Positions 1-42,398 of a DNA stretch of 42,398 bases are shown here, piece after piece. Numbering within the stretch: position 1 is the first letter of the stretch; each line of letters begins with the position of its first letter. A model generated the notes under the pieces. It searched no databases. It saw only the letters and a program-made list of their open reading frames with translations, and had not been told where the DNA came from. A program made the position numbers and the translations under genes. The DNA comes from a virus, in IMG/VR virus record IMGVR_UViG_3300006354_000003, positions 1 to 42,398 of that record; one strand, 5' to 3'.

Positions 1-367
1 GTGCAATGCCGGGTTGCCGCTGCAAAAAGCCGGGGACGCCGCCCCCATTTTCGGTGGTATCGAGGGGAGGCTGTGGGATGGTACCCGGCACCGGGATCGG
101 GTTGGGAGCGGCGGCATTGGCAGCGGCGGCAGCAAGAGCGGCCTTTTCCGCGTTCGATTTGCGACCACGTTTTCCCTTTGATGCCGGTTCGCCACCGGTT
201 GCAATCTCGACGTCCGCTGAATCGTTCGAATCGTTGGCGAAGCTGGCGTAAATTTCGCTAATGATCGAACCCTTGTCGGTGAGAATCGCAAGCCCTTCTT
301 CCGGTGTCCCTGTCTCGAATTCGATTTCCAAGCAAGGGTTTTGCTTGACAGTAAATTTGAACGACAT
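1..367 (-). CDS. Hypothetical phage protein, truncated by the window edge
   Basis: Reading leftward from ATG at 367 the frame stays open to the window edge, giving about 122 residues with the C terminus missing. It begins MSFKFTVKQNPCLEIEFETG, then has an acidic stretch, a basic KGKRGRKS patch at about residues 64-71 resembling an AT-hook, an alanine-rich run and a proline-rich tail. AGGACGGGA precedes the start as a ribosome-binding site, and a TTGACA promoter lies upstream at 405-433. The charged body with a low-complexity tail would fit a nucleic-acid-binding accessory protein, but I do not recognise the family and no function can be assigned. Confidence 0.72.
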   Translation of the reverse strand, partial: MSFKFTVKQNPCLEIEFETGTPEEGLAILTDKGSIISEIYASFANDSNDSADVEIATGGEPASKGKRGRKSNAEKAALAAAAANAAAPNPIPVPGTIPQPPLDTTENGGGVPGFLQRQPGIA

Positions 368-372
368 ATTAT
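345..372 (+). promoter_or_regulatory. Possible rightward promoter
   Basis: TTGACA at 345-350 and TATTAT at 367-372 are separated by 16 nt and point toward the gene at 459. The TTGACAGTA word matches the phage promoter family. The site overlaps the first codons of the leftward gene at 367, so the match could be coding coincidence. Confidence 0.3.
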
Positions 373-404
373 CCCGTCCTGTTGTTGTTGGTACGTACAC
401 CACG

Positions 405-433
405 ATACAATCATTAGAGTCGCGTACTGTCAA
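405..433 (-). promoter_or_regulatory. Leftward promoter of the TTGACAGTACGC family
   Basis: On the minus strand TTGACA (433-428) is followed by the family spacer word GTACGCGA and, 17 nt on, by TTGTAT (410-405). It would drive the gene starting at 367, with a leader of roughly 30 nt that contains a ribosome-binding site. Confidence 0.65.
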
Positions 434-458
434 CACAAAAACAACAAAAATAAAAAGG

Positions 459-920
459 ATGGTGAATAAAACAATCGGAGCACAGACAGTGAAAAATCTA
501 CGACGTAAAGTTGCGATCAAGCGACAGACAAGGAGTCCCATCGTTCTCACCGATGAAATGATCAAGCGGACGCTTTCCGACTTACAAAACGGAAAGATGA
601 AAACCAAGGACAATCGTGTAACGCTCAACGACGGATTACAGCCGGGATTTCAAGTGCTGGTGTACAAAAAAGGCGATGTGACATTGCATGCCATTTACAC
701 AGCACCGGACGGCAGCGGAAGTCGACCAAATAAAAAAATCGGCGATTGGATGCCCGGACATTCCGGACACATGAGCCTTGCGCACGGTCGCGCTTTGACG
801 GGCTCAATCCGCAAATTGGCAGATCACGGAATCGATATCGGAGAGCAAGAGAACCGATTCCGTGAGCAAATGCTAGCGCAGATTCTAAAAGAAGGCGCAA
901 ATTGGCGGCCAAACAAATAA
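459..920 (+). CDS. Stand-alone arm-type DNA-binding (DUF4102-like) domain protein
   Basis: A 153-residue protein with start ATG at 459 after AAAAAGG; in-frame upstream codons overlap the opposite gene and its promoter. After a basic N terminus, residues about 27-130 follow the layout of the N-terminal arm-binding domain of tyrosine integrases (PF13356-type): LTDEMIKRTLSDL, then DGLQPGFQVLVYKKGD, then KIGDW, then a SLAHGRALTGSIRKLADHGI helix ending in the G-I-D of the family. In integrases this domain binds attachment-site arms and is followed by core-binding and catalytic domains. Here the protein stops just after it, with no R-H-R-Y recombinase catalytic region. It is probably a DNA-binding protein rather than a recombinase. 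It could alternatively be a relic of an integrase, although the frame shows no decay. Confidence 0.72.
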   Translation: MVNKTIGAQTVKNLRRKVAIKRQTRSPIVLTDEMIKRTLSDLQNGKMKTKDNRVTLNDGLQPGFQVLVYKKGDVTLHAIYTAPDGSGSRPNKKIGDWMPGHSGHMSLAHGRALTGSIRKLADHGIDIGEQENRFREQMLAQILKEGANWRPNK

Positions 921-940
921 TCTACCAATAGCGGCATGCG

Positions 941-960
941 CGCCCCCGCGCGCCCCCGCG
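941..960. repeat. GC-rich tandem decamer
   Basis: CGCCCCCGCG occurs twice in perfect tandem and is flanked by GCG and CGC, giving a very GC-rich block in the 180-nt gap before the replication gene. Its role is unknown; it contrasts with the AT-rich surroundings of the other gaps. Confidence 0.6.
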
Positions 961-1000
961 CGCTAGCTATAGTGCGAAAGTGCACAGTACACAATCTTGA

Positions 1001-1077
1001 TTGACAGTCTGCGAACGTCAGGGCATGTTGTGCGCCCACTGTAGGAACTTCGCAACCATGTCGTCGCCTGACGTTCG
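1001..1077 (+). promoter_or_regulatory. TTGACAGT box and 11-bp inverted repeat before the replication gene
   Basis: TTGACAGTCTGCGAA at 1001-1015 matches the family's -35 plus spacer word, but the -10 at 16-17 nt (GCATGT/CATGTT) is poor. CGAACGTCAGG (1012-1022) is perfectly inverted as CCTGACGTTCG (1067-1077) across 44 nt, so a transcript could fold into a stem covering the small ORF start at 1058. A second TGCACAGTAC word lies just upstream at 981-990. This may be promoter plus operator, or an origin-proximal control site. Confidence 0.45.
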
Positions 1078-1105
1078 GATTTTGATCGGCAGGCTTGCAG
1101 CGTGA
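1058..1105 (+). CDS. Possible 15-codon leader peptide coupled to the replication gene
   Basis: ATG at 1058 opens MSSPDVRILIGRLAA, whose TGA stop overlaps the GTG start of the next gene (GTGA at 1102-1105). The replication gene has only a weak ribosome site, so reinitiation from this peptide is plausible. The right arm of the inverted repeat lies inside the peptide. It is too short to judge by coding statistics. Confidence 0.35.
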   Translation: MSSPDVRILIGRLAA

Positions 1106-3732
1106 CCGTTACATTATCTCCGCTCGATTACTATCGTGCCCATGGTGCTGCACTTTTTCCGATTCCCGCCGGTCAAAAAAATCCAATCGGTATCGTCAAA
1201 TCGTTCGCCCACGATTTTTCAACGGATCCTGCGCAATGGGACTATTGGGCGGCAACGCATCCAGGTTGCAATTGGGGGGTCGTTGCCGGGCCGTCGCAGT
1301 GGATCATCGTCGACACGGACGCAAAAGATGATCGCGACGCCGCATGGGCGGCCCGATGTGAACTATTTGCGGAATGGGGAGTTTCACCGAACGCTACACC
1401 TCATGTTCAATCGGCACGCGGTGGTTGGCATGATATATTCGCGGTGCCGGTCGACGTCGATGCGCGCACCTTGCGTCAACCTGATGCAGTAAAAAAGCTA
1501 ATAAATATCCGCGCTGGCAATGGTTTCGTAGTCGCTGCAGGGAGTTATTATGAGGGCACACCCAAAGGCGAGGCGTCCGGACCATATCTGCTTTTAAGCG
1601 ATCTTCCGCCACATCCGGCGCCGGCTGCGCTCATTGCACATTGTACCCGCGTCGCACACGTGGCCATGCAAGGTGTGCTCGGCACCCGAGACATTGCCGA
1701 CGTTGCTGCACTGATAACATGGCTTGCCGAACGTACCGCCTTCGCATCCTACGAGGATTGGGTCGGCGTGGGGATGGCGTTGAAACTGGAATTCGGTGAC
1801 GCTGGACTCGCTCTTTGGTCACTAGCGCATGACAGCACCGTGACAAGCGACGTCGAGGCGACCAAGTGGCGATCGTTCGCCAGTGAGCCGACACCGGGAG
1901 TTCAAACGCTTAACACTATCATGGATCGCGCACACCGGCTCGGGTGGAAGGGCACGGTTCGCAAGCCTGCAAACATTATGTTTGACGGTGTTGGGCAGGT
2001 AGCATCGATTGCGGCCAATGCCGGCGCAACTTTGCAGTTGCCACCGGGCACGCCCGGTCCAGCCGGCGGTTCGGGCGTTCCAATGCTCGAAGGGCAGGCG
2101 GAACTTGCACGCATCGGTGCCCCAATATTGCAAGAATTTTTGACAGCTACCGCCGATTCACCGATGCGCCCGACCGCGATTGATTATCCGACATTACCTG
2201 AATCCGCCTCTGGTCATGGGCTCTATAGTCCACTACTGGACGTGATTGACCGCATAATCGCGATGGCGGAAACGCCTAAAACATTCAAACAAATCAAATG
2301 CATCAATGCACTCGGCGTTCTGCAATGCGTTCATGAAGATACGTGCGCGGCCGTCTTACGTCGTGTGCACGCGCTCGGATGTACTCTCAACGGTGCCAAG
2401 ATCAAACTTGCTGCGGCACGCATAGCGGAGGAATCGTTACGAGCCTTCGTGCCGCTCGCTGCGTGGCTTTTGGACGGAAAAGGCTTTCCTGAAAACGACA
2501 ATTCCGACAATGTTGCAATCTTCCTTGAAATTCTAGGACTCGAAATAAGGTGGAACGCATGGCTTGAACGTGCCGAGATATTTGGTGGTGAATGGCGCAC
2601 TTGGACATACATTGACGACACGGTAGTTGCAAAACTTCGCACCCGTGGCAATAGGACGCATACGAGATTTCGCCCATCAAAAGAATTTTTTTGGGAATCG
2701 CTGCTTGCGCTCGCGCATATAAACACAGTCGACCCGGTAGTTGACGCGCTCGCGACGCTGCAAACGACATGGGATGGACAATACCGGCTTGCAATCTGGT
2801 TAACCCAAGTATGCGGCGTTCCGTGCGATCCGTATCATCAATCGGTCGGCAAAAATATAATCGGCGGCATGGTTCGCCGCGCTCGGCAACCAGGTTGCCA
2901 GCATGACACAATGGCCGTGCTTTACGGTTTCCAGGGTTCGGGTAAATCGACATTAGCGGCAATTCTTGCGCTGCAACCGGGCTGGTTTAGCGATTCTATC
3001 TTGCTCGGGGATGCCTCGAAAGAGTTGGTGTTGTCACTCGCTGGCAAGCTGGTAGTAGAGATTTCCGAAATGGGAATGCGCGGGAGCGCGAATCCGGCAC
3101 ACGTCAAGGCGATGATCTCGCGCCGGTTCGACGCGGGCCGTACCGCATATGCCCGATCGGTATCCGAGCGGCAGCGGCGTAACATTTTCATCGGCACCAC
3201 CAACGACGACACACCGCTTATCGATCCGACCGGCAATCGCCGGTTCCTCCCCGTGCACGTACCTCAAGAAATCGATTTGACATGGCTGCGTGCCAATATC
3301 GGGCAATTAATCGCAGAGGCGTGTGTGGCAGAAGCAGCCGGCGCTACGTTCGCGCTCCCGCGATCGGTGTGGGGCGACGCAGCGGAACGCCAAGAGGCGG
3401 CACGCGTCGAATCGGATGTGGAGGTTCTACTTGCCGATTGGTTCGGAGCAACGCAGTTTACAGCCGCTCTCTCATACGTGACCGCAGCCGATCTTGCAAA
3501 TTTATCCAAGCTTGCGGGCTGGCGCGGATCCAAAGAGGGACGTAGCGCTATCATGAAAAGTCTTGGATTCCGGCAAGAAAATGCATACATCGGAGGCAAA
3601 AAAAGCCGAGTATGGGTACGCGGTCTTATAGGGATTCCAGGATGGATCGAACGCGACGGCGTGAGATACATGGTCGGAACGGACAACAACAACTTACCAA
3701 GGGTGACGATTAGCCATGGTAATCGACCATAA
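1102..3732 (+). CDS. Primase-polymerase/VirE-type helicase replication protein
   Basis: An 876-residue protein starting at GTG 1102. Residues about 1-190 look like a bifunctional primase-polymerase (Prim-Pol) domain: the N-terminal YYRAHGAALFPIPAGQKNP, the acidic metal-binding IIVDTDAKDD near residue 70, SARGGWH near 110 with the catalytic-type histidine, and RAGNGFVVAAGS near 145. The C-terminal half resembles virulence-associated-E/D5-type superfamily 3 helicases: Walker A YGFQGSGKST near residue 615, a Walker B-like KLVVEISEM near 655, and a sensor-like IFIGTTNDDTPLIDPTGNRR near 700. Such fusions prime and unwind DNA at the origins of phages and plasmids. No separate DNA polymerase is seen in the window, so elongation probably uses the host enzyme or a gene outside it. 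Confidence 0.88.
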   Translation: MTVTLSPLDYYRAHGAALFPIPAGQKNPIGIVKSFAHDFSTDPAQWDYWAATHPGCNWGVVAGPSQWIIVDTDAKDDRDAAWAARCELFAEWGVSPNATPHVQSARGGWHDIFAVPVDVDARTLRQPDAVKKLINIRAGNGFVVAAGSYYEGTPKGEASGPYLLLSDLPPHPAPAALIAHCTRVAHVAMQGVLGTRDIADVAALITWLAERTAFASYEDWVGVGMALKLEFGDAGLALWSLAHDSTVTSDVEATKWRSFASEPTPGVQTLNTIMDRAHRLGWKGTVRKPANIMFDGVGQVASIAANAGATLQLPPGTPGPAGGSGVPMLEGQAELARIGAPILQEFLTATADSPMRPTAIDYPTLPESASGHGLYSPLLDVIDRIIAMAETPKTFKQIKCINALGVLQCVHEDTCAAVLRRVHALGCTLNGAKIKLAAARIAEESLRAFVPLAAWLLDGKGFPENDNSDNVAIFLEILGLEIRWNAWLERAEIFGGEWRTWTYIDDTVVAKLRTRGNRTHTRFRPSKEFFWESLLALAHINTVDPVVDALATLQTTWDGQYRLAIWLTQVCGVPCDPYHQSVGKNIIGGMVRRARQPGCQHDTMAVLYGFQGSGKSTLAAILALQPGWFSDSILLGDASKELVLSLAGKLVVEISEMGMRGSANPAHVKAMISRRFDAGRTAYARSVSERQRRNIFIGTTNDDTPLIDPTGNRRFLPVHVPQEIDLTWLRANIGQLIAEACVAEAAGATFALPRSVWGDAAERQEAARVESDVEVLLADWFGATQFTAALSYVTAADLANLSKLAGWRGSKEGRSAIMKSLGFRQENAYIGGKKSRVWVRGLIGIPGWIERDGVRYMVGTDNNNLPRVTISHGNRP

Positions 3733-4108
3733 CCATATCATGCCGAGCGATGAATGCGAACGCCGATTCGGATCAAGTCTTAAAAATTGCCCATTTTGCG
3801 GTTCGTCGCGTGTGGTGCCGATGGTCCGATCGTTGAACAACCACAAGGTCGGGATTGGATCGAAAGACGACGGCACGAGGCCATCAGCGTGTTACTTGAA
3901 TGGTAGCCAATCAAACTCTTCGAGCGTAGTATTTTTATGCCTATTTTCCCAATCTAAAATCGTTGCGATGCTATCAGACAATGGTTTGATAATCCCATTA
4001 ATTGCTTGTAATTCCACTAGCTTAACGGTCGCATCAAGGTTCAAATCGTCAATTGCACCAAGCGGTTCACGGGGATGTATCCGGAATGTTCCATCTGGTA
4101 TCATTTGA
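3716..4108 (+). CDS. Short zinc-ribbon ORF, possibly frameshifted
   Basis: The frame starts at ATG 3716 inside the end of the replication gene and encodes CPFCGSSRVVPM near residues 25-36, the single CxxC ribbon seen in Lar-like and other small phage zinc proteins. Downstream of about 3892 it is antisense to the better-supported leftward gene and reads like its shadow. In the +2 frame an alternative segment ends DWIERRRHEAISVLLEW at TAG 3904-3906, which looks more protein-like. A natural frameshift or sequencing slip near 3815 would join the two. The real product may therefore end near 3906. Confidence is low for the whole reading frame. Confidence 0.33.
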   Translation: MVIDHNHIMPSDECERRFGSSLKNCPFCGSSRVVPMVRSLNNHKVGIGSKDDGTRPSACYLNGSQSNSSSVVFLCLFSQSKIVAMLSDNGLIIPLIACNSTSLTVASRFKSSIAPSGSRGCIRNVPSGII

Positions 4109-4170
4109 CCCATGATTTGTTTGCGGTGCATTTCCAGGAATTTAGGCGGAATGTTTTCAAACTGTATCAT
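3892..4170 (-). CDS. Small acidic hypothetical protein
   Basis: 92 residues from ATG 4170, preceded by a GGGGAG ribosome site. It is mixed charged and helical in appearance, with FRIHPREPLGAIDDLNLD in the middle and a C-terminal ENRHKNTTLEEFDW. No catalytic motif is visible. It follows the minus-strand gene at 4657-4202 after 31 nt and is probably its operon partner, transcribed from the promoter at 4686-4715. It resembles no family I can name. Confidence 0.65.
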   Translation of the reverse strand: MIQFENIPPKFLEMHRKQIMGQMIPDGTFRIHPREPLGAIDDLNLDATVKLVELQAINGIIKPLSDSIATILDWENRHKNTTLEEFDWLPFK

Positions 4171-4201
4171 TGTCTCTTACTCCCCCGCAGCTTCGTCACA
4201 T

Positions 4202-4657
4202 TTAGATTCCTTTCCAATTCTGTACCCGTTTATGCATGAACTCCAAATCAATTTCGCAATTTTTGATATCAGCCGTCCAGCGATTACGTAGTGATTTGAA
4301 TTCCGCGTCATAGGTGCGCGGAGTCCAGCACCTATTATTGTGCGTGTCGTAATCGATCGGACGATTCATGACAATAGGTTCACCACTAGGATAACCATGC
4401 CGTTGCGGCTGAAACAAAATCGTATCAGGCGGGTTTGTGAGCCAATCTGCAAGCCGATCTTCCTTATCTGCTTTCCACTTTTCGGCGCGCTCAATGGCGA
4501 TCGGCAACGCATCGCAAGCCACCTCATACGGCCGGAACCGTGCACCAAAGCAAGATGATGTTTGCCAGCCTTGACCGGGGCGCTTGTAACCGTGGTGCGC
4601 GATCAATCCGTTTTTGGATTTAATGGCGCGTCCGCATATTTGACAAGTCGTTGTCAT
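4202..4657 (-). CDS. Small zinc-finger protein
   Basis: 151 residues from ATG 4657. A GTG at 4687 is also in frame but lies inside the -10 region, so 4657 is preferred. The N terminus MTTTCQICGRAIKSKNGLIA, followed by HHGYKRPGQGWQTSSCFGAR, carries CxxC, HH and C ligands of a zinc finger, and the rest is a charged helical segment (IERAEKWKADKEDRLADWL). The leader AAACGAGAGCACAGAAAC resembles the conserved leader of other family promoters. Its role is probably DNA or protein binding; function is unknown. Confidence 0.72.
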   Translation of the reverse strand: MTTTCQICGRAIKSKNGLIAHHGYKRPGQGWQTSSCFGARFRPYEVACDALPIAIERAEKWKADKEDRLADWLTNPPDTILFQPQRHGYPSGEPIVMNRPIDYDTHNNRCWTPRTYDAEFKSLRNRWTADIKNCEIDLEFMHKRVQNWKGI

Positions 4658-4685
4658 GTTTCTGTGCTCTCGTTTCAATATGTGC

Positions 4686-4715
4686 ACAGTACGCTAATCG
4701 TTGACAGTGTGTCAA
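4686..4715 (-). promoter_or_regulatory. Leftward promoter with TTGACA dyad
   Basis: On the minus strand TTGACA (4715-4710) and TACTGT (4691-4686) are 18 nt apart. The -35 is half of an inverted repeat, TTGACAGTGTGTCAA at 4701-4715 on the plus strand, so both strands carry a TTGACA. It is followed by GCACATATTGAAACGAGAG, close to the leader shared by the promoters at 5436, 13314 and 17321. It drives the gene at 4657. Confidence 0.68.
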
Positions 4716-5077
4716 CATTTATTTTTGCTATTGATCCACTTTTTTCGACTGGCCACTGAAATATATACATTAGGGCTATCTGGCCCGACATACTGGATGG
4801 TAAACCCTAGCGCGAGCGCTGCGGCGATCATCGCACCATTGCTTATATAACCTTTTTCTTTGGAAGCGTGTTGTTTCAAGACGTAGCTGTTGCCTTCAAC
4901 ATAATTCGGGCTCTTACGCCTCGGAATTGTTTCCAACCATTCCACCGCACGGTCGAACATTTTGGTACTTTTTGCCAATTCGGCGCGGGATTTGTTGAAC
5001 CCATTTCGCCATAGATTGTCAAACCCGAGCGCTGTTAGAGCGGGATAATCGCATACGATTTGATCTAAATTTTTCAT
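4712..5077 (-). CDS. Conserved mobilome hypothetical protein, predicted leaderless
   Basis: 121 residues from ATG 5077. An in-frame ATG at 5092 lies upstream of the -10 box and cannot be the start. The protein is helical and basic, with SYVLKQHASKEKGYISNGAM at about residues 67-86 followed by a hydrophobic IAAALALGFTIQYVG. This pattern (Y-x-L-K-H then GY-x-SNGA-x-IAAA-x-x-x-GF) is familiar from small uncharacterised phage and plasmid proteins. The start codon is 6 nt after the -10 hexamer of the promoter at 5084-5111 with no ribosome-binding site, so the mRNA should start at or next to the AUG. Function is unknown. Confidence 0.72.
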   Translation of the reverse strand: MKNLDQIVCDYPALTALGFDNLWRNGFNKSRAELAKSTKMFDRAVEWLETIPRRKSPNYVEGNSYVLKQHASKEKGYISNGAMIAAALALGFTIQYVGPDSPNVYISVASRKKWINSKNKC

Positions 5078-5083
5078 TTGTAT

Positions 5084-5111
5084 ACAGTACATGGAGTTGG
5101 TGGATTGTCAA
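5084..5111 (-). promoter_or_regulatory. Leftward promoter giving a leaderless transcript
   Basis: TTGACA (5111-5106), 16-nt spacer and TACTGT (5089-5084) on the minus strand. Only ATACAA separates the -10 from ATG 5077. Confidence 0.72.
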
Positions 5112-5164
5112 GATTCGCTGCGTTCTAGGAATTATCCAATGATTTCAACAGGTTAACTTTTTCG

Positions 5165-5422
5165 GTAGAACGTAGAACATAGAATACAGACTTCGCCATA
5201 AGCAGTCCTGGAGAGCGGTAGGTTGTGGTAATAAGTGTATACTATACTAACAGTTGGTAGACATAATGTAAATGTAAATTACATTAACATCCACTTTCAA
5301 TTGTCGACTAAACTTTTATATCTCTATGTTCTATGTTCTCTTTGTTCTAAAAAGAAGAATATATTAATAGAAACAATGATTTAACTATAGAACATAGACT
5401 GGAACACTCAGAACGTAGATAG
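5165..5422. repeat. AT-rich intergenic region with RTAGAAC heptad repeats
   Basis: The 425-nt gap between divergent genes (5078-5503) holds no gene I can support. It contains GTAGAAC-GTAGAAC-ATAGAAT in tandem at 5165-5185, an inverted set (CTATGTTCTATGTTC) at 5324-5338, a direct TATAGAACATAGACT at 5386-5400, and a weaker GAACGTAGATAG at 5411-5422. Between the clusters lies AT-rich DNA with the dyad AATGTAA-A-TTACATT at 5271-5285. Clustered short repeats next to AT-rich DNA are typical of replication origins or multi-site operators. Which of these applies is inference. Confidence 0.5.
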
Positions 5423-5435
5423 TGCAAAATAAACG

Positions 5436-5463
5436 TTGACAGTACATTAAAAGGGCGTATGGT
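5436..5463 (+). promoter_or_regulatory. Rightward early promoter with conserved leader
   Basis: TTGACA 5436-5441, 16-nt spacer starting GTACATTA, and TATGGT 5458-5463. It is followed by GTGGATATCGAAACGAAAGA, nearly identical to the leaders after the promoters at 13314 and 17321. It starts the main rightward early operon. Confidence 0.78.
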
Positions 5464-5503
5464 GTGGATATCGAAACGAAAGACTTATAGAAGAGGACAG
5501 AAT

Positions 5504-5785
5504 ATGACTACTCGTTGTGTAGACGGCCGTTTAATTCGTCACGATCCACAGACTGACGATCCTTATTTTGAAACTGATATCGGTCAATGTCAGGAATGCA
5601 AAGGTAAAGGCTGTTTCACACCCAAATATATCGACATTGTTTTCGATGATGGTCCCGGACCAGAAAGCGGTCGATTTATCGAAGTCGAGAATAATAAAGG
5701 ACGTAGTATTGAATTTGGTAAATGGATAAAACGTCCTGATGGTTATTGGGCACTGCGTTTTTATCCAGCGGAATACGCCAATTGA
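5504..5785 (+). CDS. Small zinc-binding-like hypothetical protein
   Basis: 93 residues from ATG 5504, with AGAGGACAG as ribosome site. An earlier in-frame ATG at 5459 overlaps the -10 and is rejected. Residues about 28-36 read CQECKGKGC, a CxxCxGxGC motif like one repeat of a DnaJ-type zinc centre. The rest is acidic (IDIVFDDGPGPESGRF) and ends WALRFYPAEYAN. It is the first gene behind the early promoter. The motif suggests metal binding; a function cannot be given. Confidence 0.7.
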   Translation: MTTRCVDGRLIRHDPQTDDPYFETDIGQCQECKGKGCFTPKYIDIVFDDGPGPESGRFIEVENNKGRSIEFGKWIKRPDGYWALRFYPAEYAN

Positions 5786-5832
5786 ACTTGACTTTTAGCG
5801 GGTGCCTGACGGAAACGAAGGGAATCGCCCTA

Positions 5833-5940
5833 ATGCGCCCCGCCGACCTGTTCGCCGAGCCTCGCGACTATTACGTGTCGGTGCGTCGCGGACCACGTAC
5901 CGGCTTACTTGCTGGCCCGTTTGCTACGCACGGTGCCTGA
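5833..5940 (+). CDS. Short conserved phage protein, apparently C-terminally truncated
   Basis: 35 residues from ATG 5833, preceded by GAAGGGAA. YYVSVRRGPRTGLLAGPFAT is the N-terminal signature of a family of roughly 60-residue phage proteins that normally continue HAEAL and a further helix. Here TGA comes directly after ATHGA. The 10-nt direct repeat GGTGCCTGAC flanks the gene (5801-5810 and 5932-5941), and the second copy supplies the stop, so a recombination or deletion may have shortened it. Function is unknown for the family. Confidence 0.5.
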   Translation: MRPADLFAEPRDYYVSVRRGPRTGLLAGPFATHGA

Positions 5941-5983
5941 CTCCCGACGGACACCTCACGCAAACAGGGAACACATAAATTCG

Positions 5984-6169
5984 ATGATTGGGAATGAAAT
6001 GAGTGACACGCACCGCGGTCTACTTGTGCGATCTTTTTACATTTTGCAGCGTGCAGAAGCACTTTTCGAGGCGAAATTATACACAGATGCAACCCTTCGC
6101 GCTCGCGCTGAATTAAACGAAATTCGCGACTTGCTTGCAGATATGCGAAAAGAGGGAATAGGACAATGA
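5984..6169 (+). CDS. Small helical hypothetical protein
   Basis: 61 residues from ATG 5984. ATG 5999 (MSDTHRG) is an alternative start, with GGGAATGAA just before it. The body is one long charged helix, LQRAEALFEAKLYTDATLRARAELNEIRDLLADMRKEG. It overlaps the next gene by 4 nt (ATGA), so the two are translationally coupled. No known motif. Confidence 0.65.
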   Translation: MIGNEMSDTHRGLLVRSFYILQRAEALFEAKLYTDATLRARAELNEIRDLLADMRKEGIGQ

Positions 6170-6408
6170 ACGTGCTGGCAAGATTCGATCGTGTTCGGCA
6201 ATGGGAAAGTGTGGATCCTCTCTTGACGTTCGCACTCTATGTTGAGGCGGTAGCTGCCGGCCGTATAGAGTGCGATGTGTGCGCGGCGTCGCAAATGACC
6301 GGGATTGCGGAGGCCGCCCGTCGAGCGATTATCGCGGCTACTGGCACGACGTGGAAAACGAACCCTCTTTACGAAAATGCGTTGACAGTACGCGAAACGA
6401 AAGGATAG
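6166..6408 (+). CDS. Small hypothetical protein
   Basis: 80 residues from ATG 6166, overlapping the preceding stop by 4 nt. It has a helical N terminus (VLARFDRVRQWESVDPLLTF) and two cysteines in IECDVCAASQM near residue 37, too few for an obvious zinc site. The -35 box of the next promoter lies within its last codons. Not recognised. Confidence 0.65.
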   Translation: MNVLARFDRVRQWESVDPLLTFALYVEAVAAGRIECDVCAASQMTGIAEAARRAIIAATGTTWKTNPLYENALTVRETKG

Positions 6409-6409
6409 T
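6382..6409 (+). promoter_or_regulatory. Internal promoter giving a leaderless transcript
   Basis: TTGACA 6382-6387, spacer beginning GTACGCGAAACG (16 nt) and GATAGT 6404-6409. CTACATC then leads straight to ATG 6417. The spacer contains GAAACGAAAGG, which could serve as a ribosome site on read-through mRNA from upstream. Confidence 0.65.
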
Positions 6410-6416
6410 CTACATC

Positions 6417-6713
6417 ATGGATGCTATTGAGCGAGACATCAACGAGGCGGAAGCAACTGTTACGCGTTTGCGCGCTGAACTGGCGCAAGCCGAGCGTGAT
6501 CGTGACGCACTCTACATTGAACGCAGCACCGAGAAATACGGTATCAAGATCGGTGACAAGGTGAAAAACGGTACCCGTGTCGGTATTGTTGAGAGCATTT
6601 TTCCCAATGCATACCGTAATGCCAGACCAAACCTTTTTGTATATTTGTTCAAGCAGGACGGCACTGTATCAAAGCGGATCACGACGTTTTTTGATTGGGA
6701 AAAAGTGACATGA
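6417..6713 (+). CDS. Coiled-coil protein with small C-terminal beta domain
   Basis: 98 residues from ATG 6417. Residues 1-40 form a heptad-rich coiled coil (ERDINEAEATVTRLRAELAQ then AERDRDAL). Residues 45-98 (KIGDKVKNGTRVGIVESIF onward) look like a small SH3/KOW-type beta fold. The start is 7 nt after a -10 box, so it can be made from a leaderless mRNA as well as from the operon. It overlaps the following gene by 4 nt. Function is unknown; the shape suits a small adaptor or nucleic-acid-associated protein. Confidence 0.7.
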   Translation: MDAIERDINEAEATVTRLRAELAQAERDRDALYIERSTEKYGIKIGDKVKNGTRVGIVESIFPNAYRNARPNLFVYLFKQDGTVSKRITTFFDWEKVT

Positions 6714-7312
6714 CTTGGATTCAAACAATCAACGGAAATGCGTTCGATCTTTTGAATCCTCGCGCGGAGGATGTTGATTTTTCTATCATCAGTACAGTGC
6801 TCGGGAGAATTCTCCGGTTTGGCGGCCACACGGCCGAACCATATAGCGTTGCTCAACACTGTGTTGAGGGTGCTCGTGCGATATTGCACAACACTAACAA
6901 TCGGCTCACCGCGGCTGTTTTCTTACTTCATGACGCACATGAGGCATATATTGGTGACGATGTGACGCCGAAAATCGAAGCGTTGATGGAATTTGCGCGA
7001 CCTTTTGGAAACGATTTGCGACAAGCTTACCGCAATTTGCAGCGACGTATTGACAGTGCGATATTTATCGCGGCCGGTTTGCCTGCGACCTTACCCGATA
7101 GCGTTTGGTCGATTGTGAAAGAGTACGATATTCGGATGTTGCGCACCGAGCGCGACATTTTCATGAAGCCAATACTAAAACCATGGGCGGACGCCGTGGA
7201 AAATGCGCGACCGGTGGTGATAAATCATTTCACCGTCTACAACACGGAGTCTGCGGTATGGTGGTACATGGACGCGTGCAAAGATTTGTTGCCTGTGTTT
7301 GAAAAGCGTTGA
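6710..7312 (+). CDS. HD-domain phosphohydrolase (YfbR-like nucleotidase type)
   Basis: 200 residues from ATG 6710, coupled by ATGA to the previous gene. Metal ligands of the HD superfamily are visible: the first histidine in RFGGHTAEPYSVAQHC near residue 42, the HD pair in FLLHDAHEAYIGDD near residue 77, and a later D in VKEYDIRMLRTER. This arrangement matches phage and bacterial 5'-deoxynucleotidases and (p)ppGpp-type HD hydrolases. In phages these usually adjust nucleotide pools during replication. The exact substrate cannot be read from sequence. Confidence 0.82.
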   Translation: MTWIQTINGNAFDLLNPRAEDVDFSIISTVLGRILRFGGHTAEPYSVAQHCVEGARAILHNTNNRLTAAVFLLHDAHEAYIGDDVTPKIEALMEFARPFGNDLRQAYRNLQRRIDSAIFIAAGLPATLPDSVWSIVKEYDIRMLRTERDIFMKPILKPWADAVENARPVVINHFTVYNTESAVWWYMDACKDLLPVFEKR

Positions 7313-7319
7313 CAATACT

Positions 7320-7427
7320 GTGTGGCTTGATACGGACGAACTGCGACTCTTGCTTGTGCTTGCTGCAATAGGAGTCGTGTCTCTCGGGTTTGGGTTGGGA
7401 AACTTGGTGTTGCAGCAACTATTTTAG
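7320..7427 (+). CDS. Possible 35-residue membrane peptide
   Basis: GTG 7320 opens a frame whose product is mostly one hydrophobic span (LRLLLVLAAIGVVSLGFGLG) with an acidic N terminus, like small phage inner-membrane proteins. TTGACA at 7309-7314 lies directly upstream, but the ribosome site is unclear and the start codon uncertain. The composition supports translation only moderately. Confidence 0.38.
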   Translation: MWLDTDELRLLLVLAAIGVVSLGFGLGNLVLQQLF

Positions 7428-7510
7428 CGATGATGTGGCGCAAGCCCTCTTGTCCGGGTAGCGAAAGCGGTTTTGGTCATCTGTTCCGCATTCCACATCA
7501 TCGCTAAAAT
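7421..7510. repeat. Perfect 18-bp inverted repeat enclosing a micro-ORF
   Basis: ATTTTAGCGATGATGTGG (7421-7438) is exactly inverted at 7493-7510, with 54 nt between. ATG 7430 in the left arm opens a 25-codon frame (MMWRKPSCPGSE...) that ends at TAA 7505-7507 in the right arm, so the arms supply both start and stop. No target-site duplication flanks it. A transcript would form a long stem just before the next gene's start at 7518. The micro-ORF has no convincing ribosome site, so an RNA or DNA structural role is more likely. Confidence 0.6.
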
Positions 7511-7517
7511 CGGAGTT

Positions 7518-7931
7518 ATGAAAGTGAAACGGCAAATAATATTTGATTACCCGCCAAATTTCGGGCTTATCGATGCAACTTTTAATGTCTACAACAAGCC
7601 GGTGATTTACGCATTCGGCGACGTCATCTATAATCCAAAATCAATTGCGATCGGTGACGAACTGCTTGCGCATGAAAACGTTCATTGTACGCGCCAAGCC
7701 GACACCCCTTTTAATTGGTGGCGTAACTATTGCTCGGATGTTGAATTTCGTGGTGTAGAGGAATTGCTTGCGCATCAGGTCGAATATGGTGCGTATTGTG
7801 CCAAGCAAAATCGTCACGGCCGGCGCGTCGCGCTCGATATGATCGCAGCACGGCTTGCTTCGCCACTTTACGGGCTGAATGTGAGCAAAGTGCGGGCTAA
7901 ACAGTTGATAAAAACGGTGACAGCAACATGA
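7518..7931 (+). CDS. Putative HExxH zinc metallopeptidase-like phage protein
   Basis: 137 residues from ATG 7518; GGAG lies very close to the start, and an upstream in-frame TTG at 7473 falls inside the inverted repeat and is rejected. LLAHENVHCTRQ near residue 51 contains HENVH, the HExxH zinc-binding/catalytic signature. A third ligand may come from the later EELLAHQVEYGAY helix. Small phage proteins of this kind are widespread and uncharacterised. There is no signal peptide, so it would act in the cytoplasm. It overlaps the next gene by 4 nt. Confidence 0.66.
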   Translation: MKVKRQIIFDYPPNFGLIDATFNVYNKPVIYAFGDVIYNPKSIAIGDELLAHENVHCTRQADTPFNWWRNYCSDVEFRGVEELLAHQVEYGAYCAKQNRHGRRVALDMIAARLASPLYGLNVSKVRAKQLIKTVTAT

Positions 7932-8257
7932 TTTCTGTTCGCGTATTGATGCGTGCCGATGGTTGTCACCAGCATGAGGTGGATGGATTTACACCGTCTG
8001 CGTCATGCCCTCTTGCTGTGACCAAGCTTTGGTATCATTCCGAGCGTAAATGGATACGCGCAAATACGTGGTGCATCGTTCATCGTCCGACCGGTAAGAC
8101 GCTCGGGGCGAAAGAATGGATGACAATGGAAGCGGCATTTGCAATTTTGCTCAAATGCGATCCTGATTTTCCCGCATGGCCGTTAGCGAAAGGGTTTCCC
8201 GACGATCCGGCAACGGCCGCATGTAAATACAAATTTCGGGTAGCTTGCTGTGAGTGA
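7928..8257 (+). CDS. Hypothetical protein
   Basis: 109 residues from ATG 7928 (ATGA overlap). It contains several cysteines and histidines (GCHQHEVDGF near residue 12, SCPLAVTKLWYH near 26) and a tryptophan-rich centre (RKWIRANTWCIVHRPTGKTL). It lies between the HExxH protein and the methyltransferase with overlaps on both sides, so it is certainly in the operon. I do not recognise the family. Confidence 0.68.
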   Translation: MISVRVLMRADGCHQHEVDGFTPSASCPLAVTKLWYHSERKWIRANTWCIVHRPTGKTLGAKEWMTMEAAFAILLKCDPDFPAWPLAKGFPDDPATAACKYKFRVACCE

Positions 8258-9506
8258 TTGCACATATACGCTTGGGCCTGATTGCGTGCTGTTTCACGCA
8301 GATTGTCGTGACGCGATGGCGGCACTTCCTGATAATTGCATAGACAGCGTTGTGACCGATTCACCGTACCATCTTACGTCGGTTGTGAAGCGATTCGGCA
8401 CTCCGAACGCTGCGCCCGCTCAACACGGAACGGATGGCGCTTTTGCTCGCCAATCTCGCGGATTTATGGGGAAGGCTTGGGACGGTGGCGATATTGCCTT
8501 TACGCCTGAATTGTGGGCACAAGTGTTGCGGGTACTTAAGCCCGGTGGACATCTTGCGGCTTTCGGGGCGTCGCGCGGTTATCACCGTATGGCATGCGCA
8601 ATCGAGGATGCAGGTTTTGAAATTCGCGACTCGCTTATGTGGATATACGGTTCAGGATTTCCGAAATCGCATGACGTAGCCTTGGATTTCGAAATTACGC
8701 TATGTCAACGTATCGACGGCGAATGGTATTACGAAAGCGACGGTGCATTGATGCGCAAAGGTGAATGGCGACACCCGAGCGCGATTGAATGGAATGGGCA
8801 CGGCACAGCACTTAAACCCGCATTCGAACCGATTGTATTAGCGCGTAAACCGTTATCCGAGGATACCGTTGCGGCGAATGTACTACGATGGGGAACAGGT
8901 GCGCTGAATATTGACGCGACGCGAATTCACACCGAAGGAAGCGAAGCACGCGCTTACACAAGCAAGCGTCTGCAACCTGGCGCAACGGCAATCGCAACCG
9001 GCGAGCACATGGGCCGGCAGGAAGTCGAATTTGCGGGCATGACGAAAGACGGCCGATGGCCGGCTAATGTGATCACGGATGGAAGCGCGGAAGTGATTGC
9101 GGGATTTCCGAACAGTAAGGCGCCACCTATTGGAAGCGTAGTCAAAAAAGCATCTGCGAAGGGTGCTATTCGTAGCGCGTCAATTGGAGCGGAATCGCGT
9201 GCTGCAGGTTCTGTTATGATTTCGCATGGCGATTCAGGATCCGCTGCACGCTTTTTTTATAGTGCCAAAGCGTCTAAGACTGATCGCGCTAGCAGCAAGC
9301 ACCCGACCGTGAAGCCGATAGCACTCTTACAATGGCTTGCCCGGCTCATTACACCGCCGGGTGGCGTTGTGTTCGATCCATTCGCGGGCTCGGGAACGAC
9401 TGGTGCCGCATGCCTGCTTGAAGGGTTTCGGGCTCTCTTGGTCGAAAAGGAGTCTGAATACGTGACCGATATTTGTCGGCGCATCACCGGAAAGGGAAAT
9501 TCATGA
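8250..9506 (+). CDS. DNA (N4-cytosine/N6-adenine-type) methyltransferase
   Basis: 418 residues from GTG 8250, overlapping the preceding gene by 8 nt. The catalytic motif IV is DSPYHL near residue 38 and the AdoMet-binding motif I is VFDPFAGSGTT near residue 375, so the motif order is that of beta-class amino-methyltransferases that modify adenine N6 or cytosine N4. The central part (about 150-300) is a long target-recognition insertion. There is no restriction partner nearby, so it is probably an orphan phage methylase used to evade host restriction or mark phage DNA. DSPY replaces the commoner D/N-PPY, which is tolerated in this class. Confidence 0.88.
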   Translation: MSDCTYTLGPDCVLFHADCRDAMAALPDNCIDSVVTDSPYHLTSVVKRFGTPNAAPAQHGTDGAFARQSRGFMGKAWDGGDIAFTPELWAQVLRVLKPGGHLAAFGASRGYHRMACAIEDAGFEIRDSLMWIYGSGFPKSHDVALDFEITLCQRIDGEWYYESDGALMRKGEWRHPSAIEWNGHGTALKPAFEPIVLARKPLSEDTVAANVLRWGTGALNIDATRIHTEGSEARAYTSKRLQPGATAIATGEHMGRQEVEFAGMTKDGRWPANVITDGSAEVIAGFPNSKAPPIGSVVKKASAKGAIRSASIGAESRAAGSVMISHGDSGSAARFFYSAKASKTDRASSKHPTVKPIALLQWLARLITPPGGVVFDPFAGSGTTGAACLLEGFRALLVEKESEYVTDICRRITGKGNS

Positions 9507-9754
9507 TTATTACACCAACGACCGGCGCAGTTGTTCACTATCTGCCGACCAAGGAAGAGGATTTGCTTGCATTCCGTGAGCGCCGACCGCTTGCGGCAAC
9601 GATCGCCTATGTGTGGGGCGACCGCTTGGTGAATCTGATGGTGATTGATGGGGGCGGGACTCCGTTCAACCGAAAATCTGTCGTGCTTTTTCAGGAGGGC
9701 GATCCGACACGCGCGGATGACGACTGTGGCTACTGTAAGTGGCCCGAAAAATAA
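9503..9754 (+). CDS. Small conserved phage protein
   Basis: 83 residues from ATG 9503, coupled to the methyltransferase stop by ATGA. It begins MIITPTTGAVVHYLPTKEED, then YVWGDRLVNLMVIDGGG, and ends with CGYCKWPEK. It looks like a single beta-rich domain, similar in layout to small phage proteins found beside early genes. No catalytic residues stand out. Confidence 0.68.
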   Translation: MIITPTTGAVVHYLPTKEEDLLAFRERRPLAATIAYVWGDRLVNLMVIDGGGTPFNRKSVVLFQEGDPTRADDDCGYCKWPEK

Positions 9755-9766
9755 AATAAATAGCCG

Positions 9767-9794
9767 TTGACAGTCTACATCGCCGCGCTACAGT
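9767..9794 (+). promoter_or_regulatory. Promoter giving a leaderless transcript
   Basis: TTGACA 9767-9772, spacer GTCTACATCGCCGCGC (16 nt) and TACAGT 9789-9794. ATGCGT then separates the box from ATG 9801. Confidence 0.72.
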
Positions 9795-9800
9795 ATGCGT

Positions 9801-9839
9801 ATGACTCAAGCATGGGCGAAAATAAATGACGATACGTGA
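9801..9839 (+). CDS. Possible 12-codon leaderless leader ORF
   Basis: ATG 9801, 6 nt after the -10 box, encodes MTQAWAKINDDT and stops at TGA 9837-9839. The next gene begins at 9826 in another frame inside this ORF and has only a poor ribosome site. Ribosomes entering on the leaderless AUG could hand over to it. The same position relative to the -10 is used by four larger genes. Confidence 0.42.
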   Translation: MTQAWAKINDDT

Positions 9840-10089
9840 AGAGCGACGGCGGGAACTCTTACGTAAATTGGACCGTGAGCGGCGCGACCGGGAAGAATGG
9901 CAAGGTGATATCGACGAAGCGCGCGAACAACGAGACGAAGCGGAAAACGCGTTAGCAAACGCGGAAAATGAGGCTTTCGAAACTCTGCGTTTAGTTCGTG
10001 ATTGGTTTGACACGGTATTGCTTTTGAAAGAACCGATGCGTGACCCGCGATTAATCTTACGTGAGGTGGAAAGGACTTTGGGGTTATGA
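9826..10089 (+). CDS. Highly charged coiled-coil protein
   Basis: 87 residues from ATG 9826. Residues 1-50 are almost all charged helix (REERRRELLRKLDRERRDRE and onward), then LRLVRDWFDTVLLLKEPMRD. Such small coiled-coil proteins are common in phage early operons as adaptors. The stop overlaps the next ATG. Function is unknown. Confidence 0.68.
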   Translation: MTIREERRRELLRKLDRERRDREEWQGDIDEAREQRDEAENALANAENEAFETLRLVRDWFDTVLLLKEPMRDPRLILREVERTLGL

Positions 10090-10181
10090 CAGTAATCTAC
10101 ATCGGATTAACGATTGTGGTCGCGTTTAGTGTCCTTGTTGTATGGGCAGGCTATCGGTGGCGTGGAGGGCGGCGACCGTGA
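10086..10181 (+). CDS. 31-residue single-span membrane protein
   Basis: ATG 10086 (ATGA overlap with the previous stop) encodes MTVIYIGLTIVVAFSVLVVW, a single hydrophobic helix, followed by a basic tail GYRWRGGRRP. The positive-inside rule predicts a cytoplasmic C terminus. Its stop overlaps the next gene's GTG (GTGA at 10178-10181), so overlaps on both sides support translation. Its position in the early operon gives no function. Confidence 0.62.
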   Translation: MTVIYIGLTIVVAFSVLVVWAGYRWRGGRRP

Positions 10182-10705
10182 CGACCCACATAATGCTTGA
10201 TATCGAGACACTTGGTGTACGACCGGGTGCTGTGATTTTGTCCGCTGCGTTCGTGCGGTTTGACGATCTTGCCAGTTGCGTTGCGGTGCTCGATATCCAC
10301 GAACAGCTTGCGCTTGGTATGGAAGTCGAGCCGGCAACGCACACATGGTGGGGTACACAAGACCCTGCGTCATGGGCTGCAGCTACACAAAATCCAAATC
10401 CTGTGCGCGCGGTTGCGGAGTATTTCACCACATGGCTGAAATGGGCCGCGCCGGCTGATGCGCTCATTTGGTGCCACGGCGCCGGCTTCGATGCGCCACT
10501 GTTGCAAGAACTTTACCGCCGGCTTGGAATCGCATGCCCGTGGGAATTTTGGACCGTGCGGGATACTCGCACGCTATACGATCTTGCGGGCGTGACTGTG
10601 GAGCGTACCGGACGTCCACATGTCGCTCTCGACGACGCAATCGCACAGACTCACGCGGCAATTGCTGCATTGAAAATCTTGAGTACGGCACGGGTGACAG
10701 CATGA
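10178..10705 (+). CDS. DEDDh-family 3'-5' exonuclease
   Basis: 175 residues from GTG 10178 (ATG 10193 is an alternative). MLDIETLG carries the first D-E pair near residue 7, WCHGAGFDAPLLQELYRR near residue 100 the second acidic motif, and RPHVALDDAIAQ near residue 150 the H-x5-D type third motif. This fits DEDDh exonucleases, including the phage and bacterial group related to Rv2179c and exonuclease VIII. It would trim RNA or DNA 3' ends in the cytoplasm. It sits in the early replication/repair operon with helicase and primase genes. Confidence 0.82.
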   Translation: MTTHIMLDIETLGVRPGAVILSAAFVRFDDLASCVAVLDIHEQLALGMEVEPATHTWWGTQDPASWAAATQNPNPVRAVAEYFTTWLKWAAPADALIWCHGAGFDAPLLQELYRRLGIACPWEFWTVRDTRTLYDLAGVTVERTGRPHVALDDAIAQTHAAIAALKILSTARVTA

Positions 10706-10953
10706 CCGTACTTGATCAATATAAGCCGCGTCATTTACGCGAACCTCCGGAAGTTGTCGACTTGAAGAAATTGGAATCGGATATCGAGCGCAAGCCGCTC
10801 AACGAGATTTCCGAACTGATGCAATCGCTTACCTACGGGGAAATGATTGAACTTTCTGCAGCGCTGTGGAAGGTGAAACCCGATGAAGTCGCGATTACTG
10901 CGGACAATTTGCCTTCGATTTTGCATCGGTGGTCTATGCAGAATGGACAATGA
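10702..10953 (+). CDS. Small hypothetical protein
   Basis: 83 residues from ATG 10702, overlapping the exonuclease stop by 4 nt. It is acidic and helical: VVDLKKLESDIERKPLNEIS, then LMQSLTYGEMIELSAALWKV. It ends NGQ with the next ATG overlapping. The length and helical composition suggest a small regulator or accessory subunit; it is not recognised. Confidence 0.66.
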   Translation: MTVLDQYKPRHLREPPEVVDLKKLESDIERKPLNEISELMQSLTYGEMIELSAALWKVKPDEVAITADNLPSILHRWSMQNGQ

Positions 10954-11129
10954 AGTTTGTCCGACCATATCGAATTAACCTAGCGCATGATGGTTATTAT
11001 TCGGTGGTGATTGACGTCAATGGAAAGATCGTCGCGCAAGGAACGCACGAAACGTGTCGGCAAGTGGTGGCTGGTGAATTAGGAATGATGGTTTGGCCGG
11101 GAGATTTATTCAATGAAAACGCAATTTAA
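10950..11129 (+). CDS. Small hypothetical protein
   Basis: 59 residues from ATG 10950 (ATGA overlap). A beta-rich N terminus (YRINLAHDGYYSVVIDVNGK) is followed by a short helix, THETCRQVVAGELG. It overlaps the next gene by 17 nt. No motif is known to me. Confidence 0.6.
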   Translation: MKFVRPYRINLAHDGYYSVVIDVNGKIVAQGTHETCRQVVAGELGMMVWPGDLFNENAI

Positions 11130-11316
11130 CGTTGCCGAAGGTATTTACGGAACGTTTTATTATCATTTGCGGGTTTCCGATGAACCTTTTGCTCTTTGTG
11201 GTGATCGCATCATGCACACATCAATTCCTTTTTCAGCCTGGGGAACGACAACGCATGTTAAAGAACGTTGGTGTTCGCGTTGCGCAAATTTGGAGAAAGA
11301 GATAAATCATGAATGA
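11113..11316 (+). CDS. Small putative zinc-binding protein
   Basis: 67 residues from ATG 11113. Cysteines in FALCGDRIMH near residue 29 and RWCSRCANLE near 54-57 could form a C-H/CxxC metal site. TSIPFSAWGTTTHVKERWC is typical of small phage proteins near zinc-ribbon genes. It overlaps the next ORF by 8 nt. Function is unknown. Confidence 0.62.
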   Translation: MKTQFNVAEGIYGTFYYHLRVSDEPFALCGDRIMHTSIPFSAWGTTTHVKERWCSRCANLEKEINHE

Positions 11317-11485
11317 TAAATGCGCAGCACGTCAATTTTCCGATCAAATGGCTTGTGCGCCGTGTCGTTTGGTATGGGATACGAACGATCCTGATCCGCC
11401 GCTATGTGGTCGATTGGTACCGGTTCCTGTTCCGAAAGCACCCGAGCGACCTATTTTCGTGTCAGGCGCATTTAGACAAACATGA
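11309..11485 (+). CDS. Conserved small phage cysteine-rich protein
   Basis: 58 residues from ATG 11309, between two overlapping genes. The signature QFSDQMACAPCRLVWDTNDP followed by DPPLC gives CxxC and a third cysteine, a pattern I know from many short uncharacterised phage proteins. It is probably a zinc-stabilised fold. The C-terminal part is proline-rich. Its stop overlaps the helicase start (ATGA). Confidence 0.72.
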   Translation: MNDKCAARQFSDQMACAPCRLVWDTNDPDPPLCGRLVPVPVPKAPERPIFVSGAFRQT

Positions 11486-13095
11486 TTACTCTGCGTCCCC
11501 ATCAAATTGATGCTGTGGACGCGATAGAATCCGCGTTTCGGCAAGGCGTTATGCGTCCGCTTGTTGATGCGTGTGTCGGTTCCGGTAAATCGCTCATGTT
11601 CGCGGAATTGGCGCGGCGTGAGGTGGAGCGTGGTGGACGTGTTATCATTGGCGCACATACTCGCGAGCTAGTGGAACAAAACGCAAAAGCATGCCGCGAT
11701 CTTATACTGGGCATGCACATCGGCGTAAACGCTGCGGCATTATCGGAAAGAACGTGGCGCGCACCGATCATCAGTGCGGCGGTGCAATCGATCTACAAAT
11801 ACGCGCATAATTTTGGGCCGATTTCGATGCTGTGCGTCGACGAAGCGCATTTGATTGGTCATCACGAAAATGGGATGTATCGCGATTTGCATCGTGCGCT
11901 GGGTTCGCCTCGCATGCCAGGCGGTTCGGGAACTGTGTTCCGATTGCAAGGTGGTAGTCTAATCGAGGGCGATGGCGCACCATTCGAGCGTGTCGTATAT
12001 CGGTATGGAATTCTTGACGGGATCCGTGACGGTTATTTGTGTCCAGCCTTTTCGATTGGTGCCGACGACAAGATTGATCCAGCAAAACTGCGCTCTCGGC
12101 AGGGGGAATTTACCGGAGAATCGCAAGACGCACAAATGATTGAATTGATGGACAATCATATTGCGCAAATGGTCCATCACGGAGTGGATCGGCGTGCATG
12201 GTTGATATTCGAAGCATCAACGAAAGCCGCCCGCGCGATGTATTCACGTATGAATGAATGGCGCATCCCTACCGGACTTGTGCTTGGTGACACACCGGCC
12301 CGCGAGCGCGCCGCTACGATCGATGCATATCGGGCCGGGAGGTTACGTGCCTTAGTAAACTTGGCTGCGCTTACGACCGGATTCAATGTGCCCGCCGTCG
12401 ATCTTCTAGTGATGCGTCGCCGCACTAAATCCTTGGGACTTTATATTCAAATTTGTGGCCGGGCATTGCGTACAGCGGCGGGCAAGGAAGATTGTGCCGT
12501 ACTCGATTTCGCCGGCAATATTGACCAACATGGGCCGCTTGATTTTATTCGCCCGATGGAAAGTAAGGCGCGACTCGCGGCTTGTGATGAATGTGGTAAG
12601 CGGAACGCTGCAGCGGCAGTAAAGTGCTGGGCATGCGATGCGCCTATGACGAAGCTTTGCCCGGCTTGTCTTGAACCCGTGCGCAAAATAATTGTTGAAT
12701 GTCCGCATTGTAATTACGATATGCGATCCGGGCCGCGGGAGGTGACGGACGCGAAGCTTTCGGACATGCCGAGCGGTGCCGCGCTGCTATCCTCGCATAA
12801 GACTGGTGTCGAGCGTGAGGGCGGATGGTTGCCGATAAGCAAGGTATGGACGGTTGACGGGATTACACAGGTTAAGGCTATGGGTAACGGGCCGTTGTAT
12901 GTGCAGAGTGTGCCGCCTCTATTGATATCGTTTGCGGAAAAGGCACGGTGGATGCGACCGGGGGAGATTGGTGAGGTGTTGGCATTCATGGTTCCAAATG
13001 GTGCATCGCGATCATCAGCGCTTCAGGTGACGTCGGACGGGCGTCCAATCGTTGTGCCGTTGCCGCCGGTGAAAGAGATTGCTGAGGCTTTTTAG
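11482..13095 (+). CDS. DEAH-box superfamily 2 helicase
   Basis: 537 residues from ATG 11482. LRPHQIDAVDAI is the Q-like entry motif, ACVGSGKS near residue 31 the Walker A, and CVDEAH near residue 118 the Walker B/DEAH. Motif V/VI-type sequence lies in NLAALTTGFNVP (about 295) and QICGRALRTAAGKEDCAVLD (about 325). The C terminus carries a treble-clef-like region with CDECG, CWAC, CPAC and CPHC pairs (about 370-415), typical of phage helicases of this group. It would unwind DNA in phage replication or recombination, alongside the Prim-Pol protein and exonuclease. Confidence 0.88.
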   Translation: MITLRPHQIDAVDAIESAFRQGVMRPLVDACVGSGKSLMFAELARREVERGGRVIIGAHTRELVEQNAKACRDLILGMHIGVNAAALSERTWRAPIISAAVQSIYKYAHNFGPISMLCVDEAHLIGHHENGMYRDLHRALGSPRMPGGSGTVFRLQGGSLIEGDGAPFERVVYRYGILDGIRDGYLCPAFSIGADDKIDPAKLRSRQGEFTGESQDAQMIELMDNHIAQMVHHGVDRRAWLIFEASTKAARAMYSRMNEWRIPTGLVLGDTPARERAATIDAYRAGRLRALVNLAALTTGFNVPAVDLLVMRRRTKSLGLYIQICGRALRTAAGKEDCAVLDFAGNIDQHGPLDFIRPMESKARLAACDECGKRNAAAAVKCWACDAPMTKLCPACLEPVRKIIVECPHCNYDMRSGPREVTDAKLSDMPSGAALLSSHKTGVEREGGWLPISKVWTVDGITQVKAMGNGPLYVQSVPPLLISFAEKARWMRPGEIGEVLAFMVPNGASRSSALQVTSDGRPIVVPLPPVKEIAEAF

Positions 13096-13096
13096 C

Positions 13097-13297
13097 ATGA
13101 AAATTTATATTCGTCGCTACTTTCTCGGATGGACGGCTGCTTTTCGAGTAGCGTATATAGCGCGGACTAAGAAACGCGGTGCTGGTCCCATGCAATGGAG
13201 ATATGTATTCAGGTTGATGGCGTGTGAACGTTCAATAGTCGATGGGCAATTTAGACGTCCGCCACGTTTTCCGCGGTGGATGAAAAAGAATCTGTAG
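13097..13297 (+). CDS. Small basic hypothetical protein
   Basis: 66 residues from ATG 13097, 1 nt after the helicase stop codon. It is strongly basic and aromatic (MKIYIRRYFLGWTAAFRVAY, then RRPPRFPRWMKK), compatible with nucleic-acid or membrane-surface binding. Its stop lies inside the left arm of the inverted repeat at 13291. Not recognised. Confidence 0.58.
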   Translation: MKIYIRRYFLGWTAAFRVAYIARTKKRGAGPMQWRYVFRLMACERSIVDGQFRRPPRFPRWMKKNL

Positions 13298-13341
13298 ACA
13301 GTGAAAATAAGTGTTGACTGTCTACAGATAGCGCGTATGGT
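13291..13341 (+). promoter_or_regulatory. Promoter within a 12-bp inverted repeat (operator-promoter)
   Basis: TCTGTAGACAGT (13291-13302) is perfectly inverted as ACTGTCTACAGA (13317-13328) with a 14-nt centre. TTGACT (13314-13319), 16-nt spacer and TATGGT (13336-13341) overlap the right arm, so a bound dimer would cover the -35. The leader GTGCATATCGAAACGAAGGA is shared with the promoters at 5436 and 17321. Confidence 0.76.
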
Positions 13342-13371
13342 GTGCATATCGAAACGAAGGAACACCGCGCT

Positions 13372-13551
13372 ATGGGTATCGTTCGGCCGCACCCAGCAAT
13401 GCGCAAAAAAGAAGCGCGTCAAATCAAGGCAAGTCTTGTGCGTTTCGATGAATTGATGAAACGATTTCAAGCGCAAGGTATGCACCGTAAAGATGCGAGC
13501 GTGAAGGCGTATCGTATTGTGACCGGGCGAGAAAAGTATTTAGACAAATGA
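13372..13551 (+). CDS. Small basic hypothetical protein
   Basis: 59 residues from ATG 13372, with AGGAACAC as ribosome site. An ATG-like codon at 13342 lies next to the -10 and is rejected. It is basic and helical: KKEARQIKASLVRFDELMKR, then RKDASVKAYRIVTGREK. It is the first gene of a two-gene unit with an HTH protein, coupled by ATGA. It may be a small DNA-associated regulator; not recognised. Confidence 0.65.
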   Translation: MGIVRPHPAMRKKEARQIKASLVRFDELMKRFQAQGMHRKDASVKAYRIVTGREKYLDK

Positions 13552-13823
13552 CAACCGTACTTGAAACAATCTTGCGTATGGCGGACGCTGGGGAATCTGT
13601 GGACATAATTGCGACGGCTGTTGGCTTGAAGCCCGGTCGCGTATATATGTTATTGCGCGAGCACCGACCTGAACGGCGCCGCAAGCGACGTCGCACAAGT
13701 GATATTCCGCGACAAGTGCTTATTCTGCATTCAACTGGAATTAAACCGCGGCGCATTGCGTTTTTGCTTGGTGTGACGCGGGCTTATATATATCGGGTAT
13801 TGGGTGAGGTGGAATCCAGTTGA
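13548..13823 (+). CDS. Helix-turn-helix DNA-binding protein
   Basis: 91 residues from ATG 13548 (ATGA overlap). Two HTH-like segments are visible: SVDIIATAVGLKPGRVYMLL at about residues 18-37 and RRIAFLLGVTRAYIYRVLGE at about 69-88, separated by a basic linker RPERRRKRRRTSD. This duplicated fold with an arginine-rich linker is like small phage regulators or recombinase-type HTHs. It lies directly behind an operator-promoter and is a candidate for the factor that reads the repeated TTGACAGT/GTCTAC sites. That link is inference. Confidence 0.72.
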   Translation: MTTVLETILRMADAGESVDIIATAVGLKPGRVYMLLREHRPERRRKRRRTSDIPRQVLILHSTGIKPRRIAFLLGVTRAYIYRVLGEVESS

Positions 13824-13847
13824 CAGTATATTCGCATCATGCACAAT
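13820..13847 (+). promoter_or_regulatory. Weak member of the TTGACAGT promoter family
   Basis: TTGACA 13820-13825, 16-nt spacer and CACAAT 13842-13847. The -35 overlaps the stop of the HTH gene. The leader ATTGAAACAAGCGGAGC resembles the shared leader and holds the ribosome site. Confidence 0.58.
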
Positions 13848-13872
13848 AATCATTGAAACAAGCGGAGCCAGA

Positions 13873-14070
13873 ATGCCACCGGTCAAGCAAAACGATTATA
13901 TGACAAGCCGTGGTGCGCGCGTGCTGGCCGCTCAAATTGCGGATTATTGGCGCGGGCGCGGTTACATGGGTATCAAGGTTGAAACGTTTTCGATCGAACG
14001 CGTGGAAGCGGCCTTTGGTGTGAAATCAAACATTGGTCCGCTCGGATGGCCGCCAAAAGTAAAGGTGTGA
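13873..14070 (+). CDS. Small basic hypothetical protein
   Basis: 65 residues from ATG 13873 after GCGGAGCC. It contains ARVLAAQIADYWRGRGYMGI, then KVETFSIERVEAAFGVKSN, and a C-terminal GPLGWPPKVKV. The pattern of a helix followed by R-G-RG-Y resembles small phage proteins of unknown role. The following gene starts 2 nt later. Confidence 0.65.
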   Translation: MPPVKQNDYMTSRGARVLAAQIADYWRGRGYMGIKVETFSIERVEAAFGVKSNIGPLGWPPKVKV

Positions 14071-14072
14071 CA

Positions 14073-14327
14073 ATGCATCCCGGACGTATCGAAGGCGCAA
14101 CGCGGGTGCTCGGTGCACCGGATGGATGGGACAAGACACGCGATGGGCCATGTGGCACTCTCGCGATCTTGGACAAGGAAACGGATGGTATGCATTTAAT
14201 GGCATCCGTTTGGTTTCCCACACAAGAGGAAATTCTTGCGCTTGCAGCCGGCGCACCTGTCAGACTTTGGATTGTGGGGACGGAACATCCACCGGTTATG
14301 ATCGATACCGGGCGAGTACCCGAGTGA
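14073..14327 (+). CDS. Conserved small phage protein
   Basis: 84 residues from ATG 14073, with AAAGGTG upstream. The C-terminal half, ALAAGAPVRLWIVGTEHPPV followed by MIDTG, is a signature I know from uncharacterised phage proteins of this size. The N-terminal half holds RVLGAPDGWD. A compact beta-sheet protein is likely. Function is unknown. Confidence 0.7.
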   Translation: MHPGRIEGATRVLGAPDGWDKTRDGPCGTLAILDKETDGMHLMASVWFPTQEEILALAAGAPVRLWIVGTEHPPVMIDTGRVPE

Positions 14328-14333
14328 GGGGAC

Positions 14334-14573
14334 ATGAAAGATATGAGTGATTTATTTGTGCATCGGTTTTATTGGAACCGCGGCAACGTTGGCGACGGCA
14401 AGGGATATTCAAACAAACTATCAATCAAAGGTTTATTTCTGCCGCGACAATGGACGATCGGTTTTATTCTTGGTTGGGATGAATACAACCATTGGTTTTT
14501 CTGGTTGCAACCGTTGCCGATGATATCGATTCGATTTCATTACACGCGATCATATGGCGGACGGTACGTGTGA
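14334..14573 (+). CDS. Small conserved phage protein
   Basis: 79 residues from ATG 14334 (or 14343, which has better spacing from GAGGGG). It is rich in aromatic residues: FVHRFYWNRGNVGDGKGYSN, then WDEYNHWFFWLQPLPMISIR. No transmembrane segment is long enough to be sure of. Its stop overlaps the next GTG start. Not recognised functionally. Confidence 0.64.
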   Translation: MKDMSDLFVHRFYWNRGNVGDGKGYSNKLSIKGLFLPRQWTIGFILGWDEYNHWFFWLQPLPMISIRFHYTRSYGGRYV

Positions 14574-15076
14574 CCAAAAAAGAAAAGTTTCGAAAAAAAC
14601 TGCAGGTCGTTGAGAGTTCACGCATGGCACCGAGCGCGGGCATGCTGGCGCGAATGACCGAGGCGCCGTTAACGCGGTTGAAACGTCGTGGCGTGCTCAA
14701 TGTGTGGGAACAGACCGCAGCCGATGATATTACTGCGGGCTACCATGCCATTGCGGGACAGCGTATGGCGCATGATCCGGCCTTGGGTATTGCGTCGGCA
14801 TGTCCATGTCCCGATGGTGCCGAGCGAGCCGCAGTGGGGCGCCTCGACGCAGTGGCAAAGTATCGGGAATGGTATGCCGACCTTCGCGGTACGGAAGCGC
14901 TCGCGGCCGTTACGGCAATATTGCTCAACGAACAAGGGATCCGTGCGACCGAACGTGCGGAGGGTTGGCGCAACGGAAGCGCTACAGGTTATTTGTTGAC
15001 AGGATTGCGACATTTTGCCGCGATCCGTGGCAATACGCCTCGCGGTGTAAAATGGAGGTATGCAAAAAATGCTTAA
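14570..15076 (+). CDS. Last gene of the early operon, unknown function
   Basis: 168 residues from GTG 14570 (GTGA overlap with the previous stop). A basic N terminus (VTKKEKFRKKLQ) is followed by MTEAPLTRLKRRGVLNVWEQ, probably helical and DNA-contacting, and then a C-terminal ATERAEGWRNGSATGYLLTG motif. The arrangement resembles phage and alphaproteobacterial regulatory proteins with a C-terminal GW-x-NG helix. A role in late-gene control would fit its place at the operon end but is inference. It overlaps the start of the disrupted gene by 8 nt. Confidence 0.68.
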   Translation: MTKKEKFRKKLQVVESSRMAPSAGMLARMTEAPLTRLKRRGVLNVWEQTAADDITAGYHAIAGQRMAHDPALGIASACPCPDGAERAAVGRLDAVAKYREWYADLRGTEALAAVTAILLNEQGIRATERAEGWRNGSATGYLLTGLRHFAAIRGNTPRGVKWRYAKNA

Positions 15077-15140
15077 GGTCATAGGTTATTTTTGTATTGC
15101 GTGGGCATTTTTTAATTTTTCCACGGCTCTTATTCATGGG

Positions 15141-15148
15141 GATGATGA
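15141..15148. repeat. Target-site duplication, left copy
   Basis: GATGATGA directly before the left end of the element; the same 8 nt follow the right end at 17026-17033. Eight bases is the usual duplication length for IS1595-family elements. Confidence 0.92.
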
Positions 15149-15171
15149 GGCGATTATCCGGCACTTGACTT
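15149..15171 (+). repeat. Left terminal inverted repeat of the insertion sequence
   Basis: 23 bp, identical to the inverted right end. It includes CACTTGACTT, an inward-facing -35-like sequence. Confidence 0.92.
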
Positions 15172-15218
15172 ATGTAGGACGTACCGTCTACGGTCGCGTC
15201 CGACAGGGTGGCGCTCTC

Positions 15219-16043
15219 CTAATCTGCCTTATCGCGTGGTCGATGATTGGGGATAAATTTGCCTTGGCTAGGGCTGAACTCCCAATCGAAGAAAAGCGCC
15301 CACCTCTGTCCCCATATGTCGAAATAAAATATCTTTCCTGTGAAATAGAGTTGGCTTTGTCCGCTTTTAATGTGAGCGGCTTCCTCTCGGCTAAAGTCTG
15401 CTATCTCGGTTTGCAGTCTTTCTGTTGGTTCGCCACTGCCGAGGATTGTCTTTCTGACCGTTTTCCTATGATCGTTATCAAAAGCTCTACCATTTATAGA
15501 ATCTGGATGGATCAAATTTGCATGGACGGATTGAATGAGTGCCGGAGTTCGACCGAAGTTCTTAACTTGAAATTCGATAATCAGTCGATTGGTTTTAACC
15601 TGAGATTGTTCAAAAGCGGACAAGCTATCCGCGACATGGTCGATAATTATATCAGGAAACAAGTAGGCACCTTCGATTATTGGCAGAGCGTTGGCGGATT
15701 TTTCAGCGGCGACAGCAGCCTCTTTGGCTGCATCGGCGGTTTTATTTGCGACAGCAATTTGTTTTTCGCCCGCGAGATACAGTCCAATGGTGGCAATCCA
15801 CAAGCCACCCGTAGTCAAGGCGAGAATAAAGGTGAAGAGAGAAACGGGGTCACTCGTCGTTTTCTCCCAAAAGGTTTTGCACTCTTCTGCCTTGGTGGCG
15901 CTTTTCTTGGCGGCGTCGTAACATTCTTGTTTTTGTCGCTCGGTAGGCGCGTCTGATGCTTGCCAGCCAAGAATTCCAGCCCAAAATCCAGATGCGAATA
16001 GCATACCAAGAACTATTTCAGGAACCCGAAATTTGTTTAACAT
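15219..16043 (-). CDS. Passenger membrane protein of the insertion sequence
   Basis: 274 residues from ATG 16043, which lies inside the last codons of the transposase (7-nt overlap), so it is translated by coupling. Hydrophobic segments lie at about residues 9-28 (IVLGMLFASGFWAGILGW) and about 68-90 (LFTFILALTTGGLWIATIGL), the second followed by a helical heptad stretch (VANKTADAAKEAAVAAEKSA). The C-terminal beta-rich part (EFQVKNFGRTPALIQSVHAN) should lie in one compartment. Proteins with this plan are common and uncharacterised in alphaproteobacteria. It has no transposition motif and is probably cargo. Confidence 0.82.
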   Translation of the reverse strand: MLNKFRVPEIVLGMLFASGFWAGILGWQASDAPTERQKQECYDAAKKSATKAEECKTFWEKTTSDPVSLFTFILALTTGGLWIATIGLYLAGEKQIAVANKTADAAKEAAVAAEKSANALPIIEGAYLFPDIIIDHVADSLSAFEQSQVKTNRLIIEFQVKNFGRTPALIQSVHANLIHPDSINGRAFDNDHRKTVRKTILGSGEPTERLQTEIADFSREEAAHIKSGQSQLYFTGKIFYFDIWGQRWALFFDWEFSPSQGKFIPNHRPRDKAD

Positions 16044-16957
16044 CCCTCAATCGCCGTTCCAAAAATGTCATAATTCATGCGATTGTTGTAGCGGAACTGA
16101 AATTCCGCGACATAGAGCGGCAAATACTTTTTGCTGACCTTGTGGAAAGTTCCGACGCAACCGCGCTTAATGAGGGACCAAAAGCCCTCAATCGTTTGGG
16201 TATGGATTGCACCGACAACGCCCTGCATGACGTGCTTGCCTTCGCTGTGATTGATGGAGGCGTGCGGGAAGCGGTAGCGCAGTCGGTTATAGCCTCTGAA
16301 ATCGTCGGTGCAAAGCAGGCTGACTTTAGTGGATACAGCCTCATTAACGAACTGCTCCAGAACGGCTCGGCTCACACCATCGACAACGCGGGCGATGACG
16401 TTGCCCTTGCGCTTCACCGCACCGACGACGGGCGTTTTGTCCTTTGCGGCACCGCGTCCGCTGGCGTGGTTTTTCTTATCCCAATGACGGTTCTTGTCCT
16501 TACCGCCGACGTAGGTTTCATCGACCTCGACAATGCCGCCGAGCTTATCCAAGTCCTCAATCAAAGCAGTGCGGATTTTGTGACACATGGACCATGCGGT
16601 TTCGTAGGAACCGAAGCCCATGACGCGCTTTACCTGGAGAGCGGAAATGCCTTTCTTGCTGGTCAGCATCATGTGGACGACGCGGAACCACTCCCGCAAG
16701 TCTTTATTTGTGTTCTCAAAAATAGTCCCGGCAATATGGGAAAATCGGTAGCTGGTTTCTGGAGCGCACTGGTAGCATTGCCACGACCACGGGCGATTGG
16801 GCAACTTGTGGGGGTTCTCCGCGCCGCAACGCGGGCAACGGACACCGTCCGGCCATCGACGGGCAACCAAATAGGCGCAACAAGCTTCTTCATCCGGGAA
16901 CATGGCTTCGAATTGGGGGATGGTGAGTTGGTGGACGGCTTTCGGTCGCTTAGCCAT
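16037..16957 (-). CDS. IS1595-family (ISXO2-like) transposase
   Basis: 306 residues from ATG 16957, with AAGGGAG as ribosome site. An N-terminal zinc ribbon, CPRCGAENPHK then CYQC (about residues 41-70), precedes the family's VMGFGSYETAWSMCHKIR helix near 130. Catalytic acidic residues follow as IVEVDETYVGGK (about 160), LLCTDDFRGYNR (about 232) and HTQTIEGFWSLIKRG (about 275), the DD(E/N)K arrangement of this family. The length is typical of full-size members and no frameshift is seen, so the enzyme is probably active. Its promoter lies in the right end of the element. Confidence 0.93.
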   Translation of the reverse strand: MAKRPKAVHQLTIPQFEAMFPDEEACCAYLVARRWPDGVRCPRCGAENPHKLPNRPWSWQCYQCAPETSYRFSHIAGTIFENTNKDLREWFRVVHMMLTSKKGISALQVKRVMGFGSYETAWSMCHKIRTALIEDLDKLGGIVEVDETYVGGKDKNRHWDKKNHASGRGAAKDKTPVVGAVKRKGNVIARVVDGVSRAVLEQFVNEAVSTKVSLLCTDDFRGYNRLRYRFPHASINHSEGKHVMQGVVGAIHTQTIEGFWSLIKRGCVGTFHKVSKKYLPLYVAEFQFRYNNRMNYDIFGTAIEGC

Positions 16958-16980
16958 GGCAATCTCCCTTGCGCAGAAGG

Positions 16981-17009
16981 ATATTGCCAGTGACCAATTA
17001 TAAAGTCAA
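16981..17009 (-). promoter_or_regulatory. Transposase promoter in the right end of the insertion sequence
   Basis: On the minus strand TTGACT (17009-17004), inside the terminal repeat, is followed after 17 nt by CAATAT (16986-16981), 23 nt before ATG 16957. Confidence 0.58.
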
Positions 17010-17025
17010 GTGCCGGATAATCGCC
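17003..17025 (-). repeat. Right terminal inverted repeat of the insertion sequence
   Basis: 23 bp, perfect inverse of 15149-15171; it is followed by the second GATGATGA copy (17026-17033). Confidence 0.92.
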
Positions 17026-17100
17026 GATGATGAAATATATAGGCAACTTATGAGTATAAGCGCTTTTTGGGCAATTGCAGGGGCTTTATTGTTGAAATAG

Positions 17101-17135
17101 TTATTCGTAGACAGTCTACGAATAATATGTATGGA
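17101..17135 (+). promoter_or_regulatory. 25-bp palindromic operator with overlapping promoter-like boxes
   Basis: TTATTCGTAGAC (17101-17112) and GTCTACGAATAA (17114-17125) are perfect inverted arms around one A. They use the same GTAGACAGT/GTCTAC words as the operators at 13291 and 17294, but with the half-sites fused. TAGACA (17108-17113), 16-nt spacer and TATGGA (17130-17135) fit the family spacing. The -10 would overlap the GGAGG of the next gene, so this may be an operator only, or a terminator-like stem for the gene before. Confidence 0.6.
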
Positions 17136-17146
17136 GGTATGTAAAA

Positions 17147-17293
17147 ATGTTTAGTGTTATAGGTTGGTCTTGTATCCTGTGGGCAGTTTTTAATTTTTCC
17201 GTGGCTATTATTTACGTGAAAGGTGAAAAATATACGCAAGTCATGAGCATGGCTGCGTTTTGGATGATCGCAGGGGCTTTATTTTTGAAATAA
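17147..17293 (+). CDS. 48-residue two-span membrane protein (intact paralogue)
   Basis: ATG 17147, 9 nt after GGAGG, encodes MFSVIGWSCILWAVFNFSVA, a short polar turn (YVKGEKYTQ) and a second hydrophobic segment (MAAFWMIAGALFLK). It is a tandem duplicate of the gene broken by the insertion sequence; both share the GGAGGTATG-x-AAAAA start region and length. The retained copy may compensate for the loss. A hairpin membrane protein this small could be a holin-like or signalling peptide, but nothing specific supports that. Confidence 0.8.
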   Translation: MFSVIGWSCILWAVFNFSVAIIYVKGEKYTQVMSMAAFWMIAGALFLK

Positions 17294-17348
17294 ATTATTT
17301 GTAGACAGTGAAAATAATTGTTGACTGTCTACAAATAATGTATATGGT
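17294..17348 (+). promoter_or_regulatory. Promoter within a 16-bp inverted repeat (operator-promoter)
   Basis: ATTATTTGTAGACAGT (17294-17309) is perfectly inverted at 17324-17339 across 14 nt. TTGACT (17321-17326), 16-nt spacer and TATGGT (17343-17348) overlap the right arm. The centre (GAAAATAATTGTTG) and leader (GTGTATATCGAAACGAAGGG) are nearly identical to those at 13291-13341. Confidence 0.8.
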
Positions 17349-17376
17349 GTGTATATCGAAACGAAGGGAACACATC

Positions 17377-17592
17377 ATGACAACAATGATTATTAAAAGT
17401 CGTGCGCGCAGACCTCTTATAACAGGGAAAGCAGCAGCCGGTTGGCGTCGATACGGTGTAGGTGGTATGCCCGAATCGCATGCTGCATGTGTTTCACTGC
17501 ATGTCGGGGAATATCAGATTTATATTACTGAATTGGAATGGCGAGAAATTGTTGAAACGGTCAGTAAAATGATAGCTGAAAATCCGGCTTGA
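17377..17592 (+). CDS. Small hypothetical protein
   Basis: 71 residues from ATG 17377, with GAAGGGAACAC as ribosome site; an upstream in-frame ATG overlaps the promoter. A basic start (KSRARRPLITGKAAAGWRRY) precedes a small beta-alpha unit, VSLHVGEYQIYITELEWREI. It is the only gene of a unit controlled by the 16-bp operator, before the promoter at 17636. Not recognised. Confidence 0.66.
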   Translation: MTTMIIKSRARRPLITGKAAAGWRRYGVGGMPESHAACVSLHVGEYQIYITELEWREIVETVSKMIAENPA

Positions 17593-17635
17593 TTGACCGA
17601 GTGGTACGCAGGATCGGATGTGCTTTGACGACCTG

Positions 17636-17663
17636 TTGACAGTACGCGAATAACCTGTACTGT
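17636..17663 (+). promoter_or_regulatory. Promoter giving a leaderless ParA-like transcript
   Basis: TTGACA 17636-17641, spacer GTACGCGAATAACCTG (16 nt) and TACTGT 17658-17663. GCACGGC then leads to ATG 17671. Confidence 0.78.
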
Positions 17664-17670
17664 GCACGGC

Positions 17671-18366
17671 ATGGCCGAGAAACCTGTGATATTTTTGGTA
17701 GGGGCGGACAAGGGCGGCGTTGGGAAAACGACGGTCTGTCGGGCACTTATCGACTACTTGACGGTTCGCGGTGCACAGGCGCGCATTTTCGATACTGAAT
17801 TCCCCAAAGGTGATCTTAAGGAATTCTATCCTAATGCGGAGGTTATTGATTTTCAATCGGTGCGCGGTCAAATGCGCGTATTCGATGAAATATCGCCAAG
17901 CTTTCCAACGGTTGTCGACATTCGGGCCGGTGTTCTGTCCCCGATTTTGAAAACCTTGGGTGATTCGCATTTCTTGGACGACGTGAAGTCGGGTCAAGTG
18001 GTTCTATGTGTGTTGCATGTGCTTGGGCCGTCGATATCCAGTCTCAATGAAGTGGTGGACGCAACGCGATTGCTGGGCGGTGGAGCAAGTCACCGTATCG
18101 TACAGAATCACGTCAACGACACTGAATACGATCTCGCAAAGGATCCGCGATACGCTGATTCGTTGCGAGCGCTGGCACCTGTAACGATCGATGTGCCGAA
18201 ACTAACCGAATTGGCATGCGAGCGGTTACAGCAACACGCTATCACTTTCACGGAATTCATTCGGGACGATAACGGGCATTCGCGCATGTTGCGTGGATAC
18301 GTGCGTCATTGGCTCGAAAGTGTCACGGCGGAATTCGATCGCGTCGGGATTGGTCGCATGTTGTAG
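17671..18366 (+). CDS. ParA/MinD-type deviant Walker ATPase
   Basis: 231 residues from ATG 17671; an in-frame GTG at 17662 lies inside the -10 box. VGADKGGVGKTTVCRALIDY near residue 10 is the deviant Walker A (KGGVGKT) of the ParA superfamily, and ARIFDTEFPKGD near 36 the A' region. The usual switch II DxxP is not clear, with TVVDIRAG near 88 in its place. ParA proteins move plasmids or large complexes on the nucleoid; no ParB homologue or parS repeat is evident. The next gene follows by 9 nt and may encode its partner. A role in prophage-plasmid maintenance, or in positioning phage complexes, is inference. Confidence 0.8.
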   Translation: MAEKPVIFLVGADKGGVGKTTVCRALIDYLTVRGAQARIFDTEFPKGDLKEFYPNAEVIDFQSVRGQMRVFDEISPSFPTVVDIRAGVLSPILKTLGDSHFLDDVKSGQVVLCVLHVLGPSISSLNEVVDATRLLGGGASHRIVQNHVNDTEYDLAKDPRYADSLRALAPVTIDVPKLTELACERLQQHAITFTEFIRDDNGHSRMLRGYVRHWLESVTAEFDRVGIGRML

Positions 18367-18375
18367 GGGAATACA

Positions 18376-18903
18376 ATGCAATTTGGCGTTTTGGTAACTG
18401 ACAACGGTAAGCATTCTGGCGAGAAGCTTGCGATTGCGTGCGCTACTGACATTGTGCAGATCGGCGCCGATGCGACCGGCCAGCAAGCGATTGACGGGCG
18501 CAAACTCGAAAATCGTATCATCGAAATCATGGAAGCTAAGTTTGCTGAACTTGCTGCTTTCGAGCACGCAGGTATTGCGACGCGTGGGACCGAACACCTT
18601 ACCGAATCGATGGAGGCGCATCCGGAAATTCTTAATAGCGCCGTGTCGGAAATCGGGGACGCAATTGTCCGGTCACCTTTCGCGTCGTGGTTTACTTCCG
18701 ATCGTGTCGACTCTTATGTGCGCGCCTCCGTCGCAAAGTGGTTGACGGCTGGGCAGCATATGCACCGCGATTGGTTCGCCGTACACGGTATGGTCGGCAA
18801 TGGTACAGCGCTTATAAGCGCAGCGAACCACAACCCGGAATGCAAACACGTCAAGGATTGGATTGCCCGCGGTGCCGGGCTCAACATCGGCGTAGCCGTA
18901 TAA
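18376..18903 (+). CDS. Hypothetical protein paired with the ParA-like ATPase
   Basis: 175 residues from ATG 18376, with AGGGGAATAC as ribosome site. The N terminus (VLVTDNGKHSGEKLAIACAT) and centre (RKLENRIIEIMEAKFAELAA) look helical. Residues near 120-150 carry several histidines (HMHRDWFAVHGMVGN, then NHNPECKH). It is cotranscribed with the ATPase and precedes the fibre cassette. It has no ParB-like HTH. It could be the ATPase partner or a virion protein; I do not recognise it. Confidence 0.65.
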   Translation: MQFGVLVTDNGKHSGEKLAIACATDIVQIGADATGQQAIDGRKLENRIIEIMEAKFAELAAFEHAGIATRGTEHLTESMEAHPEILNSAVSEIGDAIVRSPFASWFTSDRVDSYVRASVAKWLTAGQHMHRDWFAVHGMVGNGTALISAANHNPECKHVKDWIARGAGLNIGVAV

Positions 18904-18912
18904 GGGGGCATC

Positions 18913-19617
18913 GTGGCAACAACCGCAATTTGTACCACTCTTAAATCGGAAATTCTGCAAGCCGGACACAATTTTTCAACAACCGTTGTAATCACGGCGA
19001 CGTCGGGTAACGCCACGTTTACGTTGACAGCGCTTGCGAGTACGGCCGGTATCGCGGTCGGAATGGCCGTTACTGGCACGAATATTACGGCCGGTTCCGT
19101 GGTCGCGAGCGTTGATTCGGCTACGCAGGTTACGCTTTCAAAAGCGAGCGGTGCCGCGCCGGGCGCAAATTCGACGACGTTTACTGCGGACGCCTTTAAG
19201 ATTGCGCTTGTCAAGTCGGCACCTACGCGGACTTTTGATGGTACGCAAACGAACATCGGTACGCCGGGCAGCGGTGCCCCTACGGCTACGAATCTCGGCA
19301 CGGACGAGGTTGCCGCGAGCGGCACCTATGCGAGCGGCGGTAGCGCGCTTACAAACGTCGGGCCGGTGTCGACCAATCCGACCACAAGCGCCGCGGTATC
19401 GTTCTCGGGGACGATCCAGTGGACCGGCGCAACGCTCTCAGTCACGGCCGCGATTATCTACAACAATTCAACGCGAATCGGTGCCGCGGCCGTGCCCCTT
19501 AATGGGCGTACTGTCTCCGTGCACGATTTCGGCGGCACGCAGTCGGTTACGGCCGGCACGCTCACGCTCACGGTTCCGACTCAGGATGGCACGACGGGCC
19601 TAATCAGGATTACCTAA
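18913..19617 (+). CDS. Phage fibre/decoration structural protein
   Basis: 234 residues from GTG 18913 after AAGGGGG. It is rich in Ala, Gly, Thr and Ser with alternating beta-strand pattern. Residues about 21-65 (VVITATSGNATFTLTALAST then AGIAVGMAVTGTNI) form an Ig-like module found inserted in many virion proteins. The rest (TNVGPVSTNPTTSAAVSFSG) resembles tail-fibre or baseplate decoration proteins. It is the first gene of the fibre cassette. Exact placement in the particle is not determinable. Confidence 0.68.
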   Translation: MATTAICTTLKSEILQAGHNFSTTVVITATSGNATFTLTALASTAGIAVGMAVTGTNITAGSVVASVDSATQVTLSKASGAAPGANSTTFTADAFKIALVKSAPTRTFDGTQTNIGTPGSGAPTATNLGTDEVAASGTYASGGSALTNVGPVSTNPTTSAAVSFSGTIQWTGATLSVTAAIIYNNSTRIGAAAVPLNGRTVSVHDFGGTQSVTAGTLTLTVPTQDGTTGLIRIT

Positions 19618-19620
19618 GTC

Positions 19621-19905
19621 ATGGGCGCGAAAGTCATTGTTACAGATATTGGCAATAGCCGAACGGATTTCGCAAACTCGCAGTTTGTAATACAGGTGGC
19701 GTATTTTTTGACGGATGGGGCAACGTTCGATCAAGGTATTGTCCAAGGTCCGTCGAATGGAACACAAATTAATGTTTCATTCGGTTTGACTCACAAAAAG
19801 GCGGATGCTTTGATTCGTCAAGGTATCGCAAACTATGTGTTTTCAGTGTATGGTCTTAATATAGACCCTGACGAAGATATCTACATTCCGTTCGCGATTC
19901 GATAG
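19621..19905 (+). CDS. Small protein in fibre cassette
   Basis: 94 residues from ATG 19621, 3 nt after the previous stop codon. It contains VIVTDIGNSRTDFANSQFVI, a DGATFDQG turn and a C-terminal YGLNIDPDEDIYIPFAIR. A beta-rich fold is likely. It may be a fibre accessory or assembly factor, judged from its neighbours only. Confidence 0.6.
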   Translation: MGAKVIVTDIGNSRTDFANSQFVIQVAYFLTDGATFDQGIVQGPSNGTQINVSFGLTHKKADALIRQGIANYVFSVYGLNIDPDEDIYIPFAIR

Positions 19906-19914
19906 GGGTATATT

Positions 19915-20466
19915 ATGGCTGATGGACTTTATTATGTCGACTTGCGTGAGCCGCATAATATAACTGATGGTTCATCGATTACGTTGGCTGCAACAATGAA
20001 GGCGTTATATACTGTTGCGCTTTTTCCTGTTTTGGGTACAAATTATTTTTCGCGACCCGGAAAGAAATTGCGAATAAGGGCTTTTGGTAGGATGACGACC
20101 GGGATAACACCGGGTAATTTTTCGTGGAGTCTATTTTGGGGATCAACAATCGCGGATGCTACCGGTACATTACTAGGAACATCAAGCGCACAAGCGTTAA
20201 CAGCAAGTAAAACGAATCTAACTTGGGAAATTGATTGTCGTATTGTAAGTCGCGTTCAGGGAGCGTCCGGAAGTCTTTTAGCAACAGGTAAAGCCATCTT
20301 AAATGGTGGTTTAATGACTAGCGCCTGTCTATTACCAGATTCGGCTCCTGCTGTAGTAACTTCGGATCTAACTATTGCCGGTGTTCTTTCGATTCAGGCG
20401 GCACGATCAGGCTCAACAGCCGAAACCATGCAAGTGCATGAATTGGAAGTGGAGGCCATGAATTAA
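19915..20466 (+). CDS. Putative tail fibre/decoration protein
   Basis: 183 residues from ATG 19915 after GGGGTAT. The opening YYVDLREPHNITDGSSITLA and FSRPGKKLRIRAFGRMTTGI follow a jelly-roll-like pattern that I know from uncharacterised phage virion proteins located with fibres. It ends with a helical VHELEVEAMN. There is no catalytic motif. It is adjacent to similar-sized beta proteins, which suggests a multi-subunit appendage. Confidence 0.66.
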   Translation: MADGLYYVDLREPHNITDGSSITLAATMKALYTVALFPVLGTNYFSRPGKKLRIRAFGRMTTGITPGNFSWSLFWGSTIADATGTLLGTSSAQALTASKTNLTWEIDCRIVSRVQGASGSLLATGKAILNGGLMTSACLLPDSAPAVVTSDLTIAGVLSIQAARSGSTAETMQVHELEVEAMN

Positions 20467-20823
20467 ATGGCCGCGCGATTCAAAGTCATTATTCTGGATC
20501 AAGACCCGGTTGATTCGAATAACTATCGTTTCGTCATGTGGGCGGACGTGCCTGCAGCGCGGCAATCGTTCTATGCTAACGCTACCGCGAAATCGGCTTG
20601 GATTGGCGCGCTTGCGGTCGATATCACAGCGCTTCAAAACGGATCCGTTGTCGAAACCGTAGTAACTCAGCGGGTTCCTTCGACTTCGACACTTGCGCAG
20701 ATTGAGGCGTTTTTGCAGACGCAATGGAACGCTTACCAAACACAAATCACGAATTTCAATCCATGGATTCATTACGGGTCGACCTGGGATGGAACCACAT
20801 GGACGGTAGCGACCAATGGCTAA
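20467..20823 (+). CDS. Putative virion-associated protein
   Basis: 118 residues from ATG 20467, immediately after the preceding stop codon. DSNNYRFVMWADVPAARQSF, then STSTLAQIEAFLQTQWNAYQ and WIHYGSTWDGTTW suggest a small beta domain with one helix. Proteins of this pattern occur next to fibre genes in other phages. It overlaps the next gene by 8 nt. Function is unknown. Confidence 0.64.
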   Translation: MAARFKVIILDQDPVDSNNYRFVMWADVPAARQSFYANATAKSAWIGALAVDITALQNGSVVETVVTQRVPSTSTLAQIEAFLQTQWNAYQTQITNFNPWIHYGSTWDGTTWTVATNG

Positions 20824-21262
20824 TCTCGGTAAATGGAATGCGCCGAGTAGTAGCGCCGTTCTTGGTACAGGGCTCAACAGCCTTGCTAATGCTACCATGT
20901 CGGCAGCGTCGTCGACGATCACAAACCATACGAATTTAGACAAGTATGTCGATATTGAAATAGTGCTTGCGTCGTTATCGCCAGCCGCAGGGGCTTTTGT
21001 TGCCATCTATATTCTAGAATCCGTTGACACTACGAATTTTCCTGCGCAGTCGGATGCTGATTTGCGATTAACGACGTCGCAGCTTCTTATTGCTATTCCG
21101 ATCGGCACAACGGCGACGACCGCTCAACGCGTGGTCGCCCGCAACGTGCTTCTTCCGGCTGGTGACTTTCAAATAAAGCTTGATAATCAGACCGGTGTTG
21201 CGCTCAACGCTTCGGGCAATGCGGTTAATTTCTATACATACGACGATAATCTAAACGGCTAA
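20816..21262 (+). CDS. Putative fibre/decoration protein
   Basis: 148 residues from ATG 20816. The central block, YVDIEIVLASLSPAAGAFVA then ARNVLLPAGDFQIKLDNQTG, is a regular beta-strand pattern typical of jelly-roll virion proteins. The N terminus is Ser/Ala-rich and low in charge. It belongs to the fibre cassette and ends 3 nt before the large fibre gene. Confidence 0.65.
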   Translation: MANLGKWNAPSSSAVLGTGLNSLANATMSAASSTITNHTNLDKYVDIEIVLASLSPAAGAFVAIYILESVDTTNFPAQSDADLRLTTSQLLIAIPIGTTATTAQRVVARNVLLPAGDFQIKLDNQTGVALNASGNAVNFYTYDDNLNG

Positions 21263-21265
21263 GTC

Positions 21266-23227
21266 GTGCCCACGACCAAGAAATTATCGAAATTATTGCG
21301 GGTTAATTGGGCGCATCCGCTCGCGCGTGGTTTGCAAGATTGTTTTATTTTTGGGCCGGCCGGAAACTACGGTCTCGTCAATCTCGGTAATGTCAAAGGT
21401 CATGCGACATTCAATGCGTCCGGTCGCACTGCGACCAATTGGGCGGGAGCGCCGGAATCTGGTCTGCATATAGGCGATGATTCTACCGGTATTCAATTTT
21501 GGAACGTGCCGAATTATATTAATTATTCGGCCGGTGATTTTACATTATTCACACGTTTTGTTCCGATAACTTTTTTAGCAAATGGTTTCAATAACGTTGT
21601 GGTCAAAGGAGCCGGTACCGAAGTCGGTATGTGGCTCGATAACACCGGAAATCAGAACGGTGTGTTTGTCGGCAATGTCAGTGATCTTGCTACATATACG
21701 ACTGGATTTGCTGTAGGCAAAATTGCTAATCATGGTTTTACACGGGCTTTAACCGGCACAACGGCAACATATTACGCTAATGGGAAGTCCATCGGCAGTA
21801 GTGCCACGATGGGCGGTACGACTGCCGATGCTACTGCAAACCTGACAATTGGTCGTAAGGCGGGGCAGAATTCAAATAATCAATATATTTTAGTTTATAA
21901 TTGGTTGCGTGCGTTAAGTGCAGCGGAAATGCTGCAATTGCATTTAGATCCTTATTGTTTTCTGATTCCGGCTGATTTTGTTGCTAGGCCACTGATTCAA
22001 AGTGCGATTAATTTCGCGCCTTTGATGCAGCCGCTATTTATGCGCGGTGGATTAAACCTCCGTCGTAAAGCACCGCGCCTCGGATTGTTACTTTTGAACA
22101 AAGTAGGCATATCCAATACTACGATAGTGCCTCTTACGGGTGCGGCCGCAAGTTCGGGGGCGGGCACGTTTGCCGACGCGGTTACCTCACCGCTTGCCGG
22201 TGCCGCGGCGACCTCGGGTGCGGGTACGTTTGCGAAGGCGATTATAGAACCGCTTACGGGTGCGGCCGCAAGTTCGGGAGCGGGCACGTTTACACCGGTT
22301 GCTGGTGTTTCGTTGCTTGGAGTAGGCGCAGGTTCGGGGGCGGGCACGTTTGCCGACGCGGTTACCTCACCGCTTGCCGGTGCCGCGGCGACCTCGGGTG
22401 CGGGTACGTTTGCAAACGCGATCATAGAGCCGCTTACGGGTGCGGCCGCGACGGCAAGTGCCGGCAATTTCGTAGTTACGGCTGGGCTTGTCGTAAATCT
22501 TACTGGTGCTGCGGCGGGCTCGGGTGTGGGCACGTTTGCAAACGCGATTACTTCACCACTTGCCGGTGCCGCCGCGAGCGCGAGCGCGGGGACATTCCTA
22601 AATGCAATATCAGTGCCTCTTGCTGGTGCGGGCACCGTGGCGAATGCTGGTAGCTTTGCCAATGCGATTACAGAATCACTTACGGGTGCGGCGGCAGTTG
22701 CGAGCGCGGGAAGCTTTGCGAAGGCGATTACAGAACCGCTTACGGGCGCGAGCGCGACCGCTGCGGCCGGGAATTTCGCGGTATCGGTAGGCGGCAACAC
22801 CAATGTTAATTTAACTGGTGCTGCGGCGGGTTCGGGCGTGGGCACGTTTGCGAACGCGATTACATCACCACTTGCGGGCGCGGGTGCGATTGCTGCGGCT
22901 GGGAGCATTGGGGCAGGGGCGATTAAATCGCTTGCCAGTGCCGCCGCGAGCGCGAGCGCGGGGACATTTCTTAGCGCAATAGCGGTGCCGCTTGCTACGG
23001 TGCCAGCGAGCGCGAACGCAGGTAGTTTCACACCGAAAATCTTTCAATTTACGGGCGCGGGTGCAGTGGCGAGCGCCGGCCTATGGCAAATCACGATCAC
23101 AGGTGGATTGCCGCCACCTCCTGACAGGATTACACACGTTGCCGCTGAATCGCGGGTCGCAATTGTCGCAGGTGAATCGCGGATTGTGATAGTTCCGGCT
23201 CAAGCTCGTATTGTTTTCATAACATGA
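21266..23227 (+). CDS. Large tail-fibre-like protein with LamG domain and tandem repeats
   Basis: 653 residues from GTG 21266. Residues about 75-235 look like a concanavalin/LamG-like fold: FTLFTRFVPI, GVFVGNVSDLATY, TATYYANGKSIGS and the family-typical WLRALSAAEMLQLHLDPY. Residues about 288-610 are some sixteen copies of a 20-residue unit with consensus PLTGAAASSGAGTFANAITE, then a C-terminal strand-rich end RITHVAAESRVAIVAGESRI. LamG-type heads bind sugars, so host-surface recognition is likely, with the repeats as a spacer or lattice. The Ala/Gly-rich repeats cause an antisense open frame of no significance. Confidence 0.76.
   Translation: MPTTKKLSKLLRVNWAHPLARGLQDCFIFGPAGNYGLVNLGNVKGHATFNASGRTATNWAGAPESGLHIGDDSTGIQFWNVPNYINYSAGDFTLFTRFVPITFLANGFNNVVVKGAGTEVGMWLDNTGNQNGVFVGNVSDLATYTTGFAVGKIANHGFTRALTGTTATYYANGKSIGSSATMGGTTADATANLTIGRKAGQNSNNQYILVYNWLRALSAAEMLQLHLDPYCFLIPADFVARPLIQSAINFAPLMQPLFMRGGLNLRRKAPRLGLLLLNKVGISNTTIVPLTGAAASSGAGTFADAVTSPLAGAAATSGAGTFAKAIIEPLTGAAASSGAGTFTPVAGVSLLGVGAGSGAGTFADAVTSPLAGAAATSGAGTFANAIIEPLTGAAATASAGNFVVTAGLVVNLTGAAAGSGVGTFANAITSPLAGAAASASAGTFLNAISVPLAGAGTVANAGSFANAITESLTGAAAVASAGSFAKAITEPLTGASATAAAGNFAVSVGGNTNVNLTGAAAGSGVGTFANAITSPLAGAGAIAAAGSIGAGAIKSLASAAASASAGTFLSAIAVPLATVPASANAGSFTPKIFQFTGAGAVASAGLWQITITGGLPPPPDRITHVAAESRVAIVAGESRIVIVPAQARIVFIT
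22131..23100 (+). repeat. 60-bp tandem coding repeats
   Basis: About sixteen units of roughly 60 bp (20 codons) run through the fibre gene. A stretch of about 75 bp starting at 22157 recurs exactly at 22337, 180 bp (three units) later, pointing to recent internal duplication. Two units are lengthened by non-repeat inserts near 22480 and 22790. Confidence 0.82.
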
Positions 23228-23236
23228 GGTAGACAA

Positions 23237-23515
23237 ATGGCGCTTACTTGGCCGAATAAGGATCCGGGCGAAAAGCTTGATTATGCTGTGGATTGGACGA
23301 CTCGGCTTGCTGGCGATACTATCGCCACGTCAAATTGGACTGTGCCGACCGGTATTACGCAGACCACGCCCGCGCCTTCTTTTACGAACACGTTGACGAC
23401 TATTTGGCTTTTGGGCGGAACGATCGGGCAAACTTATGAATTGACGAATACGATAACGACGGCGGCAGGCCGGACGATGGTGCAATCCATCGATGAAACG
23501 ATAGTTGCGAAATAG
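23237..23515 (+). CDS. Small Ig-like phage structural protein
   Basis: 92 residues from ATG 23237 after GAGGTAG. KDPGEKLDYAVDWTTRLAGD, then IATSNWTVPTGI and YELTNTITTAAGRTMVQSID form the core of a small beta-sandwich family widespread in phages, in which W-x-V-P and a C-terminal R-T-x-x-x-S-I are typical. It is probably a virion component. It is the last gene of the fibre cassette, followed by a terminator. Confidence 0.74.
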   Translation: MALTWPNKDPGEKLDYAVDWTTRLAGDTIATSNWTVPTGITQTTPAPSFTNTLTTIWLLGGTIGQTYELTNTITTAAGRTMVQSIDETIVAK

Positions 23516-23543
23516 GGGGGCTTTCGCCCCCGATTCCGTTTTT
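23516..23543 (+). terminator. Rho-independent terminator after the fibre cassette
   Basis: GGGGG-CTTTCG-CCCCC (23516-23531), then GATTCCG and five T. It lies between convergent genes and may stop transcription from both sides. Confidence 0.78.
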
Positions 23544-23546
23544 GAT

Positions 23547-24371
23547 TTAAGCCGTTGCGAGTTTGACGATTTTTGCCGTGGCTTTTCGCTTTGGTGTGGT
23601 CTTGGCTTTCGTAGCGCGCTTGATGGTCTTACGTGTCGACTGTCCGGCTTCTGCGGCCATCACCAGGAAGATCGCAAACAGGTCGGGCAAGAGCGCGAGG
23701 ACGAGAGTAAATGCCCGCACCGTCTTGGCAATGTCGTCGGTGCCGAACAGGCTGGCGAGGTATTGCAGCGGGCCGGTTTCAGCCTCCATTTCCTTGCGTT
23801 TGCTCTCAACGGTCGTCTTGGTGGTAACCAATTTGGCGAGTTTGGCGGCTTCCGTTGTGCGTTGGGCCGTCAATTCGATGCGTGTCTTTTTGCTACCAGC
23901 TTGAAAATCTTTGACCGCGTTTATACGTCCCTTTGTGGCCGCGGCCGTTGTCGCAGTGTTGAGGGCCGTCAATTGTGTGTCGATGTTTTCGATTGACCAT
24001 TTCGTGGCGGTGATTTCGCTATCAAGCGTCGCGAGCCGATCGCGACCGAATGTGGCAACGTCGGTATCGTGCACAATGTGTGCACTCGACAAATATCCGA
24101 ACACGCCGCACACGTTGACGATCATTGCAATGGTTACCAGGGCGCCGGCAAACACTTTAGCCGTCCGCGTAGAGGCTTTCCAGTTGCGGCACATCCAAGA
24201 GGCGGTGGCAAGCTTAGCAATTTCCAGGGCTGCACCTAGCAGCGCGGCACCGGCTACGGATCCGGGGAAGATTTTGCCGAGCCCTTGAAGCGAGAAGGTT
24301 GCGGCAACTGCAGCGATTGCAACGGCGGTTGCGATCAGTAGGATTTTTGATGTACGCTTTTCGGTAGCCAT
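23547..24371 (-). CDS. Membrane protein with central coiled coil
   Basis: 274 residues from ATG 24371, with AGGAAAGGA as ribosome site. Hydrophobic spans lie at about residues 11-26, 35-58 (GSVAGAALLGAALEIAKLAT), 73-93 (GALVTIAMIVNVCGVFGYLS) and 223-244 (LVLALLPDLFAIFLVMAAEA). Between the third and fourth lies a 120-residue coiled coil (LDSEITATKWSIENIDTQLT and onward). The C terminus is very basic (KRATKAKTTPKRKATAK). Similar proteins with A-x-E-x-x-K in the second span occur, uncharacterised, in other phages. It might be a virion membrane or DNA-ejection protein, or act in lysis; this is unproven. Confidence 0.8.
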   Translation of the reverse strand: MATEKRTSKILLIATAVAIAAVAATFSLQGLGKIFPGSVAGAALLGAALEIAKLATASWMCRNWKASTRTAKVFAGALVTIAMIVNVCGVFGYLSSAHIVHDTDVATFGRDRLATLDSEITATKWSIENIDTQLTALNTATTAAATKGRINAVKDFQAGSKKTRIELTAQRTTEAAKLAKLVTTKTTVESKRKEMEAETGPLQYLASLFGTDDIAKTVRAFTLVLALLPDLFAIFLVMAAEAGQSTRKTIKRATKAKTTPKRKATAKIVKLATA

Positions 24372-24403
24372 GATGACGAGTCCTTTCCTCGTTGTAGTGG
24401 TTA

Positions 24404-24438
24404 GGCCCGGTTTGGACGTTTCCGCGTCCGGCCGGGCC
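24404..24438. other. Stable nested hairpin between minus-strand membrane genes
   Basis: GGCCCGG (24404-24410) pairs with CCGGGCC (24432-24438), enclosing GGACG/CGTCC. No T-run follows, so it may attenuate or protect the mRNA rather than end it. Confidence 0.55.
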
Positions 24439-24450
24439 GCTGTTTCGTCT

Positions 24451-24642
24451 TTAGTCGTTCAACATCAGAGTCCAAAAAAGGAATGATGGGACAGTATTGA
24501 GTAATTCAAACCATATTTTGCGAGGAATGCACGCAATCAACCATCCGACTAGATAGGTGATTTGCAATCCAATAGCGGATTGTGTGTCGAACAGAATGAA
24601 GCCGATAAGTCCGACGACGCAAAGTTGAATAAAGAGTTTCAT
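24451..24642 (-). CDS. 63-residue membrane protein
   Basis: ATG 24642 after GAAAGGAACACG, the family leader. The N terminus KLFIQLCVVGLIGFILF is hydrophobic, as is ITYLVGWLIACIP near residue 28, and NTVPSFLFWTLML near the end, giving two or three spans. Holins have this size and layout, but no endolysin is adjacent, so lysis function is only a possibility. It is the first gene of a leftward unit with the coiled-coil membrane protein. Confidence 0.7.
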   Translation of the reverse strand: MKLFIQLCVVGLIGFILFDTQSAIGLQITYLVGWLIACIPRKIWFELLNTVPSFLFWTLMLND

Positions 24643-24676
24643 GTCCGTGTTCCTTTCTCGTTTTTAACTAATGTCA

Positions 24677-24705
24677 ACTATAGTGATGTATTAGTGTACT
24701 GTCAA
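24677..24705 (-). promoter_or_regulatory. Leftward promoter of the TTGACAGTAC family
   Basis: On the minus strand TTGACA (24705-24700), spacer GTACACTAATACATCAC (17 nt) and TATAGT (24682-24677). The leader ends AACGAGAAAGGAACACGGAC before ATG 24642, like the leader at 13342. Confidence 0.73.
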
Positions 24706-24828
24706 CACGTAAGTTTATTGTATTCGTGCTTCGTTCTGTTTTGTAACAACTTGTGATAATTAAAATAAACTATATAAATCAACATCTCTACTTCATTATT
24801 ACTTTATCTGCGACCAAATAACCATGAA

Positions 24829-24918
24829 CTAAACCGCAACGATTTTCACATTTGCCTTAGTTGCCTTATTTGCCGCCTTATTTGCCTTATTTATAAGTGA
24901 GATACGCTCTCCGCACAT
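24829..24918 (-). CDS. Possible 29-codon lysine/asparagine-rich micro-ORF
   Basis: ATG 24918 on the minus strand reads MCGERISLINKANKAANKAT then KANVKIVAV, with the N-K-A units coded by the TTGCCTTAT repeats. It lies some 20 nt behind a minus-strand TTTACA-N16-TACTGT promoter, so the region is probably transcribed leftward. No strong ribosome site is seen; a non-coding RNA is the alternative. Confidence 0.3.
   Translation of the reverse strand: MCGERISLINKANKAANKATKANVKIVAV
24851..24890. repeat. TTGCCTTAT direct repeats
   Basis: TTGCCTTAG, TTGCCTTAT, TTGCCGCC and TTATTTGCCTTAT follow each other with short offsets. They lie in the 457-nt gap (24643-25099) before the terminase operon, which otherwise holds only promoter-like sequences. 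They may be protein-binding iterons or a packaging-site element. Confidence 0.55.
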
Positions 24919-24938
24919 CACACCGCAAACAGTCGTAT

Positions 24939-24966
24939 ACAGTACGCTTGACTTGGGGACTGTAAA
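24939..24966 (-). promoter_or_regulatory. Leftward promoter-like site in the pre-terminase gap
   Basis: On the minus strand TTTACA (24966-24961), spacer of 16 nt beginning GTCC, and TACTGT (24944-24939). It would transcribe the repeat region toward 24829. Confidence 0.5.
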
Positions 24967-24976
24967 CAACTACAAA
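24948..24976 (+). promoter_or_regulatory. Possible promoter for the terminase/head operon
   Basis: TTGACT 24948-24953, 17 nt and TACAAA 24971-24976. It overlaps the opposing site at 24939-24966, so only one polymerase could bind at a time. Confidence 0.5.
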
Positions 24977-25004
24977 CGGATATCGGTATAAGTGTGAGTC
25001 GTTT

Positions 25005-25037
25005 CGGGCTGTCCTTGTGTGGCGGCCCGTTTTCGTT
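25005..25037 (+). terminator. Terminator-like hairpin in the terminase leader
   Basis: CGGGC (25005-25009) and GCCCG (25025-25029), followed by TTTTCGTTT. It lies about 22 nt after the likely start site of the terminase transcript, so it could act as an attenuator. Confidence 0.48.
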
Positions 25038-25099
25038 TCCACCTCCCCGCCCGCTTCATAATCTACACGGAATCGAGGGCGCAAATGTGAGCGATCATC

Positions 25100-25534
25100 A
25101 TGGCGCTATCGAAAGAACAGCGCTTTTTTATCATTCGGCGCTTAGCGCAGTTTGATGGGCAGACGGACGTTTTCCCCGCGTTTGATTTGAGGTGGCCCGG
25201 TAGTAGACTGAGTTTGGTTGATTACCTGTCGTGCGATCCGGCGCGCGGGATTCTTACTGATGAAGAACTGGCGGTTTTCGCTGCAGTTCGCGCGAGTTTT
25301 TTAGCGAGCCCTTATGCCGCGCCGACCCGTGCAAAAGACGTGCGGCTTGTTGAATTGCATCGTTTGTATGTGAAAGAACGTGATCGCGGCGCAGTCGGTG
25401 CAGCGGCCGGGCTTCTTGCTCAAATCGCATTGGAGTCGGGTGACGGGGACGATAAAGGATCGGCCGGTATAGGCGCGGTTAAAGAGGTGCGGTGGTTGAT
25501 TGTCGACCCTGCGAAAGCGGACGCGAATGCTTGA
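25100..25534 (+). CDS. terS: Probable terminase small subunit
   Basis: 144 residues from ATG 25100. It is directly upstream of, and overlaps by 8 nt, the large terminase gene, the usual place of the DNA-recognition subunit. The N terminus has LSKEQRFFIIRRLAQFDGQT, then a charged helix VRLVELHRLYVKERDRGAVG in the middle. The family is not the commonest HTH-type TerS, so the assignment rests on position, size and helical content. It would bind the packaging site and form a ring with the motor. Confidence 0.66.
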   Translation: MALSKEQRFFIIRRLAQFDGQTDVFPAFDLRWPGSRLSLVDYLSCDPARGILTDEELAVFAAVRASFLASPYAAPTRAKDVRLVELHRLYVKERDRGAVGAAAGLLAQIALESGDGDDKGSAGIGAVKEVRWLIVDPAKADANA

Positions 25535-26840
25535 CGGGATTATCAGTCCGCGTATTCCGCGTAAGTTTGTGCCACTGCTTGAACCGGCCCGATATAAAGG
25601 TGCATATGGTGGCCGTGGCTCGGCTAAGTCTCATACGTTTGCCGAACTGCTTGTTACTACGGCTGTATATCAACCGGGATTGCATTGGGTATGTATTCGC
25701 GAAGTGCAAAAGTCACTAGCTCAATCGGCGAAGCGAACGATTGAATTGAAGATACAAGCGCTTGGTGTCGGTTCATTGTTCGACGTCCAAAAAGCAGAAA
25801 TCAGGACGCCGGGCGGCTTTGACGCTGCTACCGGAAAATACATGCCTCCGGGGCTTATAATTTTCCAGGGTATGCAGAACCATACAGCGGAATCCATCAA
25901 GTCGCTTGAAGGTTACGACGGTGGATGGGTAGAGGAAGCGCAAACGCTTTCGAAAACATCACTTCGTTTACTGCGACCTACAATACGCAAGCGGACGCCG
26001 TTGCTACGCGGGGGCTTTCGAAATTCCGAATTATGGTTTTCATGGAATCCGCGAAAAGCAAAGGATCCGGTTGACGCATTATTGCGAGGTGACGAACTTC
26101 CGCCCAATTCGATCGTTGTTCAAGCGAACTACATGGATAATCCATGGTTCGGTGACACGACGCTCGTTGATGAAATGGAGTTTGATAAACGTCGCGATAG
26201 GGATACGTACGAACATGTTTGGTTAGGTGGATACGAAAAGCATTCCGAGGCGCGAGTCTTCAAAAATTGGCGTACCGAATGGTTTGACGCACCACCGCCG
26301 GGAACGCGACTTTACGCCGGATGTGATTGGGGGTTTTCAGCCGATCCTACCGTATTGGTGGTATGTTTTATCATCGGTCGCACGCTCTATATTTGGCGTG
26401 AGGCTTGGGACTTGCATTGCGGTTTAGATCGTACTGCATTGCTTTTCGACAAAATCGATCCGTCTTGGAGTCCAGCAAACGCAATCAATCCGAACTGGTG
26501 TTCAATTGCGCGTAATTTGCCGATTATTGCCGATAACGCAGATCCGCAAAATATCGACTATATGAAGCGGCACGGGTTCCCGCGAATGAAACCAGCGATA
26601 AAAGGACCGGGCTCGCTGGAATCTGGAATTACATTCTTGCAGTCGTACGATATCGTGGTGCATCCCCTTTGTCCGCACGTTGAAAAAGAATTGTCGCGAT
26701 ATTCGCACAAAATTGACAAGCAGACGGATGAAATCACGTCCGAACTTGTTGATAAAGATAATCATACGATTGATTCCGTACGTTACGCAGTCGAGGACGT
26801 GCGTCGCGGTAATTCAGTCATTGTAGAGGAATTCCGGTGA
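25527..26840 (+). CDS. terL: Terminase large subunit (packaging ATPase/nuclease)
   Basis: 437 residues from ATG 25527; an in-frame TTG at 25500 would overlap the upstream gene further and is less likely. YKGAYGGRGSAKSHTFAELL near residue 27 is the Walker A, GYDGGWVEEAQTLS near 130 the Walker B with catalytic glutamate, and LWFSWNPR near 170 the coupling motif. The C-terminal RNase H-like nuclease shows acidic residues in YAGCDWGFSADPTV (about 268), IIADNADPQNIDYM (about 335) and HTIDSVRYAVED (about 412). It packages DNA into the prohead and cuts concatemers. The layout fits the PBSX/Terminase_3 type. Confidence 0.93.
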   Translation: MLDGIISPRIPRKFVPLLEPARYKGAYGGRGSAKSHTFAELLVTTAVYQPGLHWVCIREVQKSLAQSAKRTIELKIQALGVGSLFDVQKAEIRTPGGFDAATGKYMPPGLIIFQGMQNHTAESIKSLEGYDGGWVEEAQTLSKTSLRLLRPTIRKRTPLLRGGFRNSELWFSWNPRKAKDPVDALLRGDELPPNSIVVQANYMDNPWFGDTTLVDEMEFDKRRDRDTYEHVWLGGYEKHSEARVFKNWRTEWFDAPPPGTRLYAGCDWGFSADPTVLVVCFIIGRTLYIWREAWDLHCGLDRTALLFDKIDPSWSPANAINPNWCSIARNLPIIADNADPQNIDYMKRHGFPRMKPAIKGPGSLESGITFLQSYDIVVHPLCPHVEKELSRYSHKIDKQTDEITSELVDKDNHTIDSVRYAVEDVRRGNSVIVEEFR

Positions 26841-28279
26841 TGGACGTTTCGACACCGAACGACGAACAAAAAGCAATGGTTGACGATGCAGCGGCTCCGC
26901 GTACGTTGATGGGCGGTACGCGGGCAATGCGACTTGCTGGCGAATTGTATTTACCACGGGAGGAAGCCGAGACGGCTGTCGGATATTCGAACCGTTTGCA
27001 CAGGTCGACGCTGTTTAACGCATTCGCGAAAACCGTTGCCGATATGACGGGCAAGGTGTTCACGAAACCGATCGTTCTGAAAGACAATGTACCGTCGCAA
27101 ATTGCAGCATATGCCGAAAATATTGATCTTACTGGCCGTCACATCAACGTTTTTGCTCATGATGTGTTCGCGGATGGGATGGTTACTGGTGTCGGATACA
27201 TTTTGACAGATATGCCGCCTCCGGTAACGCGTCCGGACGGCTTACCTGCAACACGTGCGGATGAAGCGGCGGCAAAAATCCGGCCATATTTAATATATGT
27301 GCCGATGGAACGCCTTATCGGCTGGCAGTCGACCACAATGGACGGCGCGGAAGTGTTGAAGCAAGTGCGAATTTTTGAATGTGTTTCCGAGCCGGACGGC
27401 GAATTCAACGAAAAGAAAGTTGAACAGATTCGGGTGTTGGAACCGGGTCGTTGGCGGATATTTCGTCGCGGAACAAGTACGGCTGATACTGACACGTGGT
27501 TGTTATTCAGTGAGGGAAAAACAAGTCTCAACAAAATCACGATAACGCCGTTTTACGCGAACAGAACCAATTTTATGACCGGTTCGCCTCCCTTGGCAAA
27601 ATTGGCGGAATTGAACGTTGCACATTGGCAATCGCAGTCCGATCAGCGCAATATTCTTCACATCGCGCGGGTGCCGATTCTATTCGGTGCCGGATTCAGT
27701 GGTGAAGATAAGCTTGTTATTGGCGCGGGCGGAATGATCCGCTGCAGCGATGTCAACGCAAAGCTTTTGTACGTTGAACATTCCGGCGCGGCTATCGCGG
27801 CCGGCGATAAGGACTTGGAAAATCTCGAAAACCAAATGCAGGCTATGGGCTTGCAGTTGTTGGTTTCTACACCGGGGCAATCTGCAACTGGTGAAATGCG
27901 GGACGATTCAAAAGAGAATGCCCCGCTTGCCATGATGGCCCGATCACTTGGGGATGCGCTTGAAGTCTCGCTTGGCTTCATGGCTGAATACATGGGCATA
28001 GCTTCTACGGACGACGATGCAGGTGGCGAAGTTCAAGTTAACGAGGACTTTGGTATTCAAGCCGGTGCCAACACCGATCTTCAATGGCTTACCAATGCGA
28101 CGACCGCAGGAGATATTTCCCGCGAAACATATTGGGACGAGTTGAAGCGTCGCAATGTGCTTTCGGATTCGTTTGATCCTGCTGTTGAAAAGGATCGCAT
28201 TGCGTCACAGGCACCCACGCTCGATTCCGGGCCGGGTAAAGGAATGAATTTAGATGGCAACGCCGATCCTACCGCGTGA
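26840..28279 (+). CDS. Portal protein (DUF4055 type)
   Basis: 479 residues from ATG 26840, overlapping the terminase stop; a GTG one codon upstream is possible. The N terminus RLAGELYLPREEAETAVGYS, followed by NRLHRSTLFNAFAKTVADMT, is characteristic of the DUF4055 portal family. The middle has LIYVPMERLIGWQST, and the C-terminal part a helical stem near MQAMGLQLL. Portals are dodecameric rings at one capsid vertex through which DNA enters and leaves and to which the tail connectors bind. The gene order terL-portal-head morphogenesis supports this. Confidence 0.88.
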   Translation: MDVSTPNDEQKAMVDDAAAPRTLMGGTRAMRLAGELYLPREEAETAVGYSNRLHRSTLFNAFAKTVADMTGKVFTKPIVLKDNVPSQIAAYAENIDLTGRHINVFAHDVFADGMVTGVGYILTDMPPPVTRPDGLPATRADEAAAKIRPYLIYVPMERLIGWQSTTMDGAEVLKQVRIFECVSEPDGEFNEKKVEQIRVLEPGRWRIFRRGTSTADTDTWLLFSEGKTSLNKITITPFYANRTNFMTGSPPLAKLAELNVAHWQSQSDQRNILHIARVPILFGAGFSGEDKLVIGAGGMIRCSDVNAKLLYVEHSGAAIAAGDKDLENLENQMQAMGLQLLVSTPGQSATGEMRDDSKENAPLAMMARSLGDALEVSLGFMAEYMGIASTDDDAGGEVQVNEDFGIQAGANTDLQWLTNATTAGDISRETYWDELKRRNVLSDSFDPAVEKDRIASQAPTLDSGPGKGMNLDGNADPTA

Positions 28280-29360
28280 TGTAGCGGATCGGCCGGGTGC
28301 CGTATCCGCCAATGATGCAATGGTTGACTTGCTTATGGAGCGAGCAATTGATTTGTTGCGTTTGGAAGCGGGTACCCGTGACAAAGTAGTGGTGTTGCTT
28401 GACGATTTGGAAAGAGAGATTGTCGCGAAGCTTGCGGCGATGGATCCGACCGGGCCGGCGCGAGTGCAATATCAAAGGTTGCGACTTACTAAGCTGCTTG
28501 CGCAAATCGATGCGAGCATAAAAGCAACATATCGTTTAAATGACACGTTGCTTGCGCAAGAAATTCGGGAAGTTGTGGACATCGAAGCGACATGGACCGC
28601 AAGCGCAATAAATAGCTCGGTGCAAGCGGATTTTGCGGACATCGGAATTACACGCGGTTTGTTGACCACATTGATCTCTGACGTTCTTATTCAAGGCGCA
28701 CCGACTAAAGAGTGGTGGGGGCGGCAAGCCGCAGGATTGTCGGATAAGTTTGCCGACGAAATGCGCCGCGGCGTTGCAATCGGTGAGAACAATGGTGCCT
28801 TGGTAAAGCGTGCTCGCGGTGTCATGGACCTTGCGCGATCATCCGCCGAACGCTTGGTGCGATCGTCGGTGCAGACAGCGGCAAACGCGGCACGTGAGTC
28901 CACATATGAACAGAACACGGATTTGATATCTGCGTTGCAGTGGTCCGCCACGCTCGACACGCGAACGTCCATTTGGTGCATAACCCGCGACGGGCACACC
29001 TACGACGTCAAAACACACGAACCGCAGGACGATGGACCACCGTGGCTAGATGGTCCGGGAGCGCTTCATTGGGGTTGCCGGTCGACAAGCGTACCGGTGC
29101 TCAAGTCATGGCGCGATTTGGGAATCGACGAAAATGAAGTTCCTGAGACGACTCGCGCGTCAATGGACGGTCAAGTTGCGGTTGGGCTTACGTTTGAACA
29201 GTGGTTAAGAAAACAAACTGTAGCACGTCAGGATGACGTGTTGGGGCAAGGCAAAGCGGATTTGTGGCGGTCCGGTAAAATCACATTTCGGGATTTGTTG
29301 GATCAAAACGGCCGACCATTGACGACCGAACAATTACGCGCTAAGGCGGCGCGAAAATAA
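28254..29360 (+). CDS. Head morphogenesis protein (SPP1 gp7/Mu gpF type)
   Basis: 368 residues from ATG 28254, overlapping the portal gene by 26 nt. The C-terminal half carries the minor-head-protein signature: LVRSSVQTAANAARESTYEQ, then LQWSATLDTRTSIWCITRDG and GALHWGCRSTSVPVL with paired cysteines and histidines. The N terminus is helical. Members are minor capsid proteins bound to portal or ejected with DNA. Position between portal and scaffold is canonical. Confidence 0.86.
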   Translation: MATPILPRDVADRPGAVSANDAMVDLLMERAIDLLRLEAGTRDKVVVLLDDLEREIVAKLAAMDPTGPARVQYQRLRLTKLLAQIDASIKATYRLNDTLLAQEIREVVDIEATWTASAINSSVQADFADIGITRGLLTTLISDVLIQGAPTKEWWGRQAAGLSDKFADEMRRGVAIGENNGALVKRARGVMDLARSSAERLVRSSVQTAANAARESTYEQNTDLISALQWSATLDTRTSIWCITRDGHTYDVKTHEPQDDGPPWLDGPGALHWGCRSTSVPVLKSWRDLGIDENEVPETTRASMDGQVAVGLTFEQWLRKQTVARQDDVLGQGKADLWRSGKITFRDLLDQNGRPLTTEQLRAKAARK

Positions 29361-29362
29361 CG

Positions 29363-29403
29363 ACCCGGGGTTACGGGATGTAACCGCTAACAGGCGGCCG
29401 GGT
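29363..29403. other. Nested hairpin between head genes
   Basis: GGTTAC-gggat-GTAACC (29369-29385) is enclosed by ACCCGG (29363-29368) and CCGGGT (29398-29403). No T-run follows. It may adjust expression of the abundant scaffold and coat proteins by mRNA processing or partial termination. Confidence 0.5.
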
Positions 29404-29422
29404 GCCGCAAAAGGACTCTAAA

Positions 29423-30196
29423 ATGGCTTTGGAACTAATCGTTGACTCGCTTGACTCCATCCCGGAAACCCTTCGCGGCGAATACGCGCCGCATGAAGGC
29501 AAATTCAAGTTGAATGTCAACGGCGTTGAAGATGTCACCGGACTCAAAAAGGCACTTGCGGCGGAACGTGGTTTGAACACTGCGGCAAAAGCGGAATTGG
29601 CTGAATTTAAAAAGACCGGCAAAACCCCTGCGGAAGTTGCCGAGTGGATTGCGACCAAGGAAGCGGAAGCTTTAGAAGCCGCCAAGAAAGCCGGCAAGTT
29701 TGATGAAGTCCTTGCAGAGCATAAGACGCGCGCCGATAAGGTGCGCGCCGACTTGGAAGCGAAGCTTTCCGGCGAACGTGACGGCGCACTTTCGATTGCG
29801 CGATCCGCGATCGTTGAGACACAGGTTAATTCAGCATTGGTGAAGGCAAAGGCGACACCGGAAGGCTTGGACCTTTTGACCGAACGACTCGGACGGCGCC
29901 TGAAAGTCGACCTCACGGACGGTGAGCGCAAAGTCACCATCATGGACGCGACCGGTAAGGAATCCATGATCGGTAGCGGGACAGGTGGTCTTGCGACGAT
30001 GGACGACCTTGTAAAAGAGGCGATGACTCAATACCCGAGCCTGTTCGAAGGCACGGGCGCGGGTGGATCCGGGACGGATCCGAAAGGTACGCGGCGGGAT
30101 GCTGGCGCTAAAAAAATGGCCCGATCAGAATTCGATAAACTGCCTCCGTTGGAGCGGTCCAAGCGAATGAAAGAGGGCTGGACACTTTTTGATTAA
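29423..30196 (+). CDS. Capsid scaffold-like protein
   Basis: 257 residues from ATG 29423 after AAAGGAC; a GTG at 29402 lies in the hairpin. It is almost wholly charged helix: DVTGLKKALAAERGLNTAAK, then TKEAEALEAAKKAGKFDEVL, and ends with a basic KKMARSEFDKLPPLERSKRM like the coat-binding helix of scaffolds. Position directly before the coat gene and the composition make a scaffolding role likely. It would guide coat assembly and leave or be degraded before packaging. Confidence 0.82.
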   Translation: MALELIVDSLDSIPETLRGEYAPHEGKFKLNVNGVEDVTGLKKALAAERGLNTAAKAELAEFKKTGKTPAEVAEWIATKEAEALEAAKKAGKFDEVLAEHKTRADKVRADLEAKLSGERDGALSIARSAIVETQVNSALVKAKATPEGLDLLTERLGRRLKVDLTDGERKVTIMDATGKESMIGSGTGGLATMDDLVKEAMTQYPSLFEGTGAGGSGTDPKGTRRDAGAKKMARSEFDKLPPLERSKRMKEGWTLFD

Positions 30197-30242
30197 TCCA
30201 GGCAAGCAATAACGCGAGCCGCAGCATCAAAGGATTCAGTAA

Positions 30243-31409
30243 ATGGCGAATACCCTTACCTCCCTTACCCCGACGATTTACGAGTCGCTCGATATTGTGT
30301 CTCGGGAATTGCTCGGATTCATCAGTGCAGCGGCGCGCAATTCGTCCGCCGAACGAGCGGCGCTCAATCAACAAATCCTTGTTCCGATCGTTCCGGCGCA
30401 AGGTGCCAACGATAACACGCCTGCGGTGACGCCGCCGAATACCGGCGACCAAACAGTTGCAAGCGTGCCTATGACCATCAACAAGTCGAAGCACGTTCCG
30501 ATCCGGTGGAATGGCGAAGAACAGCGCGGGCTGACGAATGCCGGCGAATACGGCGGGATTCTCAAAAATCAGTTCACGCAGGCGTTCCGTACGCTTACGA
30601 ACCTGATGGAAATCGATCTTGCGGTTGCGGCATATCAGGCTGCATCGCGTGCGGTCGGAACGCCGGCCACCGCTCCATTCGGTACCGCAGGTGATCTTTC
30701 CGATTCGGCGAACGTGCGGCGCATTCTGGACGATAACGGTGCCCCACAAAGCGACCTGCATTTGGTTCTCGGCGCGGCGGCCGTGGCCAACGTCCGGGGC
30801 AAGCAGTCCACCTTGTTCAAGGTGAATGAAGCCGGGACGGATGCGCTGTTGCGTCAAGGCACGATCGGCATGTTGGAAGGATTCAACGTCCATACGACTG
30901 GACAAGTTCAGACTCCGACCAAGGGTACCGGTGCAGCCTATACCACCACCGCGGCCGGCTTTGCGGTTGGCACGACTGTCATTCCGCTGATTACCGGTTC
31001 CGGCACCGTCCTTGCCGGTGACGTCGTGACGTTCGCGGGCGACACGAACAAATACGTGGTTAATACCGGCATTGCGGCGCCGGGCTCGATCACGCTAAAT
31101 AATCCCGGCTTGATGGTCGCCATTCCGACCGCTGCAACGGCTCTTACCGTTGGTGCCACGGCAACGCAGAATATTGCTTGCGATCGGAACGCGTTGCAGT
31201 TGGTTACCCGTGCCCCGCTTATGCCGGTCGGGCCTGATGGCAAGGCGATGGACATGGCTGATGATGTGATTTCGGTTACGGACCCGATTTCGCTGCTTAC
31301 CTTCGACGTCGCGGTATATCGGCAGTTCTTGCAGCTTACCTACCATGTGCGAATCGCGTGGGGCGCGGCGGCAGTGAAACAGAATCATATCGCTGTTTTG
31401 CTCGGCTAA
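30243..31409 (+). CDS. Major capsid protein (P22 gp5-like)
   Basis: 388 residues from ATG 30243 after AAAGGATTC. The N terminus LTPTIYESLDIVSRELLGFI, then SSAERAALNQQI and VPMTINKSKHVPIRWNGEEQ match the P22-type coat family, an HK97 fold with an inserted domain. The insertion is probably the segment near residues 225-320 (AYTTTAAGFAVGTTVIPLI onward). The C terminus MPVGPDGKAMDMADD and YRQFLQLTYHVRIAWG are also typical. It forms the icosahedral shell. Confidence 0.88.
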   Translation: MANTLTSLTPTIYESLDIVSRELLGFISAAARNSSAERAALNQQILVPIVPAQGANDNTPAVTPPNTGDQTVASVPMTINKSKHVPIRWNGEEQRGLTNAGEYGGILKNQFTQAFRTLTNLMEIDLAVAAYQAASRAVGTPATAPFGTAGDLSDSANVRRILDDNGAPQSDLHLVLGAAAVANVRGKQSTLFKVNEAGTDALLRQGTIGMLEGFNVHTTGQVQTPTKGTGAAYTTTAAGFAVGTTVIPLITGSGTVLAGDVVTFAGDTNKYVVNTGIAAPGSITLNNPGLMVAIPTAATALTVGATATQNIACDRNALQLVTRAPLMPVGPDGKAMDMADDVISVTDPISLLTFDVAVYRQFLQLTYHVRIAWGAAAVKQNHIAVLLG

Positions 31410-31412
31410 CGG

Positions 31413-31440
31413 TTGACAGTACGCGATATACGTGGACTGT
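31413..31440 (+). promoter_or_regulatory. TTGACAGTACGCGA promoter within the head operon
   Basis: TTGACA 31413-31418, spacer GTACGCGATATACGTG (16 nt) and GACTGT 31435-31440, just after the coat stop. It would add transcription of the connector and tail genes. Confidence 0.66.
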
Positions 31441-31443
31441 AAG

Positions 31444-31467
31444 GCGGCCGGGGTTCGCCCCGACCGC
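31444..31467 (+). other. Strong UUCG-capped hairpin after the coat gene
   Basis: GCGGCCGGGG-TTCG-CCCCGACCGC forms a 10-position stem with one mismatch and a very stable TTCG loop. No T-run follows. It marks the end of the coat message or protects the 5' end of the new transcript starting near 31447. Confidence 0.62.
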
Positions 31468-31497
31468 TTATAGAGTCCATCAAAGAGGGAATCTGAA

Positions 31498-31668
31498 ATG
31501 TCCAACGAGTTTCGTTGTCCGACTGTCACCATCAAATCGGACGAATCGCCGGACGGTTATATCGTCATCAACGAATCGGATTTCAATCCGACGAAGCATG
31601 AGCGCTTTGTCACGCCCCCGCCGGCTATGCTTTCACCGCTGCTGCCGCCCCCCGAGGTACCAGCGTGA
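31498..31668 (+). CDS. Small head-region protein with INESDF motif
   Basis: 56 residues from ATG 31498, with AGAGGGAATC as ribosome site. CPTVTIKSDESPDGYIVINE runs into SDFNPTKHERF, a motif found in short proteins beside coat genes in many phages. A proline-rich tail follows. It is a tandem relative of the next gene, which carries INESDFDPMKH. Its stop overlaps the next GTG. Its role in the head is unknown. Confidence 0.72.
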   Translation: MSNEFRCPTVTIKSDESPDGYIVINESDFNPTKHERFVTPPPAMLSPLLPPPEVPA

Positions 31669-31973
31669 ATTCTCACGGGCACTGCGCAATCGTAACGGTA
31701 ATGTCTGATACCGCGCCGGGCGGCGTGCTTCGCATTAACGAATCAGATTTTGATCCGATGAAGCATGTTCGCGCGGATCCGAATGCGCCGTTGCCCCTTC
31801 CGCCTCCACCGATCTTGCCGCCTCCACCTGGACCACTGGACGGACTTCCGGCCGATTGGCGGGATAAGCCGGCTAAATGGCTTCGCGAAACGGCGGAACG
31901 GCTCACCGCTCGCACTCCCGACAATCGGGAGCAAGCGATTCAGCTTATCGAAGCTTGGTTGAAAGCAGGATAA
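31665..31973 (+). CDS. Small head-region protein, second INESDF copy
   Basis: 102 residues from GTG 31665; ATG 31701 (MSDTAPGGVLRINESDF) is an alternative start nearer the conserved part. After INESDFDPMKHVRADPNAP comes a proline-rich linker (LPLPPPPILPPPPGPL) and a C-terminal helical unit WRDKPAKWLRETAERL that resembles the N-terminal part of small phage head-accessory proteins. The repeat of the motif in two adjacent genes suggests duplication. Confidence 0.68.
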   Translation: MNSHGHCAIVTVMSDTAPGGVLRINESDFDPMKHVRADPNAPLPLPPPPILPPPPGPLDGLPADWRDKPAKWLRETAERLTARTPDNREQAIQLIEAWLKAG

Positions 31974-31977
31974 TCAA

Positions 31978-32553
31978 ATGGCACTTTGCGCAACGTGTTC
32001 GTTTTTCACTCCGAAGGGTGCACTTTCAATCAACGTGCCAGCAATGGCAGCGGTTCGAACGCGTGAAGATTTGGTCCCCGCAGTTTCATCCGCCGCCATT
32101 ACGGTAACCATTGCGTCACCGGGCGTGGTGACAGATACCGCGCACGGGTTGACGATCGGAACGCAAGTTTCGTTTACCACCACGGGAGCGCTGCCGACCG
32201 GTCTTTTACCAGCAACGAATTATTTCATCATCGCGGCCGGTTTTACCGCCAACTCATATCAGCTTGCACTCACGTTCAACGGTGCGGCAATCAACACAAG
32301 CGGCACGCAATCGGGTGTGCATACCAGGACAAGCATTCCGGGCACGACAAACAATACCGCGCAACCAGGTGAGGTTGCGCTTGTGGTGAATAGCTTTACA
32401 GCGGCAATAGCTGTGGCTTTCGGGGCGGCACCGGACGCAACCAGTTTGGCCGCGATAGCAAATTCGAGCGCGGGATTCGGGTTAGGTCCGGGCGCATCTG
32501 CTTTGCTCGCTGTGGCATCCGGCGATAAGGTTCATATTCGCACGATCACATAA
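31978..32553 (+). CDS. Structural protein with an inserted beta domain shared with the tail tube
   Basis: 191 residues from ATG 31978. Residues about 37-115 (ITVTIASPGVVTDTAHGLTI onward to TSGTQSGVHTRTSIPG) form a beta domain nearly identical to one in the tail tube protein at 34373. The flanks differ: VAFGAAPDATSLAAIA and ALLAVASGDKVHIRTIT. It lies after the coat gene and before the connectors, so a head decoration or stabilising role fits. Its precise role is inferred from position only. Confidence 0.7.
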   Translation: MALCATCSFFTPKGALSINVPAMAAVRTREDLVPAVSSAAITVTIASPGVVTDTAHGLTIGTQVSFTTTGALPTGLLPATNYFIIAAGFTANSYQLALTFNGAAINTSGTQSGVHTRTSIPGTTNNTAQPGEVALVVNSFTAAIAVAFGAAPDATSLAAIANSSAGFGLGPGASALLAVASGDKVHIRTIT

Positions 32554-32565
32554 GGCTGCGTCATT

Positions 32566-33135
32566 ATGTCGCTAAATACCACACCGGGCGACCCTGCGGC
32601 GGACAGTTATACATCCGTGGCGGAAGCTGATGCATATTTTTCAGCCCGTGGCGAGGCGACATGGACGGGCACTACCACGGCGAAAGAGAATGCTTTGCGT
32701 CGTGGTACAACGTATCTCGACAACGCATATCGCACGAAATATGTAGGGATTACCGCGTTGCAAACGCAGGCTTTAGGCTGGCCGCGCGTCGACGGTACAC
32801 GCGGCCCGCTGACGGTTTTCCCCGGTTACACGATTCCGCTTTATGACATCAACGGATTTCCGATCGATACGACGACGGTTCCCAAACAGGTCAAAAATGC
32901 TGCGGCGGAAGCGGCGCTACTTGCTCTTACGGGTGTGGTGTTGGAACCGCGACTCGTGCGCGGTGGTCAAATCAAGAGCACGCGAAGCAAGGTCGATGTG
33001 TTGGAAACCGAGACCGTATACATGGACGGTGCGCCGTCTGTAGACCGCTATACAATCATCGAAGGGCTGTTGCGCGGTCTTGTGACCGGTAACCCTGGAT
33101 CGTCGTCCGGCAACGTCGTGTTGGTGCGGGGATGA
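32566..33135 (+). CDS. Head-tail connector (DnaT-like/gp6 type)
   Basis: 189 residues from ATG 32566. SYTSVAEADAYFSARGEATW, then ALRRGTTYLDNAYRTKYVGI and LGWPRVDG form the signature of the helical DnaT-like connector family found after phage coat genes. The C-terminal KVDVLETETVYMDGAPSVDR is also common. It would form the adaptor ring below the portal. It overlaps the next gene by 4 nt. Confidence 0.84.
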   Translation: MSLNTTPGDPAADSYTSVAEADAYFSARGEATWTGTTTAKENALRRGTTYLDNAYRTKYVGITALQTQALGWPRVDGTRGPLTVFPGYTIPLYDINGFPIDTTTVPKQVKNAAAEAALLALTGVVLEPRLVRGGQIKSTRSKVDVLETETVYMDGAPSVDRYTIIEGLLRGLVTGNPGSSSGNVVLVRG

Positions 33136-33515
33136 CCGCTTTCGATTACACAGCTATTCGAGCGGTTGCCGATCAATTGTTGACCGATTTTGGGCAAGCT
33201 GTGTTAATTCGTCGCGCGACGAATACCGCAGGTTTGACACCGTGGGAACCTTCGCAGGCAACGACTGATTATGCGTCGATAGGCGTAGTGACGAATTTAA
33301 CTCGTTGGTACGCATCTTTTGCGGAAAATTCTGACATTTTGCGCACTGATCGCCTTGGTTATGTTTCGGCCGGGCCGCTGGTAGCTCTGAATATCGTGCC
33401 GACACCATTTGATTTATTTGTGACCGTTACAGGGCAGATATTGCGCATCATCGACGCAAAACCTATCGCGCCAGCCGGAATTCCTGTGCTGTACGTGTTG
33501 CAATTGCGGAGTTGA
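33132..33515 (+). CDS. Putative head-closure/stopper protein
   Basis: 127 residues from ATG 33132 (ATGA overlap). It is beta-rich: FGQAVLIRRATNTAGLTPWE, then LVALNIVPTPFDLFVTVTGQ and LRIIDAKPIAPAGIPVLYVL, a layout shared by small stopper proteins that follow the connector gene. The assignment depends on size and order (connector, stopper, neck, terminator, tube). Confidence 0.72.
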   Translation: MTAFDYTAIRAVADQLLTDFGQAVLIRRATNTAGLTPWEPSQATTDYASIGVVTNLTRWYASFAENSDILRTDRLGYVSAGPLVALNIVPTPFDLFVTVTGQILRIIDAKPIAPAGIPVLYVLQLRS

Positions 33516-33519
33516 GGCG

Positions 33520-33933
33520 GTGGCGTTCGGTAATTTCACCCTTGATATTCAAAAGTTCGTAGATAAAGCGAACGGCAATATTGATTTGGTGATTAAGAAA
33601 ATCGCGCTCGATTTGTTCCGTCGCGTCATCATGAAAAGTCCCGTGGACACAGGTCGATTCAAAGGCAATTGGCAAATTGCGATCGGCGCAATTCCGAGTG
33701 GAACATTAGACCTTACAGACCCGTCAGGATCCGCAACCATATCGCGTGTAACCGCTACCGCGCTCGGGTTAAAAGCAGGCGACGTTATTACACTTGTGAA
33801 CAATCTTAGTTATGCAAATCGCCTCGAATATGGTTACTCCAAGCAGGCACCGGCCGGAATGGTTCGAACGACTGTGCAAGAATACCCGCAAGTTGTGACG
33901 ATGGCAGCAAACGAGGTAAACCGCGGTGGCTGA
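33520..33933 (+). CDS. Neck/tail-completion protein (HK97 gp10-like)
   Basis: 137 residues from GTG 33520. The N-terminal helix with IALDLFRRVIMKSPVDTGRF then KGNWQIAIG is the conserved core of HK97-gp10-like proteins, and NNLSYANRLEYGYSKQAPAG followed by MVRTTVQE the usual C-terminal part. It sits at the head-tail interface. It overlaps the next start by 8 nt. Confidence 0.82.
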   Translation: MAFGNFTLDIQKFVDKANGNIDLVIKKIALDLFRRVIMKSPVDTGRFKGNWQIAIGAIPSGTLDLTDPSGSATISRVTATALGLKAGDVITLVNNLSYANRLEYGYSKQAPAGMVRTTVQEYPQVVTMAANEVNRGG

Positions 33934-34363
33934 TCCAATCAATGTCCTGATTCAAGCGGCAATGTCAGCACAATTGACCACACCAGCGCTTACATCGCCG
34001 GCAACGCCGATTGCTTACGCGTTCGTTCCGTTCACACCGACTCCAGGTGTATCCTTTTTGCAAATTTGTCCGGTGTTGCGCGCGGCACCGAATGCACCAG
34101 GCTTGAATCGATTCAGTGGAACAATGTTTGTCGGCGTCTTTCAAATCGATGCTGTGGTTCCTGATGGTAACGGAGAGGCAGCCGGGTTACGACTCGCTTC
34201 GTTAGTCGCAACCCGATTTCAATTCGGAACCGTGTTGCTGTTGCAGGCCGGCCCGAATGTGAAACTGCAATTGAACGGAGTCCCAACAATAGCCCCCGCG
34301 GTTAAAGATGCGCCGTGGATAAGGTTCCCGGTAAGCATCCCATACTTTGTGACGCAGCAATAG
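33926..34363 (+). CDS. Tail terminator-like protein (DUF4128 type)
   Basis: 145 residues from GTG 33926. The layout MADPINVLIQAAMSAQLTTP, then TPIAYAFVPFTPTPGVSFLQ and FSGTMFVGVFQIDAVVPDGN fits tail-terminator proteins that cap the tube, and the gene lies directly upstream of the tube gene. It would stop tail growth at the length set by the tape measure. Confidence 0.78.
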   Translation: MADPINVLIQAAMSAQLTTPALTSPATPIAYAFVPFTPTPGVSFLQICPVLRAAPNAPGLNRFSGTMFVGVFQIDAVVPDGNGEAAGLRLASLVATRFQFGTVLLLQAGPNVKLQLNGVPTIAPAVKDAPWIRFPVSIPYFVTQQ

Positions 34364-34372
34364 GAGTCTGCA

Positions 34373-35080
34373 ATGGCAAACATTTTTACTGCAGCGGGTG
34401 CCACGCTTTCAATCGGTACTACGGCTGCAAGTGGCGCGACCGATACCTATACGACGATCGCGAACGTGACGGATATTCCGGAGTTCGGCCGGAATTACAA
34501 TATTATCAAAGTGACTCCACTTTCCACGCGCGGAACGCTCAAAATCAAAGGAAGTTTCGAGGAAGGTGACCTTGCGGTAAAGCTGTTGCGTGATCCCGCC
34601 GACCCTGGACAAGCCGCCGCGATCCTGGCCCGCGATATTGATTCCGATTTCAATTTCAAGATCGGCATTAACGACGCGGCACCCGTTACGACCGCTCCCG
34701 TTACCATCACCATTGCAGCACCGGGTGTGGTAACTGATACGGCTCACGGACTTTCCATAGGCACGCAGGTATCGTTTGCCACCACGGGCGCGTTGCCGAT
34801 CGGTCTTACGGCGGCAACGCCGTACTTCATCATCGCGACAGGCTTCACGGCGAATAGTTACCAACTTGCCCTCACGGCCGGCGGCTCGGCAATCACTACG
34901 TCCGGTACGCAATCTGGTGTGCACACGCGGTCAAGTATTCCAGTGGCTTCAAACGTGATCTTCAAAGCCAAGGTGACAAGCTACACACTTGGGCTCGGCA
35001 CGGTCGACTCGCCGCTTGATGCAACGCTCATGTTGGCGCTCAAGTCCGGTTCAAGCATCGAAAGCGTGCATTTGCCTTAA
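34373..35080 (+). CDS. Major tail tube protein with an inserted beta domain
   Basis: 235 residues from ATG 34373. The tube fold is seen in VTDIPEFGRNYNIIKVTPLS then RGTLKIKGSFEEGDLAVKLL and, after the insert, in FKAKVTSYTLGLGTVDSPLD. Residues about 107-190 (VTITIAAPGVVTDTAHGLSI to TSGTQSGVHTRSSIP) are an extra beta domain, which also occurs in the protein at 31978; it should project from the tube. The gene ends the head-neck-tube block and is followed by a promoter and terminator. Confidence 0.85.
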   Translation: MANIFTAAGATLSIGTTAASGATDTYTTIANVTDIPEFGRNYNIIKVTPLSTRGTLKIKGSFEEGDLAVKLLRDPADPGQAAAILARDIDSDFNFKIGINDAAPVTTAPVTITIAAPGVVTDTAHGLSIGTQVSFATTGALPIGLTAATPYFIIATGFTANSYQLALTAGGSAITTSGTQSGVHTRSSIPVASNVIFKAKVTSYTLGLGTVDSPLDATLMLALKSGSSIESVHLP

Positions 35081-35086
35081 TGACTG

Positions 35087-35113
35087 TTGACAGTACGCGA
35101 CTCGCGTGACAGT
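35087..35113 (+). promoter_or_regulatory. TTGACAGTACGCGA motif after the tail tube gene
   Basis: TTGACA 35087-35092, 15-nt spacer and GACAGT 35108-35113; the -10 overlaps a second half-motif GTGACAGTCTGCGAA (35106-35120). Since a terminator follows at 35146, a transcript from here would first make a short leader of some 50 nt. Confidence 0.52.
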
Positions 35114-35145
35114 CTGCGAATGTAGTGTGTTCCTCCTCTAAACTT

Positions 35146-35177
35146 CCCCGGACGTGTATAGCGTCCGGGGCTTTTTC
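35146..35177 (+). terminator. Rho-independent terminator after the tail tube gene
   Basis: CCCCGGACG-tgtatag-CGTCCGGGG (35146-35170), a perfect 9-bp stem, followed by CTTTTTCT. It separates the abundant tube gene from the chaperones and could limit their level. Confidence 0.88.
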
Positions 35178-35188
35178 TAGGTGCATGA

Positions 35189-35506
35189 ATGTCGGAAGTT
35201 GTGACCACGCTTGGTGTGCTGCGCTGTTCGTTGCGCGCGGCAAAAGAAATCAATCTTGTGTTCGGATCCTATGGCGCCGCATACAAGCGAATCACGGAAT
35301 ACGATTTCGGCGCTTACATTGCGATCGTCGCTGCCGGGCTTGGCAAGAGCGGGAAAGAGGTTGAAGTTGACGTATACAATGTCGGCATGCCTGATCTTGT
35401 ACGACCTCTGACTGATTTCCTTGGACTGCTTTCAAATGGCGGACGGCCGCCTTCGCTTGATGGTACAGAGGGGACGACGGCCGGCGCCACCGCGGGGGAA
35501 CGTTAA
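35189..35506 (+). CDS. Tail assembly chaperone, upstream (G-like) part
   Basis: 105 residues from ATG 35189, just downstream of the terminator. LRCSLRAAKEINLVFGSYGA, then DFGAYIAIVAAGLGKSGKEV and MPDLVRPLTDFLGLLSNGGR look like the GTA/HK97-type tail chaperone that binds the tape measure protein. The last codons GCG-GGG-GAA-CGT-TAA hold a G-run and are followed by a stem-loop, so some ribosomes may shift to the -1 frame and make a longer product with the next ORF. Confidence 0.76.
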   Translation: MSEVVTTLGVLRCSLRAAKEINLVFGSYGAAYKRITEYDFGAYIAIVAAGLGKSGKEVEVDVYNVGMPDLVRPLTDFLGLLSNGGRPPSLDGTEGTTAGATAGER

Positions 35507-35531
35507 GCCAATCGGAATATTTCGATTGGCT
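35494..35531 (+). other. Candidate programmed -1 frameshift site
   Basis: The G-run G-GGG-GAA (35494-35500) ends 5 nt before a perfect 9-bp stem, AGCCAATCG (35506-35514) with CGATTGGCT (35523-35531), loop of 8 nt. The downstream ORF is in the -1 frame and stays open back through the slip site. GGG re-pairs perfectly after a shift, but GAA to GGA does not, so efficiency may be modest. Confidence 0.6.
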
Positions 35532-35544
35532 GCTTAAGATCGGA

Positions 35545-35745
35545 ATGGGCTGGTTAGGATGGACCGAGGCGGCGACGCTCGATACGTCCATTCCGTCGAT
35601 TTTGCTCGCTTATGAAGGGCGAGTCGAAATGCTTCGTAAGACCTTCGGTGCGGAGGAATCAGCCGTCGACCCGGAAAAGACCGAAATCAGTGTTGAAACG
35701 GCTGGGCAATTGCTATTCGCACGGGTTCGCGAAGCGGCGAAGTAG
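35545..35745 (+). CDS. Tail assembly chaperone, downstream (T-like) part
   Basis: 66 residues from ATG 35545, but the frame is open upstream through the slip site and reads QSEYFDWLLKIGMGWLGWTE, the family motif F-D-W then G-W-x-x-W; this begins before the ATG. It is therefore most likely expressed as a -1 frameshift extension of the gene at 35189. TLDTSIPSILLAYEGRVEML follows. The two-gene arrangement before the tape measure gene matches lambda G/GT and GTA chaperones. Confidence 0.74.
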   Translation: MGWLGWTEAATLDTSIPSILLAYEGRVEMLRKTFGAEESAVDPEKTEISVETAGQLLFARVREAAK

Positions 35746-35754
35746 GGATTAATA

Positions 35755-35970
35755 TCAGAGAGCACCGCGTCCGCGATATTCGCCCCATTTTCGTAATTGG
35801 CGACGCATGTCCATGCATGTATCCATTAATGCGGAATAGTCATTACGCATTAATGGTGCGATTCGATGTCGACAAATGTTTTCATCTTCTCTTTCAAGTT
35901 CATTCCCGTGGCTCACTACTGCCGCGAAAAGAGCAATGAACCCTAAAAAGATGAATAGAATCCACTTCAT
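35755..35970 (-). CDS. Moron-like small membrane or exported protein
   Basis: 71 residues from ATG 35970, with AAGAGGTG as ribosome site. MKWILFIFLGFIALFAAVVS is a signal peptide or N-terminal anchor, followed by a charged periplasmic part with two cysteines (ENICRHRIAPLM and LMDTCMDMRRQL) that could form a disulfide. It is the only minus-strand gene in the late region and has its own host-like promoter at 36000-36028. This is the layout of a moron: expressed in a lysogen and affecting the host surface or exclusion. No family is recognised. Confidence 0.7.
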   Translation of the reverse strand: MKWILFIFLGFIALFAAVVSHGNELEREDENICRHRIAPLMRNDYSALMDTCMDMRRQLRKWGEYRGRGAL

Positions 35971-35999
35971 AATTACACCTCTTTTGTCATCAACCTATC

Positions 36000-36028
36000 A
36001 TTCTACTCCATCTTATCCGACCCGGCAA
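36000..36028 (-). promoter_or_regulatory. Host-type promoter for the moron-like gene
   Basis: On the minus strand TTGCCG (36028-36023), 17 nt and TAGAAT (36005-36000). It lacks the GTACGC spacer word, so it is outside the phage promoter family and could be active in the absence of phage factors. Confidence 0.6.
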
Positions 36029-36034
36029 GGGGCG

Positions 36035-36061
36035 TTGACAGTACACAATCTCATGGATAGT
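36035..36061 (+). promoter_or_regulatory. Promoter giving a leaderless tape-measure transcript
   Basis: TTGACA 36035-36040, spacer GTACACAATCTCATG (15 nt) and GATAGT 36056-36061. TGTGCAC follows, and ATG 36069 is 7 nt after the box. Confidence 0.72.
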
Positions 36062-36068
36062 GTGCACT

Positions 36069-38225
36069 ATGGTCGATAATATCGCAACCCTTGGACTCCA
36101 AGTCGATTCGCGACAAGTCACAACCGCGACCACGGCTCTAACCGGGCTTGCGGGTGCTGCAAAGGCTACCACGCCGGCCGTTGCCGCCATGGAAAAGGCC
36201 ACTACGCCGGCAAATGCTGCCCTCGCTGCGATGAAAGGGCACACTGATCGGGCGGCAAGCGCTCATGCGGCCTTTTCAACGCAGGCAATGTCTGCGGCGC
36301 ATGCTGTTCGGTCGATGGCGGAAGGCATTGCGATGGGCATGCCACCGACTCAGATTCTCGCACAACAAATGTCGCACCTAAGTTATGCGGCAAGTGGTCC
36401 CGGTGGTCTCAAAGGTGCTTTCAGCGAAGTCGGCGCAATGTTAAGCCGATTTATATCACCGACAACGGCAGTAGTTGCCGGGCTTGCTGCGATTGGTGCC
36501 GGCTCGGTATTCGTACTATCCAAGATCGCGGCAACCGAAAAGGGATTCGGTGAATTGGCCGAACGGTCGACGGTCACAGTTCAAGCATTGCACGCGCTCG
36601 CCAGCGCTGCGGCAACAGAAGGAATCGGTTCGCCGGAATTCTTAAAAGGTGTAACGCATTTCAATGAACTAAGCGTTGAGGCAAATCACAACATTGGTGC
36701 GCTTGCGGAATTGTTCCATGCAAACAATACTGCGATCGGAACTACCGCGCAAAACATGTCAAAAGTCGCTGACCTGATTCACAATACACGATCTGAGCAA
36801 GATAAGTACCGTATTTTGCAGGAATTAGGACTACCTGCAACGCGTGAATGGGTTCAATTTTTGGGACAAGGCGCGGACAAATTACGCGAAGCAACTGCGC
36901 AAGCTGTAAAATTTGGTGATGTTGCAGACGAAAGATTAATTGCGGCGTCTCGGGAATTCGATAAAGCATGGAACACGGCTTGGGAGAATTTTTCGACGGC
37001 GGGTAAAAAGGCGTTTGTTGAAGTTTATGACGCGTTAAGCAGGCTCAACAGTTCTGCATTCGGAGATATTAGCCGTCGAATTACAAACAATGCGCGCTCG
37101 GCAATTGGGATAAACGCAACAGGTGGAGGAAAGTTCAACGAAGCATTTAGTGCGGTGGATTCATACAAGAATAGTGCATTACATGCCGCAATGCAGTCGA
37201 AAATTCAGGTTGAAAACACAGCACCAACAAAAACCACCGCTGATGCGCAGCGCGAAATTGCGATCGAACAGCAACGTATTGGGTTGCTTGGACAGACGGC
37301 AACTGTTGAGCAACAGGAGCGATTGATTGTTTTGCAATTGAATGCCGCGCATTTGGCGGGCGTGGATATAACCGCCAAGCAACGAGATAATTTGGTACGA
37401 CTCGCACACGAACGCGCATTGGGAATTGACCAAATCCATGCGAGCACGGATTCGCTTCATACTGAAATTTCCGCTTTCGGATTGGATACAGGCGCGGCGG
37501 CTGCATACGTGGCTGTTCAAACAAAGATTAATGAAGCAAAGCGGCTTGGTGTGCCATTAAGCGCTGAAAATATTGCGCAGCTACGACGCGAATCTGTTGC
37601 TCTCGGGGATGCAACTACAACGCTTGAACGTATGCGCGATGCTCAAAGCGTGCTCGGCAGTGCGATGAAAGATTTCCGAACGCAGATACAGCAAGGCGCG
37701 AGCGGATGGACAGCGCTGCGCAGTGCCGCCATGGTCGCGCTTAATGCAATCGAGGATAAACTAATCGATATAGCGGCGAAAAAATTGGTTGCGGCTGCAT
37801 TCGGTAGTTTCAATCCATTTAGTCTGTTTGCGGGTGGATCAGCGCCAGGCGTCGGACCTACCGGCCCGGTTCCGGTCGGACATATGGGCGGCATGGTCGG
37901 GGAACTGCAGGGAAGCCGCTATATTCATCCGGCATATTTCGATTATGCGCCACGATATCATATGGGCGGTATCGTCTCGGGTGAAGTGCCTGCAATTTTG
38001 CAAAAAGGTGAAGGCGTCTTTACGCCGAAACAGATGGCGGCATTGGCGCCGGCAAATCGCGGCGGAAATATCACCATCGCGCCGAATATTACTGTACAGC
38101 ATACGGGCGGCACCGGTGACGATGCACAGGCCGCGAAACTGGCAACATCGATTGCGGCAAGCGTGCGCAGTGTTGCACTTGACGTAATTCGTGATCAAAA
38201 ACGGCCGGGAGGGATTCTTTCGTAA
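36069..38225 (+). CDS. Tail tape measure protein
   Basis: 718 residues from ATG 36069; an in-frame GTG at 36060 lies in the -10. The N-terminal third is helical and Ala/Thr-rich (VTTATTALTGLAGAAKATTP and IAMGMPPTQILAQQMSHLSY, the latter typical of the prophage tail-length family). A hydrophobic segment, ISPTTAVVAGLAAIGAGSVF, lies near residue 130. Long helices follow, and the C terminus has HMGGIVSGEVPAILQKGEGV, the region seen in lambda gpH relatives. It sets tail length and exits with DNA. No ribosome site precedes the start. Confidence 0.9.
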   Translation: MVDNIATLGLQVDSRQVTTATTALTGLAGAAKATTPAVAAMEKATTPANAALAAMKGHTDRAASAHAAFSTQAMSAAHAVRSMAEGIAMGMPPTQILAQQMSHLSYAASGPGGLKGAFSEVGAMLSRFISPTTAVVAGLAAIGAGSVFVLSKIAATEKGFGELAERSTVTVQALHALASAAATEGIGSPEFLKGVTHFNELSVEANHNIGALAELFHANNTAIGTTAQNMSKVADLIHNTRSEQDKYRILQELGLPATREWVQFLGQGADKLREATAQAVKFGDVADERLIAASREFDKAWNTAWENFSTAGKKAFVEVYDALSRLNSSAFGDISRRITNNARSAIGINATGGGKFNEAFSAVDSYKNSALHAAMQSKIQVENTAPTKTTADAQREIAIEQQRIGLLGQTATVEQQERLIVLQLNAAHLAGVDITAKQRDNLVRLAHERALGIDQIHASTDSLHTEISAFGLDTGAAAAYVAVQTKINEAKRLGVPLSAENIAQLRRESVALGDATTTLERMRDAQSVLGSAMKDFRTQIQQGASGWTALRSAAMVALNAIEDKLIDIAAKKLVAAAFGSFNPFSLFAGGSAPGVGPTGPVPVGHMGGMVGELQGSRYIHPAYFDYAPRYHMGGIVSGEVPAILQKGEGVFTPKQMAALAPANRGGNITIAPNITVQHTGGTGDDAQAAKLATSIAASVRSVALDVIRDQKRPGGILS

Positions 38226-38578
38226 TGGCCGCCGATACATTCATTCCACCTGTTGCGCCTTCGTCCGAAGGCACATCAACTGCAATCAACATGAAGGTGC
38301 GGCGCGCTGAATTTGGTGATGGTTACAGTCAACGGACACCGGACGGGCTCAATTTTACCGGACGAGTCGTAACGTTGACATGGCCAGCGTTAGTTGAGGC
38401 GGATTTGGAAACGATTGTTTCGTTTTTTACCGGACTCGGTGGCGCATCGACATTTACTTATACGTTGCCGTTCGAATCGACTCAGTTCAAATGGACATGT
38501 GCAACGCTACAGGCCGGTTACGTTGATGCCACAATGCGTAGTCTTGTCGCCACCTTGCAACAAGAGTTTGATAATTAG
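38225..38578 (+). CDS. Minor tail protein, lambda gpM-like
   Basis: 117 residues from ATG 38225 (1-nt overlap). VRRAEFGDGYSQRTPDGLNF, then GRVVTLTWPALVEADLETIV and GGASTFTYTLPFES are the signature of the phage minor-tail-M family. It joins the tail tip and tube end. Gene order tape measure, M, L, K, I, J is conserved with lambda. Confidence 0.88.
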   Translation: MAADTFIPPVAPSSEGTSTAINMKVRRAEFGDGYSQRTPDGLNFTGRVVTLTWPALVEADLETIVSFFTGLGGASTFTYTLPFESTQFKWTCATLQAGYVDATMRSLVATLQQEFDN

Positions 38579-38580
38579 CC

Positions 38581-39288
38581 ATGGCAACGACTCCGATCAA
38601 GCAACTTACGCAACTGCCATCGCTTGATGAAATCATAGAGCTATACGACCTTGACGCAACGGTGATCGGTGGAACCATTTATCGATTTACTCCGATGGCA
38701 TATACTGCGACGCCGATATTGTGGAATGGTAATACGTATTCCCCGGTCCCGGTTGAAACCACTGGATGGCAAGTGACCGGAAGCGGAACGCAACCAACTC
38801 CGAAAATAAAAGTTGCCAACGTAAACCTTGCATTTTCCGCGCTCGCAATTTCGCTTGGTGATTTGCTCGGTGCGACGCTGACACGGCACCGCACATTCCG
38901 TCGATATCTTGACGGACAGACCGATGCGGATCCTACTGTCAAACTTTCCGAGGACGTCTATCGGATCAATCAAAAGACCGCACAGAATAAGATTTTCATT
39001 GAATGGGAACTTGCACCATCAATCGACCAAGAGGGGCGATTGATTCCGGGACGTCCCGTGTTGCAAGCAGGTTGTCCGTTTCGATATCGGGTGTGGACTG
39101 GTGCGGCCTTCGATTATACGCACGCCTCTTGTCCTTATGTCGGCGCTACAAACTTCGATGCTAATGGAAACGTCGTTGCAACGGGTGATTTGGATGTGCC
39201 AGGCAAGCGAGTCCTGAATTGTTGCAAGCCGCGGTTTCCAACCGGACCGCTGCCGTTTGGTGGTTTTCCAGGGGTGGCCCGGTCATGA
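38581..39288 (+). CDS. Minor tail protein, lambda gpL-like (Fe-S type)
   Basis: 235 residues from ATG 38581. LPSLDEIIELYDLDATVIGG is the conserved N terminus and LGDLLGATLTRHRTFRRYLD the middle. Four cysteines in the C-terminal domain, QAGCPFRYRVW, THASCPYVG and LNCCKPRFP, match the ligands of the iron-sulfur cluster known in lambda gpL. It is part of the tail tip. It overlaps the next start by 4 nt. Confidence 0.9.
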   Translation: MATTPIKQLTQLPSLDEIIELYDLDATVIGGTIYRFTPMAYTATPILWNGNTYSPVPVETTGWQVTGSGTQPTPKIKVANVNLAFSALAISLGDLLGATLTRHRTFRRYLDGQTDADPTVKLSEDVYRINQKTAQNKIFIEWELAPSIDQEGRLIPGRPVLQAGCPFRYRVWTGAAFDYTHASCPYVGATNFDANGNVVATGDLDVPGKRVLNCCKPRFPTGPLPFGGFPGVARS

Positions 39289-39986
39289 TCCTTTTGCCCG
39301 AATACAATTCGGTTGCTGCCAATCACGCAATTGCGGAATATCCGCGCGAGGCATGCGGTGTTGTGGTGGCTGGGCAGTATGTTCCGGTTCCGAACATTTC
39401 CGATAGCCCGTGCGACGATTTCCAAATGCCGGCGGACGCATGGTTGAACTACGGTGGTGTACAGGCCGTTATCCACAGTCATTGCGCCCCGGACCACTTC
39501 CACGCCCCGAGCGCGGCCGATATGGCGCGGCAAGCCGAGACGGCGTTGCCATGGGGGCTAATTTACACTGACGGCAAGAGTGCATCCGAGCCGTTGTGGT
39601 GGCCCGAACCGTTAGATGCGCCTCTGAGTGGCCGTCAATTTCTACCCGGTGTGACGGATTGTTGGTCACTGATACGCGGTTGGTTTTGGCAAAATCGGCA
39701 AATTGTCATTCGTGATTTTCCGCGCGATGTAGATTGGTGGGATCGCGGCGGTGACCTTTATACGCAGGGATTGCCGATTGCCGGATTCCGACAAATCGGT
39801 CGGGACGAGTCCGGGGCAATCGGCGATTTAGCACTGTTGCAGATACGTTCCCCGGTGCCGAATCACAGCGCGGTCATTGTAGAGCCGGGGGTGATGCTGC
39901 ATCACCTGCAAGGCCGCTTGTCCTGTTGCGAGCCGATTCCACGATGGGGAAAATTGATAGTGAGTTGGTGGAGGTTCACACCATGA
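39285..39986 (+). CDS. Tail tip peptidase, lambda gpK-like (MPN + NlpC/P60)
   Basis: 233 residues from ATG 39285 (ATGA overlap). The N-terminal JAB/MPN domain has EACGVVVAG, then IHSHCAPDHFHAPSAADM with the H-x-H...S-x-x-D zinc motif. The C-terminal NlpC/P60-like domain has GVTDCWSLIRGWF with the catalytic cysteine and PNHSAVIVE with the histidine. It cleaves peptidoglycan or processes tip proteins during tail assembly and entry. No other peptidoglycan enzyme is in the window. Confidence 0.9.
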   Translation: MILLPEYNSVAANHAIAEYPREACGVVVAGQYVPVPNISDSPCDDFQMPADAWLNYGGVQAVIHSHCAPDHFHAPSAADMARQAETALPWGLIYTDGKSASEPLWWPEPLDAPLSGRQFLPGVTDCWSLIRGWFWQNRQIVIRDFPRDVDWWDRGGDLYTQGLPIAGFRQIGRDESGAIGDLALLQIRSPVPNHSAVIVEPGVMLHHLQGRLSCCEPIPRWGKLIVSWWRFTP

Positions 39987-40636
39987 TCCGCAAAATCGTT
40001 TTACACGGCGCTCTTGGTGAGCGATTCGGCGGTCCATTCATGTTGGACGTTGTGTCACCCGCAGAGGCATTGCGGGCTCTCATTCGTCAAGTGAACGGTT
40101 TCCGTGCACATTTTCGCGATGGTCAATATCGCATCATCCGCGGCCCGATCGAACGTGACCGCGCACTAGATTTACCGGCAATTGAAATGCGGTTAGGTGC
40201 TGCAACCGAATTGCATATTGTGCCAGTTGTGGCGGGGGCGGCAAGCGGGCTCGGCAAGATACTTGCCGGGCTCGCTCTTGTGGCTATCGCTATCGCCGCG
40301 CCCTATGTGCTACCAGCCGCGATTACGGGCATCGCCGGCTTTACAGCGGTCACGTCGGCTGTGTTTTCGATCGGTGCTGCATTGGCGCTAACAGGCGTGG
40401 GGATGTTGCTTGCCAAGGCACCGCAACAACCGCCCGATTCCCTCGACTCGTTTCTTTTTGGCGGACAATTGAATATCGCCACGCAAGGCGGTCCGGTGCC
40501 ACTTGTTTACGGTACCTTCATCGTCGGTTCTGTGGTGATTTCTGCCGGGCTTGAAACACAGCAATTAATTGGAGGATCACCGATATTTAGTCCGACGTCA
40601 CTAAACACGCAACTTTCAACGCAGTTTTCATCATAA
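39983..40636 (+). CDS. Tail assembly protein, lambda gpI-like
   Basis: 217 residues from ATG 39983 (ATGA overlap). IRKIVLHGALGERFGGPFML is the ubiquitin-like N terminus of the family. Hydrophobic stretches (ILAGLALVAIAIAAPYVLPA and GAALALTGVGMLLAKAPQQP) follow, and FGGQLNIATQGGPVPLVYGT near the end matches the C-terminal motif. It is needed for tip assembly and usually absent from the mature tail. It overlaps the gpJ-like gene by 1 nt. Confidence 0.86.
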   Translation: MIRKIVLHGALGERFGGPFMLDVVSPAEALRALIRQVNGFRAHFRDGQYRIIRGPIERDRALDLPAIEMRLGAATELHIVPVVAGAASGLGKILAGLALVAIAIAAPYVLPAAITGIAGFTAVTSAVFSIGAALALTGVGMLLAKAPQQPPDSLDSFLFGGQLNIATQGGPVPLVYGTFIVGSVVISAGLETQQLIGGSPIFSPTSLNTQLSTQFSS

Positions 40637-42398
40637 TGGGTAAAGGTGGAAGCGGCTCACAACATACGCCAGTCGAAGCGCCGAACACTCTGCAATCAAA
40701 TTCGATTGCGCGAGTAGTCGACCTTATTTCGGAGGGCGAAATTGTTGGACTTATTAACGGTTTGCAAAGTGTCTATTTCGATGACACGCCGTTACAAAAT
40801 GCAAATGGTACTTTCAATTATAAAAACGTTGCGTTAGATAGTCGTCCCGGCTTGCCCGATCAATTGCCTGTGCTTGGATTTTCCAATATCGAAACCGAAG
40901 TTGCAGTTTCTACGCAAGTAACTATTTTGACCGGTCCATTAACTCGCACTGTTACAAGCACAACTGCAACGTCGCTACGTATCACCGTTCAAGTGCCCGC
41001 GTTGTCGGCTAGCGACCAACAATCCGGCGATATTAATCCAACATCTGTTGCTTTGAAAATAGAGGTGCAACCGAATGGTGGTGCTTTTACCACGGTTGTA
41101 AACGATACAATAGATGGCAAAACGACGTCACCTTATCAGCGTGCCTATAAATTCGCTTTACCTGGTTCGTCACCTTGGAATATTCGCGTTACTCGAATAA
41201 CTGCGGATTCAACAAGTGCGCTTTTGCAAAATCAATTATTCTGGGCCAGTTATACGATAATCGAGGATTGGCAATTAAAATATATCGATTCCGCGATCAT
41301 CGCGACTGCTGTTGATGCCAAATCGTTCGGCGGGAAAGTTCCTGTGCGAACATTTTTGGTAAAAGGAATTAAGGTTTCTGTTCCTGCAAATTATGATCCG
41401 ATCGCGCGTACATATGCGACGACCGGGACCGGGACCACAAGCGGCGCGTGGGATGGCACATTCAAGACCGCATGGACTGATAATCCGGCTTGGATATTTT
41501 ACGATGTAATCACAAATGATCGTTATGGGCTTGGGCAATTCGTGCCGACCGGATCGGTGGACAAGTTCGGACTGTATACAATTTCGCAATACTGTGATGC
41601 GCTGGTACCTGACGGACTCGGAGGGTTTGAGCCACGTTACACGCTCAACGGTGTAATCGCCACCGCTGACGATGCATTGAAAGTCCTAATAATGATTGCG
41701 GCCGTGTTCCGCGGAATGGTCTATTGGGGACCGAACGGCGTTGCAGCCGTCGCTGACATGCCGGGCAATCCGGGCAAACTGATTACTCCCGCAAACGTCA
41801 TAGACGGGACAATCAACTATCAGGGATCGGCGCTTAAAGCCCGCCATTCCGCTGTACAAGTCACTTGGTATAACCCGGCAAATCTTTATCAGCCGGAAAT
41901 CGAATTGGTGGAGGACGCCGCATCGATTGCACGTTTCGGTTATCGTTTATTATCGTTCGTTGCATTTGGCTGTACTAGCCGCGGTCGGGCAAATCGTTAT
42001 GGACGCTGGTTGCTCGACACGGAAAGGCATGAAACCGAGACAGCTACTTGGGTAGCGTCGTGGGATCAATCCGATGTTATGCCGGGCGATATTGTCGAGA
42101 TTGCCGACCCTGCGTATTCAGGGCTCGATTTCGGTGGTCGCCTGGTAAGTGCAACAAGCACAACCTTGACGGTAGATAGACCAATTGTAATCGAATCAGG
42201 GAAAAGTTATTCGATTGACATAGTGGTGGTGGACGGGACGATCGCGCACCGAGGTATTACGACTGCACCGGGCACGGTGACAGTGCTTACGCTCGATTCC
42301 GCATTGACCATTTTGCCAGTTGTGAATGCAATTTGGGTACTGACATCATCGGCGGTTTCACCTCGACAATTTCGCGTTATTACGCGAATTGAATCCGA
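40636..42398 (+). CDS. Central tail tip/host-specificity protein, lambda gpJ-like, cut by window end
   Basis: The first 587 codons of a long frame from ATG 40636, open to the right edge. The N terminus PNTLQSNSIARVVDLISEGE then IVGLINGLQSVYFDDTPLQN is the classic start of gpJ proteins. TAWTDNPAWIFYDVITNDRY, then GLGQFVP and LNGVIATADDALKVLIMIAA, followed by FRGMVYW mark the tail-hub domains. The receptor-binding C terminus lies outside the window. In lambda-type phages this trimer contacts the host receptor. Confidence 0.93.
   Translation, partial: MGKGGSGSQHTPVEAPNTLQSNSIARVVDLISEGEIVGLINGLQSVYFDDTPLQNANGTFNYKNVALDSRPGLPDQLPVLGFSNIETEVAVSTQVTILTGPLTRTVTSTTATSLRITVQVPALSASDQQSGDINPTSVALKIEVQPNGGAFTTVVNDTIDGKTTSPYQRAYKFALPGSSPWNIRVTRITADSTSALLQNQLFWASYTIIEDWQLKYIDSAIIATAVDAKSFGGKVPVRTFLVKGIKVSVPANYDPIARTYATTGTGTTSGAWDGTFKTAWTDNPAWIFYDVITNDRYGLGQFVPTGSVDKFGLYTISQYCDALVPDGLGGFEPRYTLNGVIATADDALKVLIMIAAVFRGMVYWGPNGVAAVADMPGNPGKLITPANVIDGTINYQGSALKARHSAVQVTWYNPANLYQPEIELVEDAASIARFGYRLLSFVAFGCTSRGRANRYGRWLLDTERHETETATWVASWDQSDVMPGDIVEIADPAYSGLDFGGRLVSATSTTLTVDRPIVIESGKSYSIDIVVVDGTIAHRGITTAPGTVTVLTLDSALTILPVVNAIWVLTSSAVSPRQFRVITRIES

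Follow-up and report, generated by a model that had tools for sequence, protein, structure and literature searches.

A β-barrel module shared by the tail tube protein and an accessory gene product of a viral genome

Results

The window analysed here comprises the 42,398 bases of IMG/VR virus record IMGVR_UViG_3300006354_000003. Its structural genes include a capsid gene followed by two small ORFs that both encode an INESDF motif, a 191-codon gene beginning at position 31978 and the gene for adaptor Ad1 (Table 1). The tube gene lies between those for the tail terminator and the tape measure, as in λ gpV-type siphophages. A possible ribosome-binding AGGA precedes the ATG of the gene at 31978. 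The small proline-rich ORF immediately 5′ of it gave no match in a Pfam search, and a similar ORF is present in the related locus L171. The two adjacent small ORFs also contain a 40-nt tandem duplication (83% identical) that encodes INESDFxPxKH in each.

Table 1. Features of the window discussed in the text (coordinates in the record; blank cells, no entry).
Feature	Coordinates	Strand	Remarks
Major capsid protein gene	30243..31409	+	PHROG 283, E 1e-90; upstream edge of the variable slot
Tandem duplication in the slot, first unit	31566..31605		40 nt
Tandem duplication in the slot, second unit	31733..31772		40 nt
Small proline-rich ORF	31701..31973	+	immediately 5′ of the gene at 31978
Accessory gene	31978..32553	+	191 codons
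Module copy 1	32083..32352	+	about residues 36-125 of the 31978 product
Head-tail adaptor Ad1 gene	32566..33135	+	PHROG 477, E 6e-36; downstream edge of the variable slot
Head closure gene	starts 33132
Neck protein gene	starts 33520
Tail terminator gene	starts 33926
Major tail tube protein gene	34373..35080	+	235 aa; PHROG 158; λ gpV fold
Tube body 5′ of the module	34373..34678	+	residues 1-102
Module copy 2	34685..34954	+	tube insert flanked by strands 93-99 and 193-207
Tube body 3′ of the module	34949..35077	+	residues 193-235
Terminator-like hairpin	35146..35170		between the tube gene and the next gene
Tape measure gene	starts 36060
15-mer, exact	420..434	−
15-mer, exact	6381..6395	+
15-mer, exact	17635..17649	+
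15-mer, two mismatches	24692..24706	−
15-mer, exact	31412..31426	+	directly 3′ of the capsid gene, head of the slot
15-mer, exact	35086..35100	+	directly 3′ of the tube gene
15-mer, two mismatches	36034..36048	+

Two further features of the window concern its possible transcription signals. The 15-mer GTTGACAGTACGCGA occurs seven times at up to two mismatches, compared with 0.12 occurrences expected, and seven were reached in none of 100 shuffles. It may be a phage promoter because it contains a −35-like TTGACA and, at several sites, a hexamer containing AT follows some 17 nt downstream; exact matches were found in eight stretches among the viral contigs. The terminator-like hairpin beyond the tube gene is strong, with 10 pairs, eight of them GC, and a T-rich tail. 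Rfam and tRNA scans of the window returned nothing informative.

Comparison of the gene at 31978 with the tube gene revealed a direct repeat of 270 nt at 72% DNA identity. At the protein level, residues ~36-122 of the 31978 product are homologous to residues ~105-194 of the tube, so the near-identical block seen in the initial annotation is real and extends slightly beyond the ranges given there (37-115 and 107-190). The local protein alignment scored 353, compared with 50.6 ± 8.4 (maximum 82) in 300 shuffles, and chance similarity was therefore rejected. Only these two copies were found within the record. Shuffling gave no significant mutual similarity between the flanks of the two proteins (C-terminal p 0.13, N-terminal p 0.24), in keeping with the original view that they are unrelated; on the same C-terminal value we rejected a partial duplication of the C-terminal strands of the tube into the 31978 product.

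The pair was described at the outset as clearly more diverged in DNA than in protein, and over an 84-codon core we found 78.6% amino acid, 72.6% nucleotide and 52% third-position identity. NG86 estimates for these 84 codons (pS 0.58, dS 1.11, dN 0.17) confirm that divergence and indicate a pair under constraint, with dN/dS of about 0.15. The synonymous estimate of about 1.1 likewise agrees with the suggestion that the exchange was not very recent.

Several comparisons placed the module of the tube outside the tube fold. The tube sequence profile matched PHROG 158 (E 3.3e-18) over residues 1-227, and the tubes of phages VW-6S, Effie and RHph_Y52 can be aligned with the window tube before and after the module but lack exactly that block; three Rhizobium/Sinorhizobium phage tubes carry the module at the identical point. 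The AlphaFold2 model of the tube, built with 28 aligned tubes, had a mean pLDDT of 87.4 and showed a separate barrel between the two flanking strands. Outside the module, the best solved-structure match of the tube core was λ gpV (Z 15.7, rmsd 2.2, 140 residues); the tube used as a single sequence against the PDB gave nothing informative. Alignments and model thus agree that the module in the tube is a true insertion into one loop of a tube of predicted λ gpV type, and in the model it is not an integral strand of the tube fold. The proposal that both proteins carry an inserted domain therefore holds for the tube, given the module-free tubes and the model; in the 31978 product, whose flanks are orphans with a low-confidence fold, the module may have entered an older protein or the gene may have been put together around it. 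In three other loci a second tube-like ORF without the module lies directly 3′ of the module-bearing tube gene (L097:5374-5829, L096:5374-5667 and L105:5400-5864).

The module itself is predicted to be a discrete all-β barrel, which is a fold assignment and not a function. Neither Pfam nor NCBIfam held a model that matched it above cut-off, and weak matches were obtained to PHROGs 30390 and 4711, neither of which has an assigned function. Fold comparison used the 31978 model as query, with matches taken over the module, phage names taken from entry titles and Z values that the tool's own note grades as middling. The best match was the FCCH domain of the ubiquitin E1 enzyme UBA6 (Z 9.4, rmsd 2.2, 78 residues), and the list also held tail tubes (FCWL1, Z 8.5; T1, 8.2; Mystique, 7.4; phiXacJX1, 6.8), the FCWL1 and phiXacJX1 chains being assigned as tubes because they match the window tube model. 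Endosialidases were also listed, with phi92 at Z 7.1 and EndoNF residues 424-507 at Z 6.1-6.3; Foldseek alone ranked EndoNF first, at E 0.03. In the window the module is carried by a tail tube protein and by an orphan product of 191 aa, neither of them an E1 enzyme.

In sequence, the relation to endosialidases is faint. The module profile matched the phi92 endosialidase domain weakly (E 0.03 for A4 and 0.64 for the smaller A6), hhalign gave probabilities of 6% and 1% for the module against the endosialidase barrel, neither window copy matched the corresponding Pfam family, PF12195, at E up to 1, and the best PF12195 score among module relatives was 16.8 bits, below the cut-off of 35. Across 67 aligned rows the stretch TTGALPTGL shows little or no variation, and EndoNF residues S460 and S468 align in or beside it; this correspondence is a lead only, because the hhalign probabilities of 6% and 1% are very low. 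Matches to LppM and PKD_6 were weak and kinship with either was rejected. Pfam gave no Big_1 or Big_2 match that would indicate an Ig domain, and the VIA-align fold lists were led by FCCH domains; families missing from such lists may still match. The T1 tube domain (PDB 9l0f, residues 16-97), Ig-like according to its authors, falls among module matches led by FCCH, and its Ig label may be questionable. We found no literature linking FCCH or endosialidase barrels to tail tubes in the largely open-access literature that was searched.

A scan of viral contigs returned at least 577 relatives among 600 stretches, of which 80 were kept, and a scan of genome contigs gave 68 loci. After five rows that repeat the window, L003, L004 or L005 had been dropped (L001, L002, L024, L027 and L093), 157 distinct loci among all those examined had the module, in 164 ORFs; a carrier is a tail tube in 42 loci, proportions that are no census because loci were picked by module or capsid/adaptor similarity. 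As judged from these scans, the module is widespread among phages, and the Pfam and NCBIfam searches yielded no curated model for it above cut-off. None of the 42 tube-carrier loci has a second module ORF in the stretch examined (for 41 of them this stretch includes 2,500 bases or more upstream), and the second copy of the window was therefore not seen elsewhere. When ten non-tube carriers were compared with PHROGs, four (L026, L037, L058 and L113) matched tail families beyond the module. Twelve ORFs, including those of L118, L099, L056 and L057, have at least two module matches per protein; L118 has four in one 2463-residue frame, and some of the matches in L099 and L123 are partial or overlapping.

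The 31978 product consists of a flank of about 35 residues, the module and a C-terminal flank of about 70 residues. In its model the module had a pLDDT of ~87-97, compared with 49-64 for the blocks of residues 1-30 and 121-191. Neither flank had relatives in phages, in the loci examined or in Pfam, and an NCBIfam search with both the 31978 product and the tube gave nothing above cut-off. One viral-contig match to the C-terminus, in L170, was judged spurious because the alignment is short and falls in GC-rich sequence where several reading frames are open over long distances. Among 31 loci with both genes on the + strand, the interval between capsid and adaptor genes ranged from 62 to 4312 bases. 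L004 has no gene at the place of the gene at 31978; that place is occupied by a SprT-like gene in L171, by a GNAT gene together with another frame of 187 residues in L233, and by two other ORFs plus a third in L295. By its gene content the interval is a hypervariable accessory slot, and because it varies in this way among relatives we place the gene at 31978 in such a slot. The initial annotation had put the 31978 product on the head; by gene position it may be a head protein, but its flanks are orphans and SprT-like and GNAT genes occupy the slot in relatives.

Module and body have different histories among tubes. The body of the window tube is nearest to that of L171, with 54% identity in the part preceding the module, 49% in the part following it and a tree support of 99/96; the body data rejected a grouping of the window with L003 (p-AU 0.0001). 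The module of the window tube, in contrast, is nearest to that of L003 (78% identity; tree support 98/98), although the bodies of these two tubes are only 25% and 13% identical, and the modules of the window and L171 tubes share 41% identity. The module data did not formally reject a grouping of the window with L171 (p-AU 0.17), and the choice of groups was made with the identities already known. Because the two histories differ, the module in tubes is, on these trees, an exchanged cassette.

In a tree of 55 of 64 module rows, from which near-identical modules had been removed and whose bootstrap had not settled, the 31978 copy was sister to the copy in the window tube (95/78), and the remaining rows of the enclosing four-row clade (99/96) were tube modules. 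Among the modules compared, the 31978 copy is closest to the window tube copy (74-77%), and the synonymous difference of this pair (pS 0.60) was the lowest of 21 pairs tested, the others having pS of 0.66 or more. Since it groups with its own tube module inside a clade of tube modules, the 31978 copy was probably copied from a tube, and a copy from the tube into the accessory gene would be the simplest order.

Discussion

We propose, tentatively and with slightly less than even confidence, that a mobile barrel cassette decorates the tube, that an old second copy of it lies in an accessory gene and that the barrels hold host polysaccharide. The barrel would sit on the outer tube surface, where the matching fold is located in phage T1, and the tube-derived module, once joined to other flanks, would make the 31978 product an accessory virion decoration. 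The barrels could then contact host surface polysaccharide weakly and many times over, and such repeated contacts might keep the particle at the cell until a receptor is found. The domains that the module resembles include sugar-binding parts of phage enzymes, so it may help the particle to stick to its host; adhesion to a host glycan is plausible and has precedents in lactococcal 936 phages and in Ig-like domains. The fold alone is no proof of sugar binding, because the best match, the E1 FCCH domain, is not known to be a lectin. A broader proposal, which we consider quite unlikely, is that the moving cassette brought the same ligand-binding barrel to two sites, an accessory head-side protein and every tube subunit, with the whole surface binding a host envelope glycan and the ligand switchable by cassette exchange. 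With regard to the initial observation, the tube half is established, and the head half and the ligand are not.

The main alternative is that the barrel serves the structure of the tube, as an ornament for stiffening or spacing, and has no host ligand; the second copy would then be incidental. In the accessible part of the report on phage YSD1, domain2 of the tube is an inserted β domain that packs on the neighbouring tube subunit and has a stabilising role (PMC8718954). Tubes without the module and many tubes with it both exist, and the most conserved module residues are common to modules in very different proteins, as expected of residues that keep a fold. The module also moves, however, among unrelated proteins, including tail-fibre-like ones, and among tubes with 25% body identity, so that a self-contained domain fits better than one fitted to its neighbour. 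We regard the ornament as rather unlikely. A further alternative is that the 31978 product is cargo of the slot rather than a virion protein, for instance a protein, secreted or intracellular, that acts on the host. Its flanks match no virion family, the slot of relatives carries SprT-like and GNAT genes, and a copy of the repeated promoter-like 15-mer stands at the head of the slot, at 31412. Yet the gene runs in the same direction as the late structural genes among which it lies, and tail families were matched beyond the module in four of the ten non-tube carriers scanned; we judge cargo to be unlikely.

The order of events is a separate matter, as both copies could have been taken independently from a pool of related modules in other phages, with no copying within this phage. 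Such a pool exists in the 157 loci, there has been time enough at a dS of about 1.1, and L003 has a module about as close to that of the window tube (78% identical) as the 31978 copy is. We nevertheless find independent gain somewhat improbable, since among the modules compared the 31978 copy is nearest to the tube copy of its own genome and the pair has the lowest pS. Under the favoured reading, with a tube copy passed to the accessory gene, the window offers a clear case of a surface cassette that appears to have been exchanged among tail tubes and to have entered a second gene, and it links a large group of phage modules to the E1-FCCH/endosialidase barrel fold. If the barrel does bind sugars of the host, one would expect many tail tubes to be adhesive over their whole length.

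Ig-like domains on phage virions, reportedly described by Fraser et al. in 2006, are said to be promiscuous surface β domains found in different virion proteins, often at the C-terminus; they have the Ig fold, whereas the best matches of the module are FCCH-type barrels. Other tubes also have an inserted β domain. In T1 gp41 (PDB 9l0f), residues 16-94 form a domain outside the tube, called Ig-like by the authors in the available text (PMC11945409), and the module aligns to residues 16-97 (Z 8.2, rmsd 2.2, 76 residues). The T1 domain differs in being inserted near the N-terminus rather than in the later hairpin of the window tube, at 21% identity, and that text reports no second carrier. The Mystique tube (PDB 9n71, residues 103-179) and, in the available account, YSD1 domain2 have an internal outer tube β domain at a similar sequence position; the Mystique tube differs in its low similarity to the module (14% identity, Z 7.4), and YSD1 domain2, according to the same account, in lying between helix 1 and strand 4 and packing on its neighbour.

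Barrels of phage enzymes and the host-binding modules of virions provide the comparisons for function. The EndoNF/phi92 barrel (PF12195) resembles the module in fold (Z 6.1-7.1) and, in a weak alignment, in an HGL..GD.V.F motif; it belongs to a tailspike enzyme rather than a tube, the module scores below the Pfam cut-off, and glycan binding has been shown for the endosialidase only. In the accessible part of PMC12632334, EndoNF has three sites for polysialic acid, of which the β-barrel is one, and S460, S468 and G504 are named for it; in that of PMC10653864 the catalytic domain of KP34gp57 is interrupted by a six-stranded barrel that helps to form the substrate pocket. Finally, the available text on lactococcal 936 phages describes BppA-type and other modules, different from the one studied here, and does not report the same sequence on the tube and the head side of one phage; the likeness is that their tube and neck modules bound host cells and that host-binding modules occupy several virion sites (tube extension, neck and Dit), with shuffling (PMC6669499).
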